Origin: Candidatus Babeliaceae bacterium
Lineage (GTDB): Bacteria > Babelota > Babeliae > Babelales > Babelaceae
Assembly (NCBI GenBank): GCA_007116155.1
Contig: SKJC01000002.1
Coordinates: 124,001 to 188,000 of the forward strand
Reading direction: 5' to 3'
Length of the DNA: 64,000 nucleotides
Shown here: piece after piece, positions 1 to 64,000 of the stretch
Layout: the number at the start of each line of letters is the position of its first letter
How positions within the stretch are numbered: position 1 is the first letter of the stretch
Notes under the pieces: generated by a model
The model's database searches: none
The model's input: the letters and a program-made list of their open reading frames with translations, nothing else
What the model was told of the DNA's origin: nothing
Translations under genes and position numbers: made by a program

Positions 1-1415
1 CATGCTTTGCCATACTGTTTGTAATATGTTTGTCCCAAAACCGTTACTTGCTCATAATCACGAAGTTTAAAGTTTGTTTCAGCGCCAGTAATAAGTGCTG
101 ATCCACCAACTGGCAACTCTTTTAAGGAGAGAATATTCATTACACCAGATGCATTACCAATAACCTCAAGTTTACCTTCAACATCAAGAACTATAGAGCC
201 ATAACCCGCTTGTCCTTTATATTGACGTGTTGGATCAACCGTGAAATCAGCTGCTACTGAAGCACCATCTTCATCAACAGATGAAATAAAGTACAACTTA
301 GAAGTATCGGCTAATGCAAAACGTGGAGATGTTGTGGCAAAGTTATTCTTTTCACCGCTATCAACAATTAAAGCCGATGCGTTACGCTGCTTTACCAACG
401 TATTTACCGGAGGAATAACCCCATTAACCGAAAATTTACTCATAATAGCTGGATCAATAACCGGTGCTGGATTATTGTTCGCCGCAGCCGCAATATACTC
501 AACATACGAACTACCGGCGATAGTTAATGTACCATTACGTCCAACAATAAAACCTGGCTGGAATGTTACCACTGGCGCTGGATTAACATACCAAGGATTA
601 GTTCGAAGAATCGGCATAACGGTGTTCTGGTTTACGATTTGCAACCCTGACCACAAAGAACTATTGCTCGTTGAGGAGACAAATTCAGCCGTTGTACCGA
701 GCAGTGTTGTCATATTAAGATCGGCTGGTGCAAATGGAACTGGATTATCTAATGTATACGATTGAACAGAAACAGAACCGCCATCAACAACTTGCAAACG
801 CAAACGACCAGTATTTGCAAGCGCATTGGTTGCAACAAAATTAATGCGCCCAGTATAAGCAGCATCAGTTGAAGCAAATCCAAGCATTGAATCTTGTCCT
901 ACATTAACAACACAATTAGCATCGCTTGAGTCATCTAAACGTGTAAAGACCAGATTGTCATGTGAAGTACCATCCATAACAGTTACCAGATAGGCACCGT
1001 TAGTAAGCGAGACTGTCGTAGAATCAGCAAGTACAAAAATAACACTTCCTGCGCCCGAAGCAGTAACAATAAATGGGCTTCCTGCCCCAGCACCCTGGAA
1101 CGTCAAATTATTATTAACACTAACTCGAATAGTACCACTTACAGCAACAAAATCTAAAATAGCACCGGCAAGATTTTGGCTCAAAATAGCAGGCGCTGAA
1201 ACTGCGCAGGTATAGGTACCTCCATCTGTAACACGCATTTCAACGTGTGCACTATTAAATTGAACGTTACCAGTAATGTCAACGTTTTCATCTAATGCAT
1301 TTAAAGCATTAGTAACGAGACCATTCCAAACTTGATCAGCATACAAAGAGCCTATTGGCAGAGTCCCCACCAACAAAATTGCCCAGATATGCTTTTTGAG
1401 CGCGTGTAGATTCAT
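1..1415 (-). CDS. large exported surface protein, 5' part only
   Basis: The frame is open from an ATG at 1415 to the window edge, giving the first 471 residues without a stop. A Shine-Dalgarno AAGGA lies 8-10 bases upstream. Residues 1-25 form a signal peptide (basic start, hydrophobic core, probable cleavage after LYA). The rest is rich in Val, Thr, Asn, Ala and Gly with short beta-strand-like segments, including phrases such as VTDGGTY and VVDGGSVSV that look like degenerate repeats. This composition suits an outer-membrane or surface adhesin, passenger or beta-solenoid protein, but I recognise no family. The C terminus, where a barrel or anchor would lie, is outside the window. It is a single gene with its own promoter, transcribed away from the pot operon. 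Confidence 0.8.
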   Translation of the reverse strand, partial: MNLHALKKHIWAILLVGTLPIGSLYADQVWNGLVTNALNALDENVDITGNVQFNSAHVEMRVTDGGTYTCAVSAPAILSQNLAGAILDFVAVSGTIRVSVNNNLTFQGAGAGSPFIVTASGAGSVIFVLADSTTVSLTNGAYLVTVMDGTSHDNLVFTRLDDSSDANCVVNVGQDSMLGFASTDAAYTGRINFVATNALANTGRLRLQVVDGGSVSVQSYTLDNPVPFAPADLNMTTLLGTTAEFVSSTSNSSLWSGLQIVNQNTVMPILRTNPWYVNPAPVVTFQPGFIVGRNGTLTIAGSSYVEYIAAAANNNPAPVIDPAIMSKFSVNGVIPPVNTLVKQRNASALIVDSGEKNNFATTSPRFALADTSKLYFISSVDEDGASVAADFTVDPTRQYKGQAGYGSIVLDVEGKLEVIGNASGVMNILSLKELPVGGSALITGAETNFKLRDYEQVTVLGQTYYKQYGKA

Positions 1416-1513
1416 ACACTCATCCTTTTTAAAAGCCCAACTTCCTTACAACCAAAACCAACGATTCGTACTTCCTCCAAGCAAAAAAGATAATGCCCAT
1501 TTTCAAGGAATCA

Positions 1514-1542
1514 GTTCTAGATAATTCCCATCAGGTTGTCAA
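1514..1542 (-). promoter_or_regulatory. predicted sigma-70-type promoter of the surface protein gene
   Basis: On the minus strand TTGACA (1542-1537) is followed after 17 bases by TAGAAC (1519-1514), four of six matches to the -10 consensus. It would give a leader of roughly 90-100 bases before the ATG at 1415. This is a sequence match only. Confidence 0.5.
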
Positions 1543-1573
1543 CCAAAGAAAATACAAGGAAACTAGTTAAAAA

Positions 1574-2665
1574 TTAGGACTTAACCGCTAACCACAAGTC
1601 AAAACGGTCGCGCTCTGCAATAATATCTGTTACAAAAAAAGATCGTTCACGAGCATCTTCCAACCAAGAAAAGAATGCCAACTCCCGAGATGACACCGAA
1701 GATTCTGCCGTAAAATTTTTTCGCGCAGGTAAATCACCCGTACGAGAAAAATGATCTCGCATCACCTCGGCTGAATACATATATGAAAGAAACTCATACA
1801 CCAGATCACTTTTGTGACTTTTGGCAGGAATCGCACAATGCTCAATAGTCATAATAGTAGGATTAGGAACACGTATTTGTAAAAAATCATAAGAACGCAC
1901 TGCACGCAACGCTTCACCCGATGGCATAAGCGCGACCTGCGCACTACCGGTAATAAGCGCAAAATCGCCCCGAACATTGCCATAATGTTCAACATAGGGT
2001 TTTTGCAGACGCAAAATCTTTTGCACTAACAACAATTGATGCACGTTTAATGCTGCAGGGATTTTTGAAAAAAGATGCAATGATGCAATAGCAACAGCTT
2101 CCAATGGATCATTGGTCATAACTACCCGATACGAACCAAGAGAAGGAACATTTCCAAATAATAGATCCCAGGTTGAATCGTTAAAAGGCGAGCTAAGCAT
2201 CAACGTACGAGAATCATACACCAAACAATAAATCCCCCAAATATACGGGATACTAAATTCATTATTCGGATCAAATGCATGCCCAAGAAACGCTGGATGT
2301 AATTGATCAAAAAACGGCAATTTTTCTCTATCGAGCGGCTTAATTAACCCCTCTTTAACAAGTTTAGCAACGGCGTAATCAGATGGAGCAACTAAATCAA
2401 AACCGCGGCCACCCGTTACACGCATTTTTACTAATAATTCTTCATTGCTTTCATAATGATTAATATAGACACGAATACCGGTAGCTCGTTCAAACGCAGC
2501 AACATGCACCGGATCAAACATCACACTCCAAGAGAGAATAGTAATTGAGCGATCCGTGCTCCGCCAATCTTTTTTCATAAGCAAAAGTACGCCAAAACAA
2601 CAAATAATCCAGAAAAGGATCATTCCTAAACGAATTACCCAACGCAAAACTCTCTGTTCCTGCAT
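1574..2665 (-). CDS. potD: spermidine/putrescine ABC transporter, substrate-binding protein
   Basis: This is the extracytoplasmic polyamine-binding subunit, 363 residues, about family length. After a hydrophobic N-terminal segment (about residues 10-30) the bacterial binding-protein fold begins with ITILSWSVMFDP, then FERATGIRVYINHYESNEELLVKM and FDLVAPSDYAVAKL, typical of PotD. The N terminus has no clear signal peptidase I site and no canonical lipobox, so it may stay membrane-anchored; the CC pair inside the hydrophobic stretch is not a normal lipobox. It is the last gene of potABCD, and its start overlaps the potC stop by one base. Polyamine uptake would make sense in a cell that depends on a host. 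Confidence 0.88.
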   Translation of the reverse strand: MQEQRVLRWVIRLGMILFWIICCFGVLLLMKKDWRSTDRSITILSWSVMFDPVHVAAFERATGIRVYINHYESNEELLVKMRVTGGRGFDLVAPSDYAVAKLVKEGLIKPLDREKLPFFDQLHPAFLGHAFDPNNEFSIPYIWGIYCLVYDSRTLMLSSPFNDSTWDLLFGNVPSLGSYRVVMTNDPLEAVAIASLHLFSKIPAALNVHQLLLVQKILRLQKPYVEHYGNVRGDFALITGSAQVALMPSGEALRAVRSYDFLQIRVPNPTIMTIEHCAIPAKSHKSDLVYEFLSYMYSAEVMRDHFSRTGDLPARKNFTAESSVSSRELAFFSWLEDARERSFFVTDIIAERDRFDLWLAVKS

Positions 2666-3456
2666 TATACTCCCCGCGGTTTTTTAGAAACAAGAAGGGC
2701 ATACACCACAACTAGAGCACTACAAAAAACCAATAACAACGTGGAAAGCGCACCTACTTCAGGAGATATACCAACCCGCAACATCGATAAAATATACAAC
2801 GGCAACGTTTGAAACGTACTTCCTGCGCAAAAATAGGCACAAACGAAATCATCAAAAGAAATAATAAAGACAAGTGTTGCTGCCGCAAAGACCGTGGTTT
2901 TGAGTAATGGGAGTATCACAGATCCAAAAGCCATTAATGGTGAAGCTCCTAAATCCAACGCCGCTTCCATTAATCGCTTATCAAGCTCTTGATACCGATC
3001 ATATACGAGTGGAATAACATACCCCAATCCCAATACCGTATGCGCAATAATTAATGTAACCGGACCAAGCGGAATGCCAATCAAAATAGCAATATGGAGC
3101 AAGCCAACAGCGATAATAATTTCTGGTAACATTAAATTAAGGTAAAAATGAGTAATAAGACGACGTACATAGCTATTACGCATACCCCAAAAAACCGTTA
3201 ACACACCCATCGTACAACTTAAAAAAACAGAAGCTAAAGCTACAAATAATGAATTTAAAAGGCTCTCCCAAATTGCATAATCAAACAACAGCTCTCGATA
3301 CCAACGCAACGTCCCCCCAACCCAAGGAGAAGGAAAAGAAGCCGCATTAAATGAATAGGTAACAAGAATAATCAATGGAAGGTATAAAAAACCAAAAAAC
3401 AGAACAACCCAAATTGTATTCCAAATTCGAAGGCTACGTATATTCACAACAGCCAT
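2665..3456 (-). CDS. potC: spermidine/putrescine ABC transporter permease
   Basis: This inner-membrane permease has about six transmembrane helices and the binding-protein-dependent permease EAA loop (LMEAALDLGASPLMAFG), which contacts the ATPase. I place the start at the ATG at 3456 (MAVVNIRS) because AGGAG lies 7 bases upstream of it. An ATG at 3480 would begin inside potB and has no ribosome site. With this start the protein is 263 residues, normal for PotC, and follows the potB stop by about 10 bases. Confidence 0.88.
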   Translation of the reverse strand: MAVVNIRSLRIWNTIWVVLFFGFLYLPLIILVTYSFNAASFPSPWVGGTLRWYRELLFDYAIWESLLNSLFVALASVFLSCTMGVLTVFWGMRNSYVRRLITHFYLNLMLPEIIIAVGLLHIAILIGIPLGPVTLIIAHTVLGLGYVIPLVYDRYQELDKRLMEAALDLGASPLMAFGSVILPLLKTTVFAAATLVFIISFDDFVCAYFCAGSTFQTLPLYILSMLRVGISPEVGALSTLLLVFCSALVVVYALLVSKKPRGV

Positions 3457-3466
3457 AGCTGAACTC

Positions 3467-4348
3467 CTAGAGTGATTCATCCGAACTTGCCCTAAATAAA
3501 CTCACTGGCGTACGAACAGAAGTCCTCCACCAACGGGCATCGATAAGCCAATATAAAAAAATCACCGTACTTATTAAAACTAACGCCGCTAAAAAGGTAA
3601 AAGCGGCACCATACGCCACCATCTGCCCATGCATAGTAAAATGAGCAACAACTCCACCGGCAAACAACATACGATCGCCACCAATAAGCTCAGGAACAAT
3701 AAATTCACTAAACGCGGGCACGAGAACCAAAAAAAGACCCGACCGGACACCGGGAAGACTTAAAGGGAAAATAACACGCCAAAACGTTTGAAATGCGCTT
3801 GCTCCTAAATCAGAAGACGCCTCCAACATACGCACATCAAACTTTTCTAAATCGGTATAAATAGGGAAAATCATAAATGGAATATAACAATAGACCATAA
3901 CAATAAAAACTGCTCCAATTGAATTTAAGAACTCGAATGGTTCATTGTACCCAAAAAACTTTCCTAGAAACTGATTTACAAACCCTGTTTTACTTAATAA
4001 CAACATCCACGCATAAATATGCAGCAAAATATTAGTTAAAAAAGGTAAAAATAATAAAAACATAAAAAACTTTTTAAAACGACCAGCATAAAGCGCCATC
4101 CAATAAGCAACTGGATATCCAAAAAGCAACGAAAAAAGAGCTGTTCCTACACCAAGAAACAAGGACCGCAATAAAACAGCTCCATAATTAGCTGTAAAAA
4201 AGGAAGTTATATACTCAAACGAGAAAGACGAAAAACTAAGTGCTAATAAAAGGAATAACGGTACATATACAAAAAAAACTTGCCATAAAACTGCGGGTAT
4301 ACCGAAAAAAAAGGGTAACTCCTGAAAAAACAATTTCCGCACGTTCAT
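3467..4348 (-). CDS. potB: spermidine/putrescine ABC transporter permease
   Basis: This is the second inner-membrane permease, 293 residues with about six hydrophobic segments. It carries the EAA-type loop MLEASSDLGASAFQTFWRV near residues 175-193, and its first helix (FFVYVPLFLLLALSF) is typical of PotB. Its ATG overlaps the potA stop in an ATGA, indicating coupled translation with the ATPase gene. Confidence 0.88.
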   Translation of the reverse strand: MNVRKLFFQELPFFFGIPAVLWQVFFVYVPLFLLLALSFSSFSFEYITSFFTANYGAVLLRSLFLGVGTALFSLLFGYPVAYWMALYAGRFKKFFMFLLFLPFLTNILLHIYAWMLLLSKTGFVNQFLGKFFGYNEPFEFLNSIGAVFIVMVYCYIPFMIFPIYTDLEKFDVRMLEASSDLGASAFQTFWRVIFPLSLPGVRSGLFLVLVPAFSEFIVPELIGGDRMLFAGGVVAHFTMHGQMVAYGAAFTFLAALVLISTVIFLYWLIDARWWRTSVRTPVSLFRASSDESL

Positions 4349-5448
4349 TTTTCTAATACCACAACATTTTTTGAAAACCAGTACAAATAAACCATGTCAT
4401 CATAATTAATAACCTCCTGCTTTGTATGCTCCTCGTTTTGTTCAAATACACGAAGCACTGTCGAATCATTAATCCGAATATGATACATTGTAGAATGTCC
4501 ATTATAAAACATCTTATCAACACGGCCTTGTATGCCGGGCAGATACCCTTCTTGCGGCACCTTGGTAATCATAATTTTTTCAGGTCGAACACTAATACGA
4601 GCGACAGAGCCATCAACAAGAGATCGAGCACCACCAGAAGTTTGAGACGACTCATCTATAAGTAACGTGCACAAATCGGTAACTTGCAACGTACAAACTC
4701 CATCTTTTTTTGCAACAACGCCTTCTAAGACATTCGTCGTACCTAAAAAGCGTGCAACAAAGGAAGAAACAGGATATTCGTATATCTCCCGCGGCGTACC
4801 CTGCTGTTCAATTGACCCTTCTGGACCCATTATAGCCATATAATCAGCCACAGCTAAGGCTTCCAGCGGATCATGAGTTACATACACAAAGGTTGTTTGT
4901 AACATATCCTGTAAATCAACCAACTCCATAAGCAACCGTTCACGCAATTTCGAATCTAATGCAGCAAGCGGCTCATCAAGCAAAAGAACGTCTGGTTCAT
5001 TAATCACTGCCCGAGCAATAGCAACACGTTGCTGCTGACCACCAGATAACTGTGTAACACTACGCGCCAAATGTCGCTCTATACCGAATGTTTCCGCAAT
5101 GCGACCAACACGCTTACGAATAATAGCTGTTTCAACACCACGAACACGCAAACTGTAGGCGATATTGTCAAAAACCGAAAGATGCGGGAAAAGGGCATAA
5201 CTTTGAAAAACCGTATTAATCCGACGTTCATTACTGGGCAAGTTAGTAATTGGTGTTTCACCTAAAAAGATTTCTCCCGAGTCCACTTCTTCAAAGCCGC
5301 CAATCAAACGCAACAATGTGGTTTTACCACAACCGCTTGGCCCAAGGAGCGCAAAAAACTTACCCGAGGGAATAGTCAAGCTTAAATGCTCAACAATGGT
5401 CTCCCCATGATACAATTTAGTCACATTGCGAAATTCAACACTTCTCAC
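4345..5448 (-). CDS. potA: spermidine/putrescine ABC transporter ATP-binding protein
   Basis: This cytoplasmic ATPase energises polyamine import; 367 residues. All ABC motifs are present in order: Walker A GPSGCGKTT (about 36-44), Q-loop in NTVFQSYALFP, signature LSGGQQQRVAIARA, Walker B VLLLDEPLAALD and H-loop in YVTHDP. The C-terminal 120 residues are the TOBE-type regulatory domain (ISVRPEKIMI). The start is a GTG at 5448 with AGGAG 6 bases upstream. It is the first gene of the operon, in the usual order potA-B-C-D. Confidence 0.92.
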   Translation of the reverse strand: MRSVEFRNVTKLYHGETIVEHLSLTIPSGKFFALLGPSGCGKTTLLRLIGGFEEVDSGEIFLGETPITNLPSNERRINTVFQSYALFPHLSVFDNIAYSLRVRGVETAIIRKRVGRIAETFGIERHLARSVTQLSGGQQQRVAIARAVINEPDVLLLDEPLAALDSKLRERLLMELVDLQDMLQTTFVYVTHDPLEALAVADYMAIMGPEGSIEQQGTPREIYEYPVSSFVARFLGTTNVLEGVVAKKDGVCTLQVTDLCTLLIDESSQTSGGARSLVDGSVARISVRPEKIMITKVPQEGYLPGIQGRVDKMFYNGHSTMYHIRINDSTVLRVFEQNEEHTKQEVINYDDMVYLYWFSKNVVVLEK

Positions 5449-5476
5449 AGTAGCTCCTCACGCCTAGAAATTCGAT

Positions 5477-6163
5477 TTATTTTCGAATACCTCGCGCACA
5501 GTAAAAAGGCACGACAATATCAGATAATGTACATGGTAAAATTACCGCAACAAACATAAATAAGAATAGAATTCCCATAGATTCAAACCATGAGTCAAAT
5601 CCATGTGCTACCATGTAAAAAACCGACGCCATAGAACTAATCAATGTATGCGCCGAATGAAAATAACTTGCAATACGAGTAATTGAATTTGGTGTTTTTG
5701 ACAAGGCAAGGCCAGCAAGCAAACCCATAGCCATAAAAACAAATAAATTAATTGCATCATATAACTGAAAGAAGCAGACATGAACCTCCATATCAACCCC
5801 TAACAATCGACCCGAAAGAGCAGGAAGAAGAATGTCAGAAAGAATACAGAAAAATGTTGGCGCAATAAGCGCAACCATGATGCCGGCAAACCAAGACGTA
5901 GCAAACCGAAAATACGTAAGCGCCGCACCCGCAACAGAAACAATTATATGTAAATAGTGAAACGAGTGAAAAAGCACGTGATAGCCAAATGAAACAGCAT
6001 CTTCTGGCAACGCAAGGCCAACAAAAAACGTCAACGAAAGAAAAATAAACGCAAACGCAAGAGAAACAACAGCCAAGGGAACATGGCAAATTAATTCAGA
6101 CCAAAGACTATGCTGTTCGTGACAACAAAGGTCACAAGAGTTAATCGCACAATGATTAGACAT
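5477..6163 (-). CDS. polytopic membrane protein with an internal duplication
   Basis: I do not recognise a family. The start is the ATG at 6163 (MSNHC), 9 bases after TTGGAG; an ATG at 6169 is possible. That gives 228 residues with about six hydrophobic helices in two matching halves. About residues 65-114 and 168-219 share FHSxHxL, then a Ser-Trp-Phe triplet about 25 residues later, then LSDI(L/V)(L/V)P. The N-terminal tail is short and rich in possible metal ligands: H4, C5, C10, C13, C14, H15 and H18. The repeated His pairs and this tail could suggest metal or heme handling, but this is inference. It lies just upstream of potA on the same strand, 28 bases away, so it may be cotranscribed. 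Confidence 0.75.
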   Translation of the reverse strand: MSNHCAINSCDLCCHEQHSLWSELICHVPLAVVSLAFAFIFLSLTFFVGLALPEDAVSFGYHVLFHSFHYLHIIVSVAGAALTYFRFATSWFAGIMVALIAPTFFCILSDILLPALSGRLLGVDMEVHVCFFQLYDAINLFVFMAMGLLAGLALSKTPNSITRIASYFHSAHTLISSMASVFYMVAHGFDSWFESMGILFLFMFVAVILPCTLSDIVVPFYCARGIRK

Positions 6164-6286
6164 ATGCATGGGCTCCAACAAAGATACAATATTTCTATAT
6201 TACTCATTTTCAAGAACGATATTATTGTACGTCAGCTTTCCCTTGCTGTGAAGAGTGAAAGCCTAACCATCTAAATAACCAGGTTG

Positions 6287-6586
6287 TTAGTGGGGCATAA
6301 CGAAGCGCAAAACCCCCCGATAATTATCTTGAGGTACAAGTGGCTCTGCCTTCACCTGGATATGAGTAGAAGAACGTTTTTGCTCAAAAAATACCGCCGT
6401 ATCTAAAATTCCTAATACATCATCCACAGAATCCTTATCCCCGACAATTTCTATCTCGACCGTATCTACAGAAACAGCACAGGCTACGCCCTCTGCACTC
6501 GTCTTTCCTAAGCGAATCTTCAACGCCTCCAGAAATACTTTTGGTTGATCTAATCCCTGTATAGTAATATGTAAACTTTTCTTCAT
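6287..6586 (-). CDS. small acylphosphatase-like protein (tentative)
   Basis: This is a 99-residue cytoplasmic protein. The start is the ATG at 6586 (MKKSLH) because GGAGG lies 5 bases upstream; a GTG 30 bases earlier has no ribosome site. The pattern is beta-alpha-beta-beta-alpha-beta: ITIQG, a helix over residues 16-26, VEIEIVGDKDSVDDVL, a helix, HIQVKAE and a final YRGVLRFV strand. This resembles the acylphosphatase fold and its length. The catalytic loop GxVQGVGFR is not conserved (QGLDQPKVF here), so enzymatic activity is doubtful. Confidence 0.55.
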   Translation of the reverse strand: MKKSLHITIQGLDQPKVFLEALKIRLGKTSAEGVACAVSVDTVEIEIVGDKDSVDDVLGILDTAVFFEQKRSSTHIQVKAEPLVPQDNYRGVLRFVMPH

Positions 6587-6767
6587 GAGAACCTCCATTT
6601 CCCCATAATTCGTCACGAACGTATCAAGGGAGGAATTTTCAGGTCAAGAGATAGCGTAAAGAAAACAATACAAAATTTTTCCATCATCGGAAAAAACTTA
6701 TTCGAAAAAAAGAAAATACCTTATAGAATAAAAACATTGCTGAGAAATTTTACGATAAGGCTGACCC

Positions 6768-8171
6768 ATGGAACAAAAAAATACAAAAAACCGCGTTCGC
6801 TTTGCCCCCTCTCCAACTGGCTGGATGCACCTCGGCAGTGTTCGCGCCGCACTATTTAACAAACTATATGCAGTAAAAAACAACGGATCATTTATATTGC
6901 GCATTGAAGATACCGATGCATCCCGAAACGTTGATCCTGGAGCAAAAAAGATACAAGAAGACTTAGCTTGGCTTGGATTATCTTTTGATGAGGGACCCTA
7001 TTTCCAATCAGAGCGGAACGAGCTATATCAAAAATACCTAGAATATCTCATACAAAATAATCTTGTATATCGCTGTTTTGACACGCCGGAAGAGTTAGGG
7101 CGGCGCAGGCAATTACAACTTGCACGTGGAATACCACCCAAATATGATCGAGCCTGTCTTGCATTAAACGAACAAGAAATAACAGAAAAACTAAAAAACA
7201 ACGCACCATTCATCTGGCGCCTTAAAATGCCTGCTATTACAATACACCTTCACGAAGCAACGCGTGGAGAAATGGCATTTGATCTTACCCATTTTTCTGA
7301 TTTTGCAGTAACGCGCCAGGACGGCTCATGTACCTTCTTATTTGCAAACTTTGTTGATGACGTCGAAATGGGCATAACAATGGTTATTCGTGGAGAAGAT
7401 CATCTTTCTAACAGCGCTAGCCAAGCCGCACTGTATCATGCATGCAATAAGCAACTACCAACCTTTTTCCACCTTCCCCTTGTTTGCAGCGCTGATGGTA
7501 AAAAACTTTCTAAACGCGACTTTGGCTTTTCATTAAGCGACTTACAAAATGCAGGCTATCTTCCACAGGCAATTAATAACTATATCGCGCTACTTGGGCA
7601 TTCCTTTCCCGAAGAAATCATGGATCTTGCAACTCTTGCTCAAGTTATTCCTTTTAATGAACAAAGCCCTAAAAACAGCGTACGCTACGACTCCCAAAAA
7701 CTTCGCTGGATTAATCATGCATGGATTCAACGGCTATCAATAAAAGAACTTACAGAGAGGGTAGTACCATTTTTAACGGCGGTTTTTCCCAATGCACCCT
7801 TTGAGAAATCTCAACTTGCACAACTTCTTGAAATCATTCGTCCTAATCTTGAAACACTCACTGACGCCGTCGAACTACTCGGGTTTGTTGCTAAACCTCC
7901 TGAAAACATTCCCGCCGCGCTACTCATAGAATACCAACTTAAAGAACTAACAACACTTTTAAAGGAACTCGCTGAAGCTCCTACGATTGATGCGTTTAGG
8001 CAAGCATTAAAAACGTTGCCGCAAAAGGACCAAAAAAAGAACTTTTTTGTACTTGTTCGCCTGGCATTAACGGCGAAACCACATGGCATTGGCATTCAAG
8101 AGCTTACAAATATGCTGCCACATGATGAAATGCAGCGACGTATTCAAGTGCTTTACAACACAAAACTATAA
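6768..8171 (+). CDS. gltX: glutamyl-tRNA synthetase
   Basis: This class I enzyme charges tRNA-Glu with glutamate. It has 467 residues, the normal bacterial length. The first signature is APSPTGWMHLGS at residues 13-24 and the second is KLSKRDFG near residue 246, the ATP-binding KMSKS loop. RGEDHLSNSASQ is the conserved GluRS segment between them. The C-terminal third is the alpha-helical anticodon-binding domain. Its last 6 bases overlap the convergent gene at 8166-8441. Confidence 0.95.
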   Translation: MEQKNTKNRVRFAPSPTGWMHLGSVRAALFNKLYAVKNNGSFILRIEDTDASRNVDPGAKKIQEDLAWLGLSFDEGPYFQSERNELYQKYLEYLIQNNLVYRCFDTPEELGRRRQLQLARGIPPKYDRACLALNEQEITEKLKNNAPFIWRLKMPAITIHLHEATRGEMAFDLTHFSDFAVTRQDGSCTFLFANFVDDVEMGITMVIRGEDHLSNSASQAALYHACNKQLPTFFHLPLVCSADGKKLSKRDFGFSLSDLQNAGYLPQAINNYIALLGHSFPEEIMDLATLAQVIPFNEQSPKNSVRYDSQKLRWINHAWIQRLSIKELTERVVPFLTAVFPNAPFEKSQLAQLLEIIRPNLETLTDAVELLGFVAKPPENIPAALLIEYQLKELTTLLKELAEAPTIDAFRQALKTLPQKDQKKNFFVLVRLALTAKPHGIGIQELTNMLPHDEMQRRIQVLYNTKL

Positions 8172-8441
8172 AGCGGAATCGGGAGAAGCTAGACGGTTTG
8201 GCAATTCTTGAACATAACTAACATAACTGTGGGTCTGATACCAATGCATCAGGCCCATAAATTTTTGCACATTTTCTTCCGGCACAAAAAATTCAAAAAT
8301 GCTCTTCTGCTTATCCAACGTTCGATCAAAACAGAGATGCTCAAAACTGCGCAGTGTCGCGGTAAAAAACCAGATACGCGATCGGTCAATCTGCGCTTGA
8401 AAGTATCGACAATATTTCATATAATCAGCCTCAATAAACAT
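8166..8441 (-). CDS. small conserved protein, DUF4911-like
   Basis: This 91-residue soluble protein is probably real: its ATG at 8441 has GAGGG three to five bases upstream, and the protein has a normal composition and fold-like pattern. The segment from FEHLCFDRTLDKQKS through FEFFVPEE resembles the core of the small DUF4911 family, whose function is unknown; I assign this from memory of the pattern only. It starts 18 bases from the divergently transcribed permease gene and runs into the end of gltX. A plus-strand extension of the permease frame over this stretch is rejected. Confidence 0.6.
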   Translation of the reverse strand: MFIEADYMKYCRYFQAQIDRSRIWFFTATLRSFEHLCFDRTLDKQKSIFEFFVPEENVQKFMGLMHWYQTHSYVSYVQELPNRLASPDSAL

Positions 8442-8459
8442 ATACCCTCAAGGATATCC

Positions 8460-9611
8460 ATGATTCAAAAAAATGAAACTATAAACCTGCCAATGGCATT
8501 AATTATTGGACTCAATGCTGCAATTGGCGCAGGTATATTTACTGCACCACTGCCTTTACACCGCATCGCAGGCGCCGCAGGAATTTTTTCATACCTCATC
8601 GTTACCGCTATTATTTTGTGTATTGGACTAGCTCTCACAAAACTCTTGAGACTTCACCCAACACCAGCATTTTTTTATGATTTACCAAAATTATGGGGTG
8701 GCCGATTGGCTGGTTTAACAGCCACATACCTTTATAGCTCAGGACTCGTCGTAGCTCTTGGACTTTTAGGGAAAATTGCCGGTACACTTTTATCTTCACT
8801 CTTTCCCTCTTTTTCACCGACTATCTGGACAATAATTTTACTTTGCACTACCGCCCTCAGTTCTCAAATGGGAACATCATGGTTGACCTGGGGACAATAC
8901 ATACTCTTCTTTTTAACCATTGCACCTATGGCAATTATCGCTTTCCTGGGATTTTCGTTCGGCCATGTATCAAATTTTTTGCCATTCGCACCTAATGGAA
9001 TATCAGGTATTTTGGCAGGTACGCCCATTGTTGCATTTGGTTTTTTTGGATTTGAAGCTATTCCTGCACTCTTTACCCGTATTAAAAACCCAGAAAAAAA
9101 CATTGTTCGCGCAATTTCAGGCACCATACTCATCACCGGTATCGTCTATCTCATTTTTATCGCAAGTATATTCATGCTCTTACCAGAACAGGCATATACA
9201 AACACGTCACTTGGTGAAGCACTCGTATCAGCATTGCCTGCATATAATTGGCTCATACAAACTATTACTTGGGCAATTATTATAACCATTGCCGGAACAC
9301 TTTATTCAATGTTTCCAGCCATTAGCGCAATTTTGCTCCAAGCTCACCGAAATAACAATTCTATCTTGCTTGAAAAATCATTAATAACAGGAATACCTAT
9401 CACCGCAATTATTGTAGCTATAAGCGCATCTAACATTGGTTTATTATTCAACATTACAGCCGTAGGTATTACAGGTGCATTTGGATTGTCAATATTACCT
9501 CTGCTTACCAATATGCGCACAAAAACTGATACATTTCTTGGTATAAACGCTCTTTGTGCATGCATCATCTTACTTAGTTGCGCAATTATTGGGATTATTC
9601 AAGCACCATAA
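8460..9611 (+). CDS. APC-family amino acid permease
   Basis: This inner-membrane transporter has 383 residues and about ten to eleven hydrophobic helices. Helix 1 carries the APC-superfamily unwound motif GLNAAIGAGIFTAP, the site where substrate binds, and helix 6 contains AFGFFGFEAIP, also typical of the family. The start is the ATG at 8460, preceded by AAGGA. The frame is open further upstream, but the extra 84 residues are not membrane-like and overlap a minus-strand gene. The substrate cannot be told from sequence. Confidence 0.85.
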   Translation: MIQKNETINLPMALIIGLNAAIGAGIFTAPLPLHRIAGAAGIFSYLIVTAIILCIGLALTKLLRLHPTPAFFYDLPKLWGGRLAGLTATYLYSSGLVVALGLLGKIAGTLLSSLFPSFSPTIWTIILLCTTALSSQMGTSWLTWGQYILFFLTIAPMAIIAFLGFSFGHVSNFLPFAPNGISGILAGTPIVAFGFFGFEAIPALFTRIKNPEKNIVRAISGTILITGIVYLIFIASIFMLLPEQAYTNTSLGEALVSALPAYNWLIQTITWAIIITIAGTLYSMFPAISAILLQAHRNNNSILLEKSLITGIPITAIIVAISASNIGLLFNITAVGITGAFGLSILPLLTNMRTKTDTFLGINALCACIILLSCAIIGIIQAP

Positions 9612-9635
9612 GAAAAAAGGCTGTACAAAAAAGGA

Positions 9636-9664
9636 TTGACGTTGCCCATTGAACAAAGTATATG
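9636..9664 (+). promoter_or_regulatory. predicted sigma-70-type promoter for the beta-barrel gene
   Basis: TTGACG (9636-9641), a 17-base spacer and TATATG (9659-9664) lie about 40 bases before the ATG at 9706. An AAGGAT ribosome site follows. Confidence 0.5.
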
Positions 9665-9705
9665 AGATACCAGAGTAACCATATGCAAAAAAAGGATCGA
9701 GTATA

Positions 9706-11121
9706 ATGAATCACGTCCGTATTATCATGTTGCTCACAACTATCTGTACAGCCGCGTATGGTAGCTTCCTATCGCGCGTTGACCCCGCGCCTCTATTTAC
9801 TACAGCCAATATGATTGGTAATTATACAAATTTTGGCCACTGTGAATCAGAATATCATGTGCGTTTTAACGCAACACCCTTCAGGCAAAATGCCTATCAA
9901 GCATACAAATATAATGACCACAATGCTGCGGCTATATGGAGCGCATCCTCAGAAACCATAGACAATAATCTATGCCAAATTGGCGATATGTACGGCCCAT
10001 GGAACTATCTTGGTCTATTTTATACCCAAAATGTACGCGACAAATTTTTAACCGATCCACTAAAAATACTTTTTGATACAAGCAGCGCTTTTGCCGATTC
10101 AAAAATCGCAAAAAAATATGCTGATCCAAAATACGCCGATATTGCCCAAAAAATCGGCTTTCTATCCGTTCCCATGGAATTTCGCAGCTACGGGCTTCGC
10201 TTGGAGGCAGATGTCATAACCCCCCTTGGACTTGGTTTGAGTGGCAAAATAAGCATTGGACAACGACAACAAATTCCTTCATTTACTGACCTAACAAAAA
10301 TAGCAAACACAGGCACTGACTTTACCGCAGCTGATAAAACCGCAATTAGCGGTCTTATTTTCGATCGCCTCTCGCCGGTAACCGAAACGTGCGGATTATC
10401 AATTCGTCCATACTGTGAAGACGCCATTGATCAAGGAATATTTTCACTCTTTTTTGTAAAAAGCTTTGACTGTTTTCCTGCGTCCGATTCAAAATATAGC
10501 TCATTTGTCTGCACCCCCTTTATTGGTCTTGATTGGCTTCCCGCATTGCATGAAATAAATCCAGCTAATCTTATTGCGGTTAACTTAGGTACCAACGGCC
10601 ATACTGGCTATGGTTTTCACACAGGTGTTACGTTTAATTTTCTTGAAACCATAGAAATTGGATTTGATCTGGCACCAACGTGGTTTTCAAAAAGAACGTA
10701 TTGCAATGCCCCAATGCCTACAAGTGCAAAACAGATTGGACTGTATCCAACAAAAGCTGACTATACCCTAGAACCAGGCTCAAACTGGACCTTTGGCGCC
10801 AGCATGGCCGCATTCAACTTCACCCAACTGTTTTCAGCATCATGCGAAATACGGTATGTTCATCACTGCAAAGATTGCATCCATCTTATCTCTGCACAAA
10901 CATTTCCAGATAAAAATGTGGCGCAGTCTGAAATTACCACATTATTATTGCCTGAAATCCTGGAAGATCGCAGCGGGTGGAGTTCGTGCTTTGCAAACTT
11001 AGGTGTTAATCTGAACATCTGTGACGGATTCCAACTTGGTCTTGCATGCCAGTTGCCGCTTCGTATGCGCAATGCCTACTATAGCACAACGGTACTCGGA
11101 TCGCTTGCAATAACCTACTAA
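9706..11121 (+). CDS. predicted outer-membrane beta-barrel protein
   Basis: No named family is recognised. It has 471 residues with a signal peptide of about 19 (cleavage probably after AYG). The mature chain has many short alternating strands, a high aromatic content, Gly-rich turns and Asn/Asp-rich loops. It ends in LGSLAITY, an aromatic C-terminal residue of the kind recognised by the BAM machinery. The region around residues 160-185 (FRSYGLRLEADVITPLGLG) and the last 40 residues look like barrel strands. Several Cys residues in the loops could form disulfides. It is a single gene with its own promoter. Likely roles are a porin or a surface protein; this is inference. Confidence 0.7.
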   Translation: MNHVRIIMLLTTICTAAYGSFLSRVDPAPLFTTANMIGNYTNFGHCESEYHVRFNATPFRQNAYQAYKYNDHNAAAIWSASSETIDNNLCQIGDMYGPWNYLGLFYTQNVRDKFLTDPLKILFDTSSAFADSKIAKKYADPKYADIAQKIGFLSVPMEFRSYGLRLEADVITPLGLGLSGKISIGQRQQIPSFTDLTKIANTGTDFTAADKTAISGLIFDRLSPVTETCGLSIRPYCEDAIDQGIFSLFFVKSFDCFPASDSKYSSFVCTPFIGLDWLPALHEINPANLIAVNLGTNGHTGYGFHTGVTFNFLETIEIGFDLAPTWFSKRTYCNAPMPTSAKQIGLYPTKADYTLEPGSNWTFGASMAAFNFTQLFSASCEIRYVHHCKDCIHLISAQTFPDKNVAQSEITTLLLPEILEDRSGWSSCFANLGVNLNICDGFQLGLACQLPLRMRNAYYSTTVLGSLAITY

Positions 11122-11211
11122 GGTGCATGCTAGACAGAGATTTACAAAATCGATACAATTATAGCATATCAATACAATGGTTTTCCCTATCAAAGGATTG
11201 TGAAAAAGTAC

Positions 11212-11424
11212 ATGAGTAAAAAATCAAATATCATCGTCTCCGTGAACGATCAAAATATAGAACGCAGCCTCAGACAACTCAAAAAGAAACTTGAACGCGA
11301 AGGTGTTGTTCGCGATATGAAGCGCATTAGCTATTTTGAAGCTAAATCACAAAAACGACGTAAGCGTTTAATGCGCGCTATTAAACAAAATTGGATGCGT
11401 ATGGCATCACACAACCTCATCTAA
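11212..11424 (+). CDS. rpsU: 30S ribosomal protein bS21
   Basis: This 70-residue, very basic protein of the small subunit has the bS21 pattern: a VSVNDQNIERSLRQLKKKLEREG helix, then RKRLMRAIKQN. The chosen start MSKKSN follows the usual bS21 N terminus; a GTG 12 bases upstream (11200) would add four residues and cannot be excluded. It is the first gene of a translation-related cluster with rbfA. Confidence 0.88.
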   Translation: MSKKSNIIVSVNDQNIERSLRQLKKKLEREGVVRDMKRISYFEAKSQKRRKRLMRAIKQNWMRMASHNLI

Positions 11425-11429
11425 AATAC

Positions 11430-11810
11430 ATGAAAATAGAAACGCCTATACATCGCATAAAACGTGCTCGTAGAGAAGCACAGCTGCAAAAAATTATAGC
11501 GGGGCTTCTCACGCAGCAGGCACTTGATGACAACGAACTACGCTCACTGACCGTTACTCGTGTTGAAATTAGTGCATCAAGAAGCGTTTGCTATATTCTC
11601 TTTTACTCGCCTGACGGAGAAGGTGCGTTTAAAGAAAAACTGCAACAGCTTATTCTTTACAAACCATCCCTTCGTAAAGCAATTGGTGATGAATTACAGG
11701 GGCGCTATGTTCCTGAAGTCATTTTTAAATATGACACCAACCTTAACAAACAACTCGCTCTAGAAAAATTATTAGACGACGTTGCCGATCATGATAGTAA
11801 TACCCAATAA
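11430..11810 (+). CDS. rbfA: ribosome-binding factor A
   Basis: RbfA is a KH-like protein that helps 16S rRNA 5'-end maturation of the 30S subunit. The 126-residue protein has the family's N-terminal helix RIKRARREAQLQKIIAGLL, the core LRSLTVTRVEISASRSVCYILF and the closing VPEVIFKYD near the end. The ATG at 11430 is 5 bases after the rpsU stop and has no clear ribosome site, suggesting translational coupling. Confidence 0.85.
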   Translation: MKIETPIHRIKRARREAQLQKIIAGLLTQQALDDNELRSLTVTRVEISASRSVCYILFYSPDGEGAFKEKLQQLILYKPSLRKAIGDELQGRYVPEVIFKYDTNLNKQLALEKLLDDVADHDSNTQ

Positions 11811-12564
11811 TATGCTGCCCATATTATTGGGTATATTTGGTTTACTTTGGGGATCTTTTTTAAATGTTTGCGCTTATCGTTTAATTCGGGATGAAACACC
11901 ATGGTACCCCATCCGCTCGTATTGCCCTAATTGTAAACAGACACTATCCTGGTTTGATCTTCTGCCTGTTATCTCTTATCTTTGGCTTAGAGGCATATGT
12001 CGATCCTGCTCTTATAAAATTAATGCTATCTATCCTTGCATAGAACTCCTCACCGCGGTATCTTTTTATCTATACGCATATTTTGTTCCGATATCCTACC
12101 TGCCGACAAGTCTAATTTGGGCAAGTGCGCTTATTATAACAATAAGAACTGACTGGGATGATCGAGTTATTTTACGCATAACATCAATCTTCCTATTACC
12201 ACTCATCTATCTAGCTGTATATATGAACATACTGCCAATATCACTCTATGAAAGTGTTGGTACAAGCATCATAGTCTATGTACTCTTTTTAGTGCTACGA
12301 GCTGGAGCATCATATTATGCCAAACAGGAAGCACTCGGGCTTGGTGATGTTGAACTTTTAGTTGCAATAGCAGCTACAAGTGGCGTTATAGGAACTTGGT
12401 TAACCATACTTATTGCCTCTTTTCTAGGCCTTCTTCACGGGCTACTAGCAATCTATCTCTACAAACAAGAAAAGCATCTTATTCCATTTGGCACCTATCT
12501 CGCACTAACAAATCTTCTAATCTTCCCGCTTCTCACCTTAAAAGATTTCTATATGAATTTTTAA
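11791..12564 (+). CDS. pilD: type IV prepilin peptidase / N-methyltransferase
   Basis: This inner-membrane aspartyl peptidase (family A24) cleaves and methylates type IV prepilins or pseudopilins. The N-terminal GSFLNVCAYRL motif, the zinc-binding pairs CPNC and CRSC, and the catalytic region LGLGDVELL (GxGD-type) are all present. The first catalytic Asp is probably in ITIRTDWDDR. About eight transmembrane helices follow. Start choices are the ATG at 11791, overlapping rbfA by 20 bases, or the ATG at 11812 directly after the rbfA stop. It implies pilin-like substrates elsewhere in the genome; none is certain in this window. Confidence 0.88.
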   Translation: MIVIPNNMLPILLGIFGLLWGSFLNVCAYRLIRDETPWYPIRSYCPNCKQTLSWFDLLPVISYLWLRGICRSCSYKINAIYPCIELLTAVSFYLYAYFVPISYLPTSLIWASALIITIRTDWDDRVILRITSIFLLPLIYLAVYMNILPISLYESVGTSIIVYVLFLVLRAGASYYAKQEALGLGDVELLVAIAATSGVIGTWLTILIASFLGLLHGLLAIYLYKQEKHLIPFGTYLALTNLLIFPLLTLKDFYMNF

Positions 12565-12595
12565 CCCACCTGGTCACACGAATCAAAAATTTTAT

Positions 12596-12623
12596 TTGAC
12601 ATAAAAGCAAAAAAATATATCCT
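12596..12623 (+). promoter_or_regulatory. predicted sigma-70-type promoter for the FolC-like gene
   Basis: A perfect TTGACA at 12596-12601, a 16-base spacer and TATCCT at 12618-12623 lie about 80 bases before the ATG at 12705. Confidence 0.5.
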
Positions 12624-12704
12624 AATTTGTATATTGAATTTTATAAAGCTCGCAAAAGACGTAAGTTCTTTAGAGCTCTAACTATTTACGAATTAGGGGA
12701 AACT

Positions 12705-14123
12705 ATGAAATCAACAACGCAAAAACAGAGTCGCGCTTCTCAAATTACGGGATTACAACGCTCATACCAAGAAATAACAGCATATCTTGATGCACATTGG
12801 CATACCCCACTCAAAGAATCCATGCCGACAATTGTTACGTTTCTTGAATCTGACCTTGCCATTCAACCAAAGCAGCAAAAAACAATTATTATTAGTGGAT
12901 CTAATGGAAAAAGTATAACCGCTCATTTTACAACTCGTCTGCTTCAGTCAGAAGGATTATCAGTAGGTACTCTCCTTACTCCACATACAAAGGCATATAC
13001 TGAACGCATATCGTATAATGATGAGCAAATTTCGCTACAAGAATTTACTGATCTTGGCAATACTGTTCTCAACGCTGCCAACACCCGTAATATAGCACTG
13101 CCAAGTTCTTTGGTGCTTGATGCAATTGCACTTCTTTTCTTCACAAAAAAGCAGTCAGATGTTTTAGTTATTGAAGCAAATACGAATTTAGTTGCTCAGT
13201 ATGGAGAATTATATAAGACCAATGTTCTTGTCGTAACACGTATAACTAGTGAAAACACTGAACAATCCGAAGAAAAACAACTTGCAATAATTGCAAAAAT
13301 TCGTTCTCTAATTCAATCGGGAACACATGTTATCTCTGGTGACCAACTAAAACAGCATCTCCAAGCATTAGAAACTATAACTAATGAGCAAAACGGCATA
13401 TGGGAAATGCCTATTCGCAAACTTGCTCCATTAGGATATCCATTTGAACAGATTCATGGTCGCTGCGCTGCATTAGCAGAACGAGCTTCAAGTATTTATA
13501 TGAATTCCTGGGGTACAGAAGAGGCTACTATTGTTAATGAAAGCCTTCTAGTCAAACAAAAAGGTAAACGTGGTCGCCCTACGCTTGAAGCAAAACAACA
13601 AGCAAAATTACATCCAAAAAAAACCATCGATCAATTCTGGAAAGATACATTAAACGAACTTCCATCACGTTTTGAATTGAGAGAAGAAGAATCACCTGCT
13701 GTTATTTTAGATAACGCTGATAATCTTGATGCTCTTGAGAATCTCTTACTTGGTGCTCGCTTACTACATTATAAGCGTCCAGTAAAATCATTAACACTTA
13801 TTATGAGTGCTGAAGCTCAAAATTTTGAAACAGAATCGTTTGTCCGCGCAGTTCGCTACTTCTTCAAGAAAACACCTGGTCAAATCTTTATTTGTCCACT
13901 GGACCAAAATAATACGCCATGGACTTCCCCGCAAGGTTGGGATACGAGCGCATTAGCAGCAGAATTTACCAATAAAAAAGTTAAAGCATCAGCATTTACT
14001 TCATTTGCAAAGGCCTTTGAAGCCGCAAAAGATGTAAGTAACCCCGAAGACGGACTTATTGTTGTTACTGGATCAGCAAGCATTATTACAAGCTACTTAA
14101 AATATCGCGGGTCAGCAAAGTAA
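12705..14123 (+). CDS. FolC-like Mur-ligase family protein
   Basis: This is a 472-residue ATP-dependent ligase of the FolC (folylpolyglutamate/dihydrofolate synthase) and Mur superfamily. The P-loop is GSNGKSI (about 65-71; family GTNGKGS), followed by the switch region around LTPHTKAYTERI. The C-terminal domain opens with PSRFELREEESPAVILDNADN, matching FolC PxRFE...VILDGAHN. The start is the ATG at 12705, preceded by AGGGGAA. Two oddities stand out: the usual EVGLGGRxDATN segment is reduced to IEANTN, and residues 286-293 form KGKRGRPT, an AT-hook-like motif in the linker before the C-terminal domain. The exact substrate is therefore uncertain. It is monocistronic, with a strong terminator. 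Confidence 0.7.
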   Translation: MKSTTQKQSRASQITGLQRSYQEITAYLDAHWHTPLKESMPTIVTFLESDLAIQPKQQKTIIISGSNGKSITAHFTTRLLQSEGLSVGTLLTPHTKAYTERISYNDEQISLQEFTDLGNTVLNAANTRNIALPSSLVLDAIALLFFTKKQSDVLVIEANTNLVAQYGELYKTNVLVVTRITSENTEQSEEKQLAIIAKIRSLIQSGTHVISGDQLKQHLQALETITNEQNGIWEMPIRKLAPLGYPFEQIHGRCAALAERASSIYMNSWGTEEATIVNESLLVKQKGKRGRPTLEAKQQAKLHPKKTIDQFWKDTLNELPSRFELREEESPAVILDNADNLDALENLLLGARLLHYKRPVKSLTLIMSAEAQNFETESFVRAVRYFFKKTPGQIFICPLDQNNTPWTSPQGWDTSALAAEFTNKKVKASAFTSFAKAFEAAKDVSNPEDGLIVVTGSASIITSYLKYRGSAK

Positions 14124-14146
14124 CGCCACCCAGATGCAATAATATA

Positions 14147-14195
14147 GAGGTCTATAAAGAATTTATATAAATTCTTTATAGACCTCACTTTTTTT
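14147..14195 (+). terminator. rho-independent terminator with a 40-base perfect palindrome
   Basis: Two 20-base arms (14147-14166 and 14167-14186) are exact reverse complements with no spacer, and a run of seven T follows at 14189-14195. It separates the FolC-like gene from the ATP synthase genes. Confidence 0.85.
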
Positions 14196-14217
14196 AGTTC
14201 CAGTAAAGGCTTCTCTT

Positions 14218-14511
14218 ATGCTTCTTTCATTTAACTCGACACTATCTCTTGCCTTCATCAGCCTCCTAATTCTTCTCTGTACCTTCTATGAATATCAATT
14301 ATTATTACATCCCAACAAAAAAAAATCGTATTCCTCACGCTACCTACAATTCCTGCACATAGGACGAACGTTACTCTTACTTCTCTGGTTACTCCTTATT
14401 TTTAAGTTGAAGTTACCCCTCTTTGGGAATATACTCGTTGCCATAGTATTCAGTAGCATATATACAGGTATGCTATTCTTTTTTTGGATAACCAGTAATA
14501 AAGGAACTTAG
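14218..14511 (+). CDS. small membrane protein at the AtpI position
   Basis: This 97-residue protein has three strongly hydrophobic segments with a basic loop (HPNKKKSYSSRYLQF) between the first two. No family motif is visible. Its position directly upstream of atpB, with its TAG sharing a base with the atpB GTG, is where AtpI, the assembly factor or Mg channel of F-type ATP synthase, is usually found. AtpI-like is therefore a context-based suggestion. A ribosome site AAAGG precedes the ATG. Confidence 0.55.
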   Translation: MLLSFNSTLSLAFISLLILLCTFYEYQLLLHPNKKKSYSSRYLQFLHIGRTLLLLLWLLLIFKLKLPLFGNILVAIVFSSIYTGMLFFFWITSNKGT

Positions 14512-15341
14512 TGGAAGAACAAGCTTTATTCCATACCGACATATGGAATCCTCTGGCTTATTTGGGCATTGAAAATCATTTTTTCGACTTAAACTTAGAA
14601 ACACTTACCCATACTTGGTTCGCACTGCTTATTATTCTACTTGCCTCCATTTTTGCGCGCATTGCGATCAGAAAACCTGAAAGTATCCCCGGACACTTAG
14701 TATTAAAAGGGATTCGTAGTCTTTATTCACTTATTCAACAGTCACTCGGACGAGTCCGCTCCTATCACTTCTATTTTATTAGCTCAATCTTTCTCTTTAT
14801 TTTTATATGCAACGCGCTACCACTTTTGCCGTTTCTAGAAGAACCAACAAAAGATCCAAATACCACATTTGCTTTAGCAATCATTGCCATTCTCTTTGCT
14901 CAAATTGAAGGCTTAAAATCGCACGGCTTCATGGCTTTTATACAAGAATATTTAAAAATGCCGCTCACGCTTTATAATAGAAAAAAGCCGATTACTCCTC
15001 AGATCCCTTTTATCATAGCAAAAAGCTTAATCAATATTGTTGCAGGAGGCTTAAGCTTTCCGCTTGAACTCATGAGTAAAAGCGCTAATTTAATCTCTCT
15101 CGCACTACGACTTTTTGGCAACATTTTCGGCGGAGCAGTTATTGTTGGCTTACTAAAAAAAGCTACCAGTGGCTCTATACTTATCAATATAATTTTAATC
15201 GGGACAGGTCTAAACCTAATCGTCACATTCTTTTTTGGATTATTCGAAGCGTTTATCCAGGCATTTGTTTTTACAATCCTTGCGACAACCTACCTCTCAC
15301 TTGCAACACAAACGCATGAAACCTCAAATCAACAAACCTAG
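14511..15341 (+). CDS. atpB: F-type ATP synthase subunit a
   Basis: Subunit a forms the ion half-channels next to the c-ring in the inner membrane. The 276-residue protein has the diagnostic helix SLALRLFGNIFGG with the essential arginine at residue 200, and a final helix FGLFEAFIQAFVFTILATTYL that matches the family end. The N-terminal FHTDIWNPL fits the usual start of subunit a. The start is a GTG with AAAGGA upstream. Genes for b, delta, alpha, gamma, beta and epsilon are not in the window, so the F1 part must be encoded elsewhere. Confidence 0.92.
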   Translation: MEEQALFHTDIWNPLAYLGIENHFFDLNLETLTHTWFALLIILLASIFARIAIRKPESIPGHLVLKGIRSLYSLIQQSLGRVRSYHFYFISSIFLFIFICNALPLLPFLEEPTKDPNTTFALAIIAILFAQIEGLKSHGFMAFIQEYLKMPLTLYNRKKPITPQIPFIIAKSLINIVAGGLSFPLELMSKSANLISLALRLFGNIFGGAVIVGLLKKATSGSILINIILIGTGLNLIVTFFFGLFEAFIQAFVFTILATTYLSLATQTHETSNQQT

Positions 15342-15350
15342 GACCTCTGT

Positions 15351-16292
15351 ATGAATATGCACTACGCACCCGTTCTTCAAATGCTTGCAACCAGCATTAC
15401 CCTTCTTGCCCCATTAACCGCAGTTAGCATCTCACAAAGTCTTTCTTCAAGGACGGCCCTAGAGGCCATGAATCAACAACCTGGTGCATTGAGTGTATTA
15501 CGCAAAACTATGATTTTAACATTAGCTATAAATGAAACTAGCGCTATTTTTGCCTTACTTACTACATTACTTATCTTTATGGGGTCTTGTACAAGCGTGG
15601 CTGAAGGGCTCGGCTATTTAGGCATGGCTTTTGCTATGGCAATCCCAGCTATTGTCGTTGGCTACCTATCAAATTTTCCTATCCGAAATGCAATTGTATC
15701 ACTTGCCAGACAGCCGAACCTTGCAACAAAACTAACCACCTTGCTGCTAATCGTATTAACAGTTCCCCAGACACCGGTAATTTTTGGTTTTGTTATGGCA
15801 ATCGTAATAAAACAATATATTATCACTGGGATTCCTCTGGCATTTGGAATAAAGCTTCTTGCAAGTGGCTTTGCCCTCGGATTTGGCGCCGTAGGACCTA
15901 GCATCGGAATCTTTCTTCTCGCCTCACAAGCTTGTTATTCTATCGGCATTGTAAAAAATTTATATGAACGAATTATCTCGTTTATATTCATTAGCCAAGC
16001 AGTTATAGAAACACCATTTTTATTTGCGCTGGTTCTTGCATTTTTAATTATGTTTTCTTCCATAGATTCATGGATACTCGCAGCCCCAATTGCAGCAGTT
16101 ATTATCTCCCTTGCGACACTCACTACAGGAATCGGCTCTGGAAAAATAGCACAAAAAGCATGTGAACAAATTGCATATAATACAGAGATGACACCCACGC
16201 TATCACGCACAAGTTTACTAGGACAAACCTTTGTGGATACGAACGTTATCTATGCAACACTGATTGCATTGGGCATCTTATTTCTTAGCTAA
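15351..16292 (+). CDS. atpE: F-type ATP synthase subunit c, four fused hairpins
   Basis: A normal c subunit is about 80 residues with two helices. This chain is 313 residues with about eight helices, readable as four c hairpins in tandem. The ion-binding positions fall at E62, Q140, E220 and D296, spaced 78, 80 and 76 residues. In repeats 1 and 2 the polar-loop proline (QQP at 42-44, RQP at 120-122) is exactly 18 residues before the ion site, as in E. coli (P43, D61). Repeat 3 keeps the helix-1 glycine pattern GFALGFGAVGPSIG. Repeat 1 also has Q29 and T63 at the positions of sodium ligands Q32 and S66 of the Propionigenium modestum c subunit. Repeat 2 has lost its carboxylate. A good ribosome site AGGA precedes the ATG. 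The last 15 bases overlap cmk, which is convergent. Confidence 0.85.
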   Translation: MNMHYAPVLQMLATSITLLAPLTAVSISQSLSSRTALEAMNQQPGALSVLRKTMILTLAINETSAIFALLTTLLIFMGSCTSVAEGLGYLGMAFAMAIPAIVVGYLSNFPIRNAIVSLARQPNLATKLTTLLLIVLTVPQTPVIFGFVMAIVIKQYIITGIPLAFGIKLLASGFALGFGAVGPSIGIFLLASQACYSIGIVKNLYERIISFIFISQAVIETPFLFALVLAFLIMFSSIDSWILAAPIAAVIISLATLTTGIGSGKIAQKACEQIAYNTEMTPTLSRTSLLGQTFVDTNVIYATLIALGILFLS

Positions 16293-16985
16293 AAAATCAG
16301 GATAACGATCCCTTACAATAGCAGCCATATACGTAATTGTTTCTTCAATTGACCAATTAGAATTATCAACTAAAATTGCATCTTCCGCTGGAAGCAACGG
16401 GGATATTTTTCTCGTACGGTCTCGCTCATCGCGCATTGTAACGGCTGTAATAGCTTCATCTTCAGAAACCATATTACCTTGCCGCGCTTGATTAGTACGC
16501 CAGCGAAATGCACGTTCTTCAACTGACGCCGTTAAAAAAAACTTTATCTGAGCATTAGGAAATACAACAGTTCCTGTGTCTCTACCATCAGCAATAATAT
16601 CTGCTCCCGTCGCAATCTGCTGCTGCAGACAATATACTGCTGCTCTTACTGCAGCATTAGCACTGCTAATTGAACTAATACGATCAACTTCTTCAGTTTT
16701 TAACAATGATGTAATATCTTTTCCATCAAATAAGATCCGAGCAGCACCAACATCAAAACGATATTCAAGCCGTCCCTTTTGCAATAAAGCTTCAAGAGCA
16801 TCTTCACCGGGAGCAACCAACGCTTCTTCACTATATCCATATGCGGTTACTAATGCATAAGCTAAAGCCCTATATAAAAGGCCTGTATAGAGATAATAAA
16901 AACCAAACTCATGAAACTCATGGGCAAGCGCCTGTGCTACAGTAGATTTACCGCTTGCAACCGGACCATCTATTGTAATTATCAT
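16278..16985 (-). CDS. cmk: cytidylate kinase
   Basis: This enzyme phosphorylates CMP and dCMP with ATP in pyrimidine salvage. The 235-residue protein has the P-loop IDGPVASGKST (residues 5-15), the substrate motif IADGRDTGTVVFP and the lid region RDERDRTRKISPL. AAGGAG precedes the ATG, which overlaps the recJ stop in an ATGA. Confidence 0.93.
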   Translation of the reverse strand: MIITIDGPVASGKSTVAQALAHEFHEFGFYYLYTGLLYRALAYALVTAYGYSEEALVAPGEDALEALLQKGRLEYRFDVGAARILFDGKDITSLLKTEEVDRISSISSANAAVRAAVYCLQQQIATGADIIADGRDTGTVVFPNAQIKFFLTASVEERAFRWRTNQARQGNMVSEDEAITAVTMRDERDRTRKISPLLPAEDAILVDNSNWSIEETITYMAAIVRDRYPDFLAKK

Positions 16986-18721
16986 TGTCTCTCCTTATGT
17001 TGACAAATATCTACACCCTGCAAATCAATAGTAATCCGACCACGAAATGTATTTTCCTGCACATATGCAGCAAGATCAAATATTTCATTTTTATAACGCA
17101 ATAACCACTCATATAATTCTGGCCGATTAAAAAAAATAACAGGCTTAACAATGCCCCGATCAACAATCATACACTTTACATGCTCGTCTTTAAGTAATTG
17201 CGGTTCACCAACAAGTTGCACATGTTCAATAAAAAAAAGTGGCCGGTCATTACCTGAACCAAAAGGTTCCATAAGCCCGAGGTCTCGCATCAATTTTCCA
17301 TTTATTTCATCCAAAAAAAGTGGCGCGACACAACGAATAGAAGGAACAAGATCTGCTACTGTATGCGTTTTAGCTAATTCATTTTGAACGGCCTTGCTAA
17401 AATGAGACAACATATCAGCACGTACCGATAGCCCAGCTGCAGCAGCATGCCCACCAAATTGAACTAGCGTAGAAGAAACCGAAGAAAGCAATGAAAAAAT
17501 ATCAACACCCTGAACTGATCGACAAGAACCTTTATAATACTCGCCTGATCGATGCAATAAAAAAGTTGGTCGTCCATACAGTTGACTTATACGAGCGGCA
17601 GCCAGTCCAATTACCCCAGCTGGCCATGTATCACCAGTAGCAATACACGCTAAATCTCTATCCAGCGCAATTGTACCATGCGCAATTTGCTTTTGCACAT
17701 CATCAAAGACCAAGCGCTCTTGCTCTTTGCGCCGTTGATTAAGTTCATACAACCTCTTACCGATACGTTCAACTGATGAAAAATCTTCACCCAGCAAAAA
17801 AAACACGCCATCCCGAGGATCTTCTAATCTTCCAAGCGCATTAAGCTGAGGTGCTATAAAAAAACCTATATCTTGTGAATTTATAGTGCGATCAATACGC
17901 GCATTTGCTTTCAATACGGAAAGCGCAGGACTTTCTAATGTTCGTATTTTATGCAAGGCATATCGTACCAATGACCGATTTTCCCCAATTAAAGGAACTA
18001 CATCTGCGATAGTTCCTAAAACAATTAGTTCATAGAGCGATTCAGGAAGAGCTCGCGTAAAAGCCTCATATAACCTTGCAATAAGTTTATAGGCAACCCC
18101 AACTCCCGCCAATTCCTTGCTCGGATAAGAACAGGCTATTTGACGTGGATTAACAATTGCATACGCCTCAGGAACTAAATCATGCGGCATATGATGATCC
18201 GTAATAATAAGATCAATACCAACATCTTTAGCCCTGCTCGCGGCCTCAACGGCAGTAATGCCATTATCAACAGTTATTACTAATCGATAGCCACTTTCAG
18301 CAGCCCGATCAACATTTTTTGTAGAGAGTCCATATCCATCAACAAAGCGATTCGGTATAAAAAAATTAACGAGAGCTCCCAGCTCCAACAAAGATCGAAG
18401 AACTAATGAAGTTGCGGTTATCCCATCAACATCATAATCGCCCACAATCAGAATCTTTTCACGCTCAATAATTGCTTTTTGTATACGCTCAACTGCGCGA
18501 TCGATATCTTTCAACCCTTGAGCATTATGCAAATGCGGTATAACCGGCGCAAATAAAAATTTCTCTATCTCTTCACTCGATGCATACCCATAACTCGCCA
18601 ATACCCGCAGAACAGGATACGATAACGACAGTCCGGATTGATATAACCTCTGAACTACCTCATCATCAGAAAAAACCATTTTCCAGCGATAACGAAGCCC
18701 TTGAATTGAAGGAGCATTCAT
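16982..18721 (-). CDS. recJ: single-stranded-DNA exonuclease RecJ
   Basis: RecJ is a 5'-3' single-strand exonuclease for recombination and mismatch repair. The 579-residue protein has the DHH-family motifs in order: DYDVDG (motif I), ITVDNG (motif II), ITDHH (motif III, about residues 175-180) and VNPRQ (motif IV). The DHHA1 motif follows as QFGGHAAAAGLSV near residue 420, and the C-terminal OB-fold completes a normal RecJ. It is cotranscribed with lysS upstream and cmk downstream. Confidence 0.93.
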   Translation of the reverse strand: MNAPSIQGLRYRWKMVFSDDEVVQRLYQSGLSLSYPVLRVLASYGYASSEEIEKFLFAPVIPHLHNAQGLKDIDRAVERIQKAIIEREKILIVGDYDVDGITATSLVLRSLLELGALVNFFIPNRFVDGYGLSTKNVDRAAESGYRLVITVDNGITAVEAASRAKDVGIDLIITDHHMPHDLVPEAYAIVNPRQIACSYPSKELAGVGVAYKLIARLYEAFTRALPESLYELIVLGTIADVVPLIGENRSLVRYALHKIRTLESPALSVLKANARIDRTINSQDIGFFIAPQLNALGRLEDPRDGVFFLLGEDFSSVERIGKRLYELNQRRKEQERLVFDDVQKQIAHGTIALDRDLACIATGDTWPAGVIGLAAARISQLYGRPTFLLHRSGEYYKGSCRSVQGVDIFSLLSSVSSTLVQFGGHAAAAGLSVRADMLSHFSKAVQNELAKTHTVADLVPSIRCVAPLFLDEINGKLMRDLGLMEPFGSGNDRPLFFIEHVQLVGEPQLLKDEHVKCMIVDRGIVKPVIFFNRPELYEWLLRYKNEIFDLAAYVQENTFRGRITIDLQGVDICQHKERQ

Positions 18722-18729
18722 ACCGAAGA

Positions 18730-20190
18730 CTAATCTTTTCGAGGACGTAATGCAGGAAAGAGGATAACATCACGAATCGTTGTAGTATTAGTCATCAACA
18801 TCACGATACGATCAATACCTAGACCTACCCCAACCGTTGGAGGCATTGCATACTCAAGAGAACGAATAAAATCTGCATCATACCGCATGGCTTCAGCATC
18901 TCCCGATGCATGCGCTGCAGCTTGAGCCCTAAAACGATCTGCCTGGTCAATAGGGTCATTAAGTTCATTAAAACCGTTACCTATCTCCATCCCCGCAATA
19001 AACAACTCAAAACGAGCCGCTAGCGCTGAATTTTGTTGATCACGTTTTGCTAATGGCGATATCTCAATGGGAAAATCGATGATAAAGACTGGATCACAAA
19101 TCTTACTTTCAGCACAAGCCTCAAAGAGCGCAAATACTTTTTGGTGATAACTAAATGCCTTCTCTACTGAAGCACCTTCACGAGTACACGTTGCATCAAT
19201 AGTAGCAGGTTGCAAATCCGCCTCGGACAATCCGCCAAATTCAACAACTGCTTGATATGGGCTCATCCGTTTAAAATTATCAAAATTAATAATTCGATCA
19301 CCAAAGGGAACTTGCAAGCTGCCCGTTATTTGCAATGCAACTTCTCGCAACAAGCTTGTTACAAAATCCATGATAAAAACATAATCTTTATGCGCCGTAT
19401 AAGCTTCAAGCATAGTAAATTCTGGATTGTGTCGCGTGGAAACCCCTTCATTGCGAAAATTACGATTTAACTCAAAAACACGCTCAAAACCACCAACAAC
19501 TAAGCGCTTTAAATATAACTCAGGAGCAATGCGCAAAAAGAAATCAGTATCCAAAGCATTATGATGCGTAACAAAAGGACGAGCTGCCGCGCCGCCAGGA
19601 ATAGGATGTAAAATAGGAGTTTCAACTTCTAAATAGTCATGTTGTTCAAAGTATGATCGAATTGCTGAAACAATAAGCGACCGTTTATAAAAACGATCAC
19701 GCGATTCCGGGCTCATAATCAAATCCAAGTACCGCTGACGATGTTTAATTTCGTGATCAGCTATTCCATGGAATTTATCAGGCAATGGAAGAAGTGCTTT
19801 ACTTTGTAATTCCCAAGATGTAACCCGCAAAGTTTTCTCGCCAGTCTTAGTAATAAAAAGCGTTCCCAAGACCCAGACAATATCACCCAAATCAACAAAA
19901 TCAGAAAACTGACTGAATAATTCTGGCTTCAAATCACCAGCTTTTAAATAAATTTGTATCCGCCCAGAACCATCTTGAATATGAGCAAAAATAGACTTAC
20001 CATGTTCTCGGCACGTCATAACTCTGCCAGAGATAGCATATTCAAAACCCTCAGCACCCTCTTGATATACATAGGCGCATGTCGCGGATACTTCGCGCGC
20101 CTCAGGCCAAGATTCTACTCCTTGCTCTCGAAGCTGCCGTACTTTTGCTAACCGAACAGTTCGTTCACTTTGATCTAATAATTCTTCCAT
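18730..20190 (-). CDS. lysS: lysyl-tRNA synthetase, class II
   Basis: The 486-residue protein has an N-terminal OB-fold for the anticodon (ISGRVMTCREHGKSIFAHIQD), then the class II core: motif 1 around YLEVETPILHPIPGGA, motif 2 FRNEGVSTRHNPEFTMLE, and motif 3 GVGLGIDRIVMLMTN near the C terminus. AARPFVTHHNALD is the LysRS substrate-site signature. Its start shares one base with the upstream sod stop (TAATG). Confidence 0.95.
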   Translation of the reverse strand: MEELLDQSERTVRLAKVRQLREQGVESWPEAREVSATCAYVYQEGAEGFEYAISGRVMTCREHGKSIFAHIQDGSGRIQIYLKAGDLKPELFSQFSDFVDLGDIVWVLGTLFITKTGEKTLRVTSWELQSKALLPLPDKFHGIADHEIKHRQRYLDLIMSPESRDRFYKRSLIVSAIRSYFEQHDYLEVETPILHPIPGGAAARPFVTHHNALDTDFFLRIAPELYLKRLVVGGFERVFELNRNFRNEGVSTRHNPEFTMLEAYTAHKDYVFIMDFVTSLLREVALQITGSLQVPFGDRIINFDNFKRMSPYQAVVEFGGLSEADLQPATIDATCTREGASVEKAFSYHQKVFALFEACAESKICDPVFIIDFPIEISPLAKRDQQNSALAARFELFIAGMEIGNGFNELNDPIDQADRFRAQAAAHASGDAEAMRYDADFIRSLEYAMPPTVGVGLGIDRIVMLMTNTTTIRDVILFPALRPRKD

Positions 20191-20810
20191 TAATTTTCCT
20201 TAACCCGATATGCTGTATACTGCTCTGATACAAAACTCCAGTTTATCACATTCCACCAGGCTGTAATAAATTCTAATCTTCGATTTTGAAACTTTAGATA
20301 ATAGGCATGCTCCCAAAGATCTACAACCAATAACGGGAAAAATCCAAAACGCCCTGGATGATCATGATTAGGAGTTGAGTATAGACGCAACTGACCAAGA
20401 CGATCAACAACCAGCCAAGTCCAACCTGAACCAAAAAAGCCTACAGCCTCACGAATAAATGCATCTTTAAATGCATCAAAAGTACCAAATTGCTTCTCAA
20501 CTAAAGACAACAATTCAAGTGATATTTGAGAAGAAGCCGGGTCCATGCACTGCCAAAAGAATGTATGATTCCAATGGCCGCCACCTTGATTGCGCACTAA
20601 TTGCTGAATTTCATATGGTAACTGTTCCCAGTTACATAACAAATCTTCTAATGAAACATCTTTCCATTGCGGATATAACGCAAGCCCCTTGTTAAGTTTC
20701 TCAACATACCCGCTATGATGTTTTTCATAGTGAATCTGCATTGTCTTAGCATCAAGATATGGTTCTAACGCTGAAAATGTATACGGTAATAAAGGCAAAG
20801 TATAGGCCAT
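20190..20810 (-). CDS. iron/manganese superoxide dismutase
   Basis: This enzyme converts superoxide to hydrogen peroxide and oxygen. The 206-residue protein keeps the four metal ligands H27, H82, D164 and H168 (DLWEHAYY), plus the second-sphere pattern GGHWNHTFFW. There is no signal peptide, so it acts in the cytoplasm. Whether it uses Fe or Mn cannot be settled by eye. A superoxide defence in a compact genome would fit life inside a eukaryotic cell, but free-living relatives also have it. Confidence 0.93.
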   Translation of the reverse strand: MAYTLPLLPYTFSALEPYLDAKTMQIHYEKHHSGYVEKLNKGLALYPQWKDVSLEDLLCNWEQLPYEIQQLVRNQGGGHWNHTFFWQCMDPASSQISLELLSLVEKQFGTFDAFKDAFIREAVGFFGSGWTWLVVDRLGQLRLYSTPNHDHPGRFGFFPLLVVDLWEHAYYLKFQNRRLEFITAWWNVINWSFVSEQYTAYRVKEN

Positions 20811-20855
20811 CGCAAACTTTCAATAATCTTAAACCTAGGCAACCTACAGCATATA

Positions 20856-21122
20856 TTACACTAAAATGATCTCACCTGGATAGCTCATTCCTAAATGTTC
20901 ACGAGCATATTTTTCTAATAAAAATGAATCCGTCTTCCATTGATTTAAGTGTTCCTGTAGACCTTCTTTTTTATTATTAAGTGCAATCAAATTCTCTTGT
21001 GCTAATCGATATTCAATAGCCTCTTGCTCTGTTCTCATTTTCCCCCCGGGCAAAAAAAACCACCACAGTATGAAAAAAACACTCTGAAACACAATGCAAA
21101 TTGACCAGAAAGAATATCTCAT
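20856..21122 (-). CDS. FtsB/DivIC-like septum formation initiator
   Basis: This is an 88-residue bitopic protein: a short cytoplasmic tail, one transmembrane helix (residues 5-24), then a coiled coil (TEQEAIEYRLAQENLIALNNKKEGL) and a short C-terminal tail with EKYAREHLGMSYPGEIIL. That tail, with RExLGM and PGE, is the signature of the FtsB/DivIC family that bridges FtsL and FtsQ in the divisome. The ATG at 21122 overlaps the sufS stop as TAATG; a longer upstream start would lie within sufS and is unlikely. Confidence 0.85.
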   Translation of the reverse strand: MRYSFWSICIVFQSVFFILWWFFLPGGKMRTEQEAIEYRLAQENLIALNNKKEGLQEHLNQWKTDSFLLEKYAREHLGMSYPGEIILV

Positions 21123-22324
21123 TAGCCATCTCCTAGCCGCGCTAATGCATCTATTAATCGAGCAATATCTTCTGCAGAAGTGTAAAGATACCAACTAGCA
21201 CGTACTGTTTGAGAAATACCAAGTGCATCATGCAAGGGTTGCGCGCAATGATAACCTGATCGAACAGCAATTAATTCAGTAGCTAAATACGCTGCAACAT
21301 CATGCGCATGCCACCCATCAACAGTAAAAGATGCTAAATGACCCTGTTTTGCAAGCATATCCAGATTGCCAACAACAGAAATATGTCGCTGGTCGGCAAC
21401 TCCTTCAATAAATTGCCTACTCAAAGCTGCTTCATGAGCCATTACATGATCAATTCCAATAGATTGCAAGAATGAAAGTGCCTTGCCGAACGCAATAACT
21501 TCAGCAATCGGAGGGGTTCCGGCTTCCCACATCGTAGGCATAGGTAGCGCCCCCCAAGCATCACAATGCACTTGCTGCACCATAGAACCACCCACCATCC
21601 ATGGATGACAGCGTTCATGCCACTTTTTAGCAACGTAAAGAACGCCTAACCCTGTCGGACCACACATCTTATGTACTGAGCAAACAAAACAATCAACGCC
21701 TAATTCTGCAAGATTAAACCGACGTCTTGGCGCCATTTGCGCTGCATCCAAAACAAATACGGCACCGACCACTTTGGCTCGATGTAAAACAGACAAAAAA
21801 TTATTTTCAACTCCAACAACATTTGAACCTGCCGTACAAACAACACAGCGCGTTTTTTCCGTAATACAATCAGATAATTTTGCCTCATCCACTTGTCCAA
21901 GCGGTGTAATCGGCAAATACCGAATAACAGCACCCACTCGACGCGCAACCTCAACAAACGGCAGCATTGCAGAATGATGCTCTAAGAGCGATATCGCTAT
22001 TTCATCACCTGGCCGAATTAGCTGCAAAACCAAACCAAAAGCCAACATATTTAAACCTGCAGTAGCACCCGCAGTAAAAACAATTTCATCTTTTGATGTA
22101 GCACCAAAATAGACCGAAGCGGCAATGCGCACGGCTTCATACTTTTCCGTCGTATGCTCAGCAAGTGTATAAAAAGAACGATGAACGGGCGCATTATCAA
22201 ACTGATAAAAACGCGTCAGCTCATCAATAACAACGTTAGGCTTTTGCGATGTTGCCGCATTATCTAAGTATACCAAGTCAGGATTGTGCAAAAAAAAAGG
22301 AAATAATGATCGCATTGTATTCAC
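21122..22324 (-). CDS. sufS: cysteine desulfurase, SufS type
   Basis: This PLP enzyme removes sulfur from cysteine for Fe-S cluster assembly. About 400 residues include YLDNAATSQKP at the start, the cofactor region EHHSAMLPF, the PLP lysine in SVHKMCGPTGLG, and the catalytic cysteine in RSGYHCAQP, the SufS-type (group II) loop. The ribosome site AAGGAG best fits a GTG at 22324, 7 bases downstream; an ATG at 22330 is only one base from it. No sufBCDU or iscU gene is next to it; neighbours are ftsB-like and FUN14-like genes. Confidence 0.92.
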   Translation of the reverse strand: MNTMRSLFPFFLHNPDLVYLDNAATSQKPNVVIDELTRFYQFDNAPVHRSFYTLAEHTTEKYEAVRIAASVYFGATSKDEIVFTAGATAGLNMLAFGLVLQLIRPGDEIAISLLEHHSAMLPFVEVARRVGAVIRYLPITPLGQVDEAKLSDCITEKTRCVVCTAGSNVVGVENNFLSVLHRAKVVGAVFVLDAAQMAPRRRFNLAELGVDCFVCSVHKMCGPTGLGVLYVAKKWHERCHPWMVGGSMVQQVHCDAWGALPMPTMWEAGTPPIAEVIAFGKALSFLQSIGIDHVMAHEAALSRQFIEGVADQRHISVVGNLDMLAKQGHLASFTVDGWHAHDVAAYLATELIAVRSGYHCAQPLHDALGISQTVRASWYLYTSAEDIARLIDALARLGDG

Positions 22325-22340
22325 TACCATACTCCTTATT

Positions 22341-22697
22341 TTAACTACCTAAGCGCCACCCTACAATAAACGCTAAGGCTGAAAAAGCGACTGCCGCAAC
22401 ATGTTCCTTAGCCCATGCCACAGAGCTCCCAAAGAAAGTAGCTGCGCTTGGTATTTCTTCTACCCCAATTAAACCAGCTAGCCCATCAAAATGAAATGTC
22501 ACCAATCCTGCATTCTGCAAAAGCGCACTGATTAAAGCAAACGCGAGCGCGGAAAAGACTAGATACCTACCAAATATGCGTGCCAAAAAACCGACACATA
22601 TACCTATAAAGGCACCAGTTGCCGCTTCCGCCACCCACAAAGGATATTCTTGAAAATATGTCTGTATCTTCACCCAAAAATCAGCAACATAATACAT
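22341..22697 (-). CDS. small membrane protein, FUN14-like (tentative)
   Basis: This 118-residue protein has three or four hydrophobic segments. The stretch ATGAFIGICVGFLARIFG, a second helix, and LVTFHFDGLAGL resemble the Gly-rich helices and short polar loop of prokaryotic FUN14-family proteins, whose bacterial role is unknown. The similarity is a visual pattern only. It is 17 bases upstream of sufS and probably cotranscribed. Confidence 0.5.
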   Translation of the reverse strand: MYYVADFWVKIQTYFQEYPLWVAEAATGAFIGICVGFLARIFGRYLVFSALAFALISALLQNAGLVTFHFDGLAGLIGVEEIPSAATFFGSSVAWAKEHVAAVAFSALAFIVGWRLGS

Positions 22698-22716
22698 TGC
22701 TCCATGCTCCTATCTA

Positions 22717-22752
22717 ATAAAAAATGCGGCGAAGCTCGAAAGCCTCGCCGCA
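22717..22752 (-). terminator. rho-independent terminator of the HU gene
   Basis: Read on the minus strand, 12-base arms (22752-22741 and 22736-22725) pair with one G-U wobble around a UUCG tetraloop, followed by TTTTTTATTA. It lies 20 bases after the HU stop. Confidence 0.85.
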
Positions 22753-22771
22753 TGCAAATTAGCAAACTAAT

Positions 22772-23044
22772 TTACGCAACCATGTCACGCAATGCGCGGC
22801 CTGGACGGAATTTTGCAACTTTTTTAGCAGGTATTTGCATTTTCTTACCTGTAGCAGGATTAACACCTGTGCGTGCTTTACGTTTCTGGACAACAAATGA
22901 TCCAAAACCAGTCAAAACAACAGAGTTGCCTGTTTTTAACGTTTTTGACACAACATCAATCAACGTTTCCAATGCTTTTTTGCACGTAGACTTTGGTAGC
23001 TTTGACGACTTCGCCATCTTGTCTAACAATTGCGCCTTGTTCAT
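22772..23044 (-). CDS. HU-family DNA-binding protein
   Basis: This 90-residue basic nucleoid protein is the normal HU/IHF length. It has the helical N-terminal half MNKAQLLDKMAKSSKL, the strand GFGSFVVQKRKARTGVNP with the conserved DNA-intercalating proline arm (RTGVNPATGKKMQIPAKKV), and ends in FRPGRALRDMV. GAGGGAAG precedes the ATG. It bends DNA and compacts the chromosome. It has its own hairpin terminator. Confidence 0.93.
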   Translation of the reverse strand: MNKAQLLDKMAKSSKLPKSTCKKALETLIDVVSKTLKTGNSVVLTGFGSFVVQKRKARTGVNPATGKKMQIPAKKVAKFRPGRALRDMVA

Positions 23045-23178
23045 GAAACTTCCCTCAACTTTTAAGGCTCAATCACTGTTTCGCCTATGATCCTTCCAAC
23101 ATTCAGACCAGTCGAACAGCACAAACACTCCCCTGTAACCTATTACAGGAAGTAAAATTGTCAAATTTTTTTTACTCT

Positions 23179-23265
23179 TGGTGCCGAGGGCCGGACTCGA
23201 ACCGGCACAGCCTTACGGCCGAAGGATTTTAAGTCCTTTGCGTCTACCTATTTCGCCACCTCGGC
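23179..23265 (-). tRNA. tRNA-Leu (anticodon TAA)
   Basis: The 87-base sequence folds as a class II tRNA: acceptor GCCGAGG pairs with CCTCGGC, the anticodon loop CTTAAAA reads UUA codons, and there is an extra arm (TTCGGCCGTAAGGCTG). The TψC arm contains GGTTCGAGTCC, and CCA is encoded at the 3' end. Confidence 0.95.
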
Positions 23266-23283
23266 TTAGAACGTTTCAATAAT

Positions 23284-23357
23284 TGGAGGCGGCACCCGGA
23301 CTCGAACCGGGGATCAAGGTTTTGCAGACCCACGCCTTACCACTTGGCTATGCCGCC
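23284..23357 (-). tRNA. tRNA-Cys (anticodon GCA)
   Basis: A 74-base tRNA with acceptor GGCGGCA, an anticodon loop centred on GCA (CTGCAAA), a TψC loop GGTTCGAGTCC and encoded CCA. It is 18 bases upstream of tRNA-Leu on the same strand, so the two are likely cotranscribed. Confidence 0.95.
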
Positions 23358-23387
23358 TTCATTCAATAGAGGTATAACCCTACTTTA

Positions 23388-23948
23388 TCAAAGAGTAGCC
23401 TTTTTAATCATGTTTTGCAACTCTGCAGCAGTAATAATTCCATCTTTTTCTTCTAAATCTTCCGGCATAGGTATAACCATCTGCAAGTATTCTTCCAGCA
23501 TAGGTCCTTCAAGTAACGCCGGTGCAGAATCATGATGCAGTTGATACCATTCAGCAATGCCCCCTTCATACGCATATACTGATTCAAAACCCATAGATTT
23601 TAATAAGCTTGCAGCTTCCCCGCTTGCTGAACAAAAATAATTCGAACAATAAGTAACCACAGGAACTTTTAGATCCCATGATTTAGCAATTCTTGCCAGA
23701 TCATCAACTGAAACACAAATTGACTCTACTTTTTCTCCACCTGCAATATGTGCATCATCAAACAGTTCTTTATCAAGAACATTTACAAGGCGCAAAGAAA
23801 CCTTTTGTTCCTTTGCCGAGGCTCCCACGCGGCAAACACCATGACTACATCCACAACCAGCATTTTTTTGAGAAGAAGAAAACCAAGAACACCCAGGAAT
23901 AATGCTTAAAATAATGATTAACAAACCGGTTTGTAAATACATATTCAT
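23388..23948 (-). CDS. rhodanese-domain lipoprotein
   Basis: This is a 186-residue exported protein. The N terminus has a hydrophobic signal ending in a lipobox-like IIPGC, so C20 is probably lipid-modified. It is followed by a Cys-rich short stretch (CGCSHGVC). The rhodanese domain spans about residues 50-140 with DAHIAGG and the active-site loop VVTYCSNYFC, whose first Cys would carry persulfide sulfur. It ends with an acidic tail. The role is presumably extracytoplasmic sulfur transfer or redox work; the lipid anchor would hold it in the periplasm. It starts 12 bases after the lepB stop. Confidence 0.8.
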   Translation of the reverse strand: MNMYLQTGLLIIILSIIPGCSWFSSSQKNAGCGCSHGVCRVGASAKEQKVSLRLVNVLDKELFDDAHIAGGEKVESICVSVDDLARIAKSWDLKVPVVTYCSNYFCSASGEAASLLKSMGFESVYAYEGGIAEWYQLHHDSAPALLEGPMLEEYLQMVIPMPEDLEEKDGIITAAELQNMIKKATL

Positions 23949-23960
23949 CCCAACTCCTTT

Positions 23961-24788
23961 TTAACGAACAAATCCAAACGTTCTTCCCCAGCGCACACGA
24001 GACCAGAATGACATAGGGTGTTTAATAATATCCCACAATAACCAGCCCTCTTGGCTATCAACCGAAAGAATTCGAAGTAATATGCGACCATGTATCAATG
24101 TTCTCTTCAATGGCATACCTGTATGATTTTTTCCCCATGCACGACAATCATAACTTCCTTGGCGATTATCTCCCATAACCCAAAACTCATCCTCCCCTAA
24201 TGTTATATCAAAAACATCATGAGACTGCGGCGTTCCCGGATATAACAAATTACTCATGCTTTCCGGAAGCAAAGACGTAACATCGATTTGATAAAAGGGC
24301 TGATTGCGCAATGGTCTTGCAGGATCAAATGTTTTATATGAAATACCCCCACCCACAGAACGAACTGGAATTAATGGATACGGATTAACATACGGCTCAT
24401 CAAGTTTTTCACCATTGACATAGATAGCTGTTACCCCATTTTCAACTCGTCCTTCAATGCGCTCACCAGGCAAACCAATAATACGCTTGGTCCAGTTATC
24501 GGGCCCCCAAACATATTGTTGAAATAAAAATTTCAGCGAGTTATCTGAATACGCAAAATTAGGATTATCAAACGCAATAACTTCTCCACGTTTAAAATCT
24601 TTAAAAAATGGCGTTAGCTTATCTGCAACAAAACGCTCTCCAACCAACATTGTTGGCTCCATGGATCCAGAAGGAACAAGATACAACCCAAAAATAAACG
24701 TTCGAATAGCAAAAACAAATAAAAGTATCAAAACTATTTGGACGATAAAATTTTGACGATCAATCCATGCATTAATTTTTCGCAACAT
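23961..24788 (-). CDS. lepB: signal peptidase I
   Basis: This inner-membrane serine protease removes signal peptides from exported proteins. The start is the ATG at 24788 (MLRKINAW), 8 bases after GAGGGG, giving 275 residues. A transmembrane helix at about 14-36 precedes the catalytic serine S42 in PSGSMEPTM. The general base lysine is K101 in KRIIGLPGE. The conserved box E motif WVMGDNRQGSYDCRAWG lies near residue 210. An insertion between the boxes makes it longer than a minimal LepB. Confidence 0.93.
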   Translation of the reverse strand: MLRKINAWIDRQNFIVQIVLILLFVFAIRTFIFGLYLVPSGSMEPTMLVGERFVADKLTPFFKDFKRGEVIAFDNPNFAYSDNSLKFLFQQYVWGPDNWTKRIIGLPGERIEGRVENGVTAIYVNGEKLDEPYVNPYPLIPVRSVGGGISYKTFDPARPLRNQPFYQIDVTSLLPESMSNLLYPGTPQSHDVFDITLGEDEFWVMGDNRQGSYDCRAWGKNHTGMPLKRTLIHGRILLRILSVDSQEGWLLWDIIKHPMSFWSRVRWGRTFGFVR

Positions 24789-24815
24789 AACAATCACCCC
24801 TCAATGAAAACCAAT

Positions 24816-25649
24816 CTATTTTAAGAAGTAAAAAGGATTACACGATCTTCCACGATCTCGCACCTCAAAATGCAAATGCGATCCATCTCCACCACTCTTA
24901 CGAACATATCCAGTTGCGCCAACTGTGCCAATCAGCTCACCTTCTTCAACTATTTTCCCTACAGAAACAGAAATAGTTTGCATATGAGCATAACGCGTAG
25001 TAAAGCGAGCATCATGCTGTATAACAACTGTATTTCCATACCCTTTAACACGACAAGCCTCTACAATGCGCCCCTTTCCTGCAGCACGAATAGGTGTACC
25101 CCTATTTGCAGCCATATCAATACCATGATGAAATCCCCACTTGCCGTTAGCTTTTTTACGGGGCCCAAATGGGGAACTCAACCAAAAAGAACCACGCGGT
25201 ATTGGTAAAGAAAATCGTGGATCCCATATGTCCTTTGGACGACGAAGTATATTTTTCTTATTATTCAAAGCATTTAATCGAGAAGAGGGGCGACTTGAAC
25301 GAGCAATGCGCTTTTTACGCTGCAAGTTGCGCATACGCTTAATATATTCGGCAAACTCTTCTAGCTCTTTTTCTTCATATAATGGCTCGACTAACGAACG
25401 AATTCCTACTAATTCAGCATAGTCAAAAGCTGATTCTCGCAATCGCGCGGGAGAACGCTCAACAGGATCAAATGAACACGCAGCAATTTCATCAGCAGCT
25501 ATTCCAAATGGTTCTAGCAAAGCATCAGCAGTATAATCAATTCGACAATAAAAAAGAGAAAAAAACCCAAATAAATAGAGACACACAGCTGCTGTTGAAA
25601 GAACAAACAATGGAGCATGAATCAATCGACGTACCACTAGTAAAAACAT
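24816..25649 (-). CDS. M23-family peptidoglycan endopeptidase
   Basis: This 277-residue protein has one N-terminal transmembrane segment (about 13-35), a basic linker (RNLQRKKRIARSSRPSSR) and a C-terminal LytM/M23 domain. The zinc and catalytic residues are present: H in HHGIDMAAN with its Asp, and the second motif SHLHFEVR. It would cut cell-wall peptide bridges in the periplasm. It is 27 bases upstream of lepB on the same strand. M23 zinc proteins may also act as activators without catalysis, but this one keeps its ligands. Confidence 0.88.
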   Translation of the reverse strand: MFLLVVRRLIHAPLFVLSTAAVCLYLFGFFSLFYCRIDYTADALLEPFGIAADEIAACSFDPVERSPARLRESAFDYAELVGIRSLVEPLYEEKELEEFAEYIKRMRNLQRKKRIARSSRPSSRLNALNNKKNILRRPKDIWDPRFSLPIPRGSFWLSSPFGPRKKANGKWGFHHGIDMAANRGTPIRAAGKGRIVEACRVKGYGNTVVIQHDARFTTRYAHMQTISVSVGKIVEEGELIGTVGATGYVRKSGGDGSHLHFEVRDRGRSCNPFYFLK

Positions 25650-25756
25650 CCTCTCGACCCACCAAACATGTAACGCGATTTACATAGACCTAGTTATAAA
25701 TAAATATACGAGACCAGATTTGTCTCTATTACCTTATCAAACAGCTCTGTTTTTGA

Positions 25757-26512
25757 CTAGATACCATACGATACATTGCTATTCTCCTCTAGATGCAAGA
25801 ACCATTGATATACACGATCAACAAATACTTCATCCGACTCCTGCTCAGCTACATACATTTCCGGCCCAACAAATGCAACAAGTCTATGGCTTACCACACG
25901 CCACGCCGCAGGCAAATAGACGAGCCCGTTATACGGCATATAAATAGGAACAACTGGTCGTTGCAATGTACGCGCTGCTAGAGCAAATCCTCGCATAAAA
26001 GAGTGCACTGTACCATCATTAAACCGACCAGCTTCAGGAAAAAGAGCCAAGTGCAATCCATATTTTTCTGCATGTCGCAATCCACGCATAAAACCACGAG
26101 CCGCCTCTGCGGGGCGTGCTGGATTAACCGCAAAAAGAAGATTTCTAACAATAAACCCGAAAATAGGCATTTTTGCATAATATGATAAAGCATACCAAAT
26201 GTGTGGCCGCCCATTGAACATTGCGCCTATTAAAAAAATATCAATTAATGATTGATGATTACCAATAATAATAATTGGTTTTTCCAACGAGACCTGCTCG
26301 CCCGTGACAACAATAGGAACCAAAAAAGACGCTAAAGCACTTTTATAAAAAATATCTAACAACCAAAAAACTACTCCTGATCGTGTATAACATCGCCTTG
26401 GAGCAGCAACTAATACGCACACAAGAGGAATGCCTACAACTATAAAGACAGCAACAAAAGAACAATAGACACATACCGAAAAAAATAATTGCTCTAACCG
26501 TAATCGATTCAT
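25757..26512 (-). CDS. plsC: 1-acylglycerol-3-phosphate acyltransferase
   Basis: This enzyme adds the second acyl chain to make phosphatidic acid. The 251-residue protein has an N-terminal membrane anchor, the catalytic NHQSLID (HX4D) at about residue 84, and the substrate-binding FPEAGRFNDG, a variant of FPEGTR. A final motif VVPIYMPYNG follows. It sits alone, with 120 bases of non-coding sequence before the M23 gene. Confidence 0.88.
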   Translation of the reverse strand: MNRLRLEQLFFSVCVYCSFVAVFIVVGIPLVCVLVAAPRRCYTRSGVVFWLLDIFYKSALASFLVPIVVTGEQVSLEKPIIIIGNHQSLIDIFLIGAMFNGRPHIWYALSYYAKMPIFGFIVRNLLFAVNPARPAEAARGFMRGLRHAEKYGLHLALFPEAGRFNDGTVHSFMRGFALAARTLQRPVVPIYMPYNGLVYLPAAWRVVSHRLVAFVGPEMYVAEQESDEVFVDRVYQWFLHLEENSNVSYGI

Positions 26513-26587
26513 ACCACCCCCTTTTTATAAGATTCATTCTATCAAAAACTACTCTCGATAATCCAGGCACTAAAAAAGTTGCCGAAA

Positions 26588-26616
26588 TAAAAAAGGCAGG
26601 GTTTTTCAACCCTGCC
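26588..26616 (-). terminator. rho-independent terminator of rpsI
   Basis: Minus-strand arms of 9 bases (26616-26608 and 26603-26595) pair perfectly around a GAAA tetraloop and are followed by six T residues. It lies 33 bases after the rpsI stop. Confidence 0.88.
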
Positions 26617-26648
26617 CAATCTTCTATCACAAGAAGTAATATAAGATA

Positions 26649-27080
26649 TTAACGCTTTACAAACTGGAACTTACGACGAGCCCCACGCTGACCATACTTC
26701 TTACGCTCCTTAACGCGAGCGTCAACAGTTAATAATCCATGAGCACGTAACTCAGGCCTTAATTCTTCGTTAAGCGCAAGCAATGCACGGGAAATGCCAA
26801 GCTTAACAGCATCAGCCTGTCCGCGTAGACCACCGCCGCAAACAATAACTTCTGCATCACAATCTTTTGCTTGAGCTATTGCCTCAAAAGGAACCTTTGC
26901 TGCTAACTGAGCTAAATCCGTATCAAAATACTGTGCAAATGGACGATTGTTAACAATAATTTCTCCGCTGCCCTGGCGCAAATAAACACGAGCAACAGCC
27001 GCTTTGCGACGTCCAACACCATGCGCTAGAGGCGCGCGTGAAACAGGAGTAGCAACCTTCGCTTTCTTTGGTGAAGCCAT
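26649..27080 (-). CDS. rpsI: 30S ribosomal protein uS9
   Basis: The 143-residue protein has the uS9 opening GVGRRKAAVARVYLRQGSGEIIVNNRP and the closing KKYGQRGARRKFQFVKR, whose C-terminal arginine reaches the P site. The start is the ATG at 27080 (MASPKK); an in-frame TTG eight codons upstream has no ribosome site. Its usual upstream partner rplM (uL13) is absent; a tRNA-Thr gene is there instead. Confidence 0.94.
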   Translation of the reverse strand: MASPKKAKVATPVSRAPLAHGVGRRKAAVARVYLRQGSGEIIVNNRPFAQYFDTDLAQLAAKVPFEAIAQAKDCDAEVIVCGGGLRGQADAVKLGISRALLALNEELRPELRAHGLLTVDARVKERKKYGQRGARRKFQFVKR

Positions 27081-27127
27081 AACGTTCTGAATTCCTACAA
27101 ACAAAAAGACACTAACAAATATTTCTC

Positions 27128-27203
27128 TGGAGCCGATGAGCGGATTTGAACCGCCGACCTATTGATTACGAATCAATTGCTCTACCAACTGAGCTACATC
27201 GGC
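27128..27203 (-). tRNA. tRNA-Thr (anticodon CGT)
   Basis: The 76-base sequence has acceptor GCCGATG pairing with CATCGGC, anticodon stem TTGAT/ATCAA with loop TCGTA (anticodon CGT, codon ACG), a TψC loop GGTTCAAATCC and encoded CCA. Confidence 0.93.
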
Positions 27204-27305
27204 ACTACATACCTAAAAAGTATACCAGTTTCAAGAGAGAGCACAACACCCTCCTCGATAAGTAAACACAACAAAAACTTACAAAAAGAGAGCATAAAAT
27301 GGATA

Positions 27306-27758
27306 CTATCGCCGCCCTAAAAAAAAGCTCTCCAAGAGCAATTCCGCCTCACCTTTTAAAACGCCTGCCGTTACATTTTTTAAAAACCCACCATAGAGAA
27401 GATCTTCTGAATCAATAGCCTTTTTATAACCATATATAGGCGACTCACAAGAATATACTAAACGCTCAATACGCGCTAATAAAACAGCACCCAAGCACAT
27501 AATACAAGGCTCTAGCGTCACATAGATCGTACACTGGTCAAGCCGCCAATCCCCTAGAACTTTCTGCGCTTCGCGTATTGCACGAACTTCAGCATGCTCC
27601 AACGAAGATTTTTCCTTTTCCACAAAATTGTATCCTGCACCCAATACATTCCCATCGGGAGCAACAATCACTGCACCAATAGGTACTTCACCACACACAT
27701 ATGCTTTTTTTGCAAGTTCAATAGCCAAACGCATATATTTTTGGTCGCCAAGAATCAT
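27306..27758 (-). CDS. tadA: tRNA adenosine(34) deaminase
   Basis: TadA converts the wobble adenosine of tRNA-Arg(ACG) to inosine. With the start at the ATG at 27758 (MILGDQ), 6 bases after AGGG, the protein is 150 residues, normal for the family. Zinc ligands are H55 with catalytic E57 (HAEVRA), C85 and C88 (EPCIMC). The longer frame upstream adds 30 residues without a ribosome site. Confidence 0.92.
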   Translation of the reverse strand: MILGDQKYMRLAIELAKKAYVCGEVPIGAVIVAPDGNVLGAGYNFVEKEKSSLEHAEVRAIREAQKVLGDWRLDQCTIYVTLEPCIMCLGAVLLARIERLVYSCESPIYGYKKAIDSEDLLYGGFLKNVTAGVLKGEAELLLESFFLGRR

Positions 27759-27971
27759 AAGCATCCCTATGTTAACAAAATATTTATTTAGGCCTATTAG
27801 TAGCTTTTTCCCAATGCTCCTTTCCAAAAAAAAGAACGTAGTATACACTGTTTATGATGTTCTGTTATATCTATATTGTGGCGCTTTGATAAGCATTTTT
27901 CTGTAAAGAATTATATCATACTTAGTATATGAAAGAAAAACCTTACCTTGCTCTTTTTGAAAGGCGTTTGT

Positions 27972-30374
27972 ATGTCATCGCAGTCTCCTGATAGCACGAA
28001 TCCAAAATCAACATACTCTGCCCAGTCTATCCGTGTCATGGAAGGGTTAGAGGCAGTTCGCAAACGTCCCGGGATGTACATTGGTACAACGGGCCCCGCA
28101 GGCCTCCATCACTTGGTATATGAAGTTGTCGACAATTCTGTTGATGAAGCTCTCGGTGGACATTGTGATACCATAACGGTCACGCTCCATGAAGATGGTT
28201 CTTGCTCAGTCCAAGATAATGGGCGAGGCATCCCTACAGAAATACACCAAGAAGAAGGTATTTCTGCCGCAGAGGTCGTTTTAACCAAGCTACATGCTGG
28301 TGGAAAATTTGATAAAGATTCGTATCGATTTTCAGGTGGCTTGCATGGCGTCGGTGTCTCTGTTGTCAATGCATTATCTTCATTGCTACACATTACAATC
28401 TATCGCAATGGAAATATCTACACACAAGAGTACCGCCAGGGTAAGCCGATTAATCGGCTTACCGAAATCGGTACAACAGAAAAACGCGGAACCCTTGTAC
28501 AGTTTCTCCCTGACGCAGAAATTTTTAAAGAGACAACAGAGTTCTCATTTGATCGTTTGGCAAGCCGCTTCCGCGAATTAACGTTCTTGAATAAAGGGTT
28601 GCGCATTACCATTCTTGATGAACGTAACAATGAAGAAGAAAGCTTTTTGTTCGAAGGTGGTATCGTCTCTTTTGTTCAACACATCAATAAGAAAAAAAGC
28701 CCATTAACCGAAGAAATAATCTATCACCGCGAAGAGGGAGCAGACTACGACTTTGAATGTGCCTTACAATACAACAATGGATATGATGAACAGCTCTACT
28801 CCTTTGTAAACAACATTAATACAGCTGATGGCGGCACACATGTCGCCGGGTTTAAAGCTGCCCTGACTAAAGCATGTAACAAACGTGCCCAAGAACTTAA
28901 CTTATTAAAAAAAGATATATCATTTTCAAGTGAAGATGTTCGCGAAGGGCTTGTCTGCGTACTCAGCATAAAAATACCTGAGCCTCAATTTGAAGGCCAA
29001 ACCAAAGGAAAACTAGGCAACAGCGAAGTCAAGGGATTAGTAAGCTCCTGGGCCTTTGCATTTCTTGACAAATACTTTGAAGAAAACCCCACTATCGCCA
29101 AAAAAATTCTACAAAAGGCGGTTATCACGATGCAAGCACGTGATGCTGCACGCAAAGCCCGCGATCTAACACGACGAAAAAACGTCCTTGAATCAACAGT
29201 ATTACCAGGCAAACTTGCAGACTGCTCCTTGGAAGAACCCGCAAAATGCGAATTGTTTATCGTTGAGGGTGACTCGGCTGGCGGATCAGCAAAAAGCGCG
29301 CGCGATCGCTTTACTCAAGCAATACTTCCCCTTAAAGGAAAAATTCTAAACGTTGAAAAAGCGCGCCTAGATAAGGCGCTTGCTAATGAAGAGATAAAAG
29401 CATTAATTGCTGCAGTAGGTGGCGGCGTAAATGAAGAAACATTTGATGCAAGCCGAATTCGTTATCATAAAATCATTCTCATGACAGACGCTGATGTTGA
29501 TGGATCGCACATACGAACGCTGCTCCTAACATTCTTCTTCAGATACATGTGTCCTGTCCTTAATTTAGGATATATTTATATTGCACAACCACCACTCTAT
29601 AAAGTCAAAATAGGACGCAAAGAACAATACCTCAAAGATGAACGCGCATTTACCGCATTCCTTCTTGATTGGGCCGGAGAACACACAAACTTACTACAAG
29701 AGCCAGAAAAGCTAGAAGCTGATGCATGGAAAGATTTATTAGCTAAAATACTCATCTACGAATCTCAGCTCGATGGAGCTGCCCGAGTTTTACACCTGAG
29801 TGATAGTGAAACAGACATGATAGTTGATGCTATAGCGCAATCAAATTGGTTGACAATAGGCGACCTTGCAAGCTTAGTAAATGCAACTAAACAGCATCTT
29901 CCACATTGCACAATAGAGATGTCTGAAGAATCAGAAGTAGAAGCTCTCATAATTGCAGCACAAGACGGTGCCTGGAAAACGCGAGTACCATTAAAAGCTC
30001 TTAAAAGAAATGAAGTCGCATCTCTTATTGAAACTAAAAAAGCTATTGCACAATTATCTACTCCATGGACCATTCAGATTCAAGATACTGATAAGACATT
30101 TTCAGGATCCTCTCCTCGTCAAATCATTATTGGCATCCGTGAACTAAGCAAACCCTCAATGAACGTACAACGCTATAAAGGTCTTGGCGAAATGAACCCA
30201 GAACAATTATGGGAAACAGCAATGGATCCAGCAACACGATCTTTACTAAAAGTCTCAATCGATGATGCAGTAAAGGCAGACCAATGGTTTAGTACGCTTA
30301 TGGGCGATGATGTACAAGGACGAAAAATATTCATTGAAGAACGTGGAAAATTCGCAAAAAACCTCGACGTATAG
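27972..30374 (+). CDS. gyrB: DNA gyrase subunit B
   Basis: This is the ATPase subunit of gyrase, 800 residues. It has the GHKL ATPase motifs EALGGHCDTITV...DNGRGIPTEIH and GGLHGVGVSVVNALS, the TOPRIM motifs EGDSAGGSAKSARDR and MTDADVDGSHIRTLLL, and the closing QRYKGLGEMNPEQLWETAMDP. Between TOPRIM and the end there is an insertion of about 160 residues (about 560-720), as in proteobacterial-type GyrB of about 800 residues. The start ATG at 27972 has AAAGG 7 bases upstream. gyrA is not adjacent. Confidence 0.95.
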   Translation: MSSQSPDSTNPKSTYSAQSIRVMEGLEAVRKRPGMYIGTTGPAGLHHLVYEVVDNSVDEALGGHCDTITVTLHEDGSCSVQDNGRGIPTEIHQEEGISAAEVVLTKLHAGGKFDKDSYRFSGGLHGVGVSVVNALSSLLHITIYRNGNIYTQEYRQGKPINRLTEIGTTEKRGTLVQFLPDAEIFKETTEFSFDRLASRFRELTFLNKGLRITILDERNNEEESFLFEGGIVSFVQHINKKKSPLTEEIIYHREEGADYDFECALQYNNGYDEQLYSFVNNINTADGGTHVAGFKAALTKACNKRAQELNLLKKDISFSSEDVREGLVCVLSIKIPEPQFEGQTKGKLGNSEVKGLVSSWAFAFLDKYFEENPTIAKKILQKAVITMQARDAARKARDLTRRKNVLESTVLPGKLADCSLEEPAKCELFIVEGDSAGGSAKSARDRFTQAILPLKGKILNVEKARLDKALANEEIKALIAAVGGGVNEETFDASRIRYHKIILMTDADVDGSHIRTLLLTFFFRYMCPVLNLGYIYIAQPPLYKVKIGRKEQYLKDERAFTAFLLDWAGEHTNLLQEPEKLEADAWKDLLAKILIYESQLDGAARVLHLSDSETDMIVDAIAQSNWLTIGDLASLVNATKQHLPHCTIEMSEESEVEALIIAAQDGAWKTRVPLKALKRNEVASLIETKKAIAQLSTPWTIQIQDTDKTFSGSSPRQIIIGIRELSKPSMNVQRYKGLGEMNPEQLWETAMDPATRSLLKVSIDDAVKADQWFSTLMGDDVQGRKIFIEERGKFAKNLDV

Positions 30375-30384
30375 CTATAAAACA

Positions 30385-31356
30385 TTGTTTGCACGCATTC
30401 ACGAATTTTGCGTGCAACACAATCTGCTTAAGTCTGATCAAACAATTATTATTGGATTATCAGGAGGACCAGATTCAGTCCTCCTACTCTTAGCCCTCAA
30501 GCACATTGCTCCAACCTATAATCTTACCCTGCATGCAGCACATCTTGATCATGAATGGCGCAAAGAAAGCGCCGACGAAGCACAGTTTTGCAAGGAGCTT
30601 TGTAACCAACTCAATATACCGATCCATATTAAAAAAATTTCTGAAATCACACAGAAATTCCGATCAAATGGCTCAAGAGAAGAGCTTGCCAGAAAATATC
30701 GCTCCTATTTTTTCCATGAGCTTTTCCAGAAGTATAATGCTCAGAGTGTTGCCCTGGCTCATCATCTGGACGACCAAATAGAAACATTCTTTATTCGGCT
30801 TATTCGCGGCAGCACCATTACAGGATTATCGAGCATCAAACCATATGCTTACAGACGTATTAGACCCCTCTTAACCATTCGAAAACAAGAAATTATAACA
30901 TTTTTGACCGACAACAATATTAACTTTTGCGTTGATTCTAGCAATGAATCACTCGAATACTTGCGTAATCGCATACGTCACACACTCATTCCTGCTCTTG
31001 AAAAAACCGATTCCCGTAGCATCAAAACCATTGAAAAAACAATCATATCGCTTCAAGAGACTGACGCTTTTCTACAAGATTATATACAAGAGAAATTACA
31101 TACTCTCACCGACGATGATACAAAAAAACTAGCATTCTCTGCACTTTTACAAGAACCGCAACGCTTTATTCAAACAAGTATAATTTTGCAATGGCTTATT
31201 CAAAACAATATTCCATTTCAACCATCACAAGGCCTCTTAGAAGAAATTAGACGTTTTTTTAGCAATCAAAAAAGTACCACACACAATATTTCTCAACAGT
31301 GGTCTATCAAAAAACATCAAGGCTATGCTACACTCATGCAGCAAGGTAATTCATAA
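30385..31356 (+). CDS. tilS: tRNA(Ile) lysidine synthetase
   Basis: TilS changes the wobble cytidine of the CAU-anticodon tRNA-Ile to lysidine. The PP-loop is GLSGGPDSVLLLLAL, with the family segments LDHEWRKESADEAQF, REELARKYRS, LAHHLDDQIETFFIRLIRGS and the tail box RNRIRHTLIP. The start is uncertain: the frame is open back into gyrB. A TTG at 30385 gives the family-like opening LFARIHEFCVQHNLL but has no clear ribosome site, while GTG 30343 and ATG 30307 would overlap gyrB. The C-terminal domain appears shortened relative to E. coli TilS. Confidence 0.9.
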   Translation: MFARIHEFCVQHNLLKSDQTIIIGLSGGPDSVLLLLALKHIAPTYNLTLHAAHLDHEWRKESADEAQFCKELCNQLNIPIHIKKISEITQKFRSNGSREELARKYRSYFFHELFQKYNAQSVALAHHLDDQIETFFIRLIRGSTITGLSSIKPYAYRRIRPLLTIRKQEIITFLTDNNINFCVDSSNESLEYLRNRIRHTLIPALEKTDSRSIKTIEKTIISLQETDAFLQDYIQEKLHTLTDDDTKKLAFSALLQEPQRFIQTSIILQWLIQNNIPFQPSQGLLEEIRRFFSNQKSTTHNISQQWSIKKHQGYATLMQQGNS

Positions 31357-31380
31357 CAGTAACCTCGCAAGGAGAGTTGC

Positions 31381-32388
31381 ATGTGGGCTGCGCACAAACG
31401 AATGTTTGTTCTTCATAACGAACCTGAGCCAATACAATCACGATCACTACTACTTGCAAGTATTTTTTCCAGCCTCCTCTACGCTCTTTTACTCTTATTT
31501 TTAGGTATGCGTTTTTTTGATCCATACCAAACTCAAAGCCCAATAAAAACAAAAATGCCTGCACCTATAAAGCTTTTACCACAAAAAAAAGACGAATTAA
31601 AATCAGAAAAAGAGCCGGAACCCAAAGCTCCTCTTCCACCGCCTCCTCATCAACAAACACCGGCAGCGTCCCACAAACAACAGCCTCCAACAGAAATACT
31701 CCAACTACCACCAAGACCAACCACTGAAAAAAATGAAATAATTCCAACAGAGCAAGTCGCTCCTCAATCAGCTCCTGAAAGAACAACCCCACTAAAAAAA
31801 ACCAGCGAGAAAACAACAACTACTCAAACACCTAAAAAACGAAATCGTAGACAAACATGGAAGCTCCCCAGCATCAGCGCCCCTGCGGCTCAACGTGAAG
31901 AGCAAAAAACATCCAAGACATCATCAGAGGCTATTCATACGGAATTTGCACAATTTTTAGAAGAAAAAAATGAAAAAACATTGTTTGTGCAATCAAAAAC
32001 CAAAACGAATAATCCTTATTACTGGGGCCAATCGGCCGAAAAAAGCGCGCAACACGCCGAAGATCTATCATTTTTTGACCATTTATGCTTTTCCTTTTGC
32101 GACTTATCCTATCAAAACCAATTACCTCTCGCTGGAATTGTTATCCAACCCCATCCAATTGTAATTATGGTAACCGTAACAAAGAATCGTAAAATAAAAG
32201 ACACCACTATAACGCAAGCATCACCAATACCGCAAATTAATCAACATATTCTTAAACTATTACGACAAATTACACCACCCATTCTCCCAGCCCATCACAC
32301 CGGAGAAGAACTTATTGTTCCTCTCTATATAGAAATGCATGGCAACTCAACAAAAAAGACCCTTTACTTTCAACCACTGCGCAACTAA
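31381..32388 (+). CDS. TonB/TolA-like protein
   Basis: This 335-residue protein has TonB architecture: a short cytoplasmic tail, one transmembrane helix (about residues 24-43), a long Pro-, Lys-, Glu- and Thr-rich linker (about 55-190) and a C-terminal domain of about 90 residues with alpha/beta pattern. The end (VTVTKNRKIKDTTITQASP, then a helix and LIVPLYIEM) resembles the TonB or TolA C-terminal fold. It would link the inner membrane to outer-membrane proteins across the periplasm. No exbB, exbD or tolQR gene is adjacent, so the energiser is unknown. GGAGAG precedes the ATG by 4 bases; it follows tilS by 24 bases. Confidence 0.7.
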   Translation: MWAAHKRMFVLHNEPEPIQSRSLLLASIFSSLLYALLLLFLGMRFFDPYQTQSPIKTKMPAPIKLLPQKKDELKSEKEPEPKAPLPPPPHQQTPAASHKQQPPTEILQLPPRPTTEKNEIIPTEQVAPQSAPERTTPLKKTSEKTTTTQTPKKRNRRQTWKLPSISAPAAQREEQKTSKTSSEAIHTEFAQFLEEKNEKTLFVQSKTKTNNPYYWGQSAEKSAQHAEDLSFFDHLCFSFCDLSYQNQLPLAGIVIQPHPIVIMVTVTKNRKIKDTTITQASPIPQINQHILKLLRQITPPILPAHHTGEELIVPLYIEMHGNSTKKTLYFQPLRN

Positions 32389-32438
32389 ATCTCGATAATT
32401 TTCAATCCATCTTGTTTTTGTTACACTATAAAATATGA

Positions 32439-33623
<1,185 letters not shown>

Positions 33624-33631
33624 AACAATAC

Positions 33632-33664
33632 GGCGCGTAGAGAAACATCTACGCGCCATCTTTT
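33632..33664 (+). terminator. rho-independent terminator of dnaJ
   Basis: Perfect 10-base GC-rich arms (33632-33641 and 33648-33657) flank a 6-base loop and are followed by ATCTTTT. The hairpin also lies just past the stop of the convergent gene at 33674, so it may act in both directions. Confidence 0.75.
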
Positions 33665-33673
33665 GAATATAAA

Positions 33674-34777
33674 TTAATACCGTAATATTGCTGCAATTTT
33701 TTCGTAGTTTTTTAATGAACCCTCATCAAAAAACGTAATACCACCACCCTGTTTTGCAACGGTACTAAGTAAAACATCAACAAGATCATCACTAATATTG
33801 GGCAAGGTAGCATCTGCAGCAAGCATAATACTAGAAGGATCACCCTGATTAATTACACCAGGCACAGAATACCCCTCTTCTACCAAAAGATCTTTAATTC
33901 GACCTTCTTGCGCCATGCGCCACACCGAATGAATTCCAAATGCATGGTGTAATTTCCCTACAGCTAGATCAAATTCTTCCAGTTTTTTTGCTTGCTTCTT
34001 TTGCCAAAGCCCAAGCACTGCTGGCTCTAGCTTATCACCCAAATCAAGCACAGAAAGACGTTCAACATCTCCAGAAAGATATTCAGCTGCCAACACCGGT
34101 TCAATATCACGGAAAAAACTTATATTACGCTCAATCCCTGCTACCACAAGAGGTAAATGCGTATTATGCACAACCTCGTGATATGCTTGCACCACTGAAC
34201 GCATAAATTGTCGCTTATGTTCATCAAAATATTCTGAATCGTGGGGAGAATGCCCAATCATTTCATTATTTACTTTATATTGCATAGCCTCAACATACGG
34301 ACGCTCATACTGCATCGGAAAACCTTTATCAGTAACTTCATGCAATATTCCATCAATTCCACTATAGAGTCGGACTGATTTTTCATTCAGTGTAAGCAAC
34401 CAGTACTGCACCATGCGATGCAAGATACGATCAATCTCACCCATTGCAAAAGTCTTATCGATAATCACTCGGCTCTTCACTGGAACAGGCAATCTAAATA
34501 TCTTCATCATTGAAGCGTTAACAAAAATAGCGATACCATCTTTTGATCGAGCATAATCTATTTTCGCCACAGCCGCATCAATGTGCGGAAATATTTTTTC
34601 CTCAAGCTCTCGACGTGGAAACTCTTCTAATAAACGATCTTTCGCTTCGCGTACCATATTTTTTACCGCAATAGGATCTTGTTCTCGATCAGGCATGGTG
34701 CGATGAGTCCGCACAAAAATAGATACTGATGGATACTCGTTCGCTTGGTATAATAATGAAATATCTTGCCGATTCAT
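33674..34777 (-). CDS. BaeRF-type archaeo-eukaryotic release factor homologue
   Basis: This 367-residue cytoplasmic protein resembles the bacterial relatives of eukaryotic release factor eRF1 (BaeRF, probably the family 3 type), proposed to act on stalled ribosomes. The opening SVSIFVRTHRTMPDREQDPIAVKNMVREA, the central LPLVVAGIERNISFFRDIE and the closing GGGITFFDEGSLKNYEKIAAILRY are characteristic. The eRF1 catalytic GGQ loop is not visible, as is common in this group. Its true function is not established. It is transcribed convergently with dnaJ. Confidence 0.7.
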   Translation of the reverse strand: MNRQDISLLYQANEYPSVSIFVRTHRTMPDREQDPIAVKNMVREAKDRLLEEFPRRELEEKIFPHIDAAVAKIDYARSKDGIAIFVNASMMKIFRLPVPVKSRVIIDKTFAMGEIDRILHRMVQYWLLTLNEKSVRLYSGIDGILHEVTDKGFPMQYERPYVEAMQYKVNNEMIGHSPHDSEYFDEHKRQFMRSVVQAYHEVVHNTHLPLVVAGIERNISFFRDIEPVLAAEYLSGDVERLSVLDLGDKLEPAVLGLWQKKQAKKLEEFDLAVGKLHHAFGIHSVWRMAQEGRIKDLLVEEGYSVPGVINQGDPSSIMLAADATLPNISDDLVDVLLSTVAKQGGGITFFDEGSLKNYEKIAAILRY

Positions 34778-34857
34778 GCGACTCCTTGACTCTCTATTCA
34801 GGAAAGAATGTTTCTAAAAGCAACTATATTCAAGACATGGATACATGGCAAGCAGGC

Positions 34858-35304
34858 TTATCGAATACGCACATGATCTAATACTATATGACTCAATATC
34901 CCTAATAAAAATGAACAACCTAAAAGTGTAAACAACAATAATTGCTCAGGAATATAAAAACCTAACGAAAAAATACCAAAAATAACCAAGATCATCCAAA
35001 GTGAAAAATGATGGAACATCCCCCTATGCCTCGCTTGCAAAACAACAAAGGCAATAAACAGCAACATCAAAACGACATACCAATGTGCTAAAAAACCAGC
35101 GAAAACCATTGCGCCTAATATAAGAAACAGAAACAACATACGCCCCTTGCTATTTGTATCAATATCAGGGGCTAAAGCACCAAGTAAGCAACTTAAAAAA
35201 ACAAAAAACATCTCTGAGGAGTGAGAAACGTGCGGCATAATTAGTAACACCAGTATCACGCTCGGAAGGAGACCACCAAATAAATGAACCTTATAGCCGG
35301 GCAC
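34858..35304 (-). CDS. YdjM-like membrane protein, possible metal hydrolase
   Basis: This 148-residue protein has about four hydrophobic helices and the pattern of the YdjM/DUF457 family: an early YKVHLFGG, then LGALAPDIDT, then ARHRGMFHHF and a late HIVLDHVRIR. The conserved His and Asp residues could form a metal site. The start is placed at a GTG at 35304 (reading MPGYKVHL, the usual family opening) because AAGGA lies 7 bases upstream. It overlaps the SpoIID-type gene by 14 bases. The biological role is unknown. Confidence 0.65.
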   Translation of the reverse strand: MPGYKVHLFGGLLPSVILVLLIMPHVSHSSEMFFVFLSCLLGALAPDIDTNSKGRMLFLFLILGAMVFAGFLAHWYVVLMLLFIAFVVLQARHRGMFHHFSLWMILVIFGIFSLGFYIPEQLLLFTLLGCSFLLGILSHIVLDHVRIR

Positions 35305-36460
35305 ACCCATTTCCTTCTGTTTTTTTAAGTGCAACAAGGGTCACGTGAGGATAATAATAATAAAGGAGTTCCTTACATGTCATATGATTATCTTGAGCCA
35401 AATATGACGCCCCCCACTGACAATAGCCAAGCAGATGGCCGTAGCCAGAACCAGAGATAACAACCTGCTTTCCCCGACGCTCAACCGTGCAATGTAAACT
35501 TTTCATACTACACTTTGAATACAGCTGTTTTGCATCAATAGGATGTTGCCCTCTTCGCGTTTTAATCGTTAAATCCTGCAACACACCTGCAGCATCTAAG
35601 CGCGAAACAAAACTTCGTGTATCGGAAATACCCGGCCGAACATGTATTTGAAACTGTTTTTCAAAATCTGCCAACGGAATACTACAAGACCAAGAGTAGT
35701 GGGGCCAACGAGCACACGCGTTGCATGCATAATCACGCTGCAAATAAGGGTATCGTTTAAAATCAACGCCATCCATCTTTGATGGAATAACACCCCCACA
35801 AGACATATCATACATCGCCGCAATCGGCTTTCCATTGTGCGCTAAAACCAATCCCGCAGTTTCATCAACAATTGATCGCCAAGAACATTGATTATGACGA
35901 CCTTGATACGTTTGATGGATGGTAGAAGATTGTATGTCATACCAGACCTTCTTCTTAGCCTTACTCCGATTTCGTACAGTAAAAATATTATGCATTGCAT
36001 AGGTACGACAAACAATAGCAAATGCCTTTTTTGCCTCGATTGGCCAATTTGGCCAACCCTCCCAGCGCAATACCGAATATACATACTCTTCTAACTCAAT
36101 ATAATTGATCAACAGCAACTGCTGATCAACAAGAACAACCAACAAGGATCCATCATAAGAAAAGTCGCCCAAGCTAAATCCGGATTCTTTGTTTTGTGGG
36201 CAAATAAAAAATGATGTCACCGCCAAAGAACGACCGTTAAGACACAATCGCCCTTTTAAAAAACCTATATGAAGATCATTTTCTGACATAACTTGTGAGA
36301 TAGACCCATCAAAACTAGAAATTGTAAACCCTGAACTTCCATGAACCACAACTTCAGGCAAGGTTTCTGTGGCATGCTTTGCTAAGAGAACACGAACTTC
36401 AACAGAAAAGAGTGATCCTGTAAAAAATGATACTAAGAAAAATGGGCGTACCCAATTCAT
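35291..36460 (-). CDS. SpoIID/LytB-domain exported protein
   Basis: This 389-residue protein has a signal peptide of about 20 residues, then the SpoIID/LytB domain. The conserved core includes YIELEEYVYSVLRWEG with the catalytic Glu region, AIVCRTYAMHNIF, IHQTYQGRHNQC, IVDETAGLVL, AMYDMSCGGVIP and the closing SGSGYGHLLGYCQWGASYLA (family GxGHGxGMSQWGA). In sporulating bacteria SpoIID trims peptidoglycan during engulfment; outside them such proteins are thought to act as lytic glycosylases or amidase enhancers. AAGGA precedes the ATG, which overlaps the rnhA stop. Confidence 0.85.
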   Translation of the reverse strand: MNWVRPFFLVSFFTGSLFSVEVRVLLAKHATETLPEVVVHGSSGFTISSFDGSISQVMSENDLHIGFLKGRLCLNGRSLAVTSFFICPQNKESGFSLGDFSYDGSLLVVLVDQQLLLINYIELEEYVYSVLRWEGWPNWPIEAKKAFAIVCRTYAMHNIFTVRNRSKAKKKVWYDIQSSTIHQTYQGRHNQCSWRSIVDETAGLVLAHNGKPIAAMYDMSCGGVIPSKMDGVDFKRYPYLQRDYACNACARWPHYSWSCSIPLADFEKQFQIHVRPGISDTRSFVSRLDAAGVLQDLTIKTRRGQHPIDAKQLYSKCSMKSLHCTVERRGKQVVISGSGYGHLLGYCQWGASYLAQDNHMTCKELLYYYYPHVTLVALKKTEGNGCARL

Positions 36461-36966
36461 GAAGCAATCCTTAATTGCTCCAGAGTAGCGTGAGGAATAG
36501 GATTAAGACGATCAATACCCTGGTTCGCCATTGCATCTGCCTGAATATTGCACTCACGCATTACATGCTTTAAGGAGTACGAAAGCTGCGAAAGCATCTG
36601 CTGAGATCGCTCAAAAAACTTTTTCAATCCGGAACTTTTAACCCGATATTCTCCAGTTATTTGACGCACCAAGAGCTGAGAATCAGAAAAAACAACAATA
36701 GCGTGCTCTTGTAACTGCAAATCAAAAATCTTTTGCAAGCCTAGTAACAATGCCCAATACTCGGCTTCATTATTAGTACAGCGCCCCAAATAAAACCCAT
36801 CCGCATACAGTGTCTCGGAACCCTTCATAATAACCACACCAGCGCCTGCATGTCCGGGGTTTCCGCGAGAAGCACCATCAACAAATAATGCTATCGGCTC
36901 AGAGACAACAGACTTTGTCTCCACTGTACAATCACAATCCTGCATTTCCCAAAAATTTAGCTGCAT
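36457..36966 (-). CDS. rnhA: ribonuclease H type I
   Basis: This nuclease degrades RNA in RNA-DNA hybrids. In the 169-residue protein the catalytic carboxylates are D30 (FVDGASRGNPG), E67 (NNEAEYWALL), D95 (FSDSQLL) and a final Asp in IQADAMAN. A 23-residue N-terminal extension with CDC precedes the domain. AGGTG lies upstream of the ATG, which overlaps the end of the zinc-ribbon gene by 10 bases. Confidence 0.88.
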   Translation of the reverse strand: MQLNFWEMQDCDCTVETKSVVSEPIALFVDGASRGNPGHAGAGVVIMKGSETLYADGFYLGRCTNNEAEYWALLLGLQKIFDLQLQEHAIVVFSDSQLLVRQITGEYRVKSSGLKKFFERSQQMLSQLSYSLKHVMRECNIQADAMANQGIDRLNPIPHATLEQLRIAS

Positions 36967-37694
36967 ACATCACCTGCAACAACACTGGGATCGTATAAAA
37001 CACGACAACAATTTTGACATGGAACTAACACATGTTTTGCAACCGCCGCACAATCAACACGGGAAACCGAACTGCCGCACCCACTACAAAAATCATCGCA
37101 TAAAGGAACATAAGGGTTTACAATACGTTCATGTATGCGCTCATACGGAACAAGCAAGCCAATAGGAATAACGGTAGTATACTCGGCACGTTTTGTATAC
37201 AAGCTATTTAATACATCTTTTTTCTGTTGAATAGTAACATTCAAGTCCCGACTAACAGAATCAAACAGAATATTAGCCTTTTCATCAGCAATTTTCTCTG
37301 AATCACGTCGCTCTTCCAGCTCTGATAAAGCTTCCCAGACTCGCTCTATTTCTTCCTCTAAAGAAGCACAACGTTTTGCAGCTAAATCACGTTCTCTTGT
37401 TAATGCAGCCGCTTCTTTCGAAGACGCTGCGACATCTAGAAGTCCAGTAATTCGAGCTAATTCTTGCATACAACTTTTTAAATCTAAATCCAGGGCATCT
37501 TGACGCTTAATTGCATCGGCATACATAGCACGAGCTCGATACAACTGCTCGGCCGCTAAAGCACGCTCGAAAGAAGCCTTTTCCAGAGAATTTTTAAGAT
37601 GAATAATTTCTTGTTTTAAAGAAGTGATCTTTTGATCGAAAAGCACAAGCGCAACGAGCGCGCCATACGGATCTTGCATGAATTTTTCCACCAT
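36957..37694 (-). CDS. coiled-coil protein with C4 zinc ribbon
   Basis: In this 245-residue protein, residues 20-165 form a long helical hairpin (charged heptads, for example LKQEIIHLKNSLEKASFERALAAEQ), and the C terminus holds CSGCG and CQNC, a C4-type zinc ribbon. This is the CT398/DUF164-like architecture, often found next to RNase H genes, as here. The molecular role is not established. The start may be the ATG at 37679 (MQDPYG), which has GTGGA upstream, rather than 37694. It begins 10 bases after tRNA-CAT, so tRNA and mRNA may share a transcript. Confidence 0.75.
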   Translation of the reverse strand: MVEKFMQDPYGALVALVLFDQKITSLKQEIIHLKNSLEKASFERALAAEQLYRARAMYADAIKRQDALDLDLKSCMQELARITGLLDVAASSKEAAALTRERDLAAKRCASLEEEIERVWEALSELEERRDSEKIADEKANILFDSVSRDLNVTIQQKKDVLNSLYTKRAEYTTVIPIGLLVPYERIHERIVNPYVPLCDDFCSGCGSSVSRVDCAAVAKHVLVPCQNCCRVLYDPSVVAGDVCS

Positions 37695-37703
37695 ACGTTA
37701 GAT

Positions 37704-37780
37704 TGGTGGGCCCACCAGGACTTGAACCTGGGACCTCTCGGTTATGAGCCGATTGCTCTGACCAACTGAGCTATGGGCCC
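37704..37780 (-). tRNA. tRNA with anticodon CAT (Met, or Ile2)
   Basis: The 77-base sequence has acceptor GGGCCCA pairing with TGGGCCC, anticodon loop CTCATAA, a TψC loop GGTTCAAGTCC and encoded CCA. It is not an initiator, because the first base pair is G-C. Elongator Met or the lysidine-modified tRNA-Ile2 cannot be separated by eye; tilS is present at 30385. Confidence 0.9.
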
Positions 37781-37938
37781 CCATGACATTGCGCATACGC
37801 TTCTTTTGACAAGATAACACACAAATCAATTGTGTCCAGAAAATTACACGCCCATATCCGTAAAATACTTTCTTTTTCAATACTAGACTTGTATACTGCG
37901 CAGCAAAACTTATATGCCTTATTATCAGGAGAATACTG

Positions 37939-38481
37939 ATGAAAGCAAACTTAAAAAACAAGAAAAAACTATTTGCTTACGCACTTCCTATCATTACCGG
38001 TTTTTTTTTACTTGCCCTACTAGGAATAGCATTACAACGCTACTATAGCGATTCAAAAAAAATTATAAATCTACTCACGGCTCAAAATGTATCAGAGCTT
38101 GCGCAAATTTTTAAAAAAATCGATGAAACCTGTGGAATCCTCTCTTTTGAACATGAAAAAAACTATATAGACTTTCTAACTGTAGAACGATTTGTAGGAT
38201 CTGAAGTAGGTGCAATGAACCTTATCCATCCAGAGAAATGGGAAGGACCATATCTAAAAGATAATCCAACCATTCAAGAAAAATATTTCATTGTCTTAGA
38301 CAACGCTAATGGATACTACATAGCTCCCGGTGACGGCGTAACATTGGCAAATGGAAAGATTATAGGCACTGATATTATCTTAGCTAAAGATACTAATCTT
38401 GAAGACCTTTTAAATGATGGAAATGATCTTCTATTTGAAGGCAAGCCATTAGTACAAAAATTTAAAGACAAGACAAATTAA
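37939..38481 (+). CDS. membrane-anchored protein of unknown function
   Basis: No family is recognised. The 180-residue protein has a basic N terminus (KANLKNKKK), one transmembrane helix at about 13-33 and an extracytoplasmic domain. The middle (WEGPYLKDNPTIQEKYFIVL and GYYIAPGDGVTLANGKIIG) loosely recalls the C-terminal part of type II secretion pseudopilins, but there is no prepilin cleavage motif, so this remains a weak analogy. AGGAG lies about 6 bases before the ATG. Confidence 0.7.
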   Translation: MKANLKNKKKLFAYALPIITGFFLLALLGIALQRYYSDSKKIINLLTAQNVSELAQIFKKIDETCGILSFEHEKNYIDFLTVERFVGSEVGAMNLIHPEKWEGPYLKDNPTIQEKYFIVLDNANGYYIAPGDGVTLANGKIIGTDIILAKDTNLEDLLNDGNDLLFEGKPLVQKFKDKTN

Positions 38482-38488
38482 TAACTTT

Positions 38489-38525
38489 AAAAAAAATAAG
38501 CGGTAGCCGAGCATACTACCGCTTA
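38489..38525 (-). terminator. rho-independent terminator of trpS
   Basis: On the minus strand perfect 10-base arms (38525-38516 and 38506-38497) enclose a 9-base loop and are followed by eight T residues (38496-38489). It lies directly after the trpS stop. Confidence 0.85.
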
Positions 38526-38531
38526 CAACTA

Positions 38532-39623
<1,092 letters not shown>

Positions 39624-39674
39624 CTAAAGTAAGAATATACATGTTCGCGCAATTTTTTTAATGGAGCAGAAAAG

Positions 39675-40535
39675 ATGGAATGGCTTGCAGAACTTGCAAT
39701 AAAAATTAAACAAGAACTCTGGCTTATCTCCTGGCGCGATGTTCTTGAAATTGCATTCTTTTCCATTCTAACCTACCAGACAATTCGATGGCTTAACCAA
39801 GACAAACAAAAAAACCTACTGCTTAGCTTTTACAGTTATACGTTCCTCCTCTTTTTATCCTATTATCTTAATATAAGCGGCATTTTTTTTATTCTGCTCG
39901 TAAGCTCACCGATTCTTGCAATGCTCTTCATTCTGCTCCATCAAAAAACATTGCAGCATAACTACATAGCCCTACAAAATAAAACAACTCATGCTACATC
40001 TTCAGATCGATGGATTGAAGAATTTTTACAAACGTTCCTCTATGGCATTAACAGAAAAAAAACTCTAATTGGCGTAATAGAGCGCCAAGCAAGCCTTGAG
40101 CCATTTTTTATTGCGCGCTGTACATTCAAAACACCCTTATCAAAAGAACTGTTAACCATGTTAATAAACAGTTCAGACGGAACAGAAAGTACAATAACCT
40201 TTTGGATAAACGATAAAGGCACGCTATACGCCATAAATCCACACTGGAATATTAGCACTGAAGATATCTGGCTCAATCCAGAAATAAAACTTTCAGAAAA
40301 ACGCTTCCAAGATGCTGCAATTTTAGCGAAAAAAACTGATGCCGTTGTCATAACACTTACCCCTGAGAATCGTTTGTTTTCGGTCTTATTTGATGGTAAA
40401 CAGTATGAAAACATCAGTGCTGGCTCTGCATTTTCACTAATAAAACAATGTACTCTTCCAATAAATAATCAAAGAGGTCTCTGGTATGAACCACACCAAA
40501 AATCACAGCCTAATCAACCACAACGCAACGCATAA
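39675..40535 (+). CDS. cdaA: CdaA-like diadenylate cyclase with degenerate active site
   Basis: CdaA makes the second messenger c-di-AMP from two ATP. This 286-residue protein has the CdaA layout: N-terminal membrane helices (about residues 20-90), then a DAC-type domain (about 115-250). The domain opens NRKKTLIGVIERQ, continues LSKELLTMLINSSDGTES and ends with DAVVITLTPENRLFSVLFDGK. The catalytic DGA is DGT at 168-170 and the GTRHRAA motif reads SEKRFQDAA at 207-215, so the RHR triad is lost. Activity is doubtful. The following genes, a YbbR-like gene overlapping by 50 bases and glmM, are the known cdaA-cdaR-glmM arrangement, which supports the assignment. GGAG precedes the ATG. Confidence 0.7.
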   Translation: MEWLAELAIKIKQELWLISWRDVLEIAFFSILTYQTIRWLNQDKQKNLLLSFYSYTFLLFLSYYLNISGIFFILLVSSPILAMLFILLHQKTLQHNYIALQNKTTHATSSDRWIEEFLQTFLYGINRKKTLIGVIERQASLEPFFIARCTFKTPLSKELLTMLINSSDGTESTITFWINDKGTLYAINPHWNISTEDIWLNPEIKLSEKRFQDAAILAKKTDAVVITLTPENRLFSVLFDGKQYENISAGSAFSLIKQCTLPINNQRGLWYEPHQKSQPNQPQRNA

Positions 40536-40875
40536 GTGCCTAGCCTTAATAATTGGCATCCTTTTATGGCAAATGGTGAGTGTATTCCACAACACATCAA
40601 TTACTCTTTCGCTGCCCATATACCTTTTTAATAAAGAAGAAAATCGTACATACACAGCACCAGAAAAAGTTGAAGTAACAATTTCAGGAACAAAAAACGA
40701 TTTAAAAACAATCGATTTTTCGAGCCTAGCAATTCATTTGGATGCAAAAAAATATGCCGACGTGTACAAAAATATTATTATAGTACCCCGGCACCTACTA
40801 CTACCTCCCAAAATCCGTATAACACGGGTACAACCATCCAACATTGTAATTACCACGAAAAAAAAATCAGCCTAA
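40486..40875 (+). CDS. cdaR: YbbR-domain protein, CdaR-like
   Basis: This is a 129-residue protein: a basic N terminus, one transmembrane helix (about 18-38, with the typical ALIIGILLWQMV), and a single extracytoplasmic YbbR domain (ITLSLPIYLFN, PEKVEVTISGTKNDL, ITRVQPSNIVITT). In Firmicutes, CdaR has several YbbR domains and regulates CdaA. Here there is only one. The start overlaps cdaA by 50 bases and has AGAGG upstream. Confidence 0.75.
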   Translation: MNHTKNHSLINHNATHKCLALIIGILLWQMVSVFHNTSITLSLPIYLFNKEENRTYTAPEKVEVTISGTKNDLKTIDFSSLAIHLDAKKYADVYKNIIIVPRHLLLPPKIRITRVQPSNIVITTKKKSA

Positions 40876-40888
40876 AAGGGATTATCTC

Positions 40889-42217
40889 GTGCTCTACTTC
40901 GGAACCGACGGCATCCGCGCGGCCAACAAAAGCGCTTTTTTTTCATCAAAAATTCTATACGTCCTTGGTCAAGCCCTAGCCCTTTGGAACCAAGAAAAAA
41001 AAAATCGCACCAAAAATATTTTATGTATCTATGACACGCGCGCATCTGCATCCCACATTCTGCATGCACTTACCCAAGGTTTAATGGATGCAGAACATAC
41101 CCTATTTGACGGCGGCATTTTACCAACACCAGCAGCACACTGGATTATGCAAAAGTCACCATTTGATTTTGCGATAATCATTACGGCTTCGCACAATCCA
41201 AGTACGGATAATGGTATCAAATTACTACTCCCAAAATCAAAAATAACAGAAGCTGATGAACAAATAATCGAAAATCATTTTAGTAATCTCCTTTTACGTA
41301 CCACAAAATCACGAAGCCGAAAAAAACAAACCTGCGTACCCTTTCAGCAAGACGCTAAAAAAATTTTTTTAGAAGAATTCTTCTCCGCACTTCCAACCCC
41401 AGATCTTACTGGAAAAAAAATCTGTATTGATTGCGCAAATGGAGCAATTACCACAGTAATACATGAACTTTTAGAACCGACAAACGCAACCATACATCTG
41501 TGGAATAATAAACCTAACGGTAGGAATATTAATCAAAACTGTGGCGCCACACATCCACATGCCATTAGTACCTATGTTAAAGAATGTAATGCTGACCTAG
41601 GTTTTTCATTTGATGGTGACGGAGACCGTATTATTTCTGCTAATGCTCAGGGAATTATCAAAACTGGCGATGACTTACTTGCGGCAATATTACAACACCC
41701 AGTGTTCTCAATGAATAAAACCGTCGTGGGTACGATCATGTCTAATCAAGGATTTGCTCGATATCTAGAAAGTCAAAAAAAAGAGCTTATACGCGCACCA
41801 ATCGGAGATCGCAATATTATAAAAAGCATGGTTCAGAATGACTCGAGACTAGGAGGCGAGCCGGGAGGCCATATTATAATACTACAACCAGGCATAGCAA
41901 GCAGCGATGGACCCGCAGTAATGCTCTGGACGCTAGACAGCTTAACACATCATACTGATCAGCTACTTGCTTTTTTTACACCTGATATCCAAATTACACG
42001 AAGCATCAAAACATTGCACAAACCTGATTTTTCAGATTATACACCATACAAGCTTGCACTAGAAAAACTCCATACCATTATCCCTCAAGGGCGATCCTGT
42101 ATACGTTATTCTGGAACCGAGCCTCTACTGCGCATTACCGTAGAAAACAGCGAAGCCAAAAGTGCCGAACAAGCTCTTGATATTTTAACAAATACATTTA
42201 ATGAACTCTTTGCATAG
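40889..42217 (+). CDS. glmM: phosphoglucosamine mutase
   Basis: GlmM converts glucosamine-6-phosphate to glucosamine-1-phosphate for cell-wall precursors. The 442-residue protein starts LYFGTDGIRA with a GTG. The phosphoserine is S101 in TASHNPSTDNG, the metal loop is SFDGDGDRII, the sugar loop is GGEPGGHII (family GGEQSGH) and the phosphate-binding loop near the end is RYSGTEPLLRITVE. A Gln-Ser to Pro-Gly change in the sugar loop is unusual. In other bacteria CdaA binds GlmM and inhibits it. Confidence 0.9.
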   Translation: MLYFGTDGIRAANKSAFFSSKILYVLGQALALWNQEKKNRTKNILCIYDTRASASHILHALTQGLMDAEHTLFDGGILPTPAAHWIMQKSPFDFAIIITASHNPSTDNGIKLLLPKSKITEADEQIIENHFSNLLLRTTKSRSRKKQTCVPFQQDAKKIFLEEFFSALPTPDLTGKKICIDCANGAITTVIHELLEPTNATIHLWNNKPNGRNINQNCGATHPHAISTYVKECNADLGFSFDGDGDRIISANAQGIIKTGDDLLAAILQHPVFSMNKTVVGTIMSNQGFARYLESQKKELIRAPIGDRNIIKSMVQNDSRLGGEPGGHIIILQPGIASSDGPAVMLWTLDSLTHHTDQLLAFFTPDIQITRSIKTLHKPDFSDYTPYKLALEKLHTIIPQGRSCIRYSGTEPLLRITVENSEAKSAEQALDILTNTFNELFA

Positions 42218-42226
42218 GTATCTATA

Positions 42227-42892
42227 ATGAATAAAAAAACAGACTCCAATCTTTTCTTTTACTTTTTAAAACAGTTACAATCTTTTTTTATTAACGGTTT
42301 TTTGGCTCTCTTGCCGCTTGGCTTAACCGTATTTATCATAACATTTATTATTCGCACCGCACATCACTGGAGTACGCCCCTTCTGTCTATTTTGCCAGAA
42401 GCAATACGTACCATTCCCTTTATCGAACTTTTTTCTATCTCAATCTTTTTTATTAGTATTGGAATCGTTTTAAAATTTGTTATTTTACGGTGGTTTATTG
42501 AAAAAGCTGAAAAAATTGTTCGTCGTCTTCCGCTTATTAAACAGATTTATTTTGGAACAAAGCAACTGATTACTGCTCTTAATCCACAAGATAAGACTCA
42601 CTTTCAAAAAGTTGTACTTATCGAATTTCCTCGCAAAGGCATTTATAGTCTGGGATTTTTGACTTGCCAAAACACCTCACTGCTCCTTTCACATACAACT
42701 TCTTCAGAGGGGGCCCACAAACGGTTTTATAATATTTTCATTCCACACACCCCCAATCCAACGGGTGGAGCATTTGTCATTGCACCAGAAGAAGAATGTA
42801 TTATGACCGACCTATCTCGCCAAGATGCTATGGCTATTATTATTTCTGGAGGTATTATTCAACCAGACCAAATTGGATGCACACACACATAA
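42227..42892 (+). CDS. DUF502-family membrane protein
   Basis: This 221-residue protein has two N-terminal transmembrane helices (about 20-44 and 64-85) and a soluble domain. The motifs GFLALLPLGLTVFI, RLPLIKQIYFGTKQLITAL, VLIEFPRKGIYSLGFLT, FIPHTPNPTGGAFVIAPEEE and a closing IISGGIIQP match the DUF502 family, whose function is not established. It lies 9 bases after glmM and 14 bases before gap on the same strand. Confidence 0.8.
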   Translation: MNKKTDSNLFFYFLKQLQSFFINGFLALLPLGLTVFIITFIIRTAHHWSTPLLSILPEAIRTIPFIELFSISIFFISIGIVLKFVILRWFIEKAEKIVRRLPLIKQIYFGTKQLITALNPQDKTHFQKVVLIEFPRKGIYSLGFLTCQNTSLLLSHTTSSEGAHKRFYNIFIPHTPNPTGGAFVIAPEEECIMTDLSRQDAMAIIISGGIIQPDQIGCTHT

Positions 42893-42906
42893 AAAAGGAG
42901 TGTCTG

Positions 42907-43920
42907 GTGAACATAGCGATTAATGGACTCGGGAGAATCGGAAAATCAATATTACGCGCACTCTATAGCCGCAAAGATAAACATCCTCAACTAGTTCCCC
43001 TTGCGATCAATATTGGCCCTGCCTCTCTAGACCAGCTTGTTCAATCTATTCGATATGACAGCATTATGGGGCCATTACAGGAATCTATGTTAAAAATAAC
43101 GGGCAATATTCTTTCCTTCGGATCCTGGAATATCCAAATTTTTCAAGAAAGTGCGCCTGAAAAACTACCTTGGAAGGCGTTAGCCATTGACTGTGTAATT
43201 GAATGCAGTGGCATCTTTACTAAACGCGAAGAAGCTATGCGACACCAAAAAGCGGGTGCAAAAAAAGTAATAATTAGCGCGCCAGCAAAAAACCCCGACT
43301 GCACAATCATTCCCGGCGTAAACAACCACATGTACAACCCCAACCAGACTATTATTTCTTCAGGAAGCTGCACGACCAACGCTATTGCACCATTAATAAA
43401 AGTTATACAATCATTAACACCCATCACCTCAATCCAATTAGTTACAACCCACGCCTATACCAACTCACAACACCTGGTTGATACTATTCCATCACAAGAC
43501 GCAACAGACATACGTCAATTCCGCGCGGCAGGAATAAATATTATTCCTGGCTCGACAGGCGCGGGAAAACTTATGTCAGAAATTTTTCCGGAGCTTAAAG
43601 ACAAAACATCAGCAATAGCAATACGTGTTCCTGTTGCAAATGTTTCACTCGTTCAAGTCTTTTGGGTAGGAGAACAACCTATCGAAAAAAACACGATAAA
43701 TCAGACCTTCAGCCATGCTGAACAATCCTCGCTTCACGGTATTCTTGCAACTACAAACGACCCTGTTGTCTCATCTGATTTTATTGGCAATCCCTATTCA
43801 GTAACACTTGATGCACCGCTTACGGAAGCTGTTGGGAATCATGGACGTATTCTCGGGTGGTACGATAATGAATGGGGCTATAGCAACCGCATCATCGATT
43901 TCTTACAATCCATAGCATAA
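42907..43920 (+). CDS. gap: glyceraldehyde-3-phosphate dehydrogenase
   Basis: This glycolytic enzyme of the cytoplasm has 337 residues. It starts at a GTG with AAGGAG upstream and opens INGLGRIGKS, the Rossmann nucleotide loop. The catalytic cysteine is C155 in SSGSCTTNAIAP, the assisting histidine is in VTTHAYTNSQ, and the family closing YDNEWGYSNRI is present. The residue that sets NAD preference (usually Asp in AIND near position 35) is Ile here (AINIG), which could indicate altered cofactor use. In many bacteria gap precedes pgk; here a hairpin and a minus-strand gene follow. Confidence 0.92.
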   Translation: MNIAINGLGRIGKSILRALYSRKDKHPQLVPLAINIGPASLDQLVQSIRYDSIMGPLQESMLKITGNILSFGSWNIQIFQESAPEKLPWKALAIDCVIECSGIFTKREEAMRHQKAGAKKVIISAPAKNPDCTIIPGVNNHMYNPNQTIISSGSCTTNAIAPLIKVIQSLTPITSIQLVTTHAYTNSQHLVDTIPSQDATDIRQFRAAGINIIPGSTGAGKLMSEIFPELKDKTSAIAIRVPVANVSLVQVFWVGEQPIEKNTINQTFSHAEQSSLHGILATTNDPVVSSDFIGNPYSVTLDAPLTEAVGNHGRILGWYDNEWGYSNRIIDFLQSIA

Positions 43921-43952
43921 AAAGGAGAGGCTCATAAAAATGAGCCTCTCCT
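43917..43952 (-). terminator. hairpin between gap and the Lys/Cys-rich gene
   Basis: Perfect 12-base arms (43923-43934 and 43941-43952) enclose a 6-base loop. On the minus strand the arm is followed by TTTT-rich sequence, so it probably terminates the Lys/Cys-rich gene. The plus-strand side lacks a T run, so any effect on gap would be weaker. Confidence 0.65.
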
Positions 43953-43984
43953 AACTGAATACTAGATTCAGCTCAGCTGGGATC

Positions 43985-44434
43985 TTATAAATCTTTTTTT
44001 ACTTCGTCTTTCTTGCTCTTTTTTGTCTTGCAAGAAAAACATGACTTACAAGCCTTTTTTTCCTTCTTTACCTTTTCTTTTTTTTCTTTTGCTGGTTTGT
44101 CTTTTTTTGAACAACATGATGGACGACAACCATTATCTTTCTTTATACAGCAAGTACCCTTTTCACGGGTTTTTCCATCACAACGGGTCCACCCACATGA
44201 CTTTTCACTCTCCTCTTTGGGAGCTTTCTCTTTTTTAACACAGCAAGATTTCTTTTCTTTCTTTGCCTTTTTCGCTTTTTTCTCTTTTTTCTTTTTTTTC
44301 TCTTTTACCGGCTTCTCTTTTTTAACGCAACAAGAACGGCATGATTTTTTAGACGCAGTCTCTTCTTCTTTTGCAAACACCGCGCTGCTGCCTATTACCC
44401 CAAGCAAAGCCAGGCTCAACAATAGCTTTTTCAT
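43985..44434 (-). CDS. exported Lys/Cys-rich protein
   Basis: This 149-residue protein has a clear signal peptide (MKKLLLSLALLGVIGSSAVFA, cleavage after AFA). The mature 128 residues are about one third lysine, with 15 cysteines in repeated modules: SCRSCCVKKEKP, SCCVKKEKAP, TCCIKKD, SCCSKKDKP and SCFSCKTKK. Low-complexity runs of KKEKK lie between them. The repeats suggest a metal-binding or disulfide-linked structural protein, or binding to a polyanion on the cell surface. No family is recognised. AGAGGAG lies 7 bases before the ATG. Confidence 0.75.
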   Translation of the reverse strand: MKKLLLSLALLGVIGSSAVFAKEEETASKKSCRSCCVKKEKPVKEKKKKKEKKAKKAKKEKKSCCVKKEKAPKEESEKSCGWTRCDGKTREKGTCCIKKDNGCRPSCCSKKDKPAKEKKEKVKKEKKACKSCFSCKTKKSKKDEVKKDL

Positions 44435-44583
44435 ACTAAGCTCCTCTTAAAAAAAGTCATACAACAATACCACCAGTTGGTATTTTATACTTCACTGCTT
44501 AGTATTACTGCTACATAATACTAATTGCAACAATTGTCCTTTTTTATCCAGGATAATGATATAGAGAATTGCTTGACCCTTAG

Positions 44584-44606
44584 TTCATTGATCAATATGG
44601 TATACT
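44584..44606 (+). promoter_or_regulatory. predicted extended -10 promoter for the ABC permease gene
   Basis: TGGTATACT (44598-44606) is an extended -10 element, about 70 bases before the ATG at 44676. A weak TTCATT lies at the -35 position. The rest of the 240-base gap from 44435 to 44675 holds only AT-rich sequence and a 17-base partial palindrome at 44467-44483 (ATACCA / TGGTAT arms). Confidence 0.4.
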
Positions 44607-44675
44607 AATAAAAACGTTAAATACTTCACTGTCACCAGAAAATAAAAAAACAAAAAATCTAAGAAGGATCCCCTC

Positions 44676-45458
44676 ATGAAACTCTACCGAATATGGGCCG
44701 TTACCTACCGCCTTCTGATTCAATACCATAAAGACTTTAACAAGCTCGCGTCAGTCTTTTATTGGCCTGGTTTTGACATTATCGTATTCGGTTTTATGAT
44801 TACTGGAATCCAATGCACTACTTCTGATCCACTGGCAACCAAAGGTCTTCTTATTAATATCGCTCTATGGCCGCTTGTAAATCGCGGCAGCCTTACACTT
44901 TCATTAAGCCTTTTTGAGGAAATACGATCTCAAAACATTGCCGGGCTTTTTTCAACGCCCATCTCTTTTAGCGAATGGATTGCCGGCAGTATTCTCGAAG
45001 GCCTGATATCTTCTATTGCCGTTGTTCTTATGTGTGGGTTCATTGTTTCATCCATGTTTAATGTCTCTATTTTAGATGCAGGATGGCTACTTATACCCAT
45101 CATTACCTTTGGTTTTTTTACCGGTGTTGCGATCAGCTGCATAACGACTGCAGCGCTTTTCATTTGGGGCAGCAGCGTCCAAACTATTATATGGATGGCG
45201 GGATGGGCTTTTGCACTTATTAGCGGAATTTTTTACCCTATTGAAACACTCCCCCCAATCTTACAAAAAGTCGCCTTCTGCTTCCCACTCCAATACCTAT
45301 TTTCAAATATACGCACCTACATCAACACAGGAACATGGTCTATCGAAACACTCATGATCGGTTCTTTTCTAACCATATTCTATATGGTTATCTTAGGCAT
45401 TGGGCTAATTGCCTCCTATCGTTATAGCAAACAGCTCGGGCTCCATCGACTTATTTAG
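44676..45458 (+). CDS. ABC-2 type transporter permease
   Basis: This 260-residue inner-membrane protein has six hydrophobic segments and the ABC-2 pattern: an N-terminal cytoplasmic part (YHKDFNKLASVFYWPGFDIIVFGFM), then EEIRSQNIAGLFSTPISFSEW, and SGIFYPIETLPPILQKVAFCFPLQYL before the last helix. These exporters pair with an ATPase; the likely partner is at 47044, beyond an opposing gene. AAGGA lies upstream of the ATG. The substrate is unknown. Its end overlaps the convergent gene by 8 bases. Confidence 0.85.
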   Translation: MKLYRIWAVTYRLLIQYHKDFNKLASVFYWPGFDIIVFGFMITGIQCTTSDPLATKGLLINIALWPLVNRGSLTLSLSLFEEIRSQNIAGLFSTPISFSEWIAGSILEGLISSIAVVLMCGFIVSSMFNVSILDAGWLLIPIITFGFFTGVAISCITTAALFIWGSSVQTIIWMAGWAFALISGIFYPIETLPPILQKVAFCFPLQYLFSNIRTYINTGTWSIETLMIGSFLTIFYMVILGIGLIASYRYSKQLGLHRLI

Positions 45459-46890
45459 CAGCAGGCTCAATTAACGATTGAGCATCAGATAAGAACTTCA
45501 TCAAGCTTAAAATTCTTGGCAACTCTTTATCTAATAACGTAACGACTCCAAAAATTTGGATTCGTACTTTTTGTAATGCATCAACCATTTTTTGAATTTC
45601 TTCTTTTTTCAATACACTTACTGCTGGAGGAATTAATTTCACTGAACGACCAAAATCACCAGCAGGACCTTGTAAAATACTAAAAATATCTTGACTTAAA
45701 TCGTTCATTATTTGTAACAACCGATCAAGCACACCCCTATCTTCGCTAACCTCAGACAAAAATGGCATAGTAAAGGCAAAAATTTCCCCCATTGAATACA
45801 ATTTCGAAAAACCAGCATTCTGCTTTGCCAACATTGCTAACCGATCATCAATAAGTTGCAATGTCTGATTTGCAAGGGGCAGAACTTCGTCCAGACTATA
45901 ATCAACAAACAATCCAACATGGCCACCTAGTCTATGAAGCATTTTCCAGATTGCTCCCACACTTTCTCCGATATCTTGAATAATATTAACAGGAGAAACC
46001 ATACGCGCATGCGCCACATTCGCACGCAAAGTAGTAGTATCACCACCAGACAAAGCCATTTTCAAAAGATCTTTTGTGGTCACGTTCATAAAAGATAAAC
46101 CTATCGACAACAAACCGCTAGTTGCCTGCAACAACTGGCCTCCCCCAATTATTGTTGTAGACATTTCTCCTGCTAAACGGTCCCACTCAACCCCTATCTT
46201 TTTCAAAACAGACGACATCAAATCGAAAAAGATACCTAAATCAATCAAACGCTTCTGATATGACTCCTTCATATCAGAACGTCCAGCATTCCCCGCAAAT
46301 AAAATTAAAACCTCAAATAAATCAATCAACATAGGCCGCATAGAAATAATAAGAGTATTCACTTCATTTGTCAGAGGAGAAAGCTTATGTATTGCCTGTA
46401 AACGTTCACCAACAAAAACAACTTTCTCTCCCAAATCTTTAGGCGAAACCGTATCTGGAAGATCTTTTATTTCTTCTAAAACTCTATTAATTGCCTTTAC
46501 ATTCTCTTCCACAGAAGCAATATAACGTACTAGAATATCAATGGTTGATGGTTTCTCACCTTGCGCATCTAACATTGTTTTTTTTAACTGAGTAATTGCA
46601 TCAACGCTCCGCTGCAACCGAACAATAATATCTCCCTGAATTACTGTTTTTGTTCCGCCAAAAAGATCTTGTAGCACTCGAATCAAGTCCTCAGGCGCTC
46701 GTTGTAAAAAACGTCCTATCTCATCTGCTTTTTCTTTTACCACTTGTTCAATTTTACTTACGACCTGTTTACCGCGTTCAAAGTTTCTCCCATGACAATC
46801 ACCATCCCATGGCCAACAAAACTCCACAGCCCTGCTAAAATTCATAGATCCTATAAAAACAGTAAAAAACAAAATACGTAATAGTTTCAT
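45451..46890 (-). CDS. exported helical protein of unknown function
   Basis: No family is recognised. With the start at the ATG at 46890 (MKLLRILFF), downstream of a GAGG at 46903-46900, the protein has 479 residues and a signal peptide of about 20 residues ending near SRA. An aromatic Cys pair follows (CWPWDGDCHG). The rest is almost entirely alpha-helical with many short heptad-like segments (for example VVSKIEQVVKEKADEIGRFL and LQKVRIQIFGVVTLL), so it may be a long extracytoplasmic bundle. It lies between, and opposite to, the two genes of an ABC-2 exporter. A 35-base palindrome touches its ribosome site. Confidence 0.75.
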   Translation of the reverse strand: MKLLRILFFTVFIGSMNFSRAVEFCWPWDGDCHGRNFERGKQVVSKIEQVVKEKADEIGRFLQRAPEDLIRVLQDLFGGTKTVIQGDIIVRLQRSVDAITQLKKTMLDAQGEKPSTIDILVRYIASVEENVKAINRVLEEIKDLPDTVSPKDLGEKVVFVGERLQAIHKLSPLTNEVNTLIISMRPMLIDLFEVLILFAGNAGRSDMKESYQKRLIDLGIFFDLMSSVLKKIGVEWDRLAGEMSTTIIGGGQLLQATSGLLSIGLSFMNVTTKDLLKMALSGGDTTTLRANVAHARMVSPVNIIQDIGESVGAIWKMLHRLGGHVGLFVDYSLDEVLPLANQTLQLIDDRLAMLAKQNAGFSKLYSMGEIFAFTMPFLSEVSEDRGVLDRLLQIMNDLSQDIFSILQGPAGDFGRSVKLIPPAVSVLKKEEIQKMVDALQKVRIQIFGVVTLLDKELPRILSLMKFLSDAQSLIEPAAK

Positions 46891-46902
46891 TTTACCCATC
46901 CT

Positions 46903-46937
46903 CACTAATATAAAATATTTCATATTTTATATTAGTG
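46903..46937. repeat. 35-base perfect inverted repeat at a ribosome binding site
   Basis: Two 16-base arms (46903-46918 and 46922-46937) are exact reverse complements around a 3-base loop. The sequence is AT-rich apart from its ends and ends on the first base of the GAGG ribosome site of the gene starting at 46890. It could be a protein operator or an mRNA hairpin. No T run follows, so it is not an ordinary terminator. Confidence 0.85.
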
Positions 46938-47043
46938 CCTAGTGCTGTTAAACTGCAATAGTTGAAGAACACCAGAACAATAATTGCGCTCTTAAAACTT
47001 TTTATTTAGGCTGATCAAGATCAATAGAAAGGAATAAACCTCA

Positions 47044-47979
47044 GTGGACACCAAAATTCTAAAAATAGAAAAGCTCTCTAAGCAGTACAATTCAATCAAT
47101 GTCTTAACCAACTTTTCCTGCGAACTGTATAAAGGAGAAATCCTTGGCATTCTTGGAGCAAATGGTGCGGGAAAAACCACACTACTCTCCATTCTTTTAG
47201 GTCTTGTAAAACCAACACAAGGTTCTATTTCATACTTTGGTCAAAATTTTTTTACCCATCAAAGTGCCATTTTGCATCGTATTGGAACAGCTAGCGCCTA
47301 CGCCAAACTCGCTTCACCATTAACCATACAACAAAACCTTGATATTTACGGAAGATTATACGGCATACCCAAATTAGAACGCCTTAGCAGAATTACCCAG
47401 CTCCTTAATCTGTTGGAAATAAAACACCTAGCAAATCAGAATGTACAATATCTATCAGCAGGAGAAATGACCAGAGCAACATTAGCCAAAGCTTTTTTGC
47501 ATAATCCTGATCTCGTACTTTTAGATGAACCAACAGCTTCATTAGACGTCGATATAGCAACAACAATTCGCCAATTTATTCTAGAGAAACAAAAGCAAGG
47601 GGTCTCATGCATTATAACATCCCATAACATGGCTGATATGGCTGAATTATGCGATCGTATTATTGTTTTAGATCATGGTGTTATCAAAAAAATTGCATCT
47701 CCTGAAGAGCTTAAAAACATAATAACTTTAAGCAAGATCATATTTACCGCAACACCTGTTGCTCAGGAACAGATCATTGTATTTGCGCAAGTAAAAAAAT
47801 ATCCCGTACATCTTCATCCACATGAGGTAGAAATTACTGTTCCTAGCATTGAAGTCGCAGAGACCTTGCAACAGATAACCCATGCGCACATACCCTATCA
47901 ACGAGTAAGTATCAAAGAACCCACACTTGACGACTTCTTCATATCCCTAGCTCAATCCTGTAAGAAGGAACGGCGGTGA
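47044..47979 (+). CDS. ABC-2 type transporter ATP-binding protein
   Basis: The 311-residue cytoplasmic ATPase has Walker A GANGAGKTT (about 39-47), signature LSAGEMTRATLAKA (a variant of LSGGE), Walker B LVLLDEPTASLD and H-loop ITSHN. About 90 C-terminal residues form the extra domain common in DrrA/CcmA-type exporters. The start is a GTG with AAAGGAA upstream. The most likely partner is the permease at 44676. Its TGA overlaps the start of sbcC in a GTGA. Confidence 0.88.
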   Translation: MDTKILKIEKLSKQYNSINVLTNFSCELYKGEILGILGANGAGKTTLLSILLGLVKPTQGSISYFGQNFFTHQSAILHRIGTASAYAKLASPLTIQQNLDIYGRLYGIPKLERLSRITQLLNLLEIKHLANQNVQYLSAGEMTRATLAKAFLHNPDLVLLDEPTASLDVDIATTIRQFILEKQKQGVSCIITSHNMADMAELCDRIIVLDHGVIKKIASPEELKNIITLSKIIFTATPVAQEQIIVFAQVKKYPVHLHPHEVEITVPSIEVAETLQQITHAHIPYQRVSIKEPTLDDFFISLAQSCKKERR

Positions 47980-50687
47980 TTCCACGCAAGGTGACGTTAA
48001 AAAATTTTTTAAGCTACGGCCCGAAAACGGTAACCGTTGATTTCTCTCCTTACCAATGCATCTGCTTGAGTGGAAAAAACGGTCATGGAAAATCGGCGCT
48101 ATTAGACGCAATTACCTGGGCACTCTGGGGACAAGCACGAAAAGTAAATGGTGTTGCACGATCTGAGGAGCATCTTGTTCATTTAGGACAAGATCACATG
48201 ATGATTTCATTCGATTTTGAAATTCATGAAGCAATCTATCGAGTTACGCGAGAATATTCAAAAATTCGCAACAAAAAGACACTCTCTGAATTACAATTTG
48301 GTGTTCTTAATGAAATAACGAACGAGTTTACCCCCTGCACTGGCAAAACAACGCGCGAAACGCAAGAACAGATAATCTCAACGATAAGCCTTTCGTTCGA
48401 AGGTTGTATAAATTCAATTTTTCTACGCCAAGGACAATCTCATGAATTTTCTAAAAAATCGCCCCAAGAACGAAAAGAAATCTTATCCTCAATCCTCGGG
48501 TTCAGCCATCTTGAGACCTATCGAGAAAACACCCTTGCTATCATTCGAGAATTGAATAAAAAGCAGTATTTGCTCACTAATCAAATCGAGCAATTACAAG
48601 AAAAAACGAAACAACTTCAATACATTCTTGCTGAAAAAAAAGAGATCGAGGAAGCTCTAACTCAGAGTAATAGTAAACAAAAAACAATTATACACAACAT
48701 AACTCTTACCGAGCAAATACAAGAACAATACCACCAGCAACAACAACAAAAAGCGCTATTGTTTCAAGAGAAAAAAATAATTTTAGACGCCCAATCTGCA
48801 GCAACATCGGAATTGCATAAACTCACTACAGAATGGAAAAACATACGCCAATCACTCGCAAAAATAAAAAACAAAAACAACAAAGACGAGTGCATAATCA
48901 TTGAAACCCAACTAGACGCCATTCAAGAAAAAAAAGATTTACTTCTTGCGCTCATCAACAAAAAGCAACAAATTACGGTGCAAATTGCTCTACAAGCACA
49001 AACTCTTGAACAGAACTACATACGACAAAAACAAGAGTTACAACTCCAAAAACAATCGATCCGCATAAACCTAACACATCAAAAAGAAGTTAGACAAACG
49101 ATACATTCGCAAATTACATGCCTCAATGCAGAACTTACAAATATAGTAGCTCTGAGCACCACGGAAACAGAAAATCTTCAAAAAATAGGACATCAAAAAG
49201 AGTCTCTTCAAAAACTTAAAAATACGAACCAATTACTGGAAAAAAAACAGCATACAGCCGCCTCTCTTAATCAAATTGCTGTAGAACAAGAAAAAAAATG
49301 CCAACAAACCCTTAGTCTATTGTTCAAGGCACAAGCGGTCTGCCCAACCTGCAAACAAGGACTTACAGAAAATACGCAGCATCAGGTCATACAACAAACA
49401 AAAAGACAAGAACAAAAATGTATACATCAATCAAAGCGCGCGCATCAACATCAAAGTGCACTTAAGGAACGCATTAAAACAGTTGTTTTACGTATACAAG
49501 AAGCACAAAACAACCTTCAAATGCTCGAGACGTTGCACATACAGCACCAAGCCGCACAACAAAAAAAAACATCCCTTCAAGAAGCAATCCTACAACTTCA
49601 AACCCAATATACCAAAGCAGCAGAAGAGGTTAAAAACCTTGAAAGTTCCTACTTACTCATTGAAGAACAAATTACTAGTGCAGAAACAAATTATACCGCT
49701 CAAAAAACTGTAGCCCTAGAATCTCCCCTACAAAAAACATGGGAATCTCTTGGTAATACAGAAAAAGAATATCTAGGATATTTACAAAAACAGAATGAAC
49801 AAGAATTACAAGAGCGATTGAAAAACATTAAAGAACAAGAAAACGCTGCGCAAAATCGAGCAATACTAAAACAAAACAAAAAAAACCTGGCAGCTCTCAT
49901 CCAGAAGCATCTTTCAAATGTACGCTTACTGCAAAAAAAACATGCGGCGATCGAATATTCAATACACAGCCGAGAATTCAACATATCCGATCAACAATTG
50001 GTTCTCCTGGATTTACGAAATACATTAACAAAAGAACATCAACTTTATTCAACACTCATAAGCAAAGAAAGTTTTTTACAAGCACAAATTAAACAGCTTG
50101 AACAGGATAAAGAACAATTAGCGCACCTTCAAAGAGAACAACAGGCTCTTATTATTCATCTTGATGAATATATGATACTTTCCAATGCTCTAAGTAAAAA
50201 TGGAATACAAGCCCTTCTAATTGAATACATTCTTCCTGAACTAGAATTAGAAACCAATGCTATTCTTCAAAAACTTTCAGAAAATAATACACAAATAATA
50301 TTTGAATCAGTAAAAGATCTTAAAAATGGTTCGTCTAAAGAAACACTCGATATTCATATTTCTGATGCTATGGGCGTGCGTCCTTACGAATTATTCTCAG
50401 GGGGTGAGGCCTTTCGCATTGATTTCGCGCTAAGAATAGCGCTATCAAAACTCCTAGCAAAGCGCTCTGGAAAACCATTGCAGACATTAATTATTGATGA
50501 AGGATTTGGCTCTCAAGATGAACAGGGCCTCGAAAAAATTCTTGAAGCCCTGCAAAAAATTCAATCAGATTTTGCGAAAATAATTATTGTTTCCCACCTG
50601 CAAGAAATGAAAACTCAATTTGCTGCAAATTTTATTGTTGAAAAACATCCAACAGGATCAAACGTTACTATTATTGAGCAATGGTAG
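47976..50687 (+). CDS. sbcC: SbcC/Rad50-type DNA repair ATPase
   Basis: This is the ATPase of the MRN-like complex that resects DNA ends and cuts hairpins. In 903 residues it has the N-terminal Walker A SGKNGHGKSA (32-41), the family segment FLRQGQSHEFSKKSPQERKEILSSILG, a coiled coil of about 600 residues, the zinc-hook CPTC at about 456-459 for dimerisation, and the C-terminal SGGEAFRIDFALRIALSKLL and LIIDEGFGSQDEQG (Walker B). Its nuclease partner SbcD is not adjacent. It starts with a GTG inside the end of the ABC ATPase gene. Its last 17 bases overlap trxB, which is convergent. Confidence 0.92.
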   Translation: MIPRKVTLKNFLSYGPKTVTVDFSPYQCICLSGKNGHGKSALLDAITWALWGQARKVNGVARSEEHLVHLGQDHMMISFDFEIHEAIYRVTREYSKIRNKKTLSELQFGVLNEITNEFTPCTGKTTRETQEQIISTISLSFEGCINSIFLRQGQSHEFSKKSPQERKEILSSILGFSHLETYRENTLAIIRELNKKQYLLTNQIEQLQEKTKQLQYILAEKKEIEEALTQSNSKQKTIIHNITLTEQIQEQYHQQQQQKALLFQEKKIILDAQSAATSELHKLTTEWKNIRQSLAKIKNKNNKDECIIIETQLDAIQEKKDLLLALINKKQQITVQIALQAQTLEQNYIRQKQELQLQKQSIRINLTHQKEVRQTIHSQITCLNAELTNIVALSTTETENLQKIGHQKESLQKLKNTNQLLEKKQHTAASLNQIAVEQEKKCQQTLSLLFKAQAVCPTCKQGLTENTQHQVIQQTKRQEQKCIHQSKRAHQHQSALKERIKTVVLRIQEAQNNLQMLETLHIQHQAAQQKKTSLQEAILQLQTQYTKAAEEVKNLESSYLLIEEQITSAETNYTAQKTVALESPLQKTWESLGNTEKEYLGYLQKQNEQELQERLKNIKEQENAAQNRAILKQNKKNLAALIQKHLSNVRLLQKKHAAIEYSIHSREFNISDQQLVLLDLRNTLTKEHQLYSTLISKESFLQAQIKQLEQDKEQLAHLQREQQALIIHLDEYMILSNALSKNGIQALLIEYILPELELETNAILQKLSENNTQIIFESVKDLKNGSSKETLDIHISDAMGVRPYELFSGGEAFRIDFALRIALSKLLAKRSGKPLQTLIIDEGFGSQDEQGLEKILEALQKIQSDFAKIIIVSHLQEMKTQFAANFIVEKHPTGSNVTIIEQW

Positions 50688-51684
50688 GAAGCTCATATCT
50701 CATAAAATGTATTGCCCCTTTTCCTGCGGCACAAATCCCACTTCCTGAAGCCACAGGCGCTTGACGATATGCCCACTGCACAACATCACCAGCTGCAAAA
50801 ACCCCGGGAATACTCGTTTGCCTTGAAATCGGATCGACAACAATATGATCTGAATCAGAAAGCTCAAGCTGATTCTTGAATAAATCGGTATTAGGACCAT
50901 GACCAATCAAAACAAAAACACCTTCTACGTTTAATAATTCTTGATCTTGAGTCTCTTTATTATATAATGCCAAACCGCTTACTGATTCACCATTACCTAC
51001 AATTTCTATCGGTTCACGGCCATATAACACCTCAATCTTACCTTCGTATTCTCGCAACTTTTCACGAACATAACGCTGAGCTCTTATTTCACGCCCACGA
51101 ACCAATACATATACATGGCTTGCATACTCAGCTAAATGTACCGCAGAAGTAATGGCAGAGTCTCCACTCCCAATAACCGCAACAGGTTTTCCTTCAAACG
51201 CAAATGCATCACAGGTCGCACAGCCCGAAACTCCACTTCCCCAATATTTTTCTTCACCGGGAATCCCCAATTTTCTAGGGCAAGAACCAGTCGCAATAAT
51301 GATAGACGCCGCTTTCAATGGAGCTGAATCTGCAAGGGTAACCGTAAATGGATACCTAGTTAAATCAACAGAGACGGCCGTATCATATAAAAAAGACACC
51401 CCGCGCGATTCCACTTGCTTCAAAATAGAGGTCATAATATCAAAACCACTTGCTGGCTGGATACCTGGCCAATTCTCAACCCATTTTGCACGAGTAATAA
51501 GACCACCAGCCTCATCTCCAGTAACCAAAATGACCGGTATGCGTGCATCAGCAATATGCATAGCAGCAGAAGCTCCTGCTGGACCAGAACCTAGCACCAC
51601 CACAGGTAATTGCTCAGCAAATGCTTGCCAAAATCCCAATATCCCCAAAAAGGTAATTGAAAAAATATAATAACGCCAAAGCAT
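50671..51684 (-). CDS. trxB: thioredoxin reductase with export signal
   Basis: This FAD enzyme normally reduces thioredoxin with NADPH in the cytoplasm. Here 337 residues include a 23-residue hydrophobic N-terminal segment (about 6-20) ending FAEQ, a likely signal peptide or anchor, before the FAD loop VVLGSGPAGASAA. The redox pair is C155 and C158 (SGCATCDAF), the NADPH loop is VIGSGDSAI and the closing FAD motif is GVFAAGDVVQW. The start is the ATG at 51684, 6 bases after GGGAGG; a longer ATG at 51690 is too close to it. Periplasmic TrxB is unusual. It overlaps the end of sbcC. Confidence 0.88.
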   Translation of the reverse strand: MLWRYYIFSITFLGILGFWQAFAEQLPVVVLGSGPAGASAAMHIADARIPVILVTGDEAGGLITRAKWVENWPGIQPASGFDIMTSILKQVESRGVSFLYDTAVSVDLTRYPFTVTLADSAPLKAASIIIATGSCPRKLGIPGEEKYWGSGVSGCATCDAFAFEGKPVAVIGSGDSAITSAVHLAEYASHVYVLVRGREIRAQRYVREKLREYEGKIEVLYGREPIEIVGNGESVSGLALYNKETQDQELLNVEGVFVLIGHGPNTDLFKNQLELSDSDHIVVDPISRQTSIPGVFAAGDVVQWAYRQAPVASGSGICAAGKGAIHFMRYELPTIAQ

Positions 51685-51707
51685 ACGCATCCTCCCTTAG
51701 TTACCTA

Positions 51708-51740
51708 GAAAAAAGAAACGGCCCCTTATACAGAGGCCGT
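51708..51740 (-). terminator. rho-independent terminator of the ribosomal superoperon
   Basis: On the minus strand arms of 8 bases (51740-51733 and 51725-51718, one G-U pair) with a 7-base loop are followed by TTTCTTTTTT. It lies 10 bases after the rplQ stop, closing the run of minus-strand genes from rplB. Confidence 0.8.
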
Positions 51741-51749
51741 CAAAAATTA

Positions 51750-52106
51750 CTATACCCACTCGACGCGAGCCATTTCTGCCGTATCACTCATACGACGTCC
51801 CAATAAGTGGACACGCGTGTATCCACCCGGACGCTCTGTATAACGAGGCGCAATTTCCTTAAACAATTTTACCAACGCTTCTTCCTTGTAAGGAAGTAAT
51901 GATTTAGCACGACGACGAAGTACCATTTCGTTACCGCCCCGCGCAATAGTTACTAACCGCTCAGCAAAACGACGGGCTTCCTTTGCGCGCGACTTTGTTG
52001 TAGTTAAGGAACCATTCATAATGAGGGAAATAACCTGATTACGCAGTACCGCCATACGATGAGGACCTGCCATATTCAAGCGTTTAAAATTCTTTTGATG
52101 TTTCAC
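51750..52106 (-). CDS. rplQ: 50S ribosomal protein bL17
   Basis: The 118-residue protein has the bL17 opening RLNMAGPHRMAVLRNQVISLIMNGSL and TTKSRAKEARRFAERLVTIAR, and ends with the bL17 strand RVEWV. It starts 2 bases after the rpoA stop, the usual alpha-operon order. It sits near the peptide exit tunnel. Confidence 0.95.
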   Translation of the reverse strand: MKHQKNFKRLNMAGPHRMAVLRNQVISLIMNGSLTTTKSRAKEARRFAERLVTIARGGNEMVLRRRAKSLLPYKEEALVKLFKEIAPRYTERPGGYTRVHLLGRRMSDTAEMARVEWV

Positions 52107-52108
52107 AG

Positions 52109-53152
52109 TTATTCCTTTGCCTTATCCTTTAACGCAAGAAGATCCATCTCCTGAATATTCATATCCAAAGAAAGACCGTGCTGCTTTAAACCTTCTTTTA
52201 CTTCATCAAATGATTTTTTACCAAAATTCTTAGTCTTTTGCAGAGAATCTTCGCTCATATTAACCAGATCGATAATACGAGTTACACCCGCGTTTATCAA
52301 ACAATTATGCGCACGAACAGAAAATTCCAATGCATCAATAGGTTTTAATAAGAGATCATACGGTAGACCACCAGCTACTGATTCACTTGTTTCAGCTAAA
52401 ACTTCTTCAGCCTCCTCAATAACCTTAGAAATCGTATTAAATGGAATTTCCTGTATAGAAAGAAAATGCTCCAACTGCGTACGAATCACAGAAACTGCAT
52501 AGTTTACCGCATCAACCGGAGTAAGAGTTCCGTCTGTTTCAACCGACAAAACTAACTTATCATAATCAATAACATCACCAACGCGGGTTTTCAAAACATC
52601 ATATGAAACCTTACGAACAGGCGTAAAAAAGGCATCAAGATAAATCTTGCCATCCGGTTGCAACATCTGACCCGCCGGCCAAGTAGCAGGACGATAACCC
52701 CGCCCAGCTTCAACAAAAAATTCAATCTCTAATGACCCATTTTTTGCTATGTGTGCAATAACATGTTCCTTATTGATAAGCTCTAAATGCTCATCAGCAA
52801 CAATATCGGCAACAGTTACAACAGACTCCCCAGATACCGAAAGACGCATTAATCCAGGCTCACCTGTTTTGTTAGCAACAATGATTTCCTTCAAATTAAG
52901 AATAACCTGCATAGCATCTTCAACGACACCAGACAAGGTAGAAAATTCATTATTGACGCCCTTGATAATCACACCAGTAACCGCGCTACCCTCTATTCCG
53001 CCAAGCAAAACACGACGCAATGCATTACCAAACGTCAAACCAAAACCGGGCTCAAGAGGCTGAACAACCAATTGCCCTTCTGTTTGCGTTAATGTCTCCG
53101 CGTCCCACTTTATCTTAGGAATAGTCAGCGGTTGATACGTCTTTCTATCCAT
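52109..53152 (-). CDS. rpoA: DNA-directed RNA polymerase subunit alpha
   Basis: The 347-residue protein has the N-terminal dimerisation domain (GFGLTFGNALRRVLLGGIEGSAVTGV) and the C-terminal helix-hairpin-helix domain that contacts upstream promoter DNA and activators (FSVRAHNCLINAGVTRIIDLV and KNFGKKSFDEVKEGL). The two are joined by a flexible segment at about residues 235-260. It lies between rpsD and rplQ. Confidence 0.96.
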   Translation of the reverse strand: MDRKTYQPLTIPKIKWDAETLTQTEGQLVVQPLEPGFGLTFGNALRRVLLGGIEGSAVTGVIIKGVNNEFSTLSGVVEDAMQVILNLKEIIVANKTGEPGLMRLSVSGESVVTVADIVADEHLELINKEHVIAHIAKNGSLEIEFFVEAGRGYRPATWPAGQMLQPDGKIYLDAFFTPVRKVSYDVLKTRVGDVIDYDKLVLSVETDGTLTPVDAVNYAVSVIRTQLEHFLSIQEIPFNTISKVIEEAEEVLAETSESVAGGLPYDLLLKPIDALEFSVRAHNCLINAGVTRIIDLVNMSEDSLQKTKNFGKKSFDEVKEGLKQHGLSLDMNIQEMDLLALKDKAKE

Positions 53153-53208
53153 TTAAACTCCACGATTATTTTACGTTCACCAACACCCTGAAGGCCTAAC
53201 CGATCATC

Positions 53209-53778
53209 CTACTTCGAATACAACTCAACGATTGCACTGTCATTCACCTGTATCGTGACATCATCGCGCACCGGCATACGAAGCACCTTTCCCTTGCGCG
53301 CTTTTTTATCCTGCTCAAGCCACTCAGGAACCTTATGCGCAGGACCCCGCTTATCTATAACTTCTTTCAAAAAACCTTCTTTTTCGAGAGAATTAGGAGC
53401 AAGCGTAATTTCGTCATCAATACGAACAAGATACGAAGGAGAATGCACACGCGCGCCATTAACAAACACATGTCCATGAACAATTATTTGGCGAGCTTGA
53501 GCACGACTTCCTGCTAATTTTAAGCGATACACAACGTTATCAAGTCGACGCTCAAGAAAACTCAGCAACATCTCACCAGTAGCATGCTGACTCTTTACCG
53601 CCATATCAAAAAAACGCTTGAATTGACGTTCACGCATGCCATATGCTTCTTTTAAATTTTGCTTTTCACGAAGCTGACGACCATATTCAGTCACCTTTTG
53701 CGGGCGCTTAGTCACTACACTTTTTTGTTTTACGCCGTCCTCGCGATTACGTCCGGCTTCTCTTGTTTTACGTTCCAT
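53209..53778 (-). CDS. rpsD: 30S ribosomal protein uS4
   Basis: This primary 16S rRNA binder has 189 residues, about 15 shorter at the N terminus than the usual 203-208 and without the zinc-binding Cys cluster. It has the S4 core GRQLREKQNLKEAYGMRERQF and the S4 RNA-binding domain LERRLDNVVYRLKLAGSRAQARQIIVHGHVFVNG. Confidence 0.95.
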   Translation of the reverse strand: MERKTREAGRNREDGVKQKSVVTKRPQKVTEYGRQLREKQNLKEAYGMRERQFKRFFDMAVKSQHATGEMLLSFLERRLDNVVYRLKLAGSRAQARQIIVHGHVFVNGARVHSPSYLVRIDDEITLAPNSLEKEGFLKEVIDKRGPAHKVPEWLEQDKKARKGKVLRMPVRDDVTIQVNDSAIVELYSK

Positions 53779-53827
53779 TAATCATCTTTCAACAATTATA
53801 CTGCAATAAATCTATGACTAAATAGCC

Positions 53828-54211
53828 TTATACTCGACGCTTCTTAGGTGCGCGACAACCATTGTGAGGCAAAGGAGTAACATCTCGCAACATTACGATA
53901 TTTAATCCTTGAGATTGCAGCGAACGAACAACAGCATCGCGACCAGCACCCGGACCCTGAAGATTAATCTCCAAGTTTTTCACTCCAAACACCGACATTT
54001 CCTTCGAAAGCTGAACACCAATCTGAGAACCTGCATAAGGAGTACCTTTTCTTGATCCCTTAAAGCCAAGCTTGCCAGAACTGCAACGCAACAAAACGTC
54101 ACCTTCAAGGGTCGTAACAGAAACAAGCGTATTATTAAAGCTTGATTTTACATGTACAATCGCAGAATCAACTTGTCGACGAGATTTTTTTGTTTTCTTT
54201 GTGTAGGCCAT
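53828..54211 (-). CDS. rpsK: 30S ribosomal protein uS11
   Basis: The 127-residue protein of the small-subunit platform has AIVHVKSSFNNTLVSVT, GFKGSRKGTPYAGSQIG and the final DVTPLPHNGCRAPKKRRV, all diagnostic. It sits between rpsM and rpsD as usual. Confidence 0.96.
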   Translation of the reverse strand: MAYTKKTKKSRRQVDSAIVHVKSSFNNTLVSVTTLEGDVLLRCSSGKLGFKGSRKGTPYAGSQIGVQLSKEMSVFGVKNLEINLQGPGAGRDAVVRSLQSQGLNIVMLRDVTPLPHNGCRAPKKRRV

Positions 54212-54236
54212 TTCTAAATTTTCACCTCAAAAAGCA

Positions 54237-54620
54237 TTACTTCTTACTTACCTTACGTTTTCCTGCAACAGCAACACCACGAGGACCTTTACGAGAACGC
54301 GCATTAGTCTTTGTACGTTGTCCGCGCACAGGCAAACCACGTGCATGACGTAATCCACGATAAGAACCGATTGCCCTGAGCCGCTTGATATCTTCACTTT
54401 CTTTGCGCCGCAAGTCACCTTCTGTTACATAGTTTTCAGAAACCTCATGCTGCAGTGCTGCAACTTGAGTTTCGCTCAAATCTCTTACGCGAACAGAATA
54501 ATCAATGGCCAATTTAGTCAAGATTTCCCGAGACTTTGCCAAACCAATTCCAAATATATACGGCAACGCATATTCTATACGCTTGCCACTTGGGAGATCA
54601 ACACCCTGTATCCTTGCCAT
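54237..54620 (-). CDS. rpsM: 30S ribosomal protein uS13
   Basis: The 127-residue protein of the small-subunit head has [25 protein letters not shown] and the C-terminal [29 protein letters not shown], which contacts P-site tRNA. It follows rpmJ in the spc-to-alpha junction. Confidence 0.96.
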
Positions 54621-54655
54621 ACAGTCCTTCTATAACACTAAATCGATCAAACTAA

Positions 54656-54772
54656 CTAACCTTGGCGCTGCTTATGACGAGGATTTGCCTTACACAAAAC
54701 TCGCACAATGCCATTCCTACGAATAATCCGACAATCTTTACACATTACACGTACCGATGTTCTTACTTTCAT
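54656..54772 (-). CDS. rpmJ: 50S ribosomal protein bL36
   Basis: This 38-residue gene is shorter than most ORF cut-offs. The ATG at 54772 opens [14 protein letters not shown]; the four zinc ligands are C11, C14, C27 and H33 (NPRHKQRQG ends the protein), the zinc-binding form of bL36. The stop is TAG at 54658-54656. It lies between infA and rpsM, the canonical place. Confidence 0.93.
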
Positions 54773-54812
54773 TGCATAACCTCATCTAAACAAATTTACC
54801 ACTATACAATTC

Positions 54813-55055
54813 TTATATAGCACCTTTTTTATAGCGCAACACAATGCGCCCACGAGTTAAATCATACGGAGAAAGCTCTAACGCAACCTTGTCACCAGGA
54901 AGTATACGAATATAATTCATACGCATGCGCCCAGAGATATGACCTAGAACAATATGGCCACCCTCAACTTCAACGCGAAACATAGCATTAGGAAGGGTTT
55001 CCTTCACTATACCATCTAACCGAACAACATCTTCTTTTTGATTTTTTATCACCAA
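54813..55055 (-). CDS. infA: translation initiation factor IF-1
   Basis: The 80-residue OB-fold protein has [45 protein letters not shown] and [16 protein letters not shown], diagnostic for IF-1, which blocks the A site during initiation. It begins with an extra short N terminus (VIKNQKEDV). It follows map by 4 bases. Confidence 0.95.
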
Positions 55056-55059
55056 GCAC

Positions 55060-55833
55060 CTACCTACTATCTATTCGCGTTACAACCTCTGGCCCATTTG
55101 CCGTAAGCAAAACAGTGTTTTCATAGTGAGCCGTCAATCCACCATCGCGCGTAAATACTGACCAACCATCAGACGCATCCACAAAAACTTCAAAACTTTT
55201 TTCAGTCAACATGGGCTCTATAGCAAAAGCCATACCTTCCCTCAACAATGGCCCCGATCCAGCAACACCATAATTGGGAATCTCCGGATCTTCGTGCATC
55301 CTGCGTCCAATGCCATGGCCACAAAAATCACGCACCACACCAAACCCACGATCTTCAATAACCGATTGGATAGCGCTAGAAACATCATATAAACGACTTC
55401 CAGGTGCAAGCTTTGCAACACCAGCATCAAAGGCCGCTTCCGCCGCTTTCGCAAGGCTAAACGCTTGCCTTGAGACAGGCTCCACAAGAAAAATGCGCGC
55501 AGCATCAGCACAATAACCTTTCCATGCGGCACAAACGTCAACCTTCACCATATCTCCAGGCTGAACAACAACATGACGGCTAGGAACACCATGGACTAAA
55601 ACATTATTAACAGAAACGCAGGTCACATGACGATACCCATGATACCCTTTTGTTTGAGATATCAACGAACGGCGACGCAACTGAGCATCAACCCAAGAAT
55701 CTATCTCAAGAGTCGTCAAACCAGGGCGAACAAAATCAGCGAGATGCAAAAAAACATCGCCTAAGCGTGCTCCAGCCTCTCGCATAACTTGTAACGCTTC
55801 TTTTCCACGAATCGGTATCATTACATCTTTCAT
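55060..55833 (-). CDS. map: methionine aminopeptidase, type I
   Basis: This metalloenzyme removes the initiator methionine. The 257-residue protein has the metal ligands in order: D in [13 protein letters not shown] in [10 protein letters not shown] in [15 protein letters not shown] in FAIEPML and a final E in HYENTVLL. The type I substrate histidine lies in GYHGYR. One base separates it from adk. Confidence 0.93.
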
Positions 55834-56529
55834 CTAACAAAACGTGTTGCCACTCACACACAAGCGCAACGCTGATACAAAATCATCATACACGGCTTCA
55901 ATATCCCCATCTGCATGAACTATCTTAACAGCCAGCCCAGCCTCTTGGTAATAAGAAACAAGACTATCCGCCTCTTGATGATGCACATAAAGACGCTCCT
56001 GCACAACCTCAGGTTTATCATCCCCCCGGAGCAGCAACGCGGAGCCACAGTGGTCACAAATACCATCTTCCTTAGGCTTAAGAGCGTCACTAGCAAGAGA
56101 ATAAATCGAACTACACGCCGAATTTGAACAAACACGACGAGCAGCCATTCTACGTTTAATTTCAGTGTCGCAAACGTCAAACAGAACTAAACAAAGCTGC
56201 AAATCAGGATATTCCCCTTGTAATAATTTATGTAATGCTTCTGCTTGTACTCTCGTTCTAGGAAACCCATCTAGCAACAAATTTTTTTCTGTCTCGCGCT
56301 CTTGCAACCAAGAACGTACAACCTTAATAACAATTGCATCATCAACAAGTTTACCAGATCGAACACAAAAATCTATCTGTTCACCAAGGGCTCCCCCTTG
56401 GGAAGCTTGCCACTTCAGGATGTTGCCAATAGAAACATGCTCAAATGGCAATCTTGCGACTGCCATTTGAGAAATTGTACCTTTGCCTGATCCAGGAGGT
56501 CCCATTAATACAACTAGTTGCTGTTTCAT
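55834..56529 (-). CDS. adk: adenylate kinase
   Basis: This enzyme interconverts ATP, ADP and AMP. The 231-residue protein has the P-loop GPPGSGKGT (10-18), the AMP motif LLLDGFPRTRVQAEAL, and a lid with Cys residues (VCSNSACSSIYSL, DHCGSALLLR) forming a probable zinc site: four Cys in CxxxxC and CxxC-like pairs. It is in the usual place between secY and map. Confidence 0.93.
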   Translation of the reverse strand: MKQQLVVLMGPPGSGKGTISQMAVARLPFEHVSIGNILKWQASQGGALGEQIDFCVRSGKLVDDAIVIKVVRSWLQERETEKNLLLDGFPRTRVQAEALHKLLQGEYPDLQLCLVLFDVCDTEIKRRMAARRVCSNSACSSIYSLASDALKPKEDGICDHCGSALLLRGDDKPEVVQERLYVHHQEADSLVSYYQEAGLAVKIVHADGDIEAVYDDFVSALRLCVSGNTFC

Positions 56530-56536
56530 TGCGCTA

Positions 56537-57859
56537 TCAAACCTTGTTTTTTATACGACCAGCAGACAGAAAACCTTCATATCTGCGCTCTATCAAATAA
56601 GATTCAACCTGCGAAGCAAACTCTAATGCAACACCAACAGCAATCAACAAAGAAACACCGGACAAAAAGAATGGCATATACACAAAACGGTAAATAATGT
56701 TAGGTAAAATCGAAAGAAGACCTAGGTAGACCGCACCGAGTAAACCAACACGAGTTAAAATGTAATAAAAAAATTCTGCGGTGCTTTTCCCTGGACGAAT
56801 CCCAGGAACAAACCCCCCACTTTTCTTCATCTGATCTGCTAATTTCACAGGATTGTATACTAATTCTGTATAAAAATACGTAAAGAATACAATCAACGCA
56901 AACTGCAAAACATTAAACAAAAAGCTAGTCCGCCAACCATCACTTAAAACAACTGCGGTTAAACCCTTGAACAATCCTGCCCACTGCAAAATCCCTGCTA
57001 AAATCGTCGGAATTTGCAAAAAAGATGACGCAAAAATTACCGGCATAACACCTGACGTATTAATACGAAATGGTATATAAGAACTCTGTCCGCCATACAC
57101 CTTGCGCCCGACAACCCGTCGTGCATACTGGACCGGAATCTTACGTTCACCCTTTTCCAAGAAAACAATTGCTGCTGTTAAAACAAAATAAAACAGCAAG
57201 ATAAACAATGCCGCAAAAATATGCATATTGCCAACTTGCAAAGCATTTATCATCTGAATAGCATCATTCGGAAATCGAGTAACAATGCTCGCAAAAATAA
57301 GCATAGAGCTTCCATTGCCTATTCCCATAAGTGAAATCTGCTCGCCCATCCACATAACGAACATAGATGCCACGGTTAGAGAAAGAACAAAAACAAAACG
57401 GAAAGCAAACCCCGGATTAACAACAACATTTGGCATCGATTCTAATGTAGCAGCATAGCCAATACTATAGGAAATACTCAATGCCAAGGTTATATATCGA
57501 GTATATTGATTCATAATCTTATACCCATAATCACCCTCTTTAGTTAATTGCTCAAAATAAGGGATCGTAAAGCCCATAAACTGAACAATGATCGAAGCAG
57601 TAATATAAGGCGATATTCCCAATGCAAAAAGCATACCTTGCGATAAACTTCCCGCAGAAACAATATCTAAATAAGATAAAACTCCACCCAAAACTTTGCT
57701 TCCATGCTCCAAAGTCTCCTGCAATGCCGATGCATTTATACCAATTGCAGGTATATACGAACCAATGCGATAGACAATCAACACTCCAAGAGTGAAGACT
57801 AATTTACGAGCAAGCTCAGGAATTAAAAAAATATTCCTCAAATTCCGAATAAGTACCAC
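56537..57859 (-). CDS. secY: preprotein translocase subunit SecY
   Basis: This is the protein-conducting channel of the inner membrane. It has 440 residues with ten transmembrane helices, starting with GTG and GAGAGG upstream. The family segments YRIGSYIPAIGI, the plug region following it, GGQSSYIPFRINTSGVMPVIFASS and the C-terminal LIERRYEGFLSAGRIK, a SecA and ribosome contact, are present. Confidence 0.95.
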   Translation of the reverse strand: MVLIRNLRNIFLIPELARKLVFTLGVLIVYRIGSYIPAIGINASALQETLEHGSKVLGGVLSYLDIVSAGSLSQGMLFALGISPYITASIIVQFMGFTIPYFEQLTKEGDYGYKIMNQYTRYITLALSISYSIGYAATLESMPNVVVNPGFAFRFVFVLSLTVASMFVMWMGEQISLMGIGNGSSMLIFASIVTRFPNDAIQMINALQVGNMHIFAALFILLFYFVLTAAIVFLEKGERKIPVQYARRVVGRKVYGGQSSYIPFRINTSGVMPVIFASSFLQIPTILAGILQWAGLFKGLTAVVLSDGWRTSFLFNVLQFALIVFFTYFYTELVYNPVKLADQMKKSGGFVPGIRPGKSTAEFFYYILTRVGLLGAVYLGLLSILPNIIYRFVYMPFFLSGVSLLIAVGVALEFASQVESYLIERRYEGFLSAGRIKNKV

Positions 57860-57862
57860 AAT

Positions 57863-58312
57863 CTACCTCTCCTTGGTTAGATGCGCCGCGCCACCCTTTG
57901 ACTCTAATGCTTCTTTTGCCGAAAGACTAAATGCATCAGCATGAACAATCAACTTTTTATCAAGGCTGCCACCACCAAGCACCTTAATTTGCGCTGTATT
58001 AGCAGACCGCAAGAGCCCTCGTTGTACAAATACTTCACGAGTAATTTCTTGACCATCTTCAAACAGCTTGCTAAGTTGCCCAACATTAAAAATAATCACT
58101 TCATCTTGAAAACGCACGTTACTAAAACCACGCTTTGGTAAGCGGCGAGCAAGAGGCATTTGACCACCTTCAAAGATCCCACCCTTAACACCACCTGAAC
58201 GAGCTTTTTGTCCTCGCTGGCCTTTGCCGCAACTAGAACCACGACAGCCACCACGCCCAACACGCTTGCGCTCTTTTACTAATTTAGATTGATTATGCAG
58301 ACTGAATACCAT
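57863..58312 (-). CDS. rplO: 50S ribosomal protein uL15
   Basis: The 149-residue protein has the Gly/Arg-rich opening RKRVGRGGCRGSSCGKGQRGQKARSGG and PLARRLPKRGFSN, both uL15. The ATG at 58312 has AAGGG upstream and overlaps the rpsE end by 20 bases. rpmD (uL30), normally between rpsE and rplO, is absent, since the two genes overlap directly. Confidence 0.94.
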   Translation of the reverse strand: MVFSLHNQSKLVKERKRVGRGGCRGSSCGKGQRGQKARSGGVKGGIFEGGQMPLARRLPKRGFSNVRFQDEVIIFNVGQLSKLFEDGQEITREVFVQRGLLRSANTAQIKVLGGGSLDKKLIVHADAFSLSAKEALESKGGAAHLTKER

Positions 58313-58811
58313 GGCTACCCTTTACCACCTGTTCAATTGTTTTTCCCCGAAGCTGTGCAATACGGCTTGCAGTACGACCTTTTGCTAGCGCATTTAACGT
58401 TGCTTTAACCAAGTTAATGCCACACCCTGAAGGTCCAATAGACTTTGCCAAAACATCTTGTATACCCGCAGCCTTCATAACAGCCCGAATAGCACCACCA
58501 GCAATCAAACCTGTCCCCTTATATGCAGGACAAAGGATAACGCGGTTTGCACCATGATGCCCTTTAACCAAATATGGTAACGTTGTACCACGAACAGCAA
58601 CATCAAACATGTTTTTACGTGCTCGAACAGTTGCTTTCGCTATCGCCGCTGATACTTCACGACTCTTTCCAAGAGCTATACCAACGCGACCTTTTCCATC
58701 TCCAGAAATAACAAAAACAGAGAAGGAGAATTGCTTGCCGCCCTTGGTAACCTTAGTGACACGCCTGACGCTTACAACAGCATCAATAAAATCTTTAGTC
58801 TCTTCCATCAT
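58293..58811 (-). CDS. rpsE: 30S ribosomal protein uS5
   Basis: The 172-residue protein has the double-stranded-RNA-type domain FIDAVVSVRRVTKVTKGGKQFSFSV and GDGKGRVGIALGKSREV, then RVILCPAYKGTGLIAGGAIRAVMKAAGI, typical of uS5. It acts in decoding fidelity. The final region overlaps the rplO start. Confidence 0.95.
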   Translation of the reverse strand: MMEETKDFIDAVVSVRRVTKVTKGGKQFSFSVFVISGDGKGRVGIALGKSREVSAAIAKATVRARKNMFDVAVRGTTLPYLVKGHHGANRVILCPAYKGTGLIAGGAIRAVMKAAGIQDVLAKSIGPSGCGINLVKATLNALAKGRTASRIAQLRGKTIEQVVKGSHGIQSA

Positions 58812-58840
58812 ACAAATATCCTAATTCACAAATTTCACGT

Positions 58841-59194
58841 TTAGATGGTTAAACCGCCAGCACGTAATCCCTCGGCTAAAGCCTGAACCCGCCCATGATA
58901 TAAAAAGCTCCCGCGATCAAAAATAGCATGATCAACATTTAAAGCTTTCGCACGCTTTGCTAATTCAAGACCAACCGCATGAGCCTGTTCTTTTTTACTG
59001 CCTGATATATTAGACAACTCTAATGTCGAACAACTGGCTAGTGTGCGCTGTGCACTATCATCTATCAGTTGAGCATATATATTGCGAGCGCTTCTAAAAA
59101 CAGCAACACGAGGGTGCCCACCCCGGGTCAAGCGTCCGCGAACACGCAAAGCTCTTCGCTCTGTGCGCTGCTCAATTTTTCTTTTCAAAGACAC
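58841..59194 (-). CDS. rplR: 50S ribosomal protein uL18
   Basis: The 117-residue 5S-rRNA-binding protein has HPRVAVFRSARNIYAQLIDDSAQRTLASCSTLE, HAVGLELAKRAKAL and the closing FDRGSFLYHGRVQALAEGLRAGGL, all uL18. The start is a GTG with GGAG upstream. Confidence 0.95.
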   Translation of the reverse strand: MSLKRKIEQRTERRALRVRGRLTRGGHPRVAVFRSARNIYAQLIDDSAQRTLASCSTLELSNISGSKKEQAHAVGLELAKRAKALNVDHAIFDRGSFLYHGRVQALAEGLRAGGLTI

Positions 59195-59234
59195 GATATA
59201 AACTCCAAAAATAAATCTTCAATAAGAAGAACTA

Positions 59235-59774
59235 CTACGACTTAGCTTTACCAGCTTTTCTTCGAATTTGCTGGCCCTGCAGATAAACCCCAGTTCCTTT
59301 ATAAGGCTCAGGTGGCCGCAAAGCGCAAATCTGACTGCAGCAATGGCCCAACAACTCTCGATCGCTAGACCAAGCAGTTATTAATTGACCAGTCTTATCA
59401 ATCTCAATTTTTACATCAGCGGGAATCATAAACATTATTTTATGACTAAAGCCCAAAGAAAACTCTAATTCTGTAGTTCCCTTTTTTACTGCTTTAAAAC
59501 CAAGGCCAACAATGGTGATCTTCTTTTCAAATCCCTCACCGGCGCCCTTGATTTTATTTGCCAACAAAGCGCGATGCAACCCCCAAAGCCGATTCGTATC
59601 ACTTGTGACCTTTACCGGAGAAATCAATAATGATTCACCATCAAGCGCAACCTGCAAGATATCAGGAATTTCATACGCTCCCTTTGCGCTCTTCCCACTA
59701 TATTCAACAACTCGACCCACAACCTTAGCAGAGACACCCGCCAAAGGGATCGGTCTTCTTCCTATTTTCGACAT
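59235..59774 (-). CDS. rplF: 50S ribosomal protein uL6
   Basis: The 179-residue protein has two similar domains; the opening MSKIGRRPIPL and the C-terminal EPYKGTGVYLQGQQIRRKAGKAK are diagnostic. It lies near the factor-binding site of the large subunit. Order rpsH-rplF-rplR is conserved. Confidence 0.95.
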   Translation of the reverse strand: MSKIGRRPIPLAGVSAKVVGRVVEYSGKSAKGAYEIPDILQVALDGESLLISPVKVTSDTNRLWGLHRALLANKIKGAGEGFEKKITIVGLGFKAVKKGTTELEFSLGFSHKIMFMIPADVKIEIDKTGQLITAWSSDRELLGHCCSQICALRPPEPYKGTGVYLQGQQIRRKAGKAKS

Positions 59775-59786
59775 CGCTTTTCCGCC

Positions 59787-60188
59787 TTACCAAATCTCGC
59801 ACAAAACTTCGCCACCAATACCAAGCGCACGAGCGGCCTTATCTGTCATGACACCCTTACTTGTGGTCACAATAGAAACGCCCAATCCCCCTGCAACATG
59901 AGTAAGGCTCTTCGAACCAGCATAGGAACGACACCCTGGCGTACTAATACGATTAATTTCGTGAATAGCCGACTCACCGCCAACATATTTTAAAACTAAA
60001 CGAATACAACGATGCGCTACATCTTCAGAAGCATCTATAATTTGAAAGTCTCTAATATAACCTTCTTGATGCATGATTTCAACAATTCTAAGAATTTGAT
60101 TTGAATATGCAAAATCAACAGATCGCTTTGAGCGCATAATAGTATTGCGAACAGTCGTCAAAAAATTTGAAATTGTATCTACTGACAT
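59787..60188 (-). CDS. rpsH: 30S ribosomal protein uS8
   Basis: The 133-residue protein has ISNFLTTVRNTIMRSKRSVDFAYSNQILRIVEIMHQEGYI, RISTPGCRSYAGSKSLTHVAGGLGVSIVTTSKGVMTDKAA, typical of uS8. The start is the ATG at 60188 (MSVDTI), 6 bases after GAGG; an earlier in-frame codon four residues upstream lacks a ribosome site. Confidence 0.95.
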   Translation of the reverse strand: MSVDTISNFLTTVRNTIMRSKRSVDFAYSNQILRIVEIMHQEGYIRDFQIIDASEDVAHRCIRLVLKYVGGESAIHEINRISTPGCRSYAGSKSLTHVAGGLGVSIVTTSKGVMTDKAARALGIGGEVLCEIW

Positions 60189-60209
60189 TCTTGTCCTCAA
60201 CTTATCTAC

Positions 60210-60395
60210 TTACCAACTCAATTTTTTAACGCCGGGGAGCAATCCCTGGCTAGCCAAACCACGAAAACACAAACGGCACATTTGAAAATACCGCATATAC
60301 CCACGAGGACGACCACAGCGTCGACAACGATTACGATGCTGTATTGAGGTTACTGGAAGCTTATTGTTCTTCTCTATTAAAGCTTTTCTTGCCAT
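60210..60395 (-). CDS. rpsN: 30S ribosomal protein uS14, zinc-binding type
   Basis: This 61-residue short form has the zinc ligands C22-R-R-C25 and C38-R-L-C41 and the closing [14 protein letters not shown], the type Z uS14. It lies between rplE and rpsH. Confidence 0.94.
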
Positions 60396-60404
60396 AGCAA
60401 TTCC

Positions 60405-60983
60405 CTATTTCCTTTTTTTCGAAAATGGCATACCAAGTTCTGCCAAGAGAGCACGCGCATGATCATCCTGCTTGCTTGTCGTACAAATTGTTACATTTAA
60501 TCCATACGTTTTATCACCAGCTCCAGCAGCCTCTGCCTCCGGGAAAATAATCCAATCTTTTATCCCTAGATTATAGTTTCCGCGACCATCAAGGCGAGAA
60601 CCAACGCCCTGAAAATCTCTCACCTTAGGCAATGCTAAATTAATCAACTTGTCCAAGAATGCATACATGCGCTCACCACGCAATGTTACACTCGCGCCAA
60701 TCTCCATACCTTCGCGTATTTTAAAGCCCGCAATCGATACCCGAGCCGCACGCTTGATAGGAGCTTGACCTGTGACAGCTTCTAAAACGCGCAAAACACC
60801 GCCCATTTCTTTGCTATCACCCACAGCCCCTTTAACACCCACATTCAGAACAACCTTCGAAAGTCGAGGGACTTCCATGATATTCTGTAACTCAAGAGCC
60901 TCCTGTAAGCGCCTCTGGATCGTCTCCTGATACAATTTCTTCAGACGATTTTGATGCGAAGAAGCTTTATTCTGGTTTGTCAT
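60405..60983 (-). CDS. rplE: 50S ribosomal protein uL5
   Basis: The 192-residue 5S-rRNA-binding protein has RLSKVVLNVGVKGAVGDSK, a central IAGFKIREGMEIGASVTLRGERMYAFLDKLINLALPKVRDFQGV and NVTICTTSKQDDHARALLAELGMPF, all uL5. The first 20 residues are basic and less conserved. Confidence 0.95.
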   Translation of the reverse strand: MTNQNKASSHQNRLKKLYQETIQRRLQEALELQNIMEVPRLSKVVLNVGVKGAVGDSKEMGGVLRVLEAVTGQAPIKRAARVSIAGFKIREGMEIGASVTLRGERMYAFLDKLINLALPKVRDFQGVGSRLDGRGNYNLGIKDWIIFPEAEAAGAGDKTYGLNVTICTTSKQDDHARALLAELGMPFSKKRK

Positions 60984-61021
60984 AAACTACCTTGTATTAT
61001 TATCGTACAAAACTCTAAATG

Positions 61022-61243
61022 TTATTGCTCAACAAGCCGAACATTGGAAACGTCAATCCACCGCTCTTGCTTATGAATCCCAGAAGATTCACCCTGCCGA
61101 CGCGCACGCGCGTGCTTAGAGGCAATTGCAACATTTTGTACTTTTACTTTACCTTTTTTGAGAGAAACATCAATAACAGGGCCTGTTTTACCCCGATCAT
61201 CTCCTGTTATCACCACAACAAGGTCGTTCTTTTTTATATTCAT
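61022..61243 (-). CDS. rplX: 50S ribosomal protein uL24
   Basis: The 73-residue protein has a KOW motif (KKNDLVVVITGDDRGKTGPVIDV) and an RNA-binding tail ending DVSNVRLVEQ. It initiates large-subunit assembly. It is shorter than the usual 100-105, because the C-terminal extension is missing. Confidence 0.93.
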   Translation of the reverse strand: MNIKKNDLVVVITGDDRGKTGPVIDVSLKKGKVKVQNVAIASKHARARRQGESSGIHKQERWIDVSNVRLVEQ

Positions 61244-61255
61244 ACTAATTCAATC

Positions 61256-61633
61256 CTACAAGACTTCTGGCGCCAATGAAACAATCTTAGTATATCCCAA
61301 TTGACGAAGCTCACGAGCTATCGGACCAAAAATACGAGTCCCAACAGGCGTTTGATCATCAGCCGATTTGATTATAACTGCTGCATTATCCCCAAACCGA
61401 ATATAACTCCCATCATCACGACGCAGTTCTTTCCGTGTTCGAACAATAACCGCAGTTACGACATCACTCTTCTTAACCGCAGCACCAGGAACAGCCTTTT
61501 TAACTGCACACTTGATAATATCACCAATGCGAGCTTTCTTTTTGCCTGTACTTCCAACAAGATGAATACATTGCAAATCCAGAGCCCCAGAATTATCTGC
61601 TGACTTTAAATATGTCTCTTTTTGTATTGCCAT
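61256..61633 (-). CDS. rplN: 50S ribosomal protein uL14
   Basis: The 125-residue protein has [40 protein letters not shown] and [27 protein letters not shown], diagnostic for uL14. It lies at the subunit interface. Confidence 0.96.
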
Positions 61634-61646
61634 TCTACACCGTTCC

Positions 61647-61919
61647 TTATGCGCCTGGGGTCATAACACGCGACAAATACATATACTTTGTCTTCGAAAT
61701 ATGACGACCTTCATAAATCTCAACCACGTCGCCGGTATGCGCTTGTTCTTGTTCATCGTGCACTTTATACATTTTTTTTATACGCACGACCTTTTTATAC
61801 AAAGGATGTGCAAACATACGAGTAACTTGAACAGAGACCGTTTTTTTCATCTTACCCGAAGAAACAACAAGCCCGACCAGACTCTTTTGTTCCTTTTTTA
61901 CTGGCTCATTTGATATCAT
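61647..61919 (-). CDS. rpsQ: 30S ribosomal protein uS17
   Basis: The 90-residue protein has the uS17 OB-fold: [49 protein letters not shown] and [20 protein letters not shown] precedes the ATG. Confidence 0.95.
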
Positions 61920-61928
61920 TTATTTCCC

Positions 61929-62144
61929 CTAACCTCTCAAGCCCAATACGAATTTTTCATTCATATATGTCAAAACTCGCGCAATAGAGCGCTTCAATTT
62001 ACGCTGATCAGAAGGAAAGGACTTCGTTGGCGACGTCGCCTCCTTCAAGCGCAACTGAAAAAGATCTCGGCGCAGCTCTTCTGATTTTAATGCTAACTGC
62101 TCCAAATCCATTGCAGCTAAATCTTGCTTTGTTATCTCTTTCAT
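61929..62144 (-). CDS. rpmC: 50S ribosomal protein uL29
   Basis: The 71-residue two-helix protein has [26 protein letters not shown] and [15 protein letters not shown], typical of uL29 at the tunnel exit. Its ATG shares one base with the rplP stop (TAATG). Confidence 0.93.
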
Positions 62145-62572
62145 TATTCTTCCACCGCAGCTTCAACAATACGTCTAACTATTTTTGTTCGAATAGGAAG
62201 CTTGCACGCAGCAATTCGGAAAATATCCTTCGCTGCAACTTCATCAACTCCATCTATTTCAAACATAACACGCCCACGCTTAACTGGAGCAACCCACAGC
62301 TCAACGCTTCCCTTACCTTTACCCATTCGGGTTTCAGCAGGCTTCTTAGAAACAGGCTTATCAGGAAATACGCGAAGATAAAAATTACCTATCTTTTTCA
62401 ACTTACGAGAAAGCGTCACGCGGACCGCCTCGATTTGTTGCGCAGAAATCCAACCAGGCTCGATTGCCTGCAAGCCAAATTGACCAAACGCGACATCTCG
62501 AGCACCCTTAGATAAACCTTTAAGCGTGCCCCGCTGAACTTTTCTATAACGAATTTTTTTTGGCATTAACAT
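62144..62572 (-). CDS. rplP: 50S ribosomal protein uL16
   Basis: The 142-residue protein has [23 protein letters not shown], then [28 protein letters not shown] and [25 protein letters not shown], diagnostic for uL16. It sits near the A-site tRNA. Confidence 0.95.
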
Positions 62573-62583
62573 AGTCGTTTATC

Positions 62584-63240
62584 CTAGTTCTTGGGAGCAA
62601 TAGTATAATCACCGCGATAAACCCACACCTTAACCCCGATAATTCCATAGGTAGTTAAGGCTTGAGCTAACGCGTAATCAACGTCAGCACGGAGCGTATG
62701 CAGCGGCACAGATCCCTCACGAGTCCATTCTTCACGCGCAATTTCAGCACCGCCAAGACGACCCTTAACGCGAATTTTCACACCACGCGCACCTGCACGC
62801 AACGCATCAGCAGCCGCTTTTTTGGCGGCGCGCTTAAAACTCACGCGCTTTTCCAATTGAGCTGCAATACTTTGTGCAAGCACAGCTGCGTTTAATTCAG
62901 GGCGTTTTATTTCTTGAACAGAAACTTCAACGTTTACGCGCGCTCCCTGTGCTGCAAGGAGTTTCGTTAACTCTTTACGAATGTTATCAATCTCTTGACC
63001 CTTTTTCCCGATAACAACACCAGGGCGAGCAGAAAAGATAATAACACGCATAAGATCACTCTGGCGCTCTATTTCAACACGACCAACTTCTGCTGTTGCA
63101 AGATGCTTTTTAATGTAGTCACGCACCGCTAAATCATCAGCTAATAACGACGCATATTTATTTTGACGTGCAAACCAACGTGATGGATGATCTAAATACA
63201 CACCAATTCGAAATCCTATCGGATTAACCTTCTGTCCCAC
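62584..63240 (-). CDS. rpsC: 30S ribosomal protein uS3
   Basis: The 218-residue protein has the opening MGQKVNPIGFRIGV, the KH motif VVIGKKGQEIDNIRKEL and the C-terminal GVKIRVKGRLGGAEIAREEWTREGSVPLHTLRADVDYA, all uS3, which lines the mRNA entry. Two bases separate it from rplV. Confidence 0.96.
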   Translation of the reverse strand: MGQKVNPIGFRIGVYLDHPSRWFARQNKYASLLADDLAVRDYIKKHLATAEVGRVEIERQSDLMRVIIFSARPGVVIGKKGQEIDNIRKELTKLLAAQGARVNVEVSVQEIKRPELNAAVLAQSIAAQLEKRVSFKRAAKKAAADALRAGARGVKIRVKGRLGGAEIAREEWTREGSVPLHTLRADVDYALAQALTTYGIIGVKVWVYRGDYTIAPKN

Positions 63241-63241
63241 A

Positions 63242-63625
63242 CTACGCCTCTTTTGCTAATTTGTTCTTCTTGTTCACACTCTTACCTGCCTGTTCCCGTG
63301 GTGCAACAACAATCGTAAGATGACTCTGACGAGAGCGCAACGGCACAGACCGACCTTGAGCCCCTGGTTTAAAATAATGCCGAATAGGACCTTGATCTAC
63401 GCGAACTTCAACAACCACAAGATCTTTAGGATCATGATTTGCACGATCCTTAGCATTAGCAATCGCCGAGCGCAATGTTTTTGCGACAGGAATTGCCCGT
63501 TTAACCTGATACGTTGCTAACCAATGCATTGCGACCAAGGCATCTTTTCCACGTATAACATCCACCAACGGTCTCAGCTTATATGGTGAATACCAGATAT
63601 ACCGAGTTTGAGCTTTAAATTGCAT
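63242..63625 (-). CDS. rplV: 50S ribosomal protein uL22
   Basis: The 127-residue protein has the opening RYIWYSPYKLRPLVDVIRGKDA, the conserved VAKTLRSAIANAKDRANHDPKDLVV and the tunnel-lining hairpin QGPIRHYFKPGAQGRSVPLRSRQSHLTIVV, diagnostic. A basic tail follows. Confidence 0.94.
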   Translation of the reverse strand: MQFKAQTRYIWYSPYKLRPLVDVIRGKDALVAMHWLATYQVKRAIPVAKTLRSAIANAKDRANHDPKDLVVVEVRVDQGPIRHYFKPGAQGRSVPLRSRQSHLTIVVAPREQAGKSVNKKNKLAKEA

Positions 63626-63644
63626 CCGATATACTCCTTACTTT

Positions 63645-63926
63645 TTATTTACCAGCTTCAGCTTTGCGCTGACCACTGTGCAACCTAAAGGTACGAGTTG
63701 GCGCAAACTCACCGAGGCGATGTCCAACCATATCTTCTGTAACAAAAACCGAAACAAATTTACGACCATCATGAACCGCTATGGTTAAACCAACCAACTC
63801 AGGAAGAATCATGCTACGACGCGACCATGTCTTGATTGCGTCCCGCTTCCCCCCTTGGCGTGCGGCTTCGACCTTTTTCAAGAGCGAATTATCAATAAAT
63901 GGTCCTTTTTTTGATGAACGAGCCAT
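63645..63926 (-). CDS. rpsS: 30S ribosomal protein uS19
   Basis: The 93-residue protein has [45 protein letters not shown] and [13 protein letters not shown], all uS19, in the head of the small subunit. The C-terminal tail is short. Confidence 0.96.
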
Positions 63927-63938
63927 ATATACCCTCGC

Positions 63939-64000
63939 CTACTTTCTTCTCTTAATAATCAGTGAATTTTTACGGCGACGAGTTTTTGCACCCTTCGCAT
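63939..64000 (-). CDS. rplB: 50S ribosomal protein uL2, C-terminal end only
   Basis: The last 19 residues before a TAG at 63941-63939 read AKGAKTRRRKNSLIIKRRK, the basic uL2 tail. The position directly upstream of rpsS in the S10 operon order supports the call. The rest of the gene is beyond the window edge. Confidence 0.85.
   Translation of the reverse strand, partial: AKGAKTRRRKNSLIIKRRK

Follow-up and report, generated by a model that had tools for sequence, protein, structure and literature searches.

Fusion of c-subunit hairpins in tandem, often with loss of ion ligands, is known from the A/V-type enzymes, where subunit K of E. hirae is joined by proteolipids of three hairpins in M. jannaschii and of 13 in M. 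kandleri (PMC2359735). Among F-type enzymes, the closest described system is the rotor of A. woodii, which combines the fused two-hairpin chain c1 with a single-hairpin c subunit; in structure entry 4bem a single c1 chain accompanies nine c2 chains. Both c genes of A. woodii lie in one operon, the last hairpin of c1 carries Gln in place of Glu (motif Q....QT; PMC7911925), and the organism makes ATP, so that a Gln hairpin and ATP synthesis occur together. The engineered single-chain c10 of Bacillus PS3 demonstrates that fused F-type hairpins still turn, and the passage of PMC8809890 that cites Mitome 2004 reports that a single E56Q substitution in this ring left it making no ATP. The standard F-type c subunit, exemplified by cyanobacterial 2wie and the c11 ring of Ilyobacter tartaricus, is a single hairpin and has no four-hairpin partner. 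In the open-access literature we found no description of c subunits from Dependentiae (TM6, Babelota), a phylum whose members are bacteria parasitic on protists, or of a four-hairpin F-type c from any source, in agreement with the suggestion of the earlier note on this DNA that such a chain is little or not described.

The window, by which we mean the whole stretch of 64,000 nucleotides analysed, encodes such a chain, hereafter c4 (Table 1). The open reading frame has an ATG start, is complete and begins nine bases past the stop codon of the gene for subunit a. Four fused c hairpins beside subunit a had been proposed from the sequence, and profile searches bear this out: PF00137 matched the four segments one by one with 33.1, 32.2, 30.5 and 25.1 bits, each above the cut-off of 24, and with 88.4 bits (E 3.6e-25) when all segments were taken together, and TIGR01260 (F0 subunit C) scored 60.8 bits against a cut-off of 43.95. 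Neighbouring hairpins of the window's protein also aligned with each other pairwise, at z 6.9, 6.2 and 5.6 relative to composition-preserving shuffles. The ion sites fall, as noted earlier, at E62, Q140, E220 and D296, with spacings of 78, 80 and 76 residues, and the loop prolines of the first two repeats, P44 and P122, stand exactly 18 residues ahead of E62 and Q140, respectively. An AlphaFold (AF2) model of the single chain, built with an input alignment of 30 sequences from the phylum, has a pLDDT of 95.9 and a pTM of 0.92. In it, eight helices are long enough to span the membrane, a kink of one residue interrupts two of them, and the hairpins are joined by links of 5 to 8 residues. Each hairpin is thus a pair of helices with a polar loop, the second helix bearing an acid, except that hairpin 2 has Gln at this position. 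A. woodii c1, which the earlier note had singled out for comparison, ranked first (4bem_J) in a Foldseek search with the c4 model, followed by E. hirae K, and 4bem_J was also the top profile match for both c4 and the single-hairpin c subunit described below. We conclude that c4 is an F-type c subunit of four fused hairpins, one of which lacks its carboxylate in the window's genome.

Table 1. F-type ATPase genes and c4 hairpins in the window, and related genes elsewhere in the window's genome (G000). Positions without a contig name are those of the window.
Feature	Position	Strand	Evidence and remarks
97-aa small membrane protein, probable AtpI-like assembly protein	14218..14511	+	Precedes a; order as canonical atpI-atpB-atpE
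ATP synthase subunit a (atpB)	14511..15341	+	PF00119, 118.8 bits; conserved arginine in LRLFGN, R at aa 200
c4, four-hairpin F-type ATP synthase subunit c, 313 aa	15351..16292	+	PF00137 four times, TIGR01260, AF2, 96 homologues
c4 hairpin 1, aa 5-77	15363..15581	+	Acid E62 (15534-15536), Q29 at -33, T63 at +1; AF2 helices, site alignment
c4 hairpin 2, aa 83-156	15597..15818	+	Q140 (15768-15770) in place of acid; loop RQP kept (R120 Q121 P122)
c4 hairpin 3, aa 163-235	15837..16055	+	Acid E220 (16008-16010), Pro at +2, Phe at +5
c4 hairpin 4, aa 244-312	16080..16286	+	Acid D296 (16236-16238), Tyr301 at +5
Single-hairpin c, 84 aa	G000:C1 226331-226585	-	Ordinary hairpin; head of cluster
Gamma	G000 C1:284132		One copy in genome
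Beta-like match	G000 C4:27002		Other contig than gamma

The rest of the ATPase was sought in the window's genome, which comprises 755 kb in 18 contigs. It contains one subunit a (that of the window, its sole copy), one alpha over the cut-off and one gamma, which indicates one F-type enzyme. A search for a second, single-hairpin c, which the earlier note had proposed as a check, did find one; its cluster continues with two b-like proteins, delta (OSCP) and alpha, so that this one enzyme has two kinds of c subunit. The F-type genes of this genome are thus scattered over separate clusters, atpI-a-c4 and c-b-b'-delta-alpha, with gamma apart and the beta-like match on another contig. The two b-like ORFs of 129 and 171 aa, located between single c and delta (L036, G000:C1:217000-236500, at 8453-9317 on the minus strand), have no Pfam or NCBIfam match and are probably strongly diverged b and b'. 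Likewise, the window's own 97-aa membrane protein has no Pfam match; two of eight relatives match ATP-synt_I below the cut-off (E 0.0035 and 0.0045), and a similar short ORF lies ahead of subunit a in most Dependentiae c4 loci. Other identities of the system were rejected. A second complete ATPase is incompatible with the single a, alpha and gamma. The c4 chain falls far short of the V-type K models (PRK14893, 26 vs 188 bits; PRK06558, 23.9 vs 127 bits) and of the N-type (alternate F1Fo) model (TIGR03322, 45.6 vs 130.85 bits), and the window's subunit a falls short of the N-type model for subunit a (TIGR03306, 62.8 vs 302.1 bits).

This arrangement is found throughout the phylum. In a sample of Dependentiae genomes, many of which are metagenome-assembled (MAGs), full-length c4 occurs in 96 of 101, including each of the 68 whose completeness is 90% or more; the five genomes without it are 53-78% complete. 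The homologues, from many assemblies, are 310-351 aa long and in every case form a single uninterrupted frame. Comparison of the same locus in related genomes, as also advised earlier, revealed that c4 immediately follows the gene for subunit a in 94 of the 96, the remaining two c4 genes being at contig ends; most often, in 33 loci, the two genes overlap by four bases. Single c is likewise present in 96 of 101 genomes and accompanies c4 in 92, and among those at least 90% complete it is missing only from G065, whose congener G064 has it. Subunit a is single nearly everywhere (two second matches are fragmentary), with one alpha and one gamma. Beyond the phylum, the search consisted of a pattern-limited contig scan with a six-sequence alignment, a scope that leaves room for c4 outside Dependentiae; all 39 named matches of the scan came from Dependentiae genomes, their records being titled Dependentiae, Babeliales or TM6 or bearing unspecific or wrong names. 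An apparent spread to Proteobacteria/Epsilonproteobacteria was rejected, the records concerned (L100, L114) being mislabelled Dependentiae MAGs (G027, G057).

A tree of the separate hairpins, in which each of the positions 1, 2, 3 and 4 forms one phylum-wide clade with bootstrap values of 97 to 100, shows that the fusion took place once, before the phylum diversified, and that the hairpins have specialised since. An origin of c4 by doubling of a two-hairpin unit was rejected, as the tree, with moderate support, pairs hairpin 2 with hairpin 3, whereas doubling would pair 1 with 3 and 2 with 4. The acid is kept at site 1 in 96/96 proteins, at site 3 in 91/96 and at site 4 in 95/96. Site 2 is acidic (E) in 24/96 and non-acidic in 72/96 (Q in 62, M in 7, V in 2 and G in 1). 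The second site of c4 therefore keeps its acid in about a quarter of the relatives, unlike the dead hairpin of A. woodii c1. Four Glu residues (EEEE) are present in 21 genomes, and chains with all-acidic hairpins constitute a second large clade. On the c4 tree, which is unrooted and was built with the site columns left out, the state of site 2 changes about three times, and acidic and non-acidic proteins are separated by a well-supported deep split except for two, one on either side (G025 and G079). Given that c hairpins elsewhere carry the acid, the simplest reading is that fusion came first and loss at site 2 later; the acid was probably lost after the fusion, the polarity being inferred, as the tree is unrooted. 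Two chains depart from the general pattern. In G079 (L157), Glu at site 2 within a clade of site-2 losers looks like a reversion, and in G032 (L182) the site pattern is DESG, which leaves acids in the first two hairpins only.

We then considered which neighbours the c4 sites could face in a ring. In Na+-type rings one hairpin gives the ion site its Gln and acid, and the hairpin next to it adds Ser/Thr and Tyr. In E. hirae K these are Glu139 and Gln110 of hairpin 2 with Thr64 of hairpin 1, the partner being the preceding hairpin (PMC2359735), and PMC3692424 describes Ser66 and Val63 as supplied by the adjacent subunit and gives the role of Tyr70. Each c4 site was scored in the E. hirae K arrangement, as its own acid and Gln with the Ser/Thr and Tyr of the preceding hairpin. 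The Tyr of a Na+-type site comes from the same partner side as the Ser/Thr. As scored, none of the 96 proteins has a full canonical ligand set at an internal interface of c4. Within c4, the set of Q/E at -33, E, S/T at +1 and Y at +5 can be supplied only by a between-chain interface of hairpin 4 and hairpin 1, and the corresponding outer-edge residues (Q/E and acid in hairpin 1, S/T and Tyr in hairpin 4) are complete in 67 of the 96. When the 96 proteins were read in the opposite direction, sets came only from the hairpin 3/4 pair, in 19 of them. Tyr at +5 is present in hairpin 4 of 91/96 proteins and is not among the listed residues of hairpins 1, 2 and 3; the inner sites lack Gln and Tyr, sites 3 and 4 being without the helix-1 Gln and Tyr partner that single c has. 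The A. woodii c1 alignment has this pattern as well: Phe occupies +5 in hairpin 1 and Tyr +5 in the dead hairpin 2. Single c itself resembles standard F-type c subunits, with the Na+-type residues in most relatives (Q 25/26, E 26/26, S/T 24/26, Tyr 26/26); the copy of the window's genome has Ala at +1, where most relatives have Ser/Thr. The outer edges of c4 could therefore still face canonical neighbours, while its interior has diverged, which is what insertion into a ring would predict. As a sequence pattern, this fits a ring shared with single c, and fits equally well c4 chains closing on each other.

One conserved single c together with one set of a, alpha and gamma per genome makes a mixed ring likelier than one of c4 alone, and we regard as fairly probable an obligate mixed F-type ring of c4 and single c that serves mainly to hydrolyse imported host ATP. 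In such an enzyme, one or a few c4 chains would insert beside many copies of single c, and the ring would turn against the single subunit a and drive, or be driven by, the single F1. With acids in hairpins 1, 3 and 4 and Gln in hairpin 2, as in the window's genome, each c4 would drop one ion step per turn. The ATPase would mostly hydrolyse, TLC-family carriers importing host ATP and the membrane being charged by pumping. Assembly in the same ring, stoichiometry, the hydrolytic direction and the coupling ion are parts of this explanation that we infer. The A. woodii rotor provides the precedent: there, as here, one F-type enzyme is accompanied by one fused and one single c, and the acid is lost in one fused hairpin. 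The likeness has its bounds, as c1 has two hairpins vs four in c4, which takes c4 outside any two-hairpin definition, and the dead hairpin is the last in c1 and the second in c4. The A/V-type proteolipids are more distant relatives in kind, since a, delta, alpha and gamma are F-type here. Several findings count against a mixed ring or against its tolerance of Gln. The c4 and single c genes are in different loci, in contrast to the one operon of A. woodii, and the PS3 result, as given in that passage of PMC8809890, means that a Gln site can harm an F-type ring. In addition, sites 3 and 4, being without the helix-1 Gln and Tyr partner, would give a mixed ring sites that bind the ion with different strength, a mechanistically awkward arrangement, and the Ala at +1 in the single c of the window's genome counts against this reading too.

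The hydrolytic direction suits the metabolism of the phylum. Complex I was found in none of 50 Dependentiae genomes and no credible oxidase in any of the 50, whereas TLC-family ADP/ATP carriers are present in all 50. The sole COX1 match is a 66-residue fragment in one genome, situated at a contig edge (G021:C10:3-206) and likely to be contamination. Hydrolytic use of the ATPase has already been proposed for a relative (PMC6561590), and the idea of the earlier note that the rotor suits ATP hydrolysis in an ATP-rich host agrees with both. The earlier note also deduced a lower ion-to-ATP ratio for a ring of such chains; considering the 21 EEEE genomes and the probable later loss at site 2, a lowered ratio cannot have been the original reason for the fusion. 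If a single Gln stops ATP synthesis by a conventional fused ring, as that passage on PS3 has it, a cell that only pumps would lose no synthesis through the Gln state. The artificial PS3 chain and c4 differ in just this respect, Gln at hairpin 2 being the normal state in 62 genomes, and A. woodii makes ATP where the Dependentiae cell probably burns it.

The strongest competitor, which we consider unlikely, is the ring envisaged earlier that two to four c4 chains close among themselves. It would have 8-16 hairpins, and single c would form a separate or alternative ring on the same a and F1 for use under other conditions. It gains from the position of c4 beside the sole a gene, from the canonical set that hairpin 4 and hairpin 1 of the next chain complete in 67/96 proteins, and from the archaeal multi-hairpin proteolipids cited above. 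It has difficulty with single c, which is kept as one conserved copy, clustered with delta and alpha, in 96 of 101 strongly reduced genomes; a dispensable isoform should have disappeared from some lineages. Single c also appears more conserved than c4 (39-60% vs 28-39% identity to the copy of the window's genome), which suggests that it is a major ring component. Faster divergence of c4 and specialisation of its hairpins could alternatively mean that c4 is an accessory protein derived from Fo, such as an assembly factor, ring plug or ion channel, beside a working ring of single c alone, and the reduction of the G032 relative to two acids (DESG) points the same way. We judge this improbable, since the acids retained at sites 1, 3 and 4, the nearly invariant c-type QP loops of hairpins 1 and 2 and the canonical edge ligands amount to constraint of the kind a rotor needs. 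An artefact, in which a frameshift or misassembly merged tandem c genes, or a c-like eight-helix transporter has nothing in its favour and can practically be dismissed, being refuted by one frame in 96 genomes, family scores over the cut-off for every window hairpin and a clade for each hairpin position.

Cumulatively, a four-hairpin rotor chain alongside single c appears to be an undescribed rotor design, and if c4 and single c do share a ring, no other hybrid F-type rotor in this analysis or in the literature searched would be as extensive, and this one would be phylum-wide. Going further, and only tentatively, we suggest an intrinsically asymmetric F-type rotor throughout the phylum, in which a four-hairpin arc would fix part of the ring, its non-acidic step and its weakly liganded interior lying beside the canonical sites of single c. 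Such a rotor would be the product of a single ancient fusion followed by site loss and would be adapted to pumping powered by host ATP. The c4 design may be suited to cells that consume the ATP they import, and it bears on how ATP-importing parasites maintain a membrane potential without respiration. Hairpin fusion and ion-site loss, usually told together, are separable here, with the fusion occurring once and the loss most likely later, and the natural four-acid and three-acid relatives of the same fused chain allow natural enzymes to be compared for what one missing ion site does to coupling, ring size and direction.

Two minor observations concern the c4 chain and its surroundings. A proline at site +2 (Q/E-T-P), in helix 2 beside the ion site, is present in hairpins 2 and 3 of more than 90% of c4 proteins (in the window, P142 at 15774-15776 and P222 at 16014-16016) and is absent as a conserved feature from hairpins 1 and 4 and from single c. 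Upstream, the window carries at 12627-14123 a Mur ligase/FolC-like gene with a weak Mur_ligase_C match and a K/R-rich GRPT stretch, and relatives of this gene lie upstream of atpI-a-c4 in many genomes.

What the first reader, a model, noticed from the sequence alone, without database searches (positions are those of the whole stretch)
15351..16292. Possible sodium site in repeat 1 only
Relative to the loop proline, repeat 1 has Q29 at -15, E62 at +18 and T63 at +19. These are the positions of Q32, E65 and S66, sodium ligands in the Propionigenium modestum c subunit. The aromatic Y70 position is F67. Repeats 3 and 4 have I and S at the Gln position, so the sites within one chain may differ in ion preference. 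This mixed arrangement is odd in a rotor.
Basis: partly seen in the sequence, partly recalled or inferred. Interest (0 to 1): 0.6.

Follow-up and report, generated by a model that had tools for sequence, protein, structure and literature searches.

The report
Four-hairpin rotor subunit, likely hybrid ring
A phylum of tiny bacteria that live inside protists carries, beside the ordinary rotor subunit of its ATP synthase, a second one made of four fused copies; the supposed sodium site in its first copy is better read as the end face that joins the neighbouring subunit than as a self-contained sodium site.

Summary
The residues are as reported: Q29, E62, T63 and F67 stand at -15, +18, +19 and +23 from P44; only repeat 1 has Gln at -15. 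In solved sodium rotors Gln and Glu come from one hairpin and Ser/Thr, carbonyl and Tyr from its neighbour, in E. hirae NtpK the preceding hairpin. So T63 and F67 face repeat 2, whose carboxylate is lost (Q140), and cannot complete E62's site. Q29 is loose (Q/E in 35 of 49 homologues); S/T at T63 persists in 33 of 35 genomes where repeat 2 has no carboxylate. The larger finding: this four-hairpin subunit (c4) is in 96 of 101 Dependentiae genomes, next to the only subunit a (48 of 49), while an ordinary single-hairpin c sits with the F1 genes. Best reading: a heteromeric rotor like Acetobacterium woodii's, whose two-hairpin c1 is the closest solved structure. Cloacimonadota have a three-hairpin version directly before a single-hairpin c in 38 of 41 genomes. 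c4's two ends keep the ordinary ligands; its inside does not. Sodium use is unproven.

The parts
15351..16292 (+). c4: four-hairpin F-type ATP synthase subunit c, 313 aa
   Evidence: PF00137 four stretches, 88.4 bits; AlphaFold2 model mean pLDDT 96.7, pTM 0.93; best Foldseek match 4bem_J, A. woodii c1, E 2.0e-5
15363..15581 (+). hairpin R1 (about residues 5-77): acceptor Q29/E62, donor T63/S64/F67
   Evidence: columns; helices
15435..15437 (+). Q29 codon (-15)
   Evidence: Q 33, E 2, other 14 of 49
15534..15536 (+). E62 codon, R1 carboxylate
   Evidence: E 47, D 2 of 49
15537..15539 (+). T63 codon: faces the R2 interface, not E62's own site (inferred from published geometry)
   Evidence: S/T 47 of 49; geometry from PMC2359735
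15597..15818 (+). hairpin R2 (about residues 83-156), carboxylate lost
15768..15770 (+). Q140 codon where the R2 carboxylate should be
   Evidence: Q 32, E 13, M 3, G 1 of 49
15837..16055 (+). hairpin R3 (about residues 163-235), I187/E220
   Evidence: E in 45 of 49
16080..16286 (+). hairpin R4 (about residues 244-312), S263/D296, donor T297/N298/Y301
   Evidence: D/E 48 of 49, Y301 in 45 of 49
14511..15341 (+). subunit a (atpB), the only one found in the genome; R200 and Q250 conserved
   Evidence: PF00119 118.8 bits; one match in own genome; R200 48 of 48, Q250 48 of 48, E246 46 of 48
14218..14511 (+). 97-aa hydrophobic ORF upstream of atpB, possibly an AtpI-like assembly protein (inference by position)
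   Evidence: no Pfam or NCBIfam match; similar ORF found only in the same genus, L007

Best explanation
The ORF is c4, a four-hairpin subunit c of the single F1Fo-ATPase of a Candidatus Dependentiae (Babeliales) bacterium. It most likely sits as one covalent arc in a heteromeric rotor ring together with copies of the ordinary single-hairpin c (c1, 84 aa) encoded elsewhere with b, b', delta and alpha. The two ends of c4 look like c1: R1 keeps the acceptor pair (Gln, Glu), R4 keeps the donor pair (Thr, Tyr), so c4 can slot between c1 subunits. Its inner interfaces have degenerated: R2 lost its carboxylate, R3 and R4 lack the Gln, R1 to R3 lack the Tyr. The 'sodium motif' of repeat 1 is therefore c1-like chain-end conservation, not a self-contained sodium site. 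In this genome c4 carries three ion-binding carboxylates in four hairpins, so each turn moves fewer ions per ATP, which suits ATP-driven pumping in a cell that seems to import ATP. The main coupling ion here is more likely H+ (c1-c1 sites are Q/E/Ala/Tyr), although the site where c1 follows R4 would have a sodium-type core. Shown: sequences, conservation, gene order, single subunit a. Inferred: shared ring, orientation in the ring, ion, pumping direction.
For: c4 full length in 96 of 101 phylum genomes, the five without it being 53-78% complete; two matching loci in 92 of 101. One subunit a in 49 of 50 genomes, none in the 50th, 70% complete, adjacent to c4 in 48 of 49 (the other c4 lies at a contig end). 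In the own genome one subunit a, one gamma, alpha and beta by PF00006. c1 lies with b/delta/alpha genes in nearly every c1 locus fetched. Best fold and profile match is A. woodii c1 of the hybrid ring (E 2.0e-5, E 6.2e-24). The solved A. woodii c1 reads Q/E/T/S/F then Q/Q/T/T/Y in the alignment, the same E-to-Q loss in the second hairpin. Interface counts over 49 c4 and 44 c1: sodium-type core (Q/E, D/E, S/T) at c1 after c1 40 of 44, c1 after R4 39 of 44, R1 after c1 29 of 44, R1 after R4 35 of 49, but R2 after R1 0, R3 after R2 4, R4 after R3 0 of 49. Cloacimonadota: a full three-hairpin c in 41 of 78 genomes, a single-hairpin c directly downstream in 38 of these 41. Two neighbouring TLC (ATP/ADP translocase family) loci and no COX1 in the own genome; PMC6561590 proposes that a Dependentiae ATP synthase runs in reverse (passage).
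Against: No protein, expression or structure shows c1 and c4 in one ring. In Dependentiae the two c genes are in different operons, unlike A. woodii and Cloacimonadota. In clade I (14 of 49) R2 keeps Glu in 13 and R3 keeps Gln in 14, so the 'degenerate inside' pattern is strongest in clade II. R1's Gln/Glu is absent in 14 of 49, which weakens the chain-end argument. Only a summary of the model, no coordinates, was available, so interface geometry was not measured. The direction donor = preceding hairpin rests on published NtpK ligands.
Confidence: 0.7

Rival explanations
1. Homomeric c4 ring (for example three copies, twelve hairpins), with c1 used in another ring or at another stage. Then every R1 site (Q29, E62 plus T297, N298, Y301 of the preceding c4) would have a sodium-type ligand set, and the ring would mix one sodium-type and two other sites per c4.
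For: c4, not c1, is next to subunit a; R1 after R4 has the core in 35 of 49 and the fuller set (polar +20 and Tyr) in 13 of 49, own genome included.
Against: c1 is also near universal (two matches in 92 of 101) and sits with b/delta/alpha; only one subunit a; precedent and Cloacimonadota operons favour mixing.
Confidence: 0.13
2. One reading: repeat 1 by itself holds a sodium-selective site and the other repeats are proton sites.
For: Exact match of offsets; Q/E, D/E, S/T within R1 in 33 of 49.
Against: Ligands come from two adjacent hairpins; T63 is conserved where its interface has no carboxylate; Q/E at Q29 absent in 14 of 49.
Confidence: 0.06
3. c4 is an assembly or structural protein, or an evolving remnant, and the working rotor is c1 alone.
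For: R2 without carboxylate in 36 of 49 and altered inner ligands.
Against: Three or four carboxylates kept in 46 of 49, strict neighbourhood with subunit a, retention in 96 of 101 genomes.
Confidence: 0.06

Closest known systems
Acetobacterium woodii / Clostridium aceticum F/V-hybrid Na+ rotor (c1 with two hairpins plus single-hairpin c2/c3; PDB 4bem)
   Same: F-type enzyme with a multi-hairpin c beside a single-hairpin c; Glu replaced by Gln in the second hairpin; Phe for Tyr on the hairpin that faces the dead site; best sequence and fold match
   Different: Two hairpins, not four; both c genes in one operon; experimentally Na+-dependent; here c4 is with subunit a and c1 is in another operon, and ion and ring content are untested
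V-type proteolipids (E. hirae NtpK, eukaryotic c)
   Same: Fused hairpins with fewer carboxylates than hairpins; similar fold
   Different: Belong to V/A-ATPases; here subunit a, alpha, beta and gamma are F-type
Methanogen multi-hairpin c subunits (13 hairpins in M. kandleri, PMC2359735)
   Same: Many hairpins in one chain
   Different: Archaeal enzyme; each hairpin keeps the complete sodium ligand set according to that paper
Na+-type c subunits of P. modestum, I. tartaricus, F. nucleatum
   Same: Q/E, Glu, Ser/Thr at the same offsets when read along R1
   Different: One hairpin, identical neighbours, Tyr at +23; here neighbours differ and +23 is Phe

Membership tests
F-type subunit c (PF00137) | two-helix hairpin matching the family | tested here: met
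   four stretches, 88.4 bits against cut-off 24
F-type subunit c (PF00137) | ion-binding carboxylate in helix 2 of each hairpin | tested here: not met
   R1 E62, R3 E220, R4 D296, but R2 Q140
Na+-type c-ring site | Q/E and Glu of one hairpin with S/T, polar residue and Tyr of the preceding hairpin | tested here: inconclusive
   own R1 with R4 as donor meets it (counting N298 as the polar residue); own R1 with c1 as donor does not (Ala65); R3 and R4 do not
Na+-type c-ring site | Na+-dependent activity or transport | not testable with these tools
   needs biochemistry
Hybrid F/V-type rotor (A. woodii type) | multi-hairpin c with a lost carboxylate | tested here: met
   R2 Q140; Q or M in 35 of 35 clade II genomes
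Hybrid F/V-type rotor (A. woodii type) | single-hairpin c in the same genome with one F1Fo | tested here: met
Hybrid F/V-type rotor (A. woodii type) | both c genes in one atp operon | tested here: not met
   separate loci in Dependentiae; met in Cloacimonadota relatives
Hybrid F/V-type rotor (A. woodii type) | both proteins in one purified ring | not testable with these tools
   needs protein work
V/A-type ATPase | catalytic A/B subunits | tested here: not met
   PF00006 hits in own genome are alpha (L036), beta (L041) and one 433-aa frame on C5 not examined further, presumably Rho
N-ATPase (alternate F1Fo) | NCBIfam alt_F1F0 c score over cut-off | tested here: not met
   45.6 bits against 130.85

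The most novel reading that the evidence does not exclude
Hybrid F-type rotors built from a fused multi-hairpin c and an ordinary c are a recurring design: two hairpins in acetogens, three in Cloacimonadota, four in Dependentiae. In each, an internal or second hairpin drops its carboxylate while the ends of the chain keep the ligands needed to join c1 subunits. In Dependentiae this gives one ring with several chemically different sites, possibly binding different ions, with fewer ions per turn, set for an ATP-driven pump in intracellular parasites.
Probability: 0.5. Interest if true: 0.75.

Novelty: new variant of a known kind. Interest (0 to 1): 0.55.

Why it matters
The ion of an ATP synthase is often predicted from the motif of a single hairpin; in rings of unlike hairpins that gives wrong answers, and this case shows why. 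If the hybrid reading is right, a whole phylum of intracellular bacteria and many Cloacimonadota have asymmetric rotors with an altered ion-to-ATP ratio, which bears on how rotary ATPases tolerate dead sites and how parasites energise their membrane.

Tried and rejected
Considered and set aside: N-ATPase and V/A-ATPase membership; c4 as a contaminant or genome-specific fusion (rejected). Subunit a as an ion indicator: R200, E246 and Q250 are conserved, but I know of no subunit-a residue that settles Na+ against H+, so this gave no answer. Two c4-like hits outside Dependentiae were looked at: L165 (Deltaproteobacteria MAG) is an ordinary single-hairpin c; L164 (Cloacimonadota) is a real three-hairpin c. 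VIA-align ranks designed helical repeats above 4bem_J, which I take as general helical-repeat similarity. Whether Cloacimonadota c3 and Dependentiae c4 share one fused ancestor is open: the profile alignment pairs H1-R1, H2-R3, H3-R4 and skips R2, so the lost carboxylate lies in different hairpins. Whether R2 lost or regained its Glu is not settled: the tree is unrooted. Print: searches of the open library listed no paper that by title or abstract start deals with a four-hairpin Dependentiae c or a three-hairpin Cloacimonadota c; Brandt and Mueller 2015 on the distribution of hybrid rotors (seen only in reference lists) was not looked up and may mention some of these; Matthies 2014 was not held.

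Full report
What is there. The ORF at 15351-16292 (+) encodes 313 aa with four PF00137 stretches, each over the cut-off. The genome (755 kb, 18 contigs) belongs to Candidatus Dependentiae/Babeliales, judged by the named relatives. Directly upstream is subunit a (14511-15341; PF00119), the only one found in the genome. A second, ordinary c of 84 aa lies about 87 kb away in a c-b-b'-delta-alpha cluster (L036); beta and epsilon lie on contig C4 (L041) and gamma at C1:284132. The names b, b', delta and epsilon rest on position and size as I read them, not on a family search.

Check of the observation. Relative to P44, Q29, E62, T63, S64 and F67 stand at -15, +18, +19, +20 and +23, and R3 and R4 have I187 and S263 at the Gln position, as reported. 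Unreported: R2 has Q140 instead of a carboxylate.

Why one repeat is not one site. PMC2359735 (passages and figure legends) gives the I. tartaricus ligands as Glu65 and Gln32 of subunit A with Ser66, Val63 carbonyl and Tyr70 of subunit B, and the E. hirae NtpK ligands as Glu139 and Gln110 with Thr64, Leu61 and Tyr68 (that these lie in hairpin 2 and hairpin 1 follows from their numbering in a 156-aa two-hairpin chain). PMC3692424 (passages) says for F. nucleatum that Ser66 and Val63 come from the adjacent subunit. So hairpin n supplies Gln and Glu, hairpin n-1 supplies Ser/Thr, carbonyl and Tyr. Applied here: E62's site needs its Thr and Tyr from whatever precedes c4 in the ring; T63 and F67 look at R2, which has no carboxylate to bind an ion.

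Conservation. In 49 homologues (all the full-length c4 of the 50 genomes; G012 had none) R1 is D/E in 49, S/T at +19 in 47, Q/E at -15 in 35. The c4 tree splits 100/100 into clade I (14 rows) and clade II (35 rows, own genome included). In clade II R2 is Q or M in 35 of 35; in clade I it is E in 13 of 14. T63 is S/T in 33 of 35 clade II rows although its interface is dead. On the tree the R2 carboxylate changes at least twice, R3 Q/E three times, R1 Q/E eleven times. Three rows in that tree have long branches and their placing is unsure.

Interfaces. Scoring ligands across interfaces (49 c4, 44 c1): core set (Q/E, D/E, S/T) at c1 after c1 in 40 of 44, c1 after R4 39 of 44, R1 after c1 29 of 44, R1 after R4 35 of 49, R3 after R2 4 of 49, R2 after R1 and R4 after R3 0 of 49. 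The fuller set with a polar +20 (S, T, Q, R or N; N is my addition to the published Ser, Thr, Gln, Arg) and Tyr: 23, 12, 14 and 13 for the first four, 0 for the inner three. Y at +23 of R4 in 45 of 49, in none of R1 to R3. The chain ends of c4 thus resemble c1 and the inside does not. In the own genus (2 of 2) c1 is Q/E/Ala/Ser/Tyr, which lacks the Ser/Thr; among the 44 c1, 23 have the complete set when paired with themselves. By the rule in PMC2359735 that enzymes lacking a ligand are predicted to move protons, the own genus is predicted H+ at c1-c1 sites and 23 others Na+; this is prediction only.

One enzyme, two kinds of c. Subunit a occurs once in 49 of 50 genomes, and c4 lies next to it in 48 of 49. 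c4 is full length in 96 of 101 phylum genomes, the five misses being G012, G052, G059, G061 and G071, 53-78% complete; 92 of 101 have two matching loci (that list is cut, so not every second match was seen). The simplest reading is one Fo with both c kinds.

Precedent and relatives. The model of c4 (pLDDT 96.7, pTM 0.93) matches best 4bem_J, the two-hairpin c1 of A. woodii (Foldseek E 2.0e-5; profile E 6.2e-24). PMC7911925 (passages) describes this kind of c1 in A. woodii and C. aceticum: Q....ET in hairpin 1, Q....QT in hairpin 2, beside a single-hairpin c2, with a reduced Na+/ATP ratio. PMC7793690 (passages) gives 10 Na+ sites for the A. woodii ring. Outside Dependentiae, one search found a Cloacimonadota contig (L164) with a three-hairpin c; one search gave its genome a handle and one search found a full three-hairpin c in 41 of 78 genomes around it, with a single-hairpin c directly downstream (33-237 bases between matches) in 38 of 41. 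In the 12 loci read, subunit a lies upstream in 12 and c1 downstream in 11, the other contig ending there. In most of these 12 rows hairpin 1 reads E/E/T, hairpin 2 S or A/Q/T, hairpin 3 I/E/S-T-Y; a few rows differ, for example L198, L200 and L201 have Gln instead of Glu in hairpin 1 and L202 in hairpin 3. Carboxylate loss in a fused chain beside an intact c1 recurs.

Function. The own genome has two neighbouring open frames matching the TLC ATP/ADP translocase family and no COX1 match. [quoted passage not shown] A ring with fewer ion sites could build a larger gradient per ATP, so c4 fits a pump; this is inference. The coupling ion is not settled.

Limits. Coordinates of the model were not available, so distances were not measured; ring stoichiometry is unknown; no expression data; Brandt and Mueller 2015 was seen only as a reference.

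Noticed in passing
L164:2968-3714; L192-L202: Cloacimonadota carry a three-hairpin F-type c, with a carboxylate missing in hairpin 2, directly followed by a single-hairpin c with a full sodium-type ligand set.
   Followed up: partly
c4 rows: c4 falls into two deep clades that differ together at R2 (Glu or Gln/Met), R3 (Gln or mostly hydrophobic) and R4 (Glu or mostly Asp).
   Followed up: partly
c1 loci L036, L061-L103: The single-hairpin c of 23 of 44 genomes has a complete sodium-type ligand set, while the own genus has Ala at the Ser66 position.
   Followed up: partly
L036, L041, G000:C1:284132: The atp genes are scattered over at least four places: a-c4, c-b-b'-delta-alpha, beta-epsilon, gamma.
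   Followed up: no
12627-14123: A FolC/Mur-ligase-like gene lies upstream of atpB here and in many relatives across the order.
   Followed up: no
14218-14511: 97-aa hydrophobic ORF between folC and atpB with no family match, seen only in this genus; possible divergent AtpI.
   Followed up: no
14511-15341 (E246): Subunit a has a Glu four residues before the conserved Gln of its last helix in 46 of 48, and mostly Ser/Ala at residue 209, the place of E. coli E219 by recall.
   Followed up: no

Follow-up and report, generated by a model that had tools for sequence, protein, structure and literature searches.

A CdaA-like protein without diadenylate cyclase motifs, kept together with YbbR across the Dependentiae and probably uncoupled from c-di-AMP and GlmM

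Introduction

What is the role of a protein built like the diadenylate cyclase CdaA in a bacterium where the catalytic motifs of this enzyme are gone? The question is raised by a locus of a Candidatus Babeliaceae bacterium, found in a stretch of 64,000 nucleotides (hereafter the window), whose named relatives, identified by a scan with a 10-member profile, belong to candidate division TM6 / Dependentiae / Babeliales. Dependentiae (TM6), the phylum of this genome, are parasitic. The gene in question (39675..40535, + strand, stop codon included) codes for a CdaA-like pseudo-diadenylate cyclase of 286 aa. A conserved neighbor, trpS (38532..39545, - strand), lies upstream in divergent orientation. 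Downstream, all on the + strand, come a YbbR/CdaR-like protein with one TM helix and a single YbbR domain (40486..40875), whose reading frame overlaps that of the CdaA-like gene by 50 nt (40486..40535), the phosphoglucosamine mutase GlmM (40889..42217) and a DUF502 membrane protein (42227..42892), also a conserved neighbor. The gene next to the CdaA-like/ybbR pair is glmM, here and in the majority of relatives; it is a neighbor that the module can do without.

A sequence-only reading of this DNA had pointed out the domain order of CdaA (a TM region, then a DAC fold) and the cdaA-ybbR-glmM gene order, and both are present in the window. It had also proposed that the protein may have lost c-di-AMP synthesis and been kept as a pseudoenzyme that contacts GlmM and controls the supply of cell wall precursors. 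The two halves of this proposal fared differently.

Homology and fold of the CdaA-like protein

The window protein scores below the cut-offs of the DAC model PF02457 (15.1 bits, cut-off 27) and of TIGR00159 (35.4 bits, curated cut-off 188.8), and also below that of CdaA_N (PF19293), a family that is matched by 12 of the 37 aligned members at E <=0.1. A profile of the 37 relatives matched 17 distinct sequences in the PDB, annotated as diadenylate cyclases, DAC-domain proteins or the CdaS homologue 2FB5, with no non-DAC protein among them. The best match was the full-length CdaA 9g69 (E 1e-13, residues 30-277), TM part included. The alignment, which begins at residue 30 of 9g69, identifies the N-terminal TM region of the window protein (with the linker, residues 1-106, 39675..39992, + strand) as homologous to the three TM helices of CdaA. 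The DAC fold follows at about residues 112-255 (40008..40439, + strand). A template-free AlphaFold2 model of the single chain, computed from 16 sequences, has a pLDDT of 78 overall and of about 90 in the DAC domain, and superimposes on DacA/CdaA (6gyw) with a VIA Z of 16.9, 149 of 150 residues aligned and an rmsd of 3.1. Judging from profile and model, it is beyond reasonable doubt that this ORF has a DAC fold and is a CdaA homologue. The profile search of solved structures, a check that the sequence-only reading had itself proposed, returned DACs only and gave no refutation by a missing fold.

Loss of the catalytic motifs

The motif losses had originally been described as a DGA changed to DGT (residues 168-170) and an RHR replaced by KRFQDA. 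Both losses are real, but the position of the first was mistaken and that of the second can be narrowed down. The 'DGT' (40176..40184, + strand) lies a few residues upstream of the true DGA column, and its G169 is an inserted residue that just three of the 37 alignment rows have and the other 34 lack, which makes the 'DGT' a coincidental look-alike. In a residue-by-residue reading of the HMM profile alignment to 9g69, D171-G172-A173 of the B. subtilis CdaA fall on T173-I174-T175 of the window protein (40191..40199, + strand, with an error of about one residue), and R203-H204-R205 fall on R210-F211-Q212 (40302..40310, + strand), within the KRFQDA stretch, where most relatives have W-K-Q and the family consensus reads W-K-Q-D-A.

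None of the 37 aligned relatives has DGA or RHR at the homologous columns. The motif loss is phylum-wide and not particular to the window. A mutation of this single copy as the cause is ruled out by the relatives that share the loss; relatives with both motifs intact, which would have pointed to such a mutation, were not found in the 37-row alignment. The active-site His, Asp, Gly, Ala, His and second Arg are all replaced and variable. In a working enzyme the catalytic columns are expected to be the most conserved of the domain. The nine core catalytic columns have a mean conservation of 0.39, vs. 0.44 for the whole DAC domain in the 37-row alignment, and a permutation test gave P = 0.82 that random sets of DAC columns are at least as conserved. 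E231 of the window protein aligns with the metal-binding Glu of the SEE motif, a residue retained in 9 of the 37 sequences.

A separate observation concerns the locus with the top DAC score in the phylum (25 bits; L051, genome G078), which reads TSEE at the metal-ligand strand and is possibly a relic of an active enzyme.

Co-occurrence with YbbR and purifying selection

The CdaA-like protein was detected in 68 of 101 Dependentiae genomes, intact in 67 and as a fragment in one. YbbR is found in 67 of the 101, and these are exactly the genomes with an intact CdaA-like gene (Fisher P 1e-27, genomes taken as independent of ancestry; the phylum YbbR profile, of 43 rows, was built from the same loci, and a very divergent YbbR elsewhere could escape it). 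The fragment, in genome G068 (contig C11:6184-6360), is a piece of 59 codons with two in-frame stops in a genome where no YbbR was found, possibly a recent pseudogene. The window YbbR has a TM helix and a YbbR domain that scores over the Pfam cut-off; its profile matches Lmo2119 (5hqh) and 2l3u, and the top three matches in the fold comparison are YbbR structures. Of 39 loci, 38 have overlapping frames of the two genes (median overlap 47 nt), a conservation that suggests coupled translation.

In two genomes (G005 and G011) the CdaA-like gene and ybbR have been cleanly lost together and trpS now abuts glmM. In one genus (g7: G014, on contig C9, G012 and G007) the CdaA-like gene has become unlinked from ybbR-glmM, at a distance of about 15 kb in G014 and on separate contigs in G012, and both are kept. 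Retention of the pair through linkage alone, which we also considered, is opposed by this genus. The pair is missing from about a third of the phylum. MurA is found in 62 of the 67 genomes with the pair vs. 24 of the 34 without it (P = 0.006); since several of the MurA-less genomes are incomplete, we do not draw a link to peptidoglycan from these counts.

The CdaA-like gene is under purifying selection. Its dN/dS (NG86) was about 0.07 for G026/G043 and 0.07 for G041/G048, and in species pairs without glmM it was 0.12 (G028/G099) and 0.09 (G058/G059), with several of the dS values near saturation; a ybbR value for L076/L077 was discarded, having only 17 codons. These low values, glmM-less pairs included, indicate that the CdaA-like protein is maintained also where GlmM is absent.

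Conserved residues and the former active-site pocket

A way to approach what is being maintained is to look at where the conserved residues lie. Mean column conservation is 0.50 in the TM region, 0.48 in the linker and 0.44 in the DAC domain, and the best-conserved columns belong mostly to the first two (D22, E25, W39, P79, H89, Q94; also W113). Invariant residues persist among relatives at 23% identity or more. A second set of conserved columns lies near the old pocket: W177 (33 of 37), N188 (33 of 37), W191 (31 of 37) and W210 (24 of 37). W191 aligns with Tyr187 of CdaA, which stacks on the adenine, and the W210 column is that of the first Arg of RHR (the window itself has R210). With W177, W191 and W210 conserved around it, the pocket may not be functionless.

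Along these lines, the DAC pocket might have been repurposed to bind some other small molecule through the conserved Trp residues, forming with YbbR a receptor. The Trp at the Tyr187 position and the newly conserved W177, W210 and N188 near the old site speak for this; however, the neighboring catalytic columns are variable and, to judge from the alignment, the Trp side chains may merely fill an empty pocket, so that we consider the idea rather unlikely. If the Trp-lined pocket and YbbR did make up a new transmembrane receptor, CdaA-CdaR signaling would be older than, or separate from, c-di-AMP.

Separability from GlmM

The proposal that the pseudoenzyme is kept to bind and control GlmM has in its favor that glmM adjoins the pair here and in the majority of the relatives, and that CdaA and GlmM bind each other in Firmicutes (PMC8573169, PMC6368335). 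The window GlmM looks active from its intact catalytic motifs (TASHNP, DGDGDR and GGEPGGH): the S-H-N of the phosphoserine motif, DGDGD and the Glu, Gly and His of the sugar loop are intact, and the phosphoserine motif, DGDGD and the sugar-loop Glu are invariant in 28 members of the phylum. The sugar loop had been singled out as altered (GGEPGG). There is indeed a variation, the usual form in the phylum being GGEP/T/Q/N-S-GH, but it is small and keeps the Glu, Gly and His.

Against a role in GlmM control, 10 of the 67 pair-bearing genomes, eight of which are 90% complete or more, have no GlmM orthologue (counted as a match of 230 to 430 bits or as a fragment in that locus). At these loci (L076-L085) trpS, the CdaA-like gene, ybbR and duf502 are consecutive and glmM is cleanly absent, duf502 coming directly after ybbR, although trpS was not seen in G058, G059 and G060. 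The species without glmM are scattered over several clades of the tree, and one of them (G060) is sister to a species that has it (G046) with a support of 0.999; as the backbone is weak, we claim the independent losses just as "several". Conversely, 26 genomes have GlmM and lack the pair, and the CdaA-like protein and GlmM are not significantly associated (Fisher P = 0.29, 101 genomes). The contact residues are not preserved either. In B. subtilis these are R126 of CdaA and D151, E154 and D195 of GlmM (PMC8573169). The corresponding CdaA-side column (R127) is not conserved (K11, N7, R3, A3, H3 and others in 37 rows), and the three GlmM columns are variable among members of the phylum. Together with the purifying selection that persists in glmM-less species, these data contradict the earlier suggestion that the protein was retained for its contact with GlmM and the control of precursor supply, and we regard this explanation as improbable.

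The ten genomes that have the pair but not glmM are left with a PgmG-like mutase. PgcA of B. subtilis can replace GlmM (PMC6797236), and by analogy a mutase of the PgmG-like type could do the same.

Searches for c-di-AMP signaling components across the phylum

The loss of the cyclase motifs is accompanied by an absence of the other components that we looked for. No DAC match over the curated cut-off was found in any of 101 Dependentiae species, vs. 11 of 14 control genomes, and the same 101 species, mostly metagenome assemblies with gaps, gave neither a c-di-AMP riboswitch nor a PgpH over the cut-off. Two further checks had been suggested by the sequence-only reading. The search of the window's own genome for other DisA_N domains found none, and hence no second, intact DAC; as for c-di-AMP phosphodiesterases, besides the lack of PgpH, the single DHH protein of this genome (where GdpP-like proteins were searched) is RecJ. 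In the literature searched we found c-di-AMP mentioned nowhere for Dependentiae, and no study of a pseudoenzyme derived from a diadenylate cyclase. The first half of the earlier proposal is therefore borne out as far as sequences can tell: an unconserved active site, no DAC or PgpH over the cut-off and no riboswitch all point to a loss of c-di-AMP synthesis in a protein that was probably kept as a pseudoenzyme.

That the protein still works as a diadenylate or dinucleotide cyclase, of an atypical kind and with changed motifs, could be imagined from the preserved fold and membrane architecture and from E231 at the SEE metal Glu. However, six catalytic residues are replaced and variable, that Glu occurs in only 9 of 37 sequences, and the phylum has no riboswitch and no PgpH over the cut-off, all of which leaves such an enzyme very improbable. 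A functionless, decaying remnant, as the absence of the pair from about a third of the phylum and the fragment with two stops might suggest, is hardly credible in view of the frame that is open in 67 genomes, the low dN/dS, the residues invariant down to 23% identity and the conserved ybbR overlap.

A proposed membrane module with YbbR

We favor as the probable explanation that the pseudo-cyclase and YbbR have been retained as a membrane module that is no longer coupled to either c-di-AMP or GlmM. A CdaA ancestor would have lost ATP binding and cyclization early in the Dependentiae lineage. The CdaA-like protein would supply the membrane and cytoplasmic parts of a two-protein complex and YbbR the extracytoplasmic one, with a conserved contact between YbbR and the TM helices of the CdaA-like protein; the dead DAC domain may act as a scaffold or as a signal-output surface rather than as an enzyme. 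The analogy comes from Listeria, where CdaA is reported to be contacted by CdaR at its TM region and by GlmM at its cytoplasmic domain (PMC8573169). The pattern in Dependentiae fits a loss of the cytoplasmic functions (cyclase and GlmM docking) with the membrane contact kept, which is why we propose a membrane module.

The proposed module resembles known systems only in part. It has in common with CdaA/DacA (TIGR00159, PF19293 + PF02457) the N-terminal TM region, the DAC fold and the cdaA-ybbR-glmM order, but the Dependentiae protein is devoid of DGA, RHR and the metal ligands, remains below the curated cut-offs and is not tied to GlmM. The partner is like CdaR/YbbR (Lmo2119, 5hqh) in having one TM helix followed by an extracytoplasmic YbbR fold, and its gene comes directly after cdaA. 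The CdaR of B. subtilis has several YbbR domains, whereas the window YbbR has a single one, and here it co-occurs just with an inactive CdaA. As in the CdaA-GlmM complex of B. subtilis and S. aureus (7olh, 9g69), the genes are adjacent in most species; unlike there, the interface residues are unconserved and GlmM is dispensable for keeping the pair.

How CdaR regulates CdaA is unclear even in model bacteria (PMC8573169). A phylum in which c-di-AMP synthesis and, more than once, GlmM were lost while CdaA and CdaR stayed together is a natural experiment, which suggests that the two membrane proteins have a task of their own, one that does not need c-di-AMP. The residues under selection for this task would be the Asp and Glu of TM1, Trp39, Pro79, His89, Gln94 and Trp113.

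Other genes in the window

Two more genes of the window deserve mention. One (15351-16292, + strand) codes for a fused ATP-synthase c-subunit of 313 aa with four ATP-synt_C matches, in which three of the four hairpins carry a carboxylate (E, E and D) and the remaining one a Gln. It follows an atpB-like ORF (14511-15341), beside an F-type a subunit; a c subunit with four hairpins and three carboxylates is similar to V-type rings, and in an F-type context it would be unusual. The other (43985-44434, - strand) codes for a small, secreted-looking protein of 149 aa, rich in Lys and Cys, with repeated CC motifs and no Pfam match.

Follow-up and report, generated by a model that had tools for sequence, protein, structure and literature searches.

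A small family of exported cysteine- and lysine-rich proteins in Candidatus Dependentiae, with a shared putative promoter motif and a possible redox-switched role at the envelope

The window, that is, the whole stretch of DNA analysed here, comprises 64,000 nucleotides (positions 124,001 to 188,000 of contig SKJC01000002.1) from the genome of a Candidatus Dependentiae (TM6) bacterium. A scan based on the ABC permease of the locus retrieved three loci, all of them from Candidatus Dependentiae / TM6: UBA12474, GW2011_GWE2_42_60 and GW2011_GWF2_43_87 (hereafter GWE2_42_60 and GWF2_43_87). UBA12474 is a genus mate of the window genome, with permeases 61-62% identical, and the other two belong to the same family and a different genus. 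The window's own assembly, 95.7% complete, spans 18 contigs with a total of 754,937 bases. One report describes the phylum as strictly intracellular, with protist hosts (PMC12172432).

The gene of interest lies between a glyceraldehyde-3-phosphate dehydrogenase (GAPDH) gene and an ABC-2 type permease gene (Table 1). Its coordinates had been given correctly in the initial annotation, which named no strand; the gene is on the minus strand. The product begins with a signal peptide, MKKLLLSLALLGVIGSSAVFA, called by eye at about residues 1-21 and ending in AVFA, which leaves a mature part of 128 residues. This part contains 15 Cys, 48 Lys, 16 Glu and two aromatic residues, with an isoelectric point of about 9.7. 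It displays four CCxKK modules where 0.23 are expected, and at least four occurred in 3 of 20,000 shuffles, while CC doublets alone were not significant (1,245 of 20,000 shuffles as high). The description of an exported, Lys- and Cys-rich protein with repeated CC-KK modules thus held up. The same can be said of its composition, which the initial annotation had called unlike that of any neighbour: at 10.1% Cys and 33.6% Lys the protein ranks first for both residues among the 76 window ORFs of at least 100 aa counted from their first ATG, where the runners-up reach 6.9% Cys and 12.0% Lys.

Table 1. Positions of the features at the locus, in window coordinates
Feature	Position	Strand	Basis and remarks
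Glyceraldehyde-3-phosphate dehydrogenase (GAPDH), conserved neighbour	42796..43920	+	Pfam Gp_dh_N, Gp_dh_C; counted from the first in-frame ATG, true start probably later
Hairpin terminator, between the Cys/Lys gene and the convergent GAPDH gene	43923..43952	-	13 pairs, 7 of them G-C
Exported Cys/Lys-rich protein, 149 aa	43985..44434	-	ORF translation, composition, shuffles, codon usage
Ribosome-binding site region	44435..44449	-	Sequence; purine-rich TAAGAGGAGCTTAGT ahead of the ATG
Inverted repeat, 26 bp, TTAGTATTA-N8-TAATACTAA	44499..44524	.	Overlaps the putative promoter; common to UBA12474, not to GWE2_42_60 or GWF2_43_87
Putative promoter motif, TTGCRATT-N16-RATACT	44501..44530	-	Exact sites before all four family genes; ends 66 nt before the start codon
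ABC-2 type permease, divergent conserved neighbour	44676..45458	+	Pfam ABC2_membrane; relatives

Codon usage and the ribosome-binding site mark this ORF as a gene. None of 1000 synonymous recodings with the gene's own base composition had as high a codon score, and the coding frame scored 6.7, compared with a maximum of 2.5, in an antisense frame, among the other five. The opposite strand carries an ORF of 145 aa (44013-44450, TTG start) that appears to mirror the Lys codons, being rich in Phe and Ser. With its own promoter motif and its own terminator, the gene forms a single-gene unit. Together with the relatives described below, these observations identify it as a real gene of a small exported Cys/Lys-rich family within one family of Dependentiae, export being read from the signal peptide.

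Homology searches gave the impression of an orphan. The protein search across 101 genomes of the order returned a credible match to the window protein in its own genome alone, and the matches in eight other genomes (E up to 1) were attributable to signal peptides, Lys-rich stretches or chance. Scans of genome, viral and phage contig collections with the same protein gave no match, though the genome collection contains both GWE2_42_60 and GWF2_43_87. The orphan status was overturned by relatives that surfaced from a codon pattern and a composition scan. The codon pattern, CC-x-KK-(K/E/D/N)...C, matched 82 of the 101 order genomes, mostly by chance. All its sites in the 16 genomes of the family were scanned for a Cys/Lys-rich frame, as were 24 places in other families. 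It led to a match in GWF2_43_87 about 2.7 kb from the permease of that genome, where two tandem genes encode proteins of 87 aa (23 Cys) and 98 aa (21 Cys), with signal peptides called by eye. The gene of GWE2_42_60 came from the composition scan of 142 loci; it adjoins GAPDH and encodes 114 aa from its likely start, with 21 Cys. The codon pattern is blind to a copy of this type, so other genomes of the family may still carry the gene. The initial annotation had proposed that relatives be searched for the repeat, and had taken absence from all close relatives, together with no selection on the Cys positions, as grounds for rejection. Family members are present in these two genomes of another genus, and the promoter motif recurs in UBA12474.

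Six of 1068 distinct ORFs of at least 60 aa in the stretches examined passed a limit of 10% for both Cys and Lys beyond residue 20, namely the four family genes, a frame at locus L143 in which no signal peptide is visible, and a small protein at L087 that is exported. An additional passer in the 142-locus scan, a frame at L011, was taken as chance. Frames matching the codon pattern in genomes G041 and G048 are not exported and are unrelated to the family; by eye they resemble Bfd-type ferredoxin domains.

The degree of similarity differs sharply between the parts of these proteins. The signal peptides can be aligned across the family (MKxxLLxL...A): none of 500 shuffles reached the score of the GWE2_42_60 copy against the window protein, and the alignment is weaker for the GWF2_43_87 copies (46 of 500 for copy a, 3 of 500 for copy b). 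When GWE2_42_60 and GWF2_43_87 a and b were aligned locally to the window protein over their full length, their scores were reached by 0, 1 and 2 of 500 shuffles, a significance that comes partly from the division into signal and mature parts, which shuffling destroys. The mature parts compared with that of the window protein are not significantly similar (22, 19 and 109 of 500 shuffles, in the same order) and cannot be matched to it position by position, so the window gene is counted as kin because of its signal peptide, its place and its promoter motif. The mature parts of the relatives are similar among themselves (0, 0 and 13 of 500 shuffles). The mature sequence differs strongly across the family, apparently through repeat gain. 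Within the GWE2_42_60 gene, 58 bp are repeated exactly, which can be one route to fast change in such proteins.

The four proteins are 87-149 aa long, without a recognised domain, and their mature parts have few aromatics (0-2), almost no His (0-1) and CC, CxxC and CK/KC motifs. The mature parts hold 15, 22, 21 and 21 Cys, an odd number in all but one, and the proteins have 4, 11, 9 and 7 CC doublets; relative to composition, the excess of doublets in the three relatives is weak or nil (110, 244 and 613 of 5000 shuffles as high). Counted over whole proteins, Lys is the more variable residue (14-50) and Cys the steadier one (15-23). The Lys:Cys ratio runs from about 0.7 to 3.3, so the two features may serve different purposes. 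Pfam returned no family for the window protein (E 1) or for the three relatives (E 10), and NCBIfam only matches below cut-off: the window protein reached at best 15.9 of 80 bits, and that of GWE2_42_60 reached 17.4 of 25. Neither of the two sequences compared with the PDB, the window protein and a relative, had a match there. AlphaFold2 with the four family sequences as input produced no fold, at scores that are uninformative either way (mean pLDDT 38, pTM 0.13). We found no description of this Cys/Lys-rich Dependentiae family in the open-licence PMC literature.

The gene lies near the GAPDH / ABC-permease block in the window, in GWE2_42_60 (one copy) and in GWF2_43_87 (two copies). GAPDH was sought in seven relatives and located in five, with a Cys/Lys gene nearby in these same two; in the remaining three (G002, G009 and G013) none was present within the 10 kb examined. 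Across the 16 genomes of the family, the gene is present in at least three, and the promoter motif in one more, UBA12474. Beyond the family, a 62-aa exported protein in genome G046 of family f19 (L188 359-544, minus strand) carries NCGCCGKK after its signal. Over 25 residues it is similar to one copy of GWF2_43_87 (E 1e-6 in this one pairwise comparison), and it may be a distant relative. Another exported protein, of 205 aa, occurs within the same family as the window genome (G003, L154 759-1373, plus strand) and displays many CC pairs, little Lys and no Pfam match. Next to the permease, the window also encodes a protein of 490 aa whose start resembles a signal peptide and which reaches the cut-off of no Pfam family (45451-46923, minus strand). 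A protein of 487 aa that resembles it by eye adjoins the ABC permease in UBA12474 (L010 908-2371, minus strand).

The promoter motif ties the four genes together. It precedes every one of them, and its distance to the start codon is 66, 79, 76 and 82 nt. Five distinct exact sites were found in 616,689 bases (the window plus 162 loci, some overlapping, which are neither a random sample nor whole genomes): four before the Cys/Lys genes and one at the edge of a UBA12474 contig. Spacings of 13-15 or 17-19 gave no site in the same bases, and the exact motif was absent from forty further stretches and from 3 Mb of order-1 Markov sequence. At two mismatches, two further sites appeared in the window, both within other genes. 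From this sequence pattern, we infer that TTGCRATT-N16-RATACT is a promoter. The UBA12474 site lies 29 bases from the end of its contig, in the right orientation, at a point where the gene would start. Neither the Cys/Lys gene (by protein search and codon pattern, either of which can miss it) nor GAPDH was detected in that assembly, and the simplest reading would be an assembly gap. The inverted repeat was rejected as a repressor operator. Among 19 genomes it is exact in the window genome and UBA12474 only, and it is absent from GWE2_42_60 and GWF2_43_87 at up to two mismatches. Genomes G003 and G011 had one imperfect site each, and a reversed control pattern matched G000, G003 and G020. The element common to the window gene and the other genus is the promoter motif, not the inverted repeat.

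The state of the thiols in such a protein would depend on the redox machinery of the cell. DsbB matched none of the 86 order genomes searched and 6 of 14 control genomes. VKOR matched 15 of the 86 and 3 of the 14; it was not found in the window's own genome, UBA12474, GWE2_42_60 or GWF2_43_87. These searches covered known families of DsbB and VKOR in draft assemblies, the window's own among them at the completeness given above; disulfides could still be made, for instance by DsbA or another oxidase. The own genome has five thioredoxin-like places, including one plain thioredoxin. A second place encodes a DsbD-like protein that combines DsbD_TM with thioredoxin domains, and a third a thioredoxin resembling a lipoprotein. 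The other two encode a thioredoxin-like protein for which a signal peptide was called by eye and a fusion of thioredoxin reductase and thioredoxin preceded by a hydrophobic segment (L110 1492-2982, minus strand). A second thioredoxin reductase lies in the window (50671-51690, minus strand), with a signal-like leader whose hydrophobicity is 1.55 against a threshold of 1.6. Reductase homologues are present in 47 of 49 order genomes. A motif filter kept 12 distinct proteins from 31 loci, eight of them of fusion length; a hydrophobic N-terminal segment exceeds the threshold in 10 of the 12, and its N-terminal side is the more positive in seven of those 10. Expansion of thioredoxin reductases is mentioned in an account of Babela massiliensis (PMC4378268).

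This gene content suggests a compartment with reduced thiols. The lack of a DsbB or VKOR match, combined with DsbD, exported thioredoxins and an anchored fusion, implies that the thiols of the Cys/Lys protein are probably reduced inside the host. A more elaborate scheme can be put together from the anchored reductase-thioredoxin fusion, the signal-leader reductase and the exported thioredoxins: an extracytoplasmic, NADPH-driven thioredoxin system of Dependentiae, fed by host NADPH while the bacterium is in its host, might have as its client a fast-evolving Cys/Lys coat, soft and reduced in the host and cross-linked outside. We consider this scheme very improbable.

Several other Cys-rich proteins came to light in the course of these searches. 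At L087, two neighbouring genes (3187-3435 and 3451-3702, minus strand) encode exported Cys-rich proteins of 72 and 80 aa; the pair belongs to another Dependentiae family and is separated by a single ORF, some 400 bp in all, from a reductase-thioredoxin fusion. A protein of 57 aa with 16 Cys, no signal peptide by eye and no Pfam match is encoded just upstream of VKOR at L075 (1229-1402, plus strand). The window itself encodes a rhodanese-domain protein with a lipoprotein-like, Cys-rich start (CGCSHGVC; 23388-23948, minus strand).

The reading that we tentatively place first, though its odds fall short of even, is that of a polycationic thiol protein of the envelope that is reduced within the host and cross-linked by oxidation outside it. 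The protein would be disordered, strongly cationic and thiol-rich, and would sit in the periplasm or at the cell surface, where the Lys-rich spacers might bind it to anionic lipid, the wall or nucleic acid. During life in the host, with DsbD and exported thioredoxins present and no DsbB or VKOR match, the Cys clusters would be kept reduced. Upon release into an oxidising medium, the molecules would become linked to one another through their vicinal thiols, which would make the free particle's envelope stiffer, and re-entry into a host would reduce these thiols again. The odd Cys counts in three of the four proteins and the many CC doublets fit poorly with purely intramolecular pairing. The weak or absent excess of doublets over composition and the variable Lys:Cys ratio speak against this reading. 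The free particle of Chromulinavorax is described as having dark periplasmic material (PMC6561590). According to the same description, its mur pathway is complete, so a Cys network would not be needed there as a substitute for the wall. The initial annotation had offered metal binding, cross-linking by disulfides or binding of polyanions, in an analogy to the Cys-rich envelope proteins of other intracellular bacteria. The intracellular setting of Dependentiae fits that analogy. Disulfides made by an enzyme within the host are mildly disfavoured, given the missing DsbB and VKOR matches and the presence of DsbD and exported thioredoxins.

A soft-metal sink is nearly as likely as a cross-linker, although doubtful in itself. 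The protein would then resemble an exported metallothionein, with thiolate clusters that capture Cu(I) or Zn(II) encountered in the phagosome of the protist and with Lys residues that balance the charge of the clusters. Mature parts with 15-22 Cys, hardly any aromatics or His, and CC, CxxC and CK/KC motifs would suit this function, and free thiols are favoured by the reducing machinery of the own genome and its lack of a DsbB or VKOR match. However, none of the four members has a Pfam match, the four neighbours scanned include no transporter or regulator for metals, and Lys far exceeds Cys in the window copy. MerR-type metal promoters have a long-spacer dyad, which the family promoter lacks. 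On the side of the sink, exported Cys-rich proteins that store Cu(I) are reported, namely Csp1 and Csp2 (PMC5171941), and copper has been proposed to take part in bacterial killing by Dictyostelium, where the role of zinc transporters awaits proof according to the source (PMC5758549).

If the Cys served only to stabilise it, the protein could be a secreted polycation acting on host polyanions (nucleic acid, phosphoinositides or glycans) or a host-directed peptide. Lys makes up 48 of the 128 mature residues, and the Chromulinavorax report gives a putative signal peptide for 44% of genes, in a set enriched in ORFans and enzymes that possibly act on the host (PMC6561590). We regard this as rather unlikely, however, as it is Lys that varies more within the family and Cys that is the steadier. 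Least probable of all, to the point of being very unlikely, is a functionless by-product in which a Lys-rich stretch grew by slippage behind a signal peptide. Short imperfect tandem repeats within the Lys codons, the internal repeat of the GWE2_42_60 relative and mature parts without significant similarity to the window's beyond composition speak for it. The reading is already disfavoured by the promoter motif, conserved with exact spacing before all four genes and at the UBA12474 contig edge; the conserved neighbourhood, the adapted codon use and the excess of CCxKK modules over composition also count against it.

Collectively, these findings turn an apparent orphan of a parasitic phylum into a member of a family that had been hidden from homology search by low-complexity, repeat-driven divergence. 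The promoter motif offers a handle at the DNA level for seeking more of its members. If the redox reading is true, it would imply a thiol-switched envelope in obligate intracellular bacteria outside the Chlamydiae.

Among known systems, metallothioneins are similar in their high Cys content, their CC, CxxC and CK motifs and their few aromatics, but the window protein is exported by a signal peptide and is Lys-dominated with long spacers, and no member of the family matches any Pfam metallothionein. Csp1 and Csp2 are likewise exported and rich in Cys (PMC5171941); they carry a Tat signal, whereas no twin-arginine motif is visible in the window protein. Four-helix bundles are attributed to the Csp family, as reported for Csp3, while no helix was predicted for the Cys/Lys family (a low-confidence prediction, as noted above). 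Within Dependentiae, the proteins of Babela massiliensis with Cys-rich N-terminal domains are also secreted; these are described as large proteins with a beta-barrel domain (PMC4378268), unlike the short proteins of the Cys/Lys family. A parallel in working would be chlamydial OmcA/OmcB, whose disulfides are reported to form in the infectious particle and to be reduced in the dividing form (PMC3561449). As that report presents them, these too are exported and rich in Cys, and they belong to an obligate intracellular bacterium that passes through a free infectious stage. They differ from the family described here in that its members have no Pfam match, that the window copy has no clear lipobox by eye and a very high Lys content, and that its genome has no DsbB or VKOR match. 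Homology between the two is not supported; the likeness would lie in working only, in the proposed reversible disulfide network.
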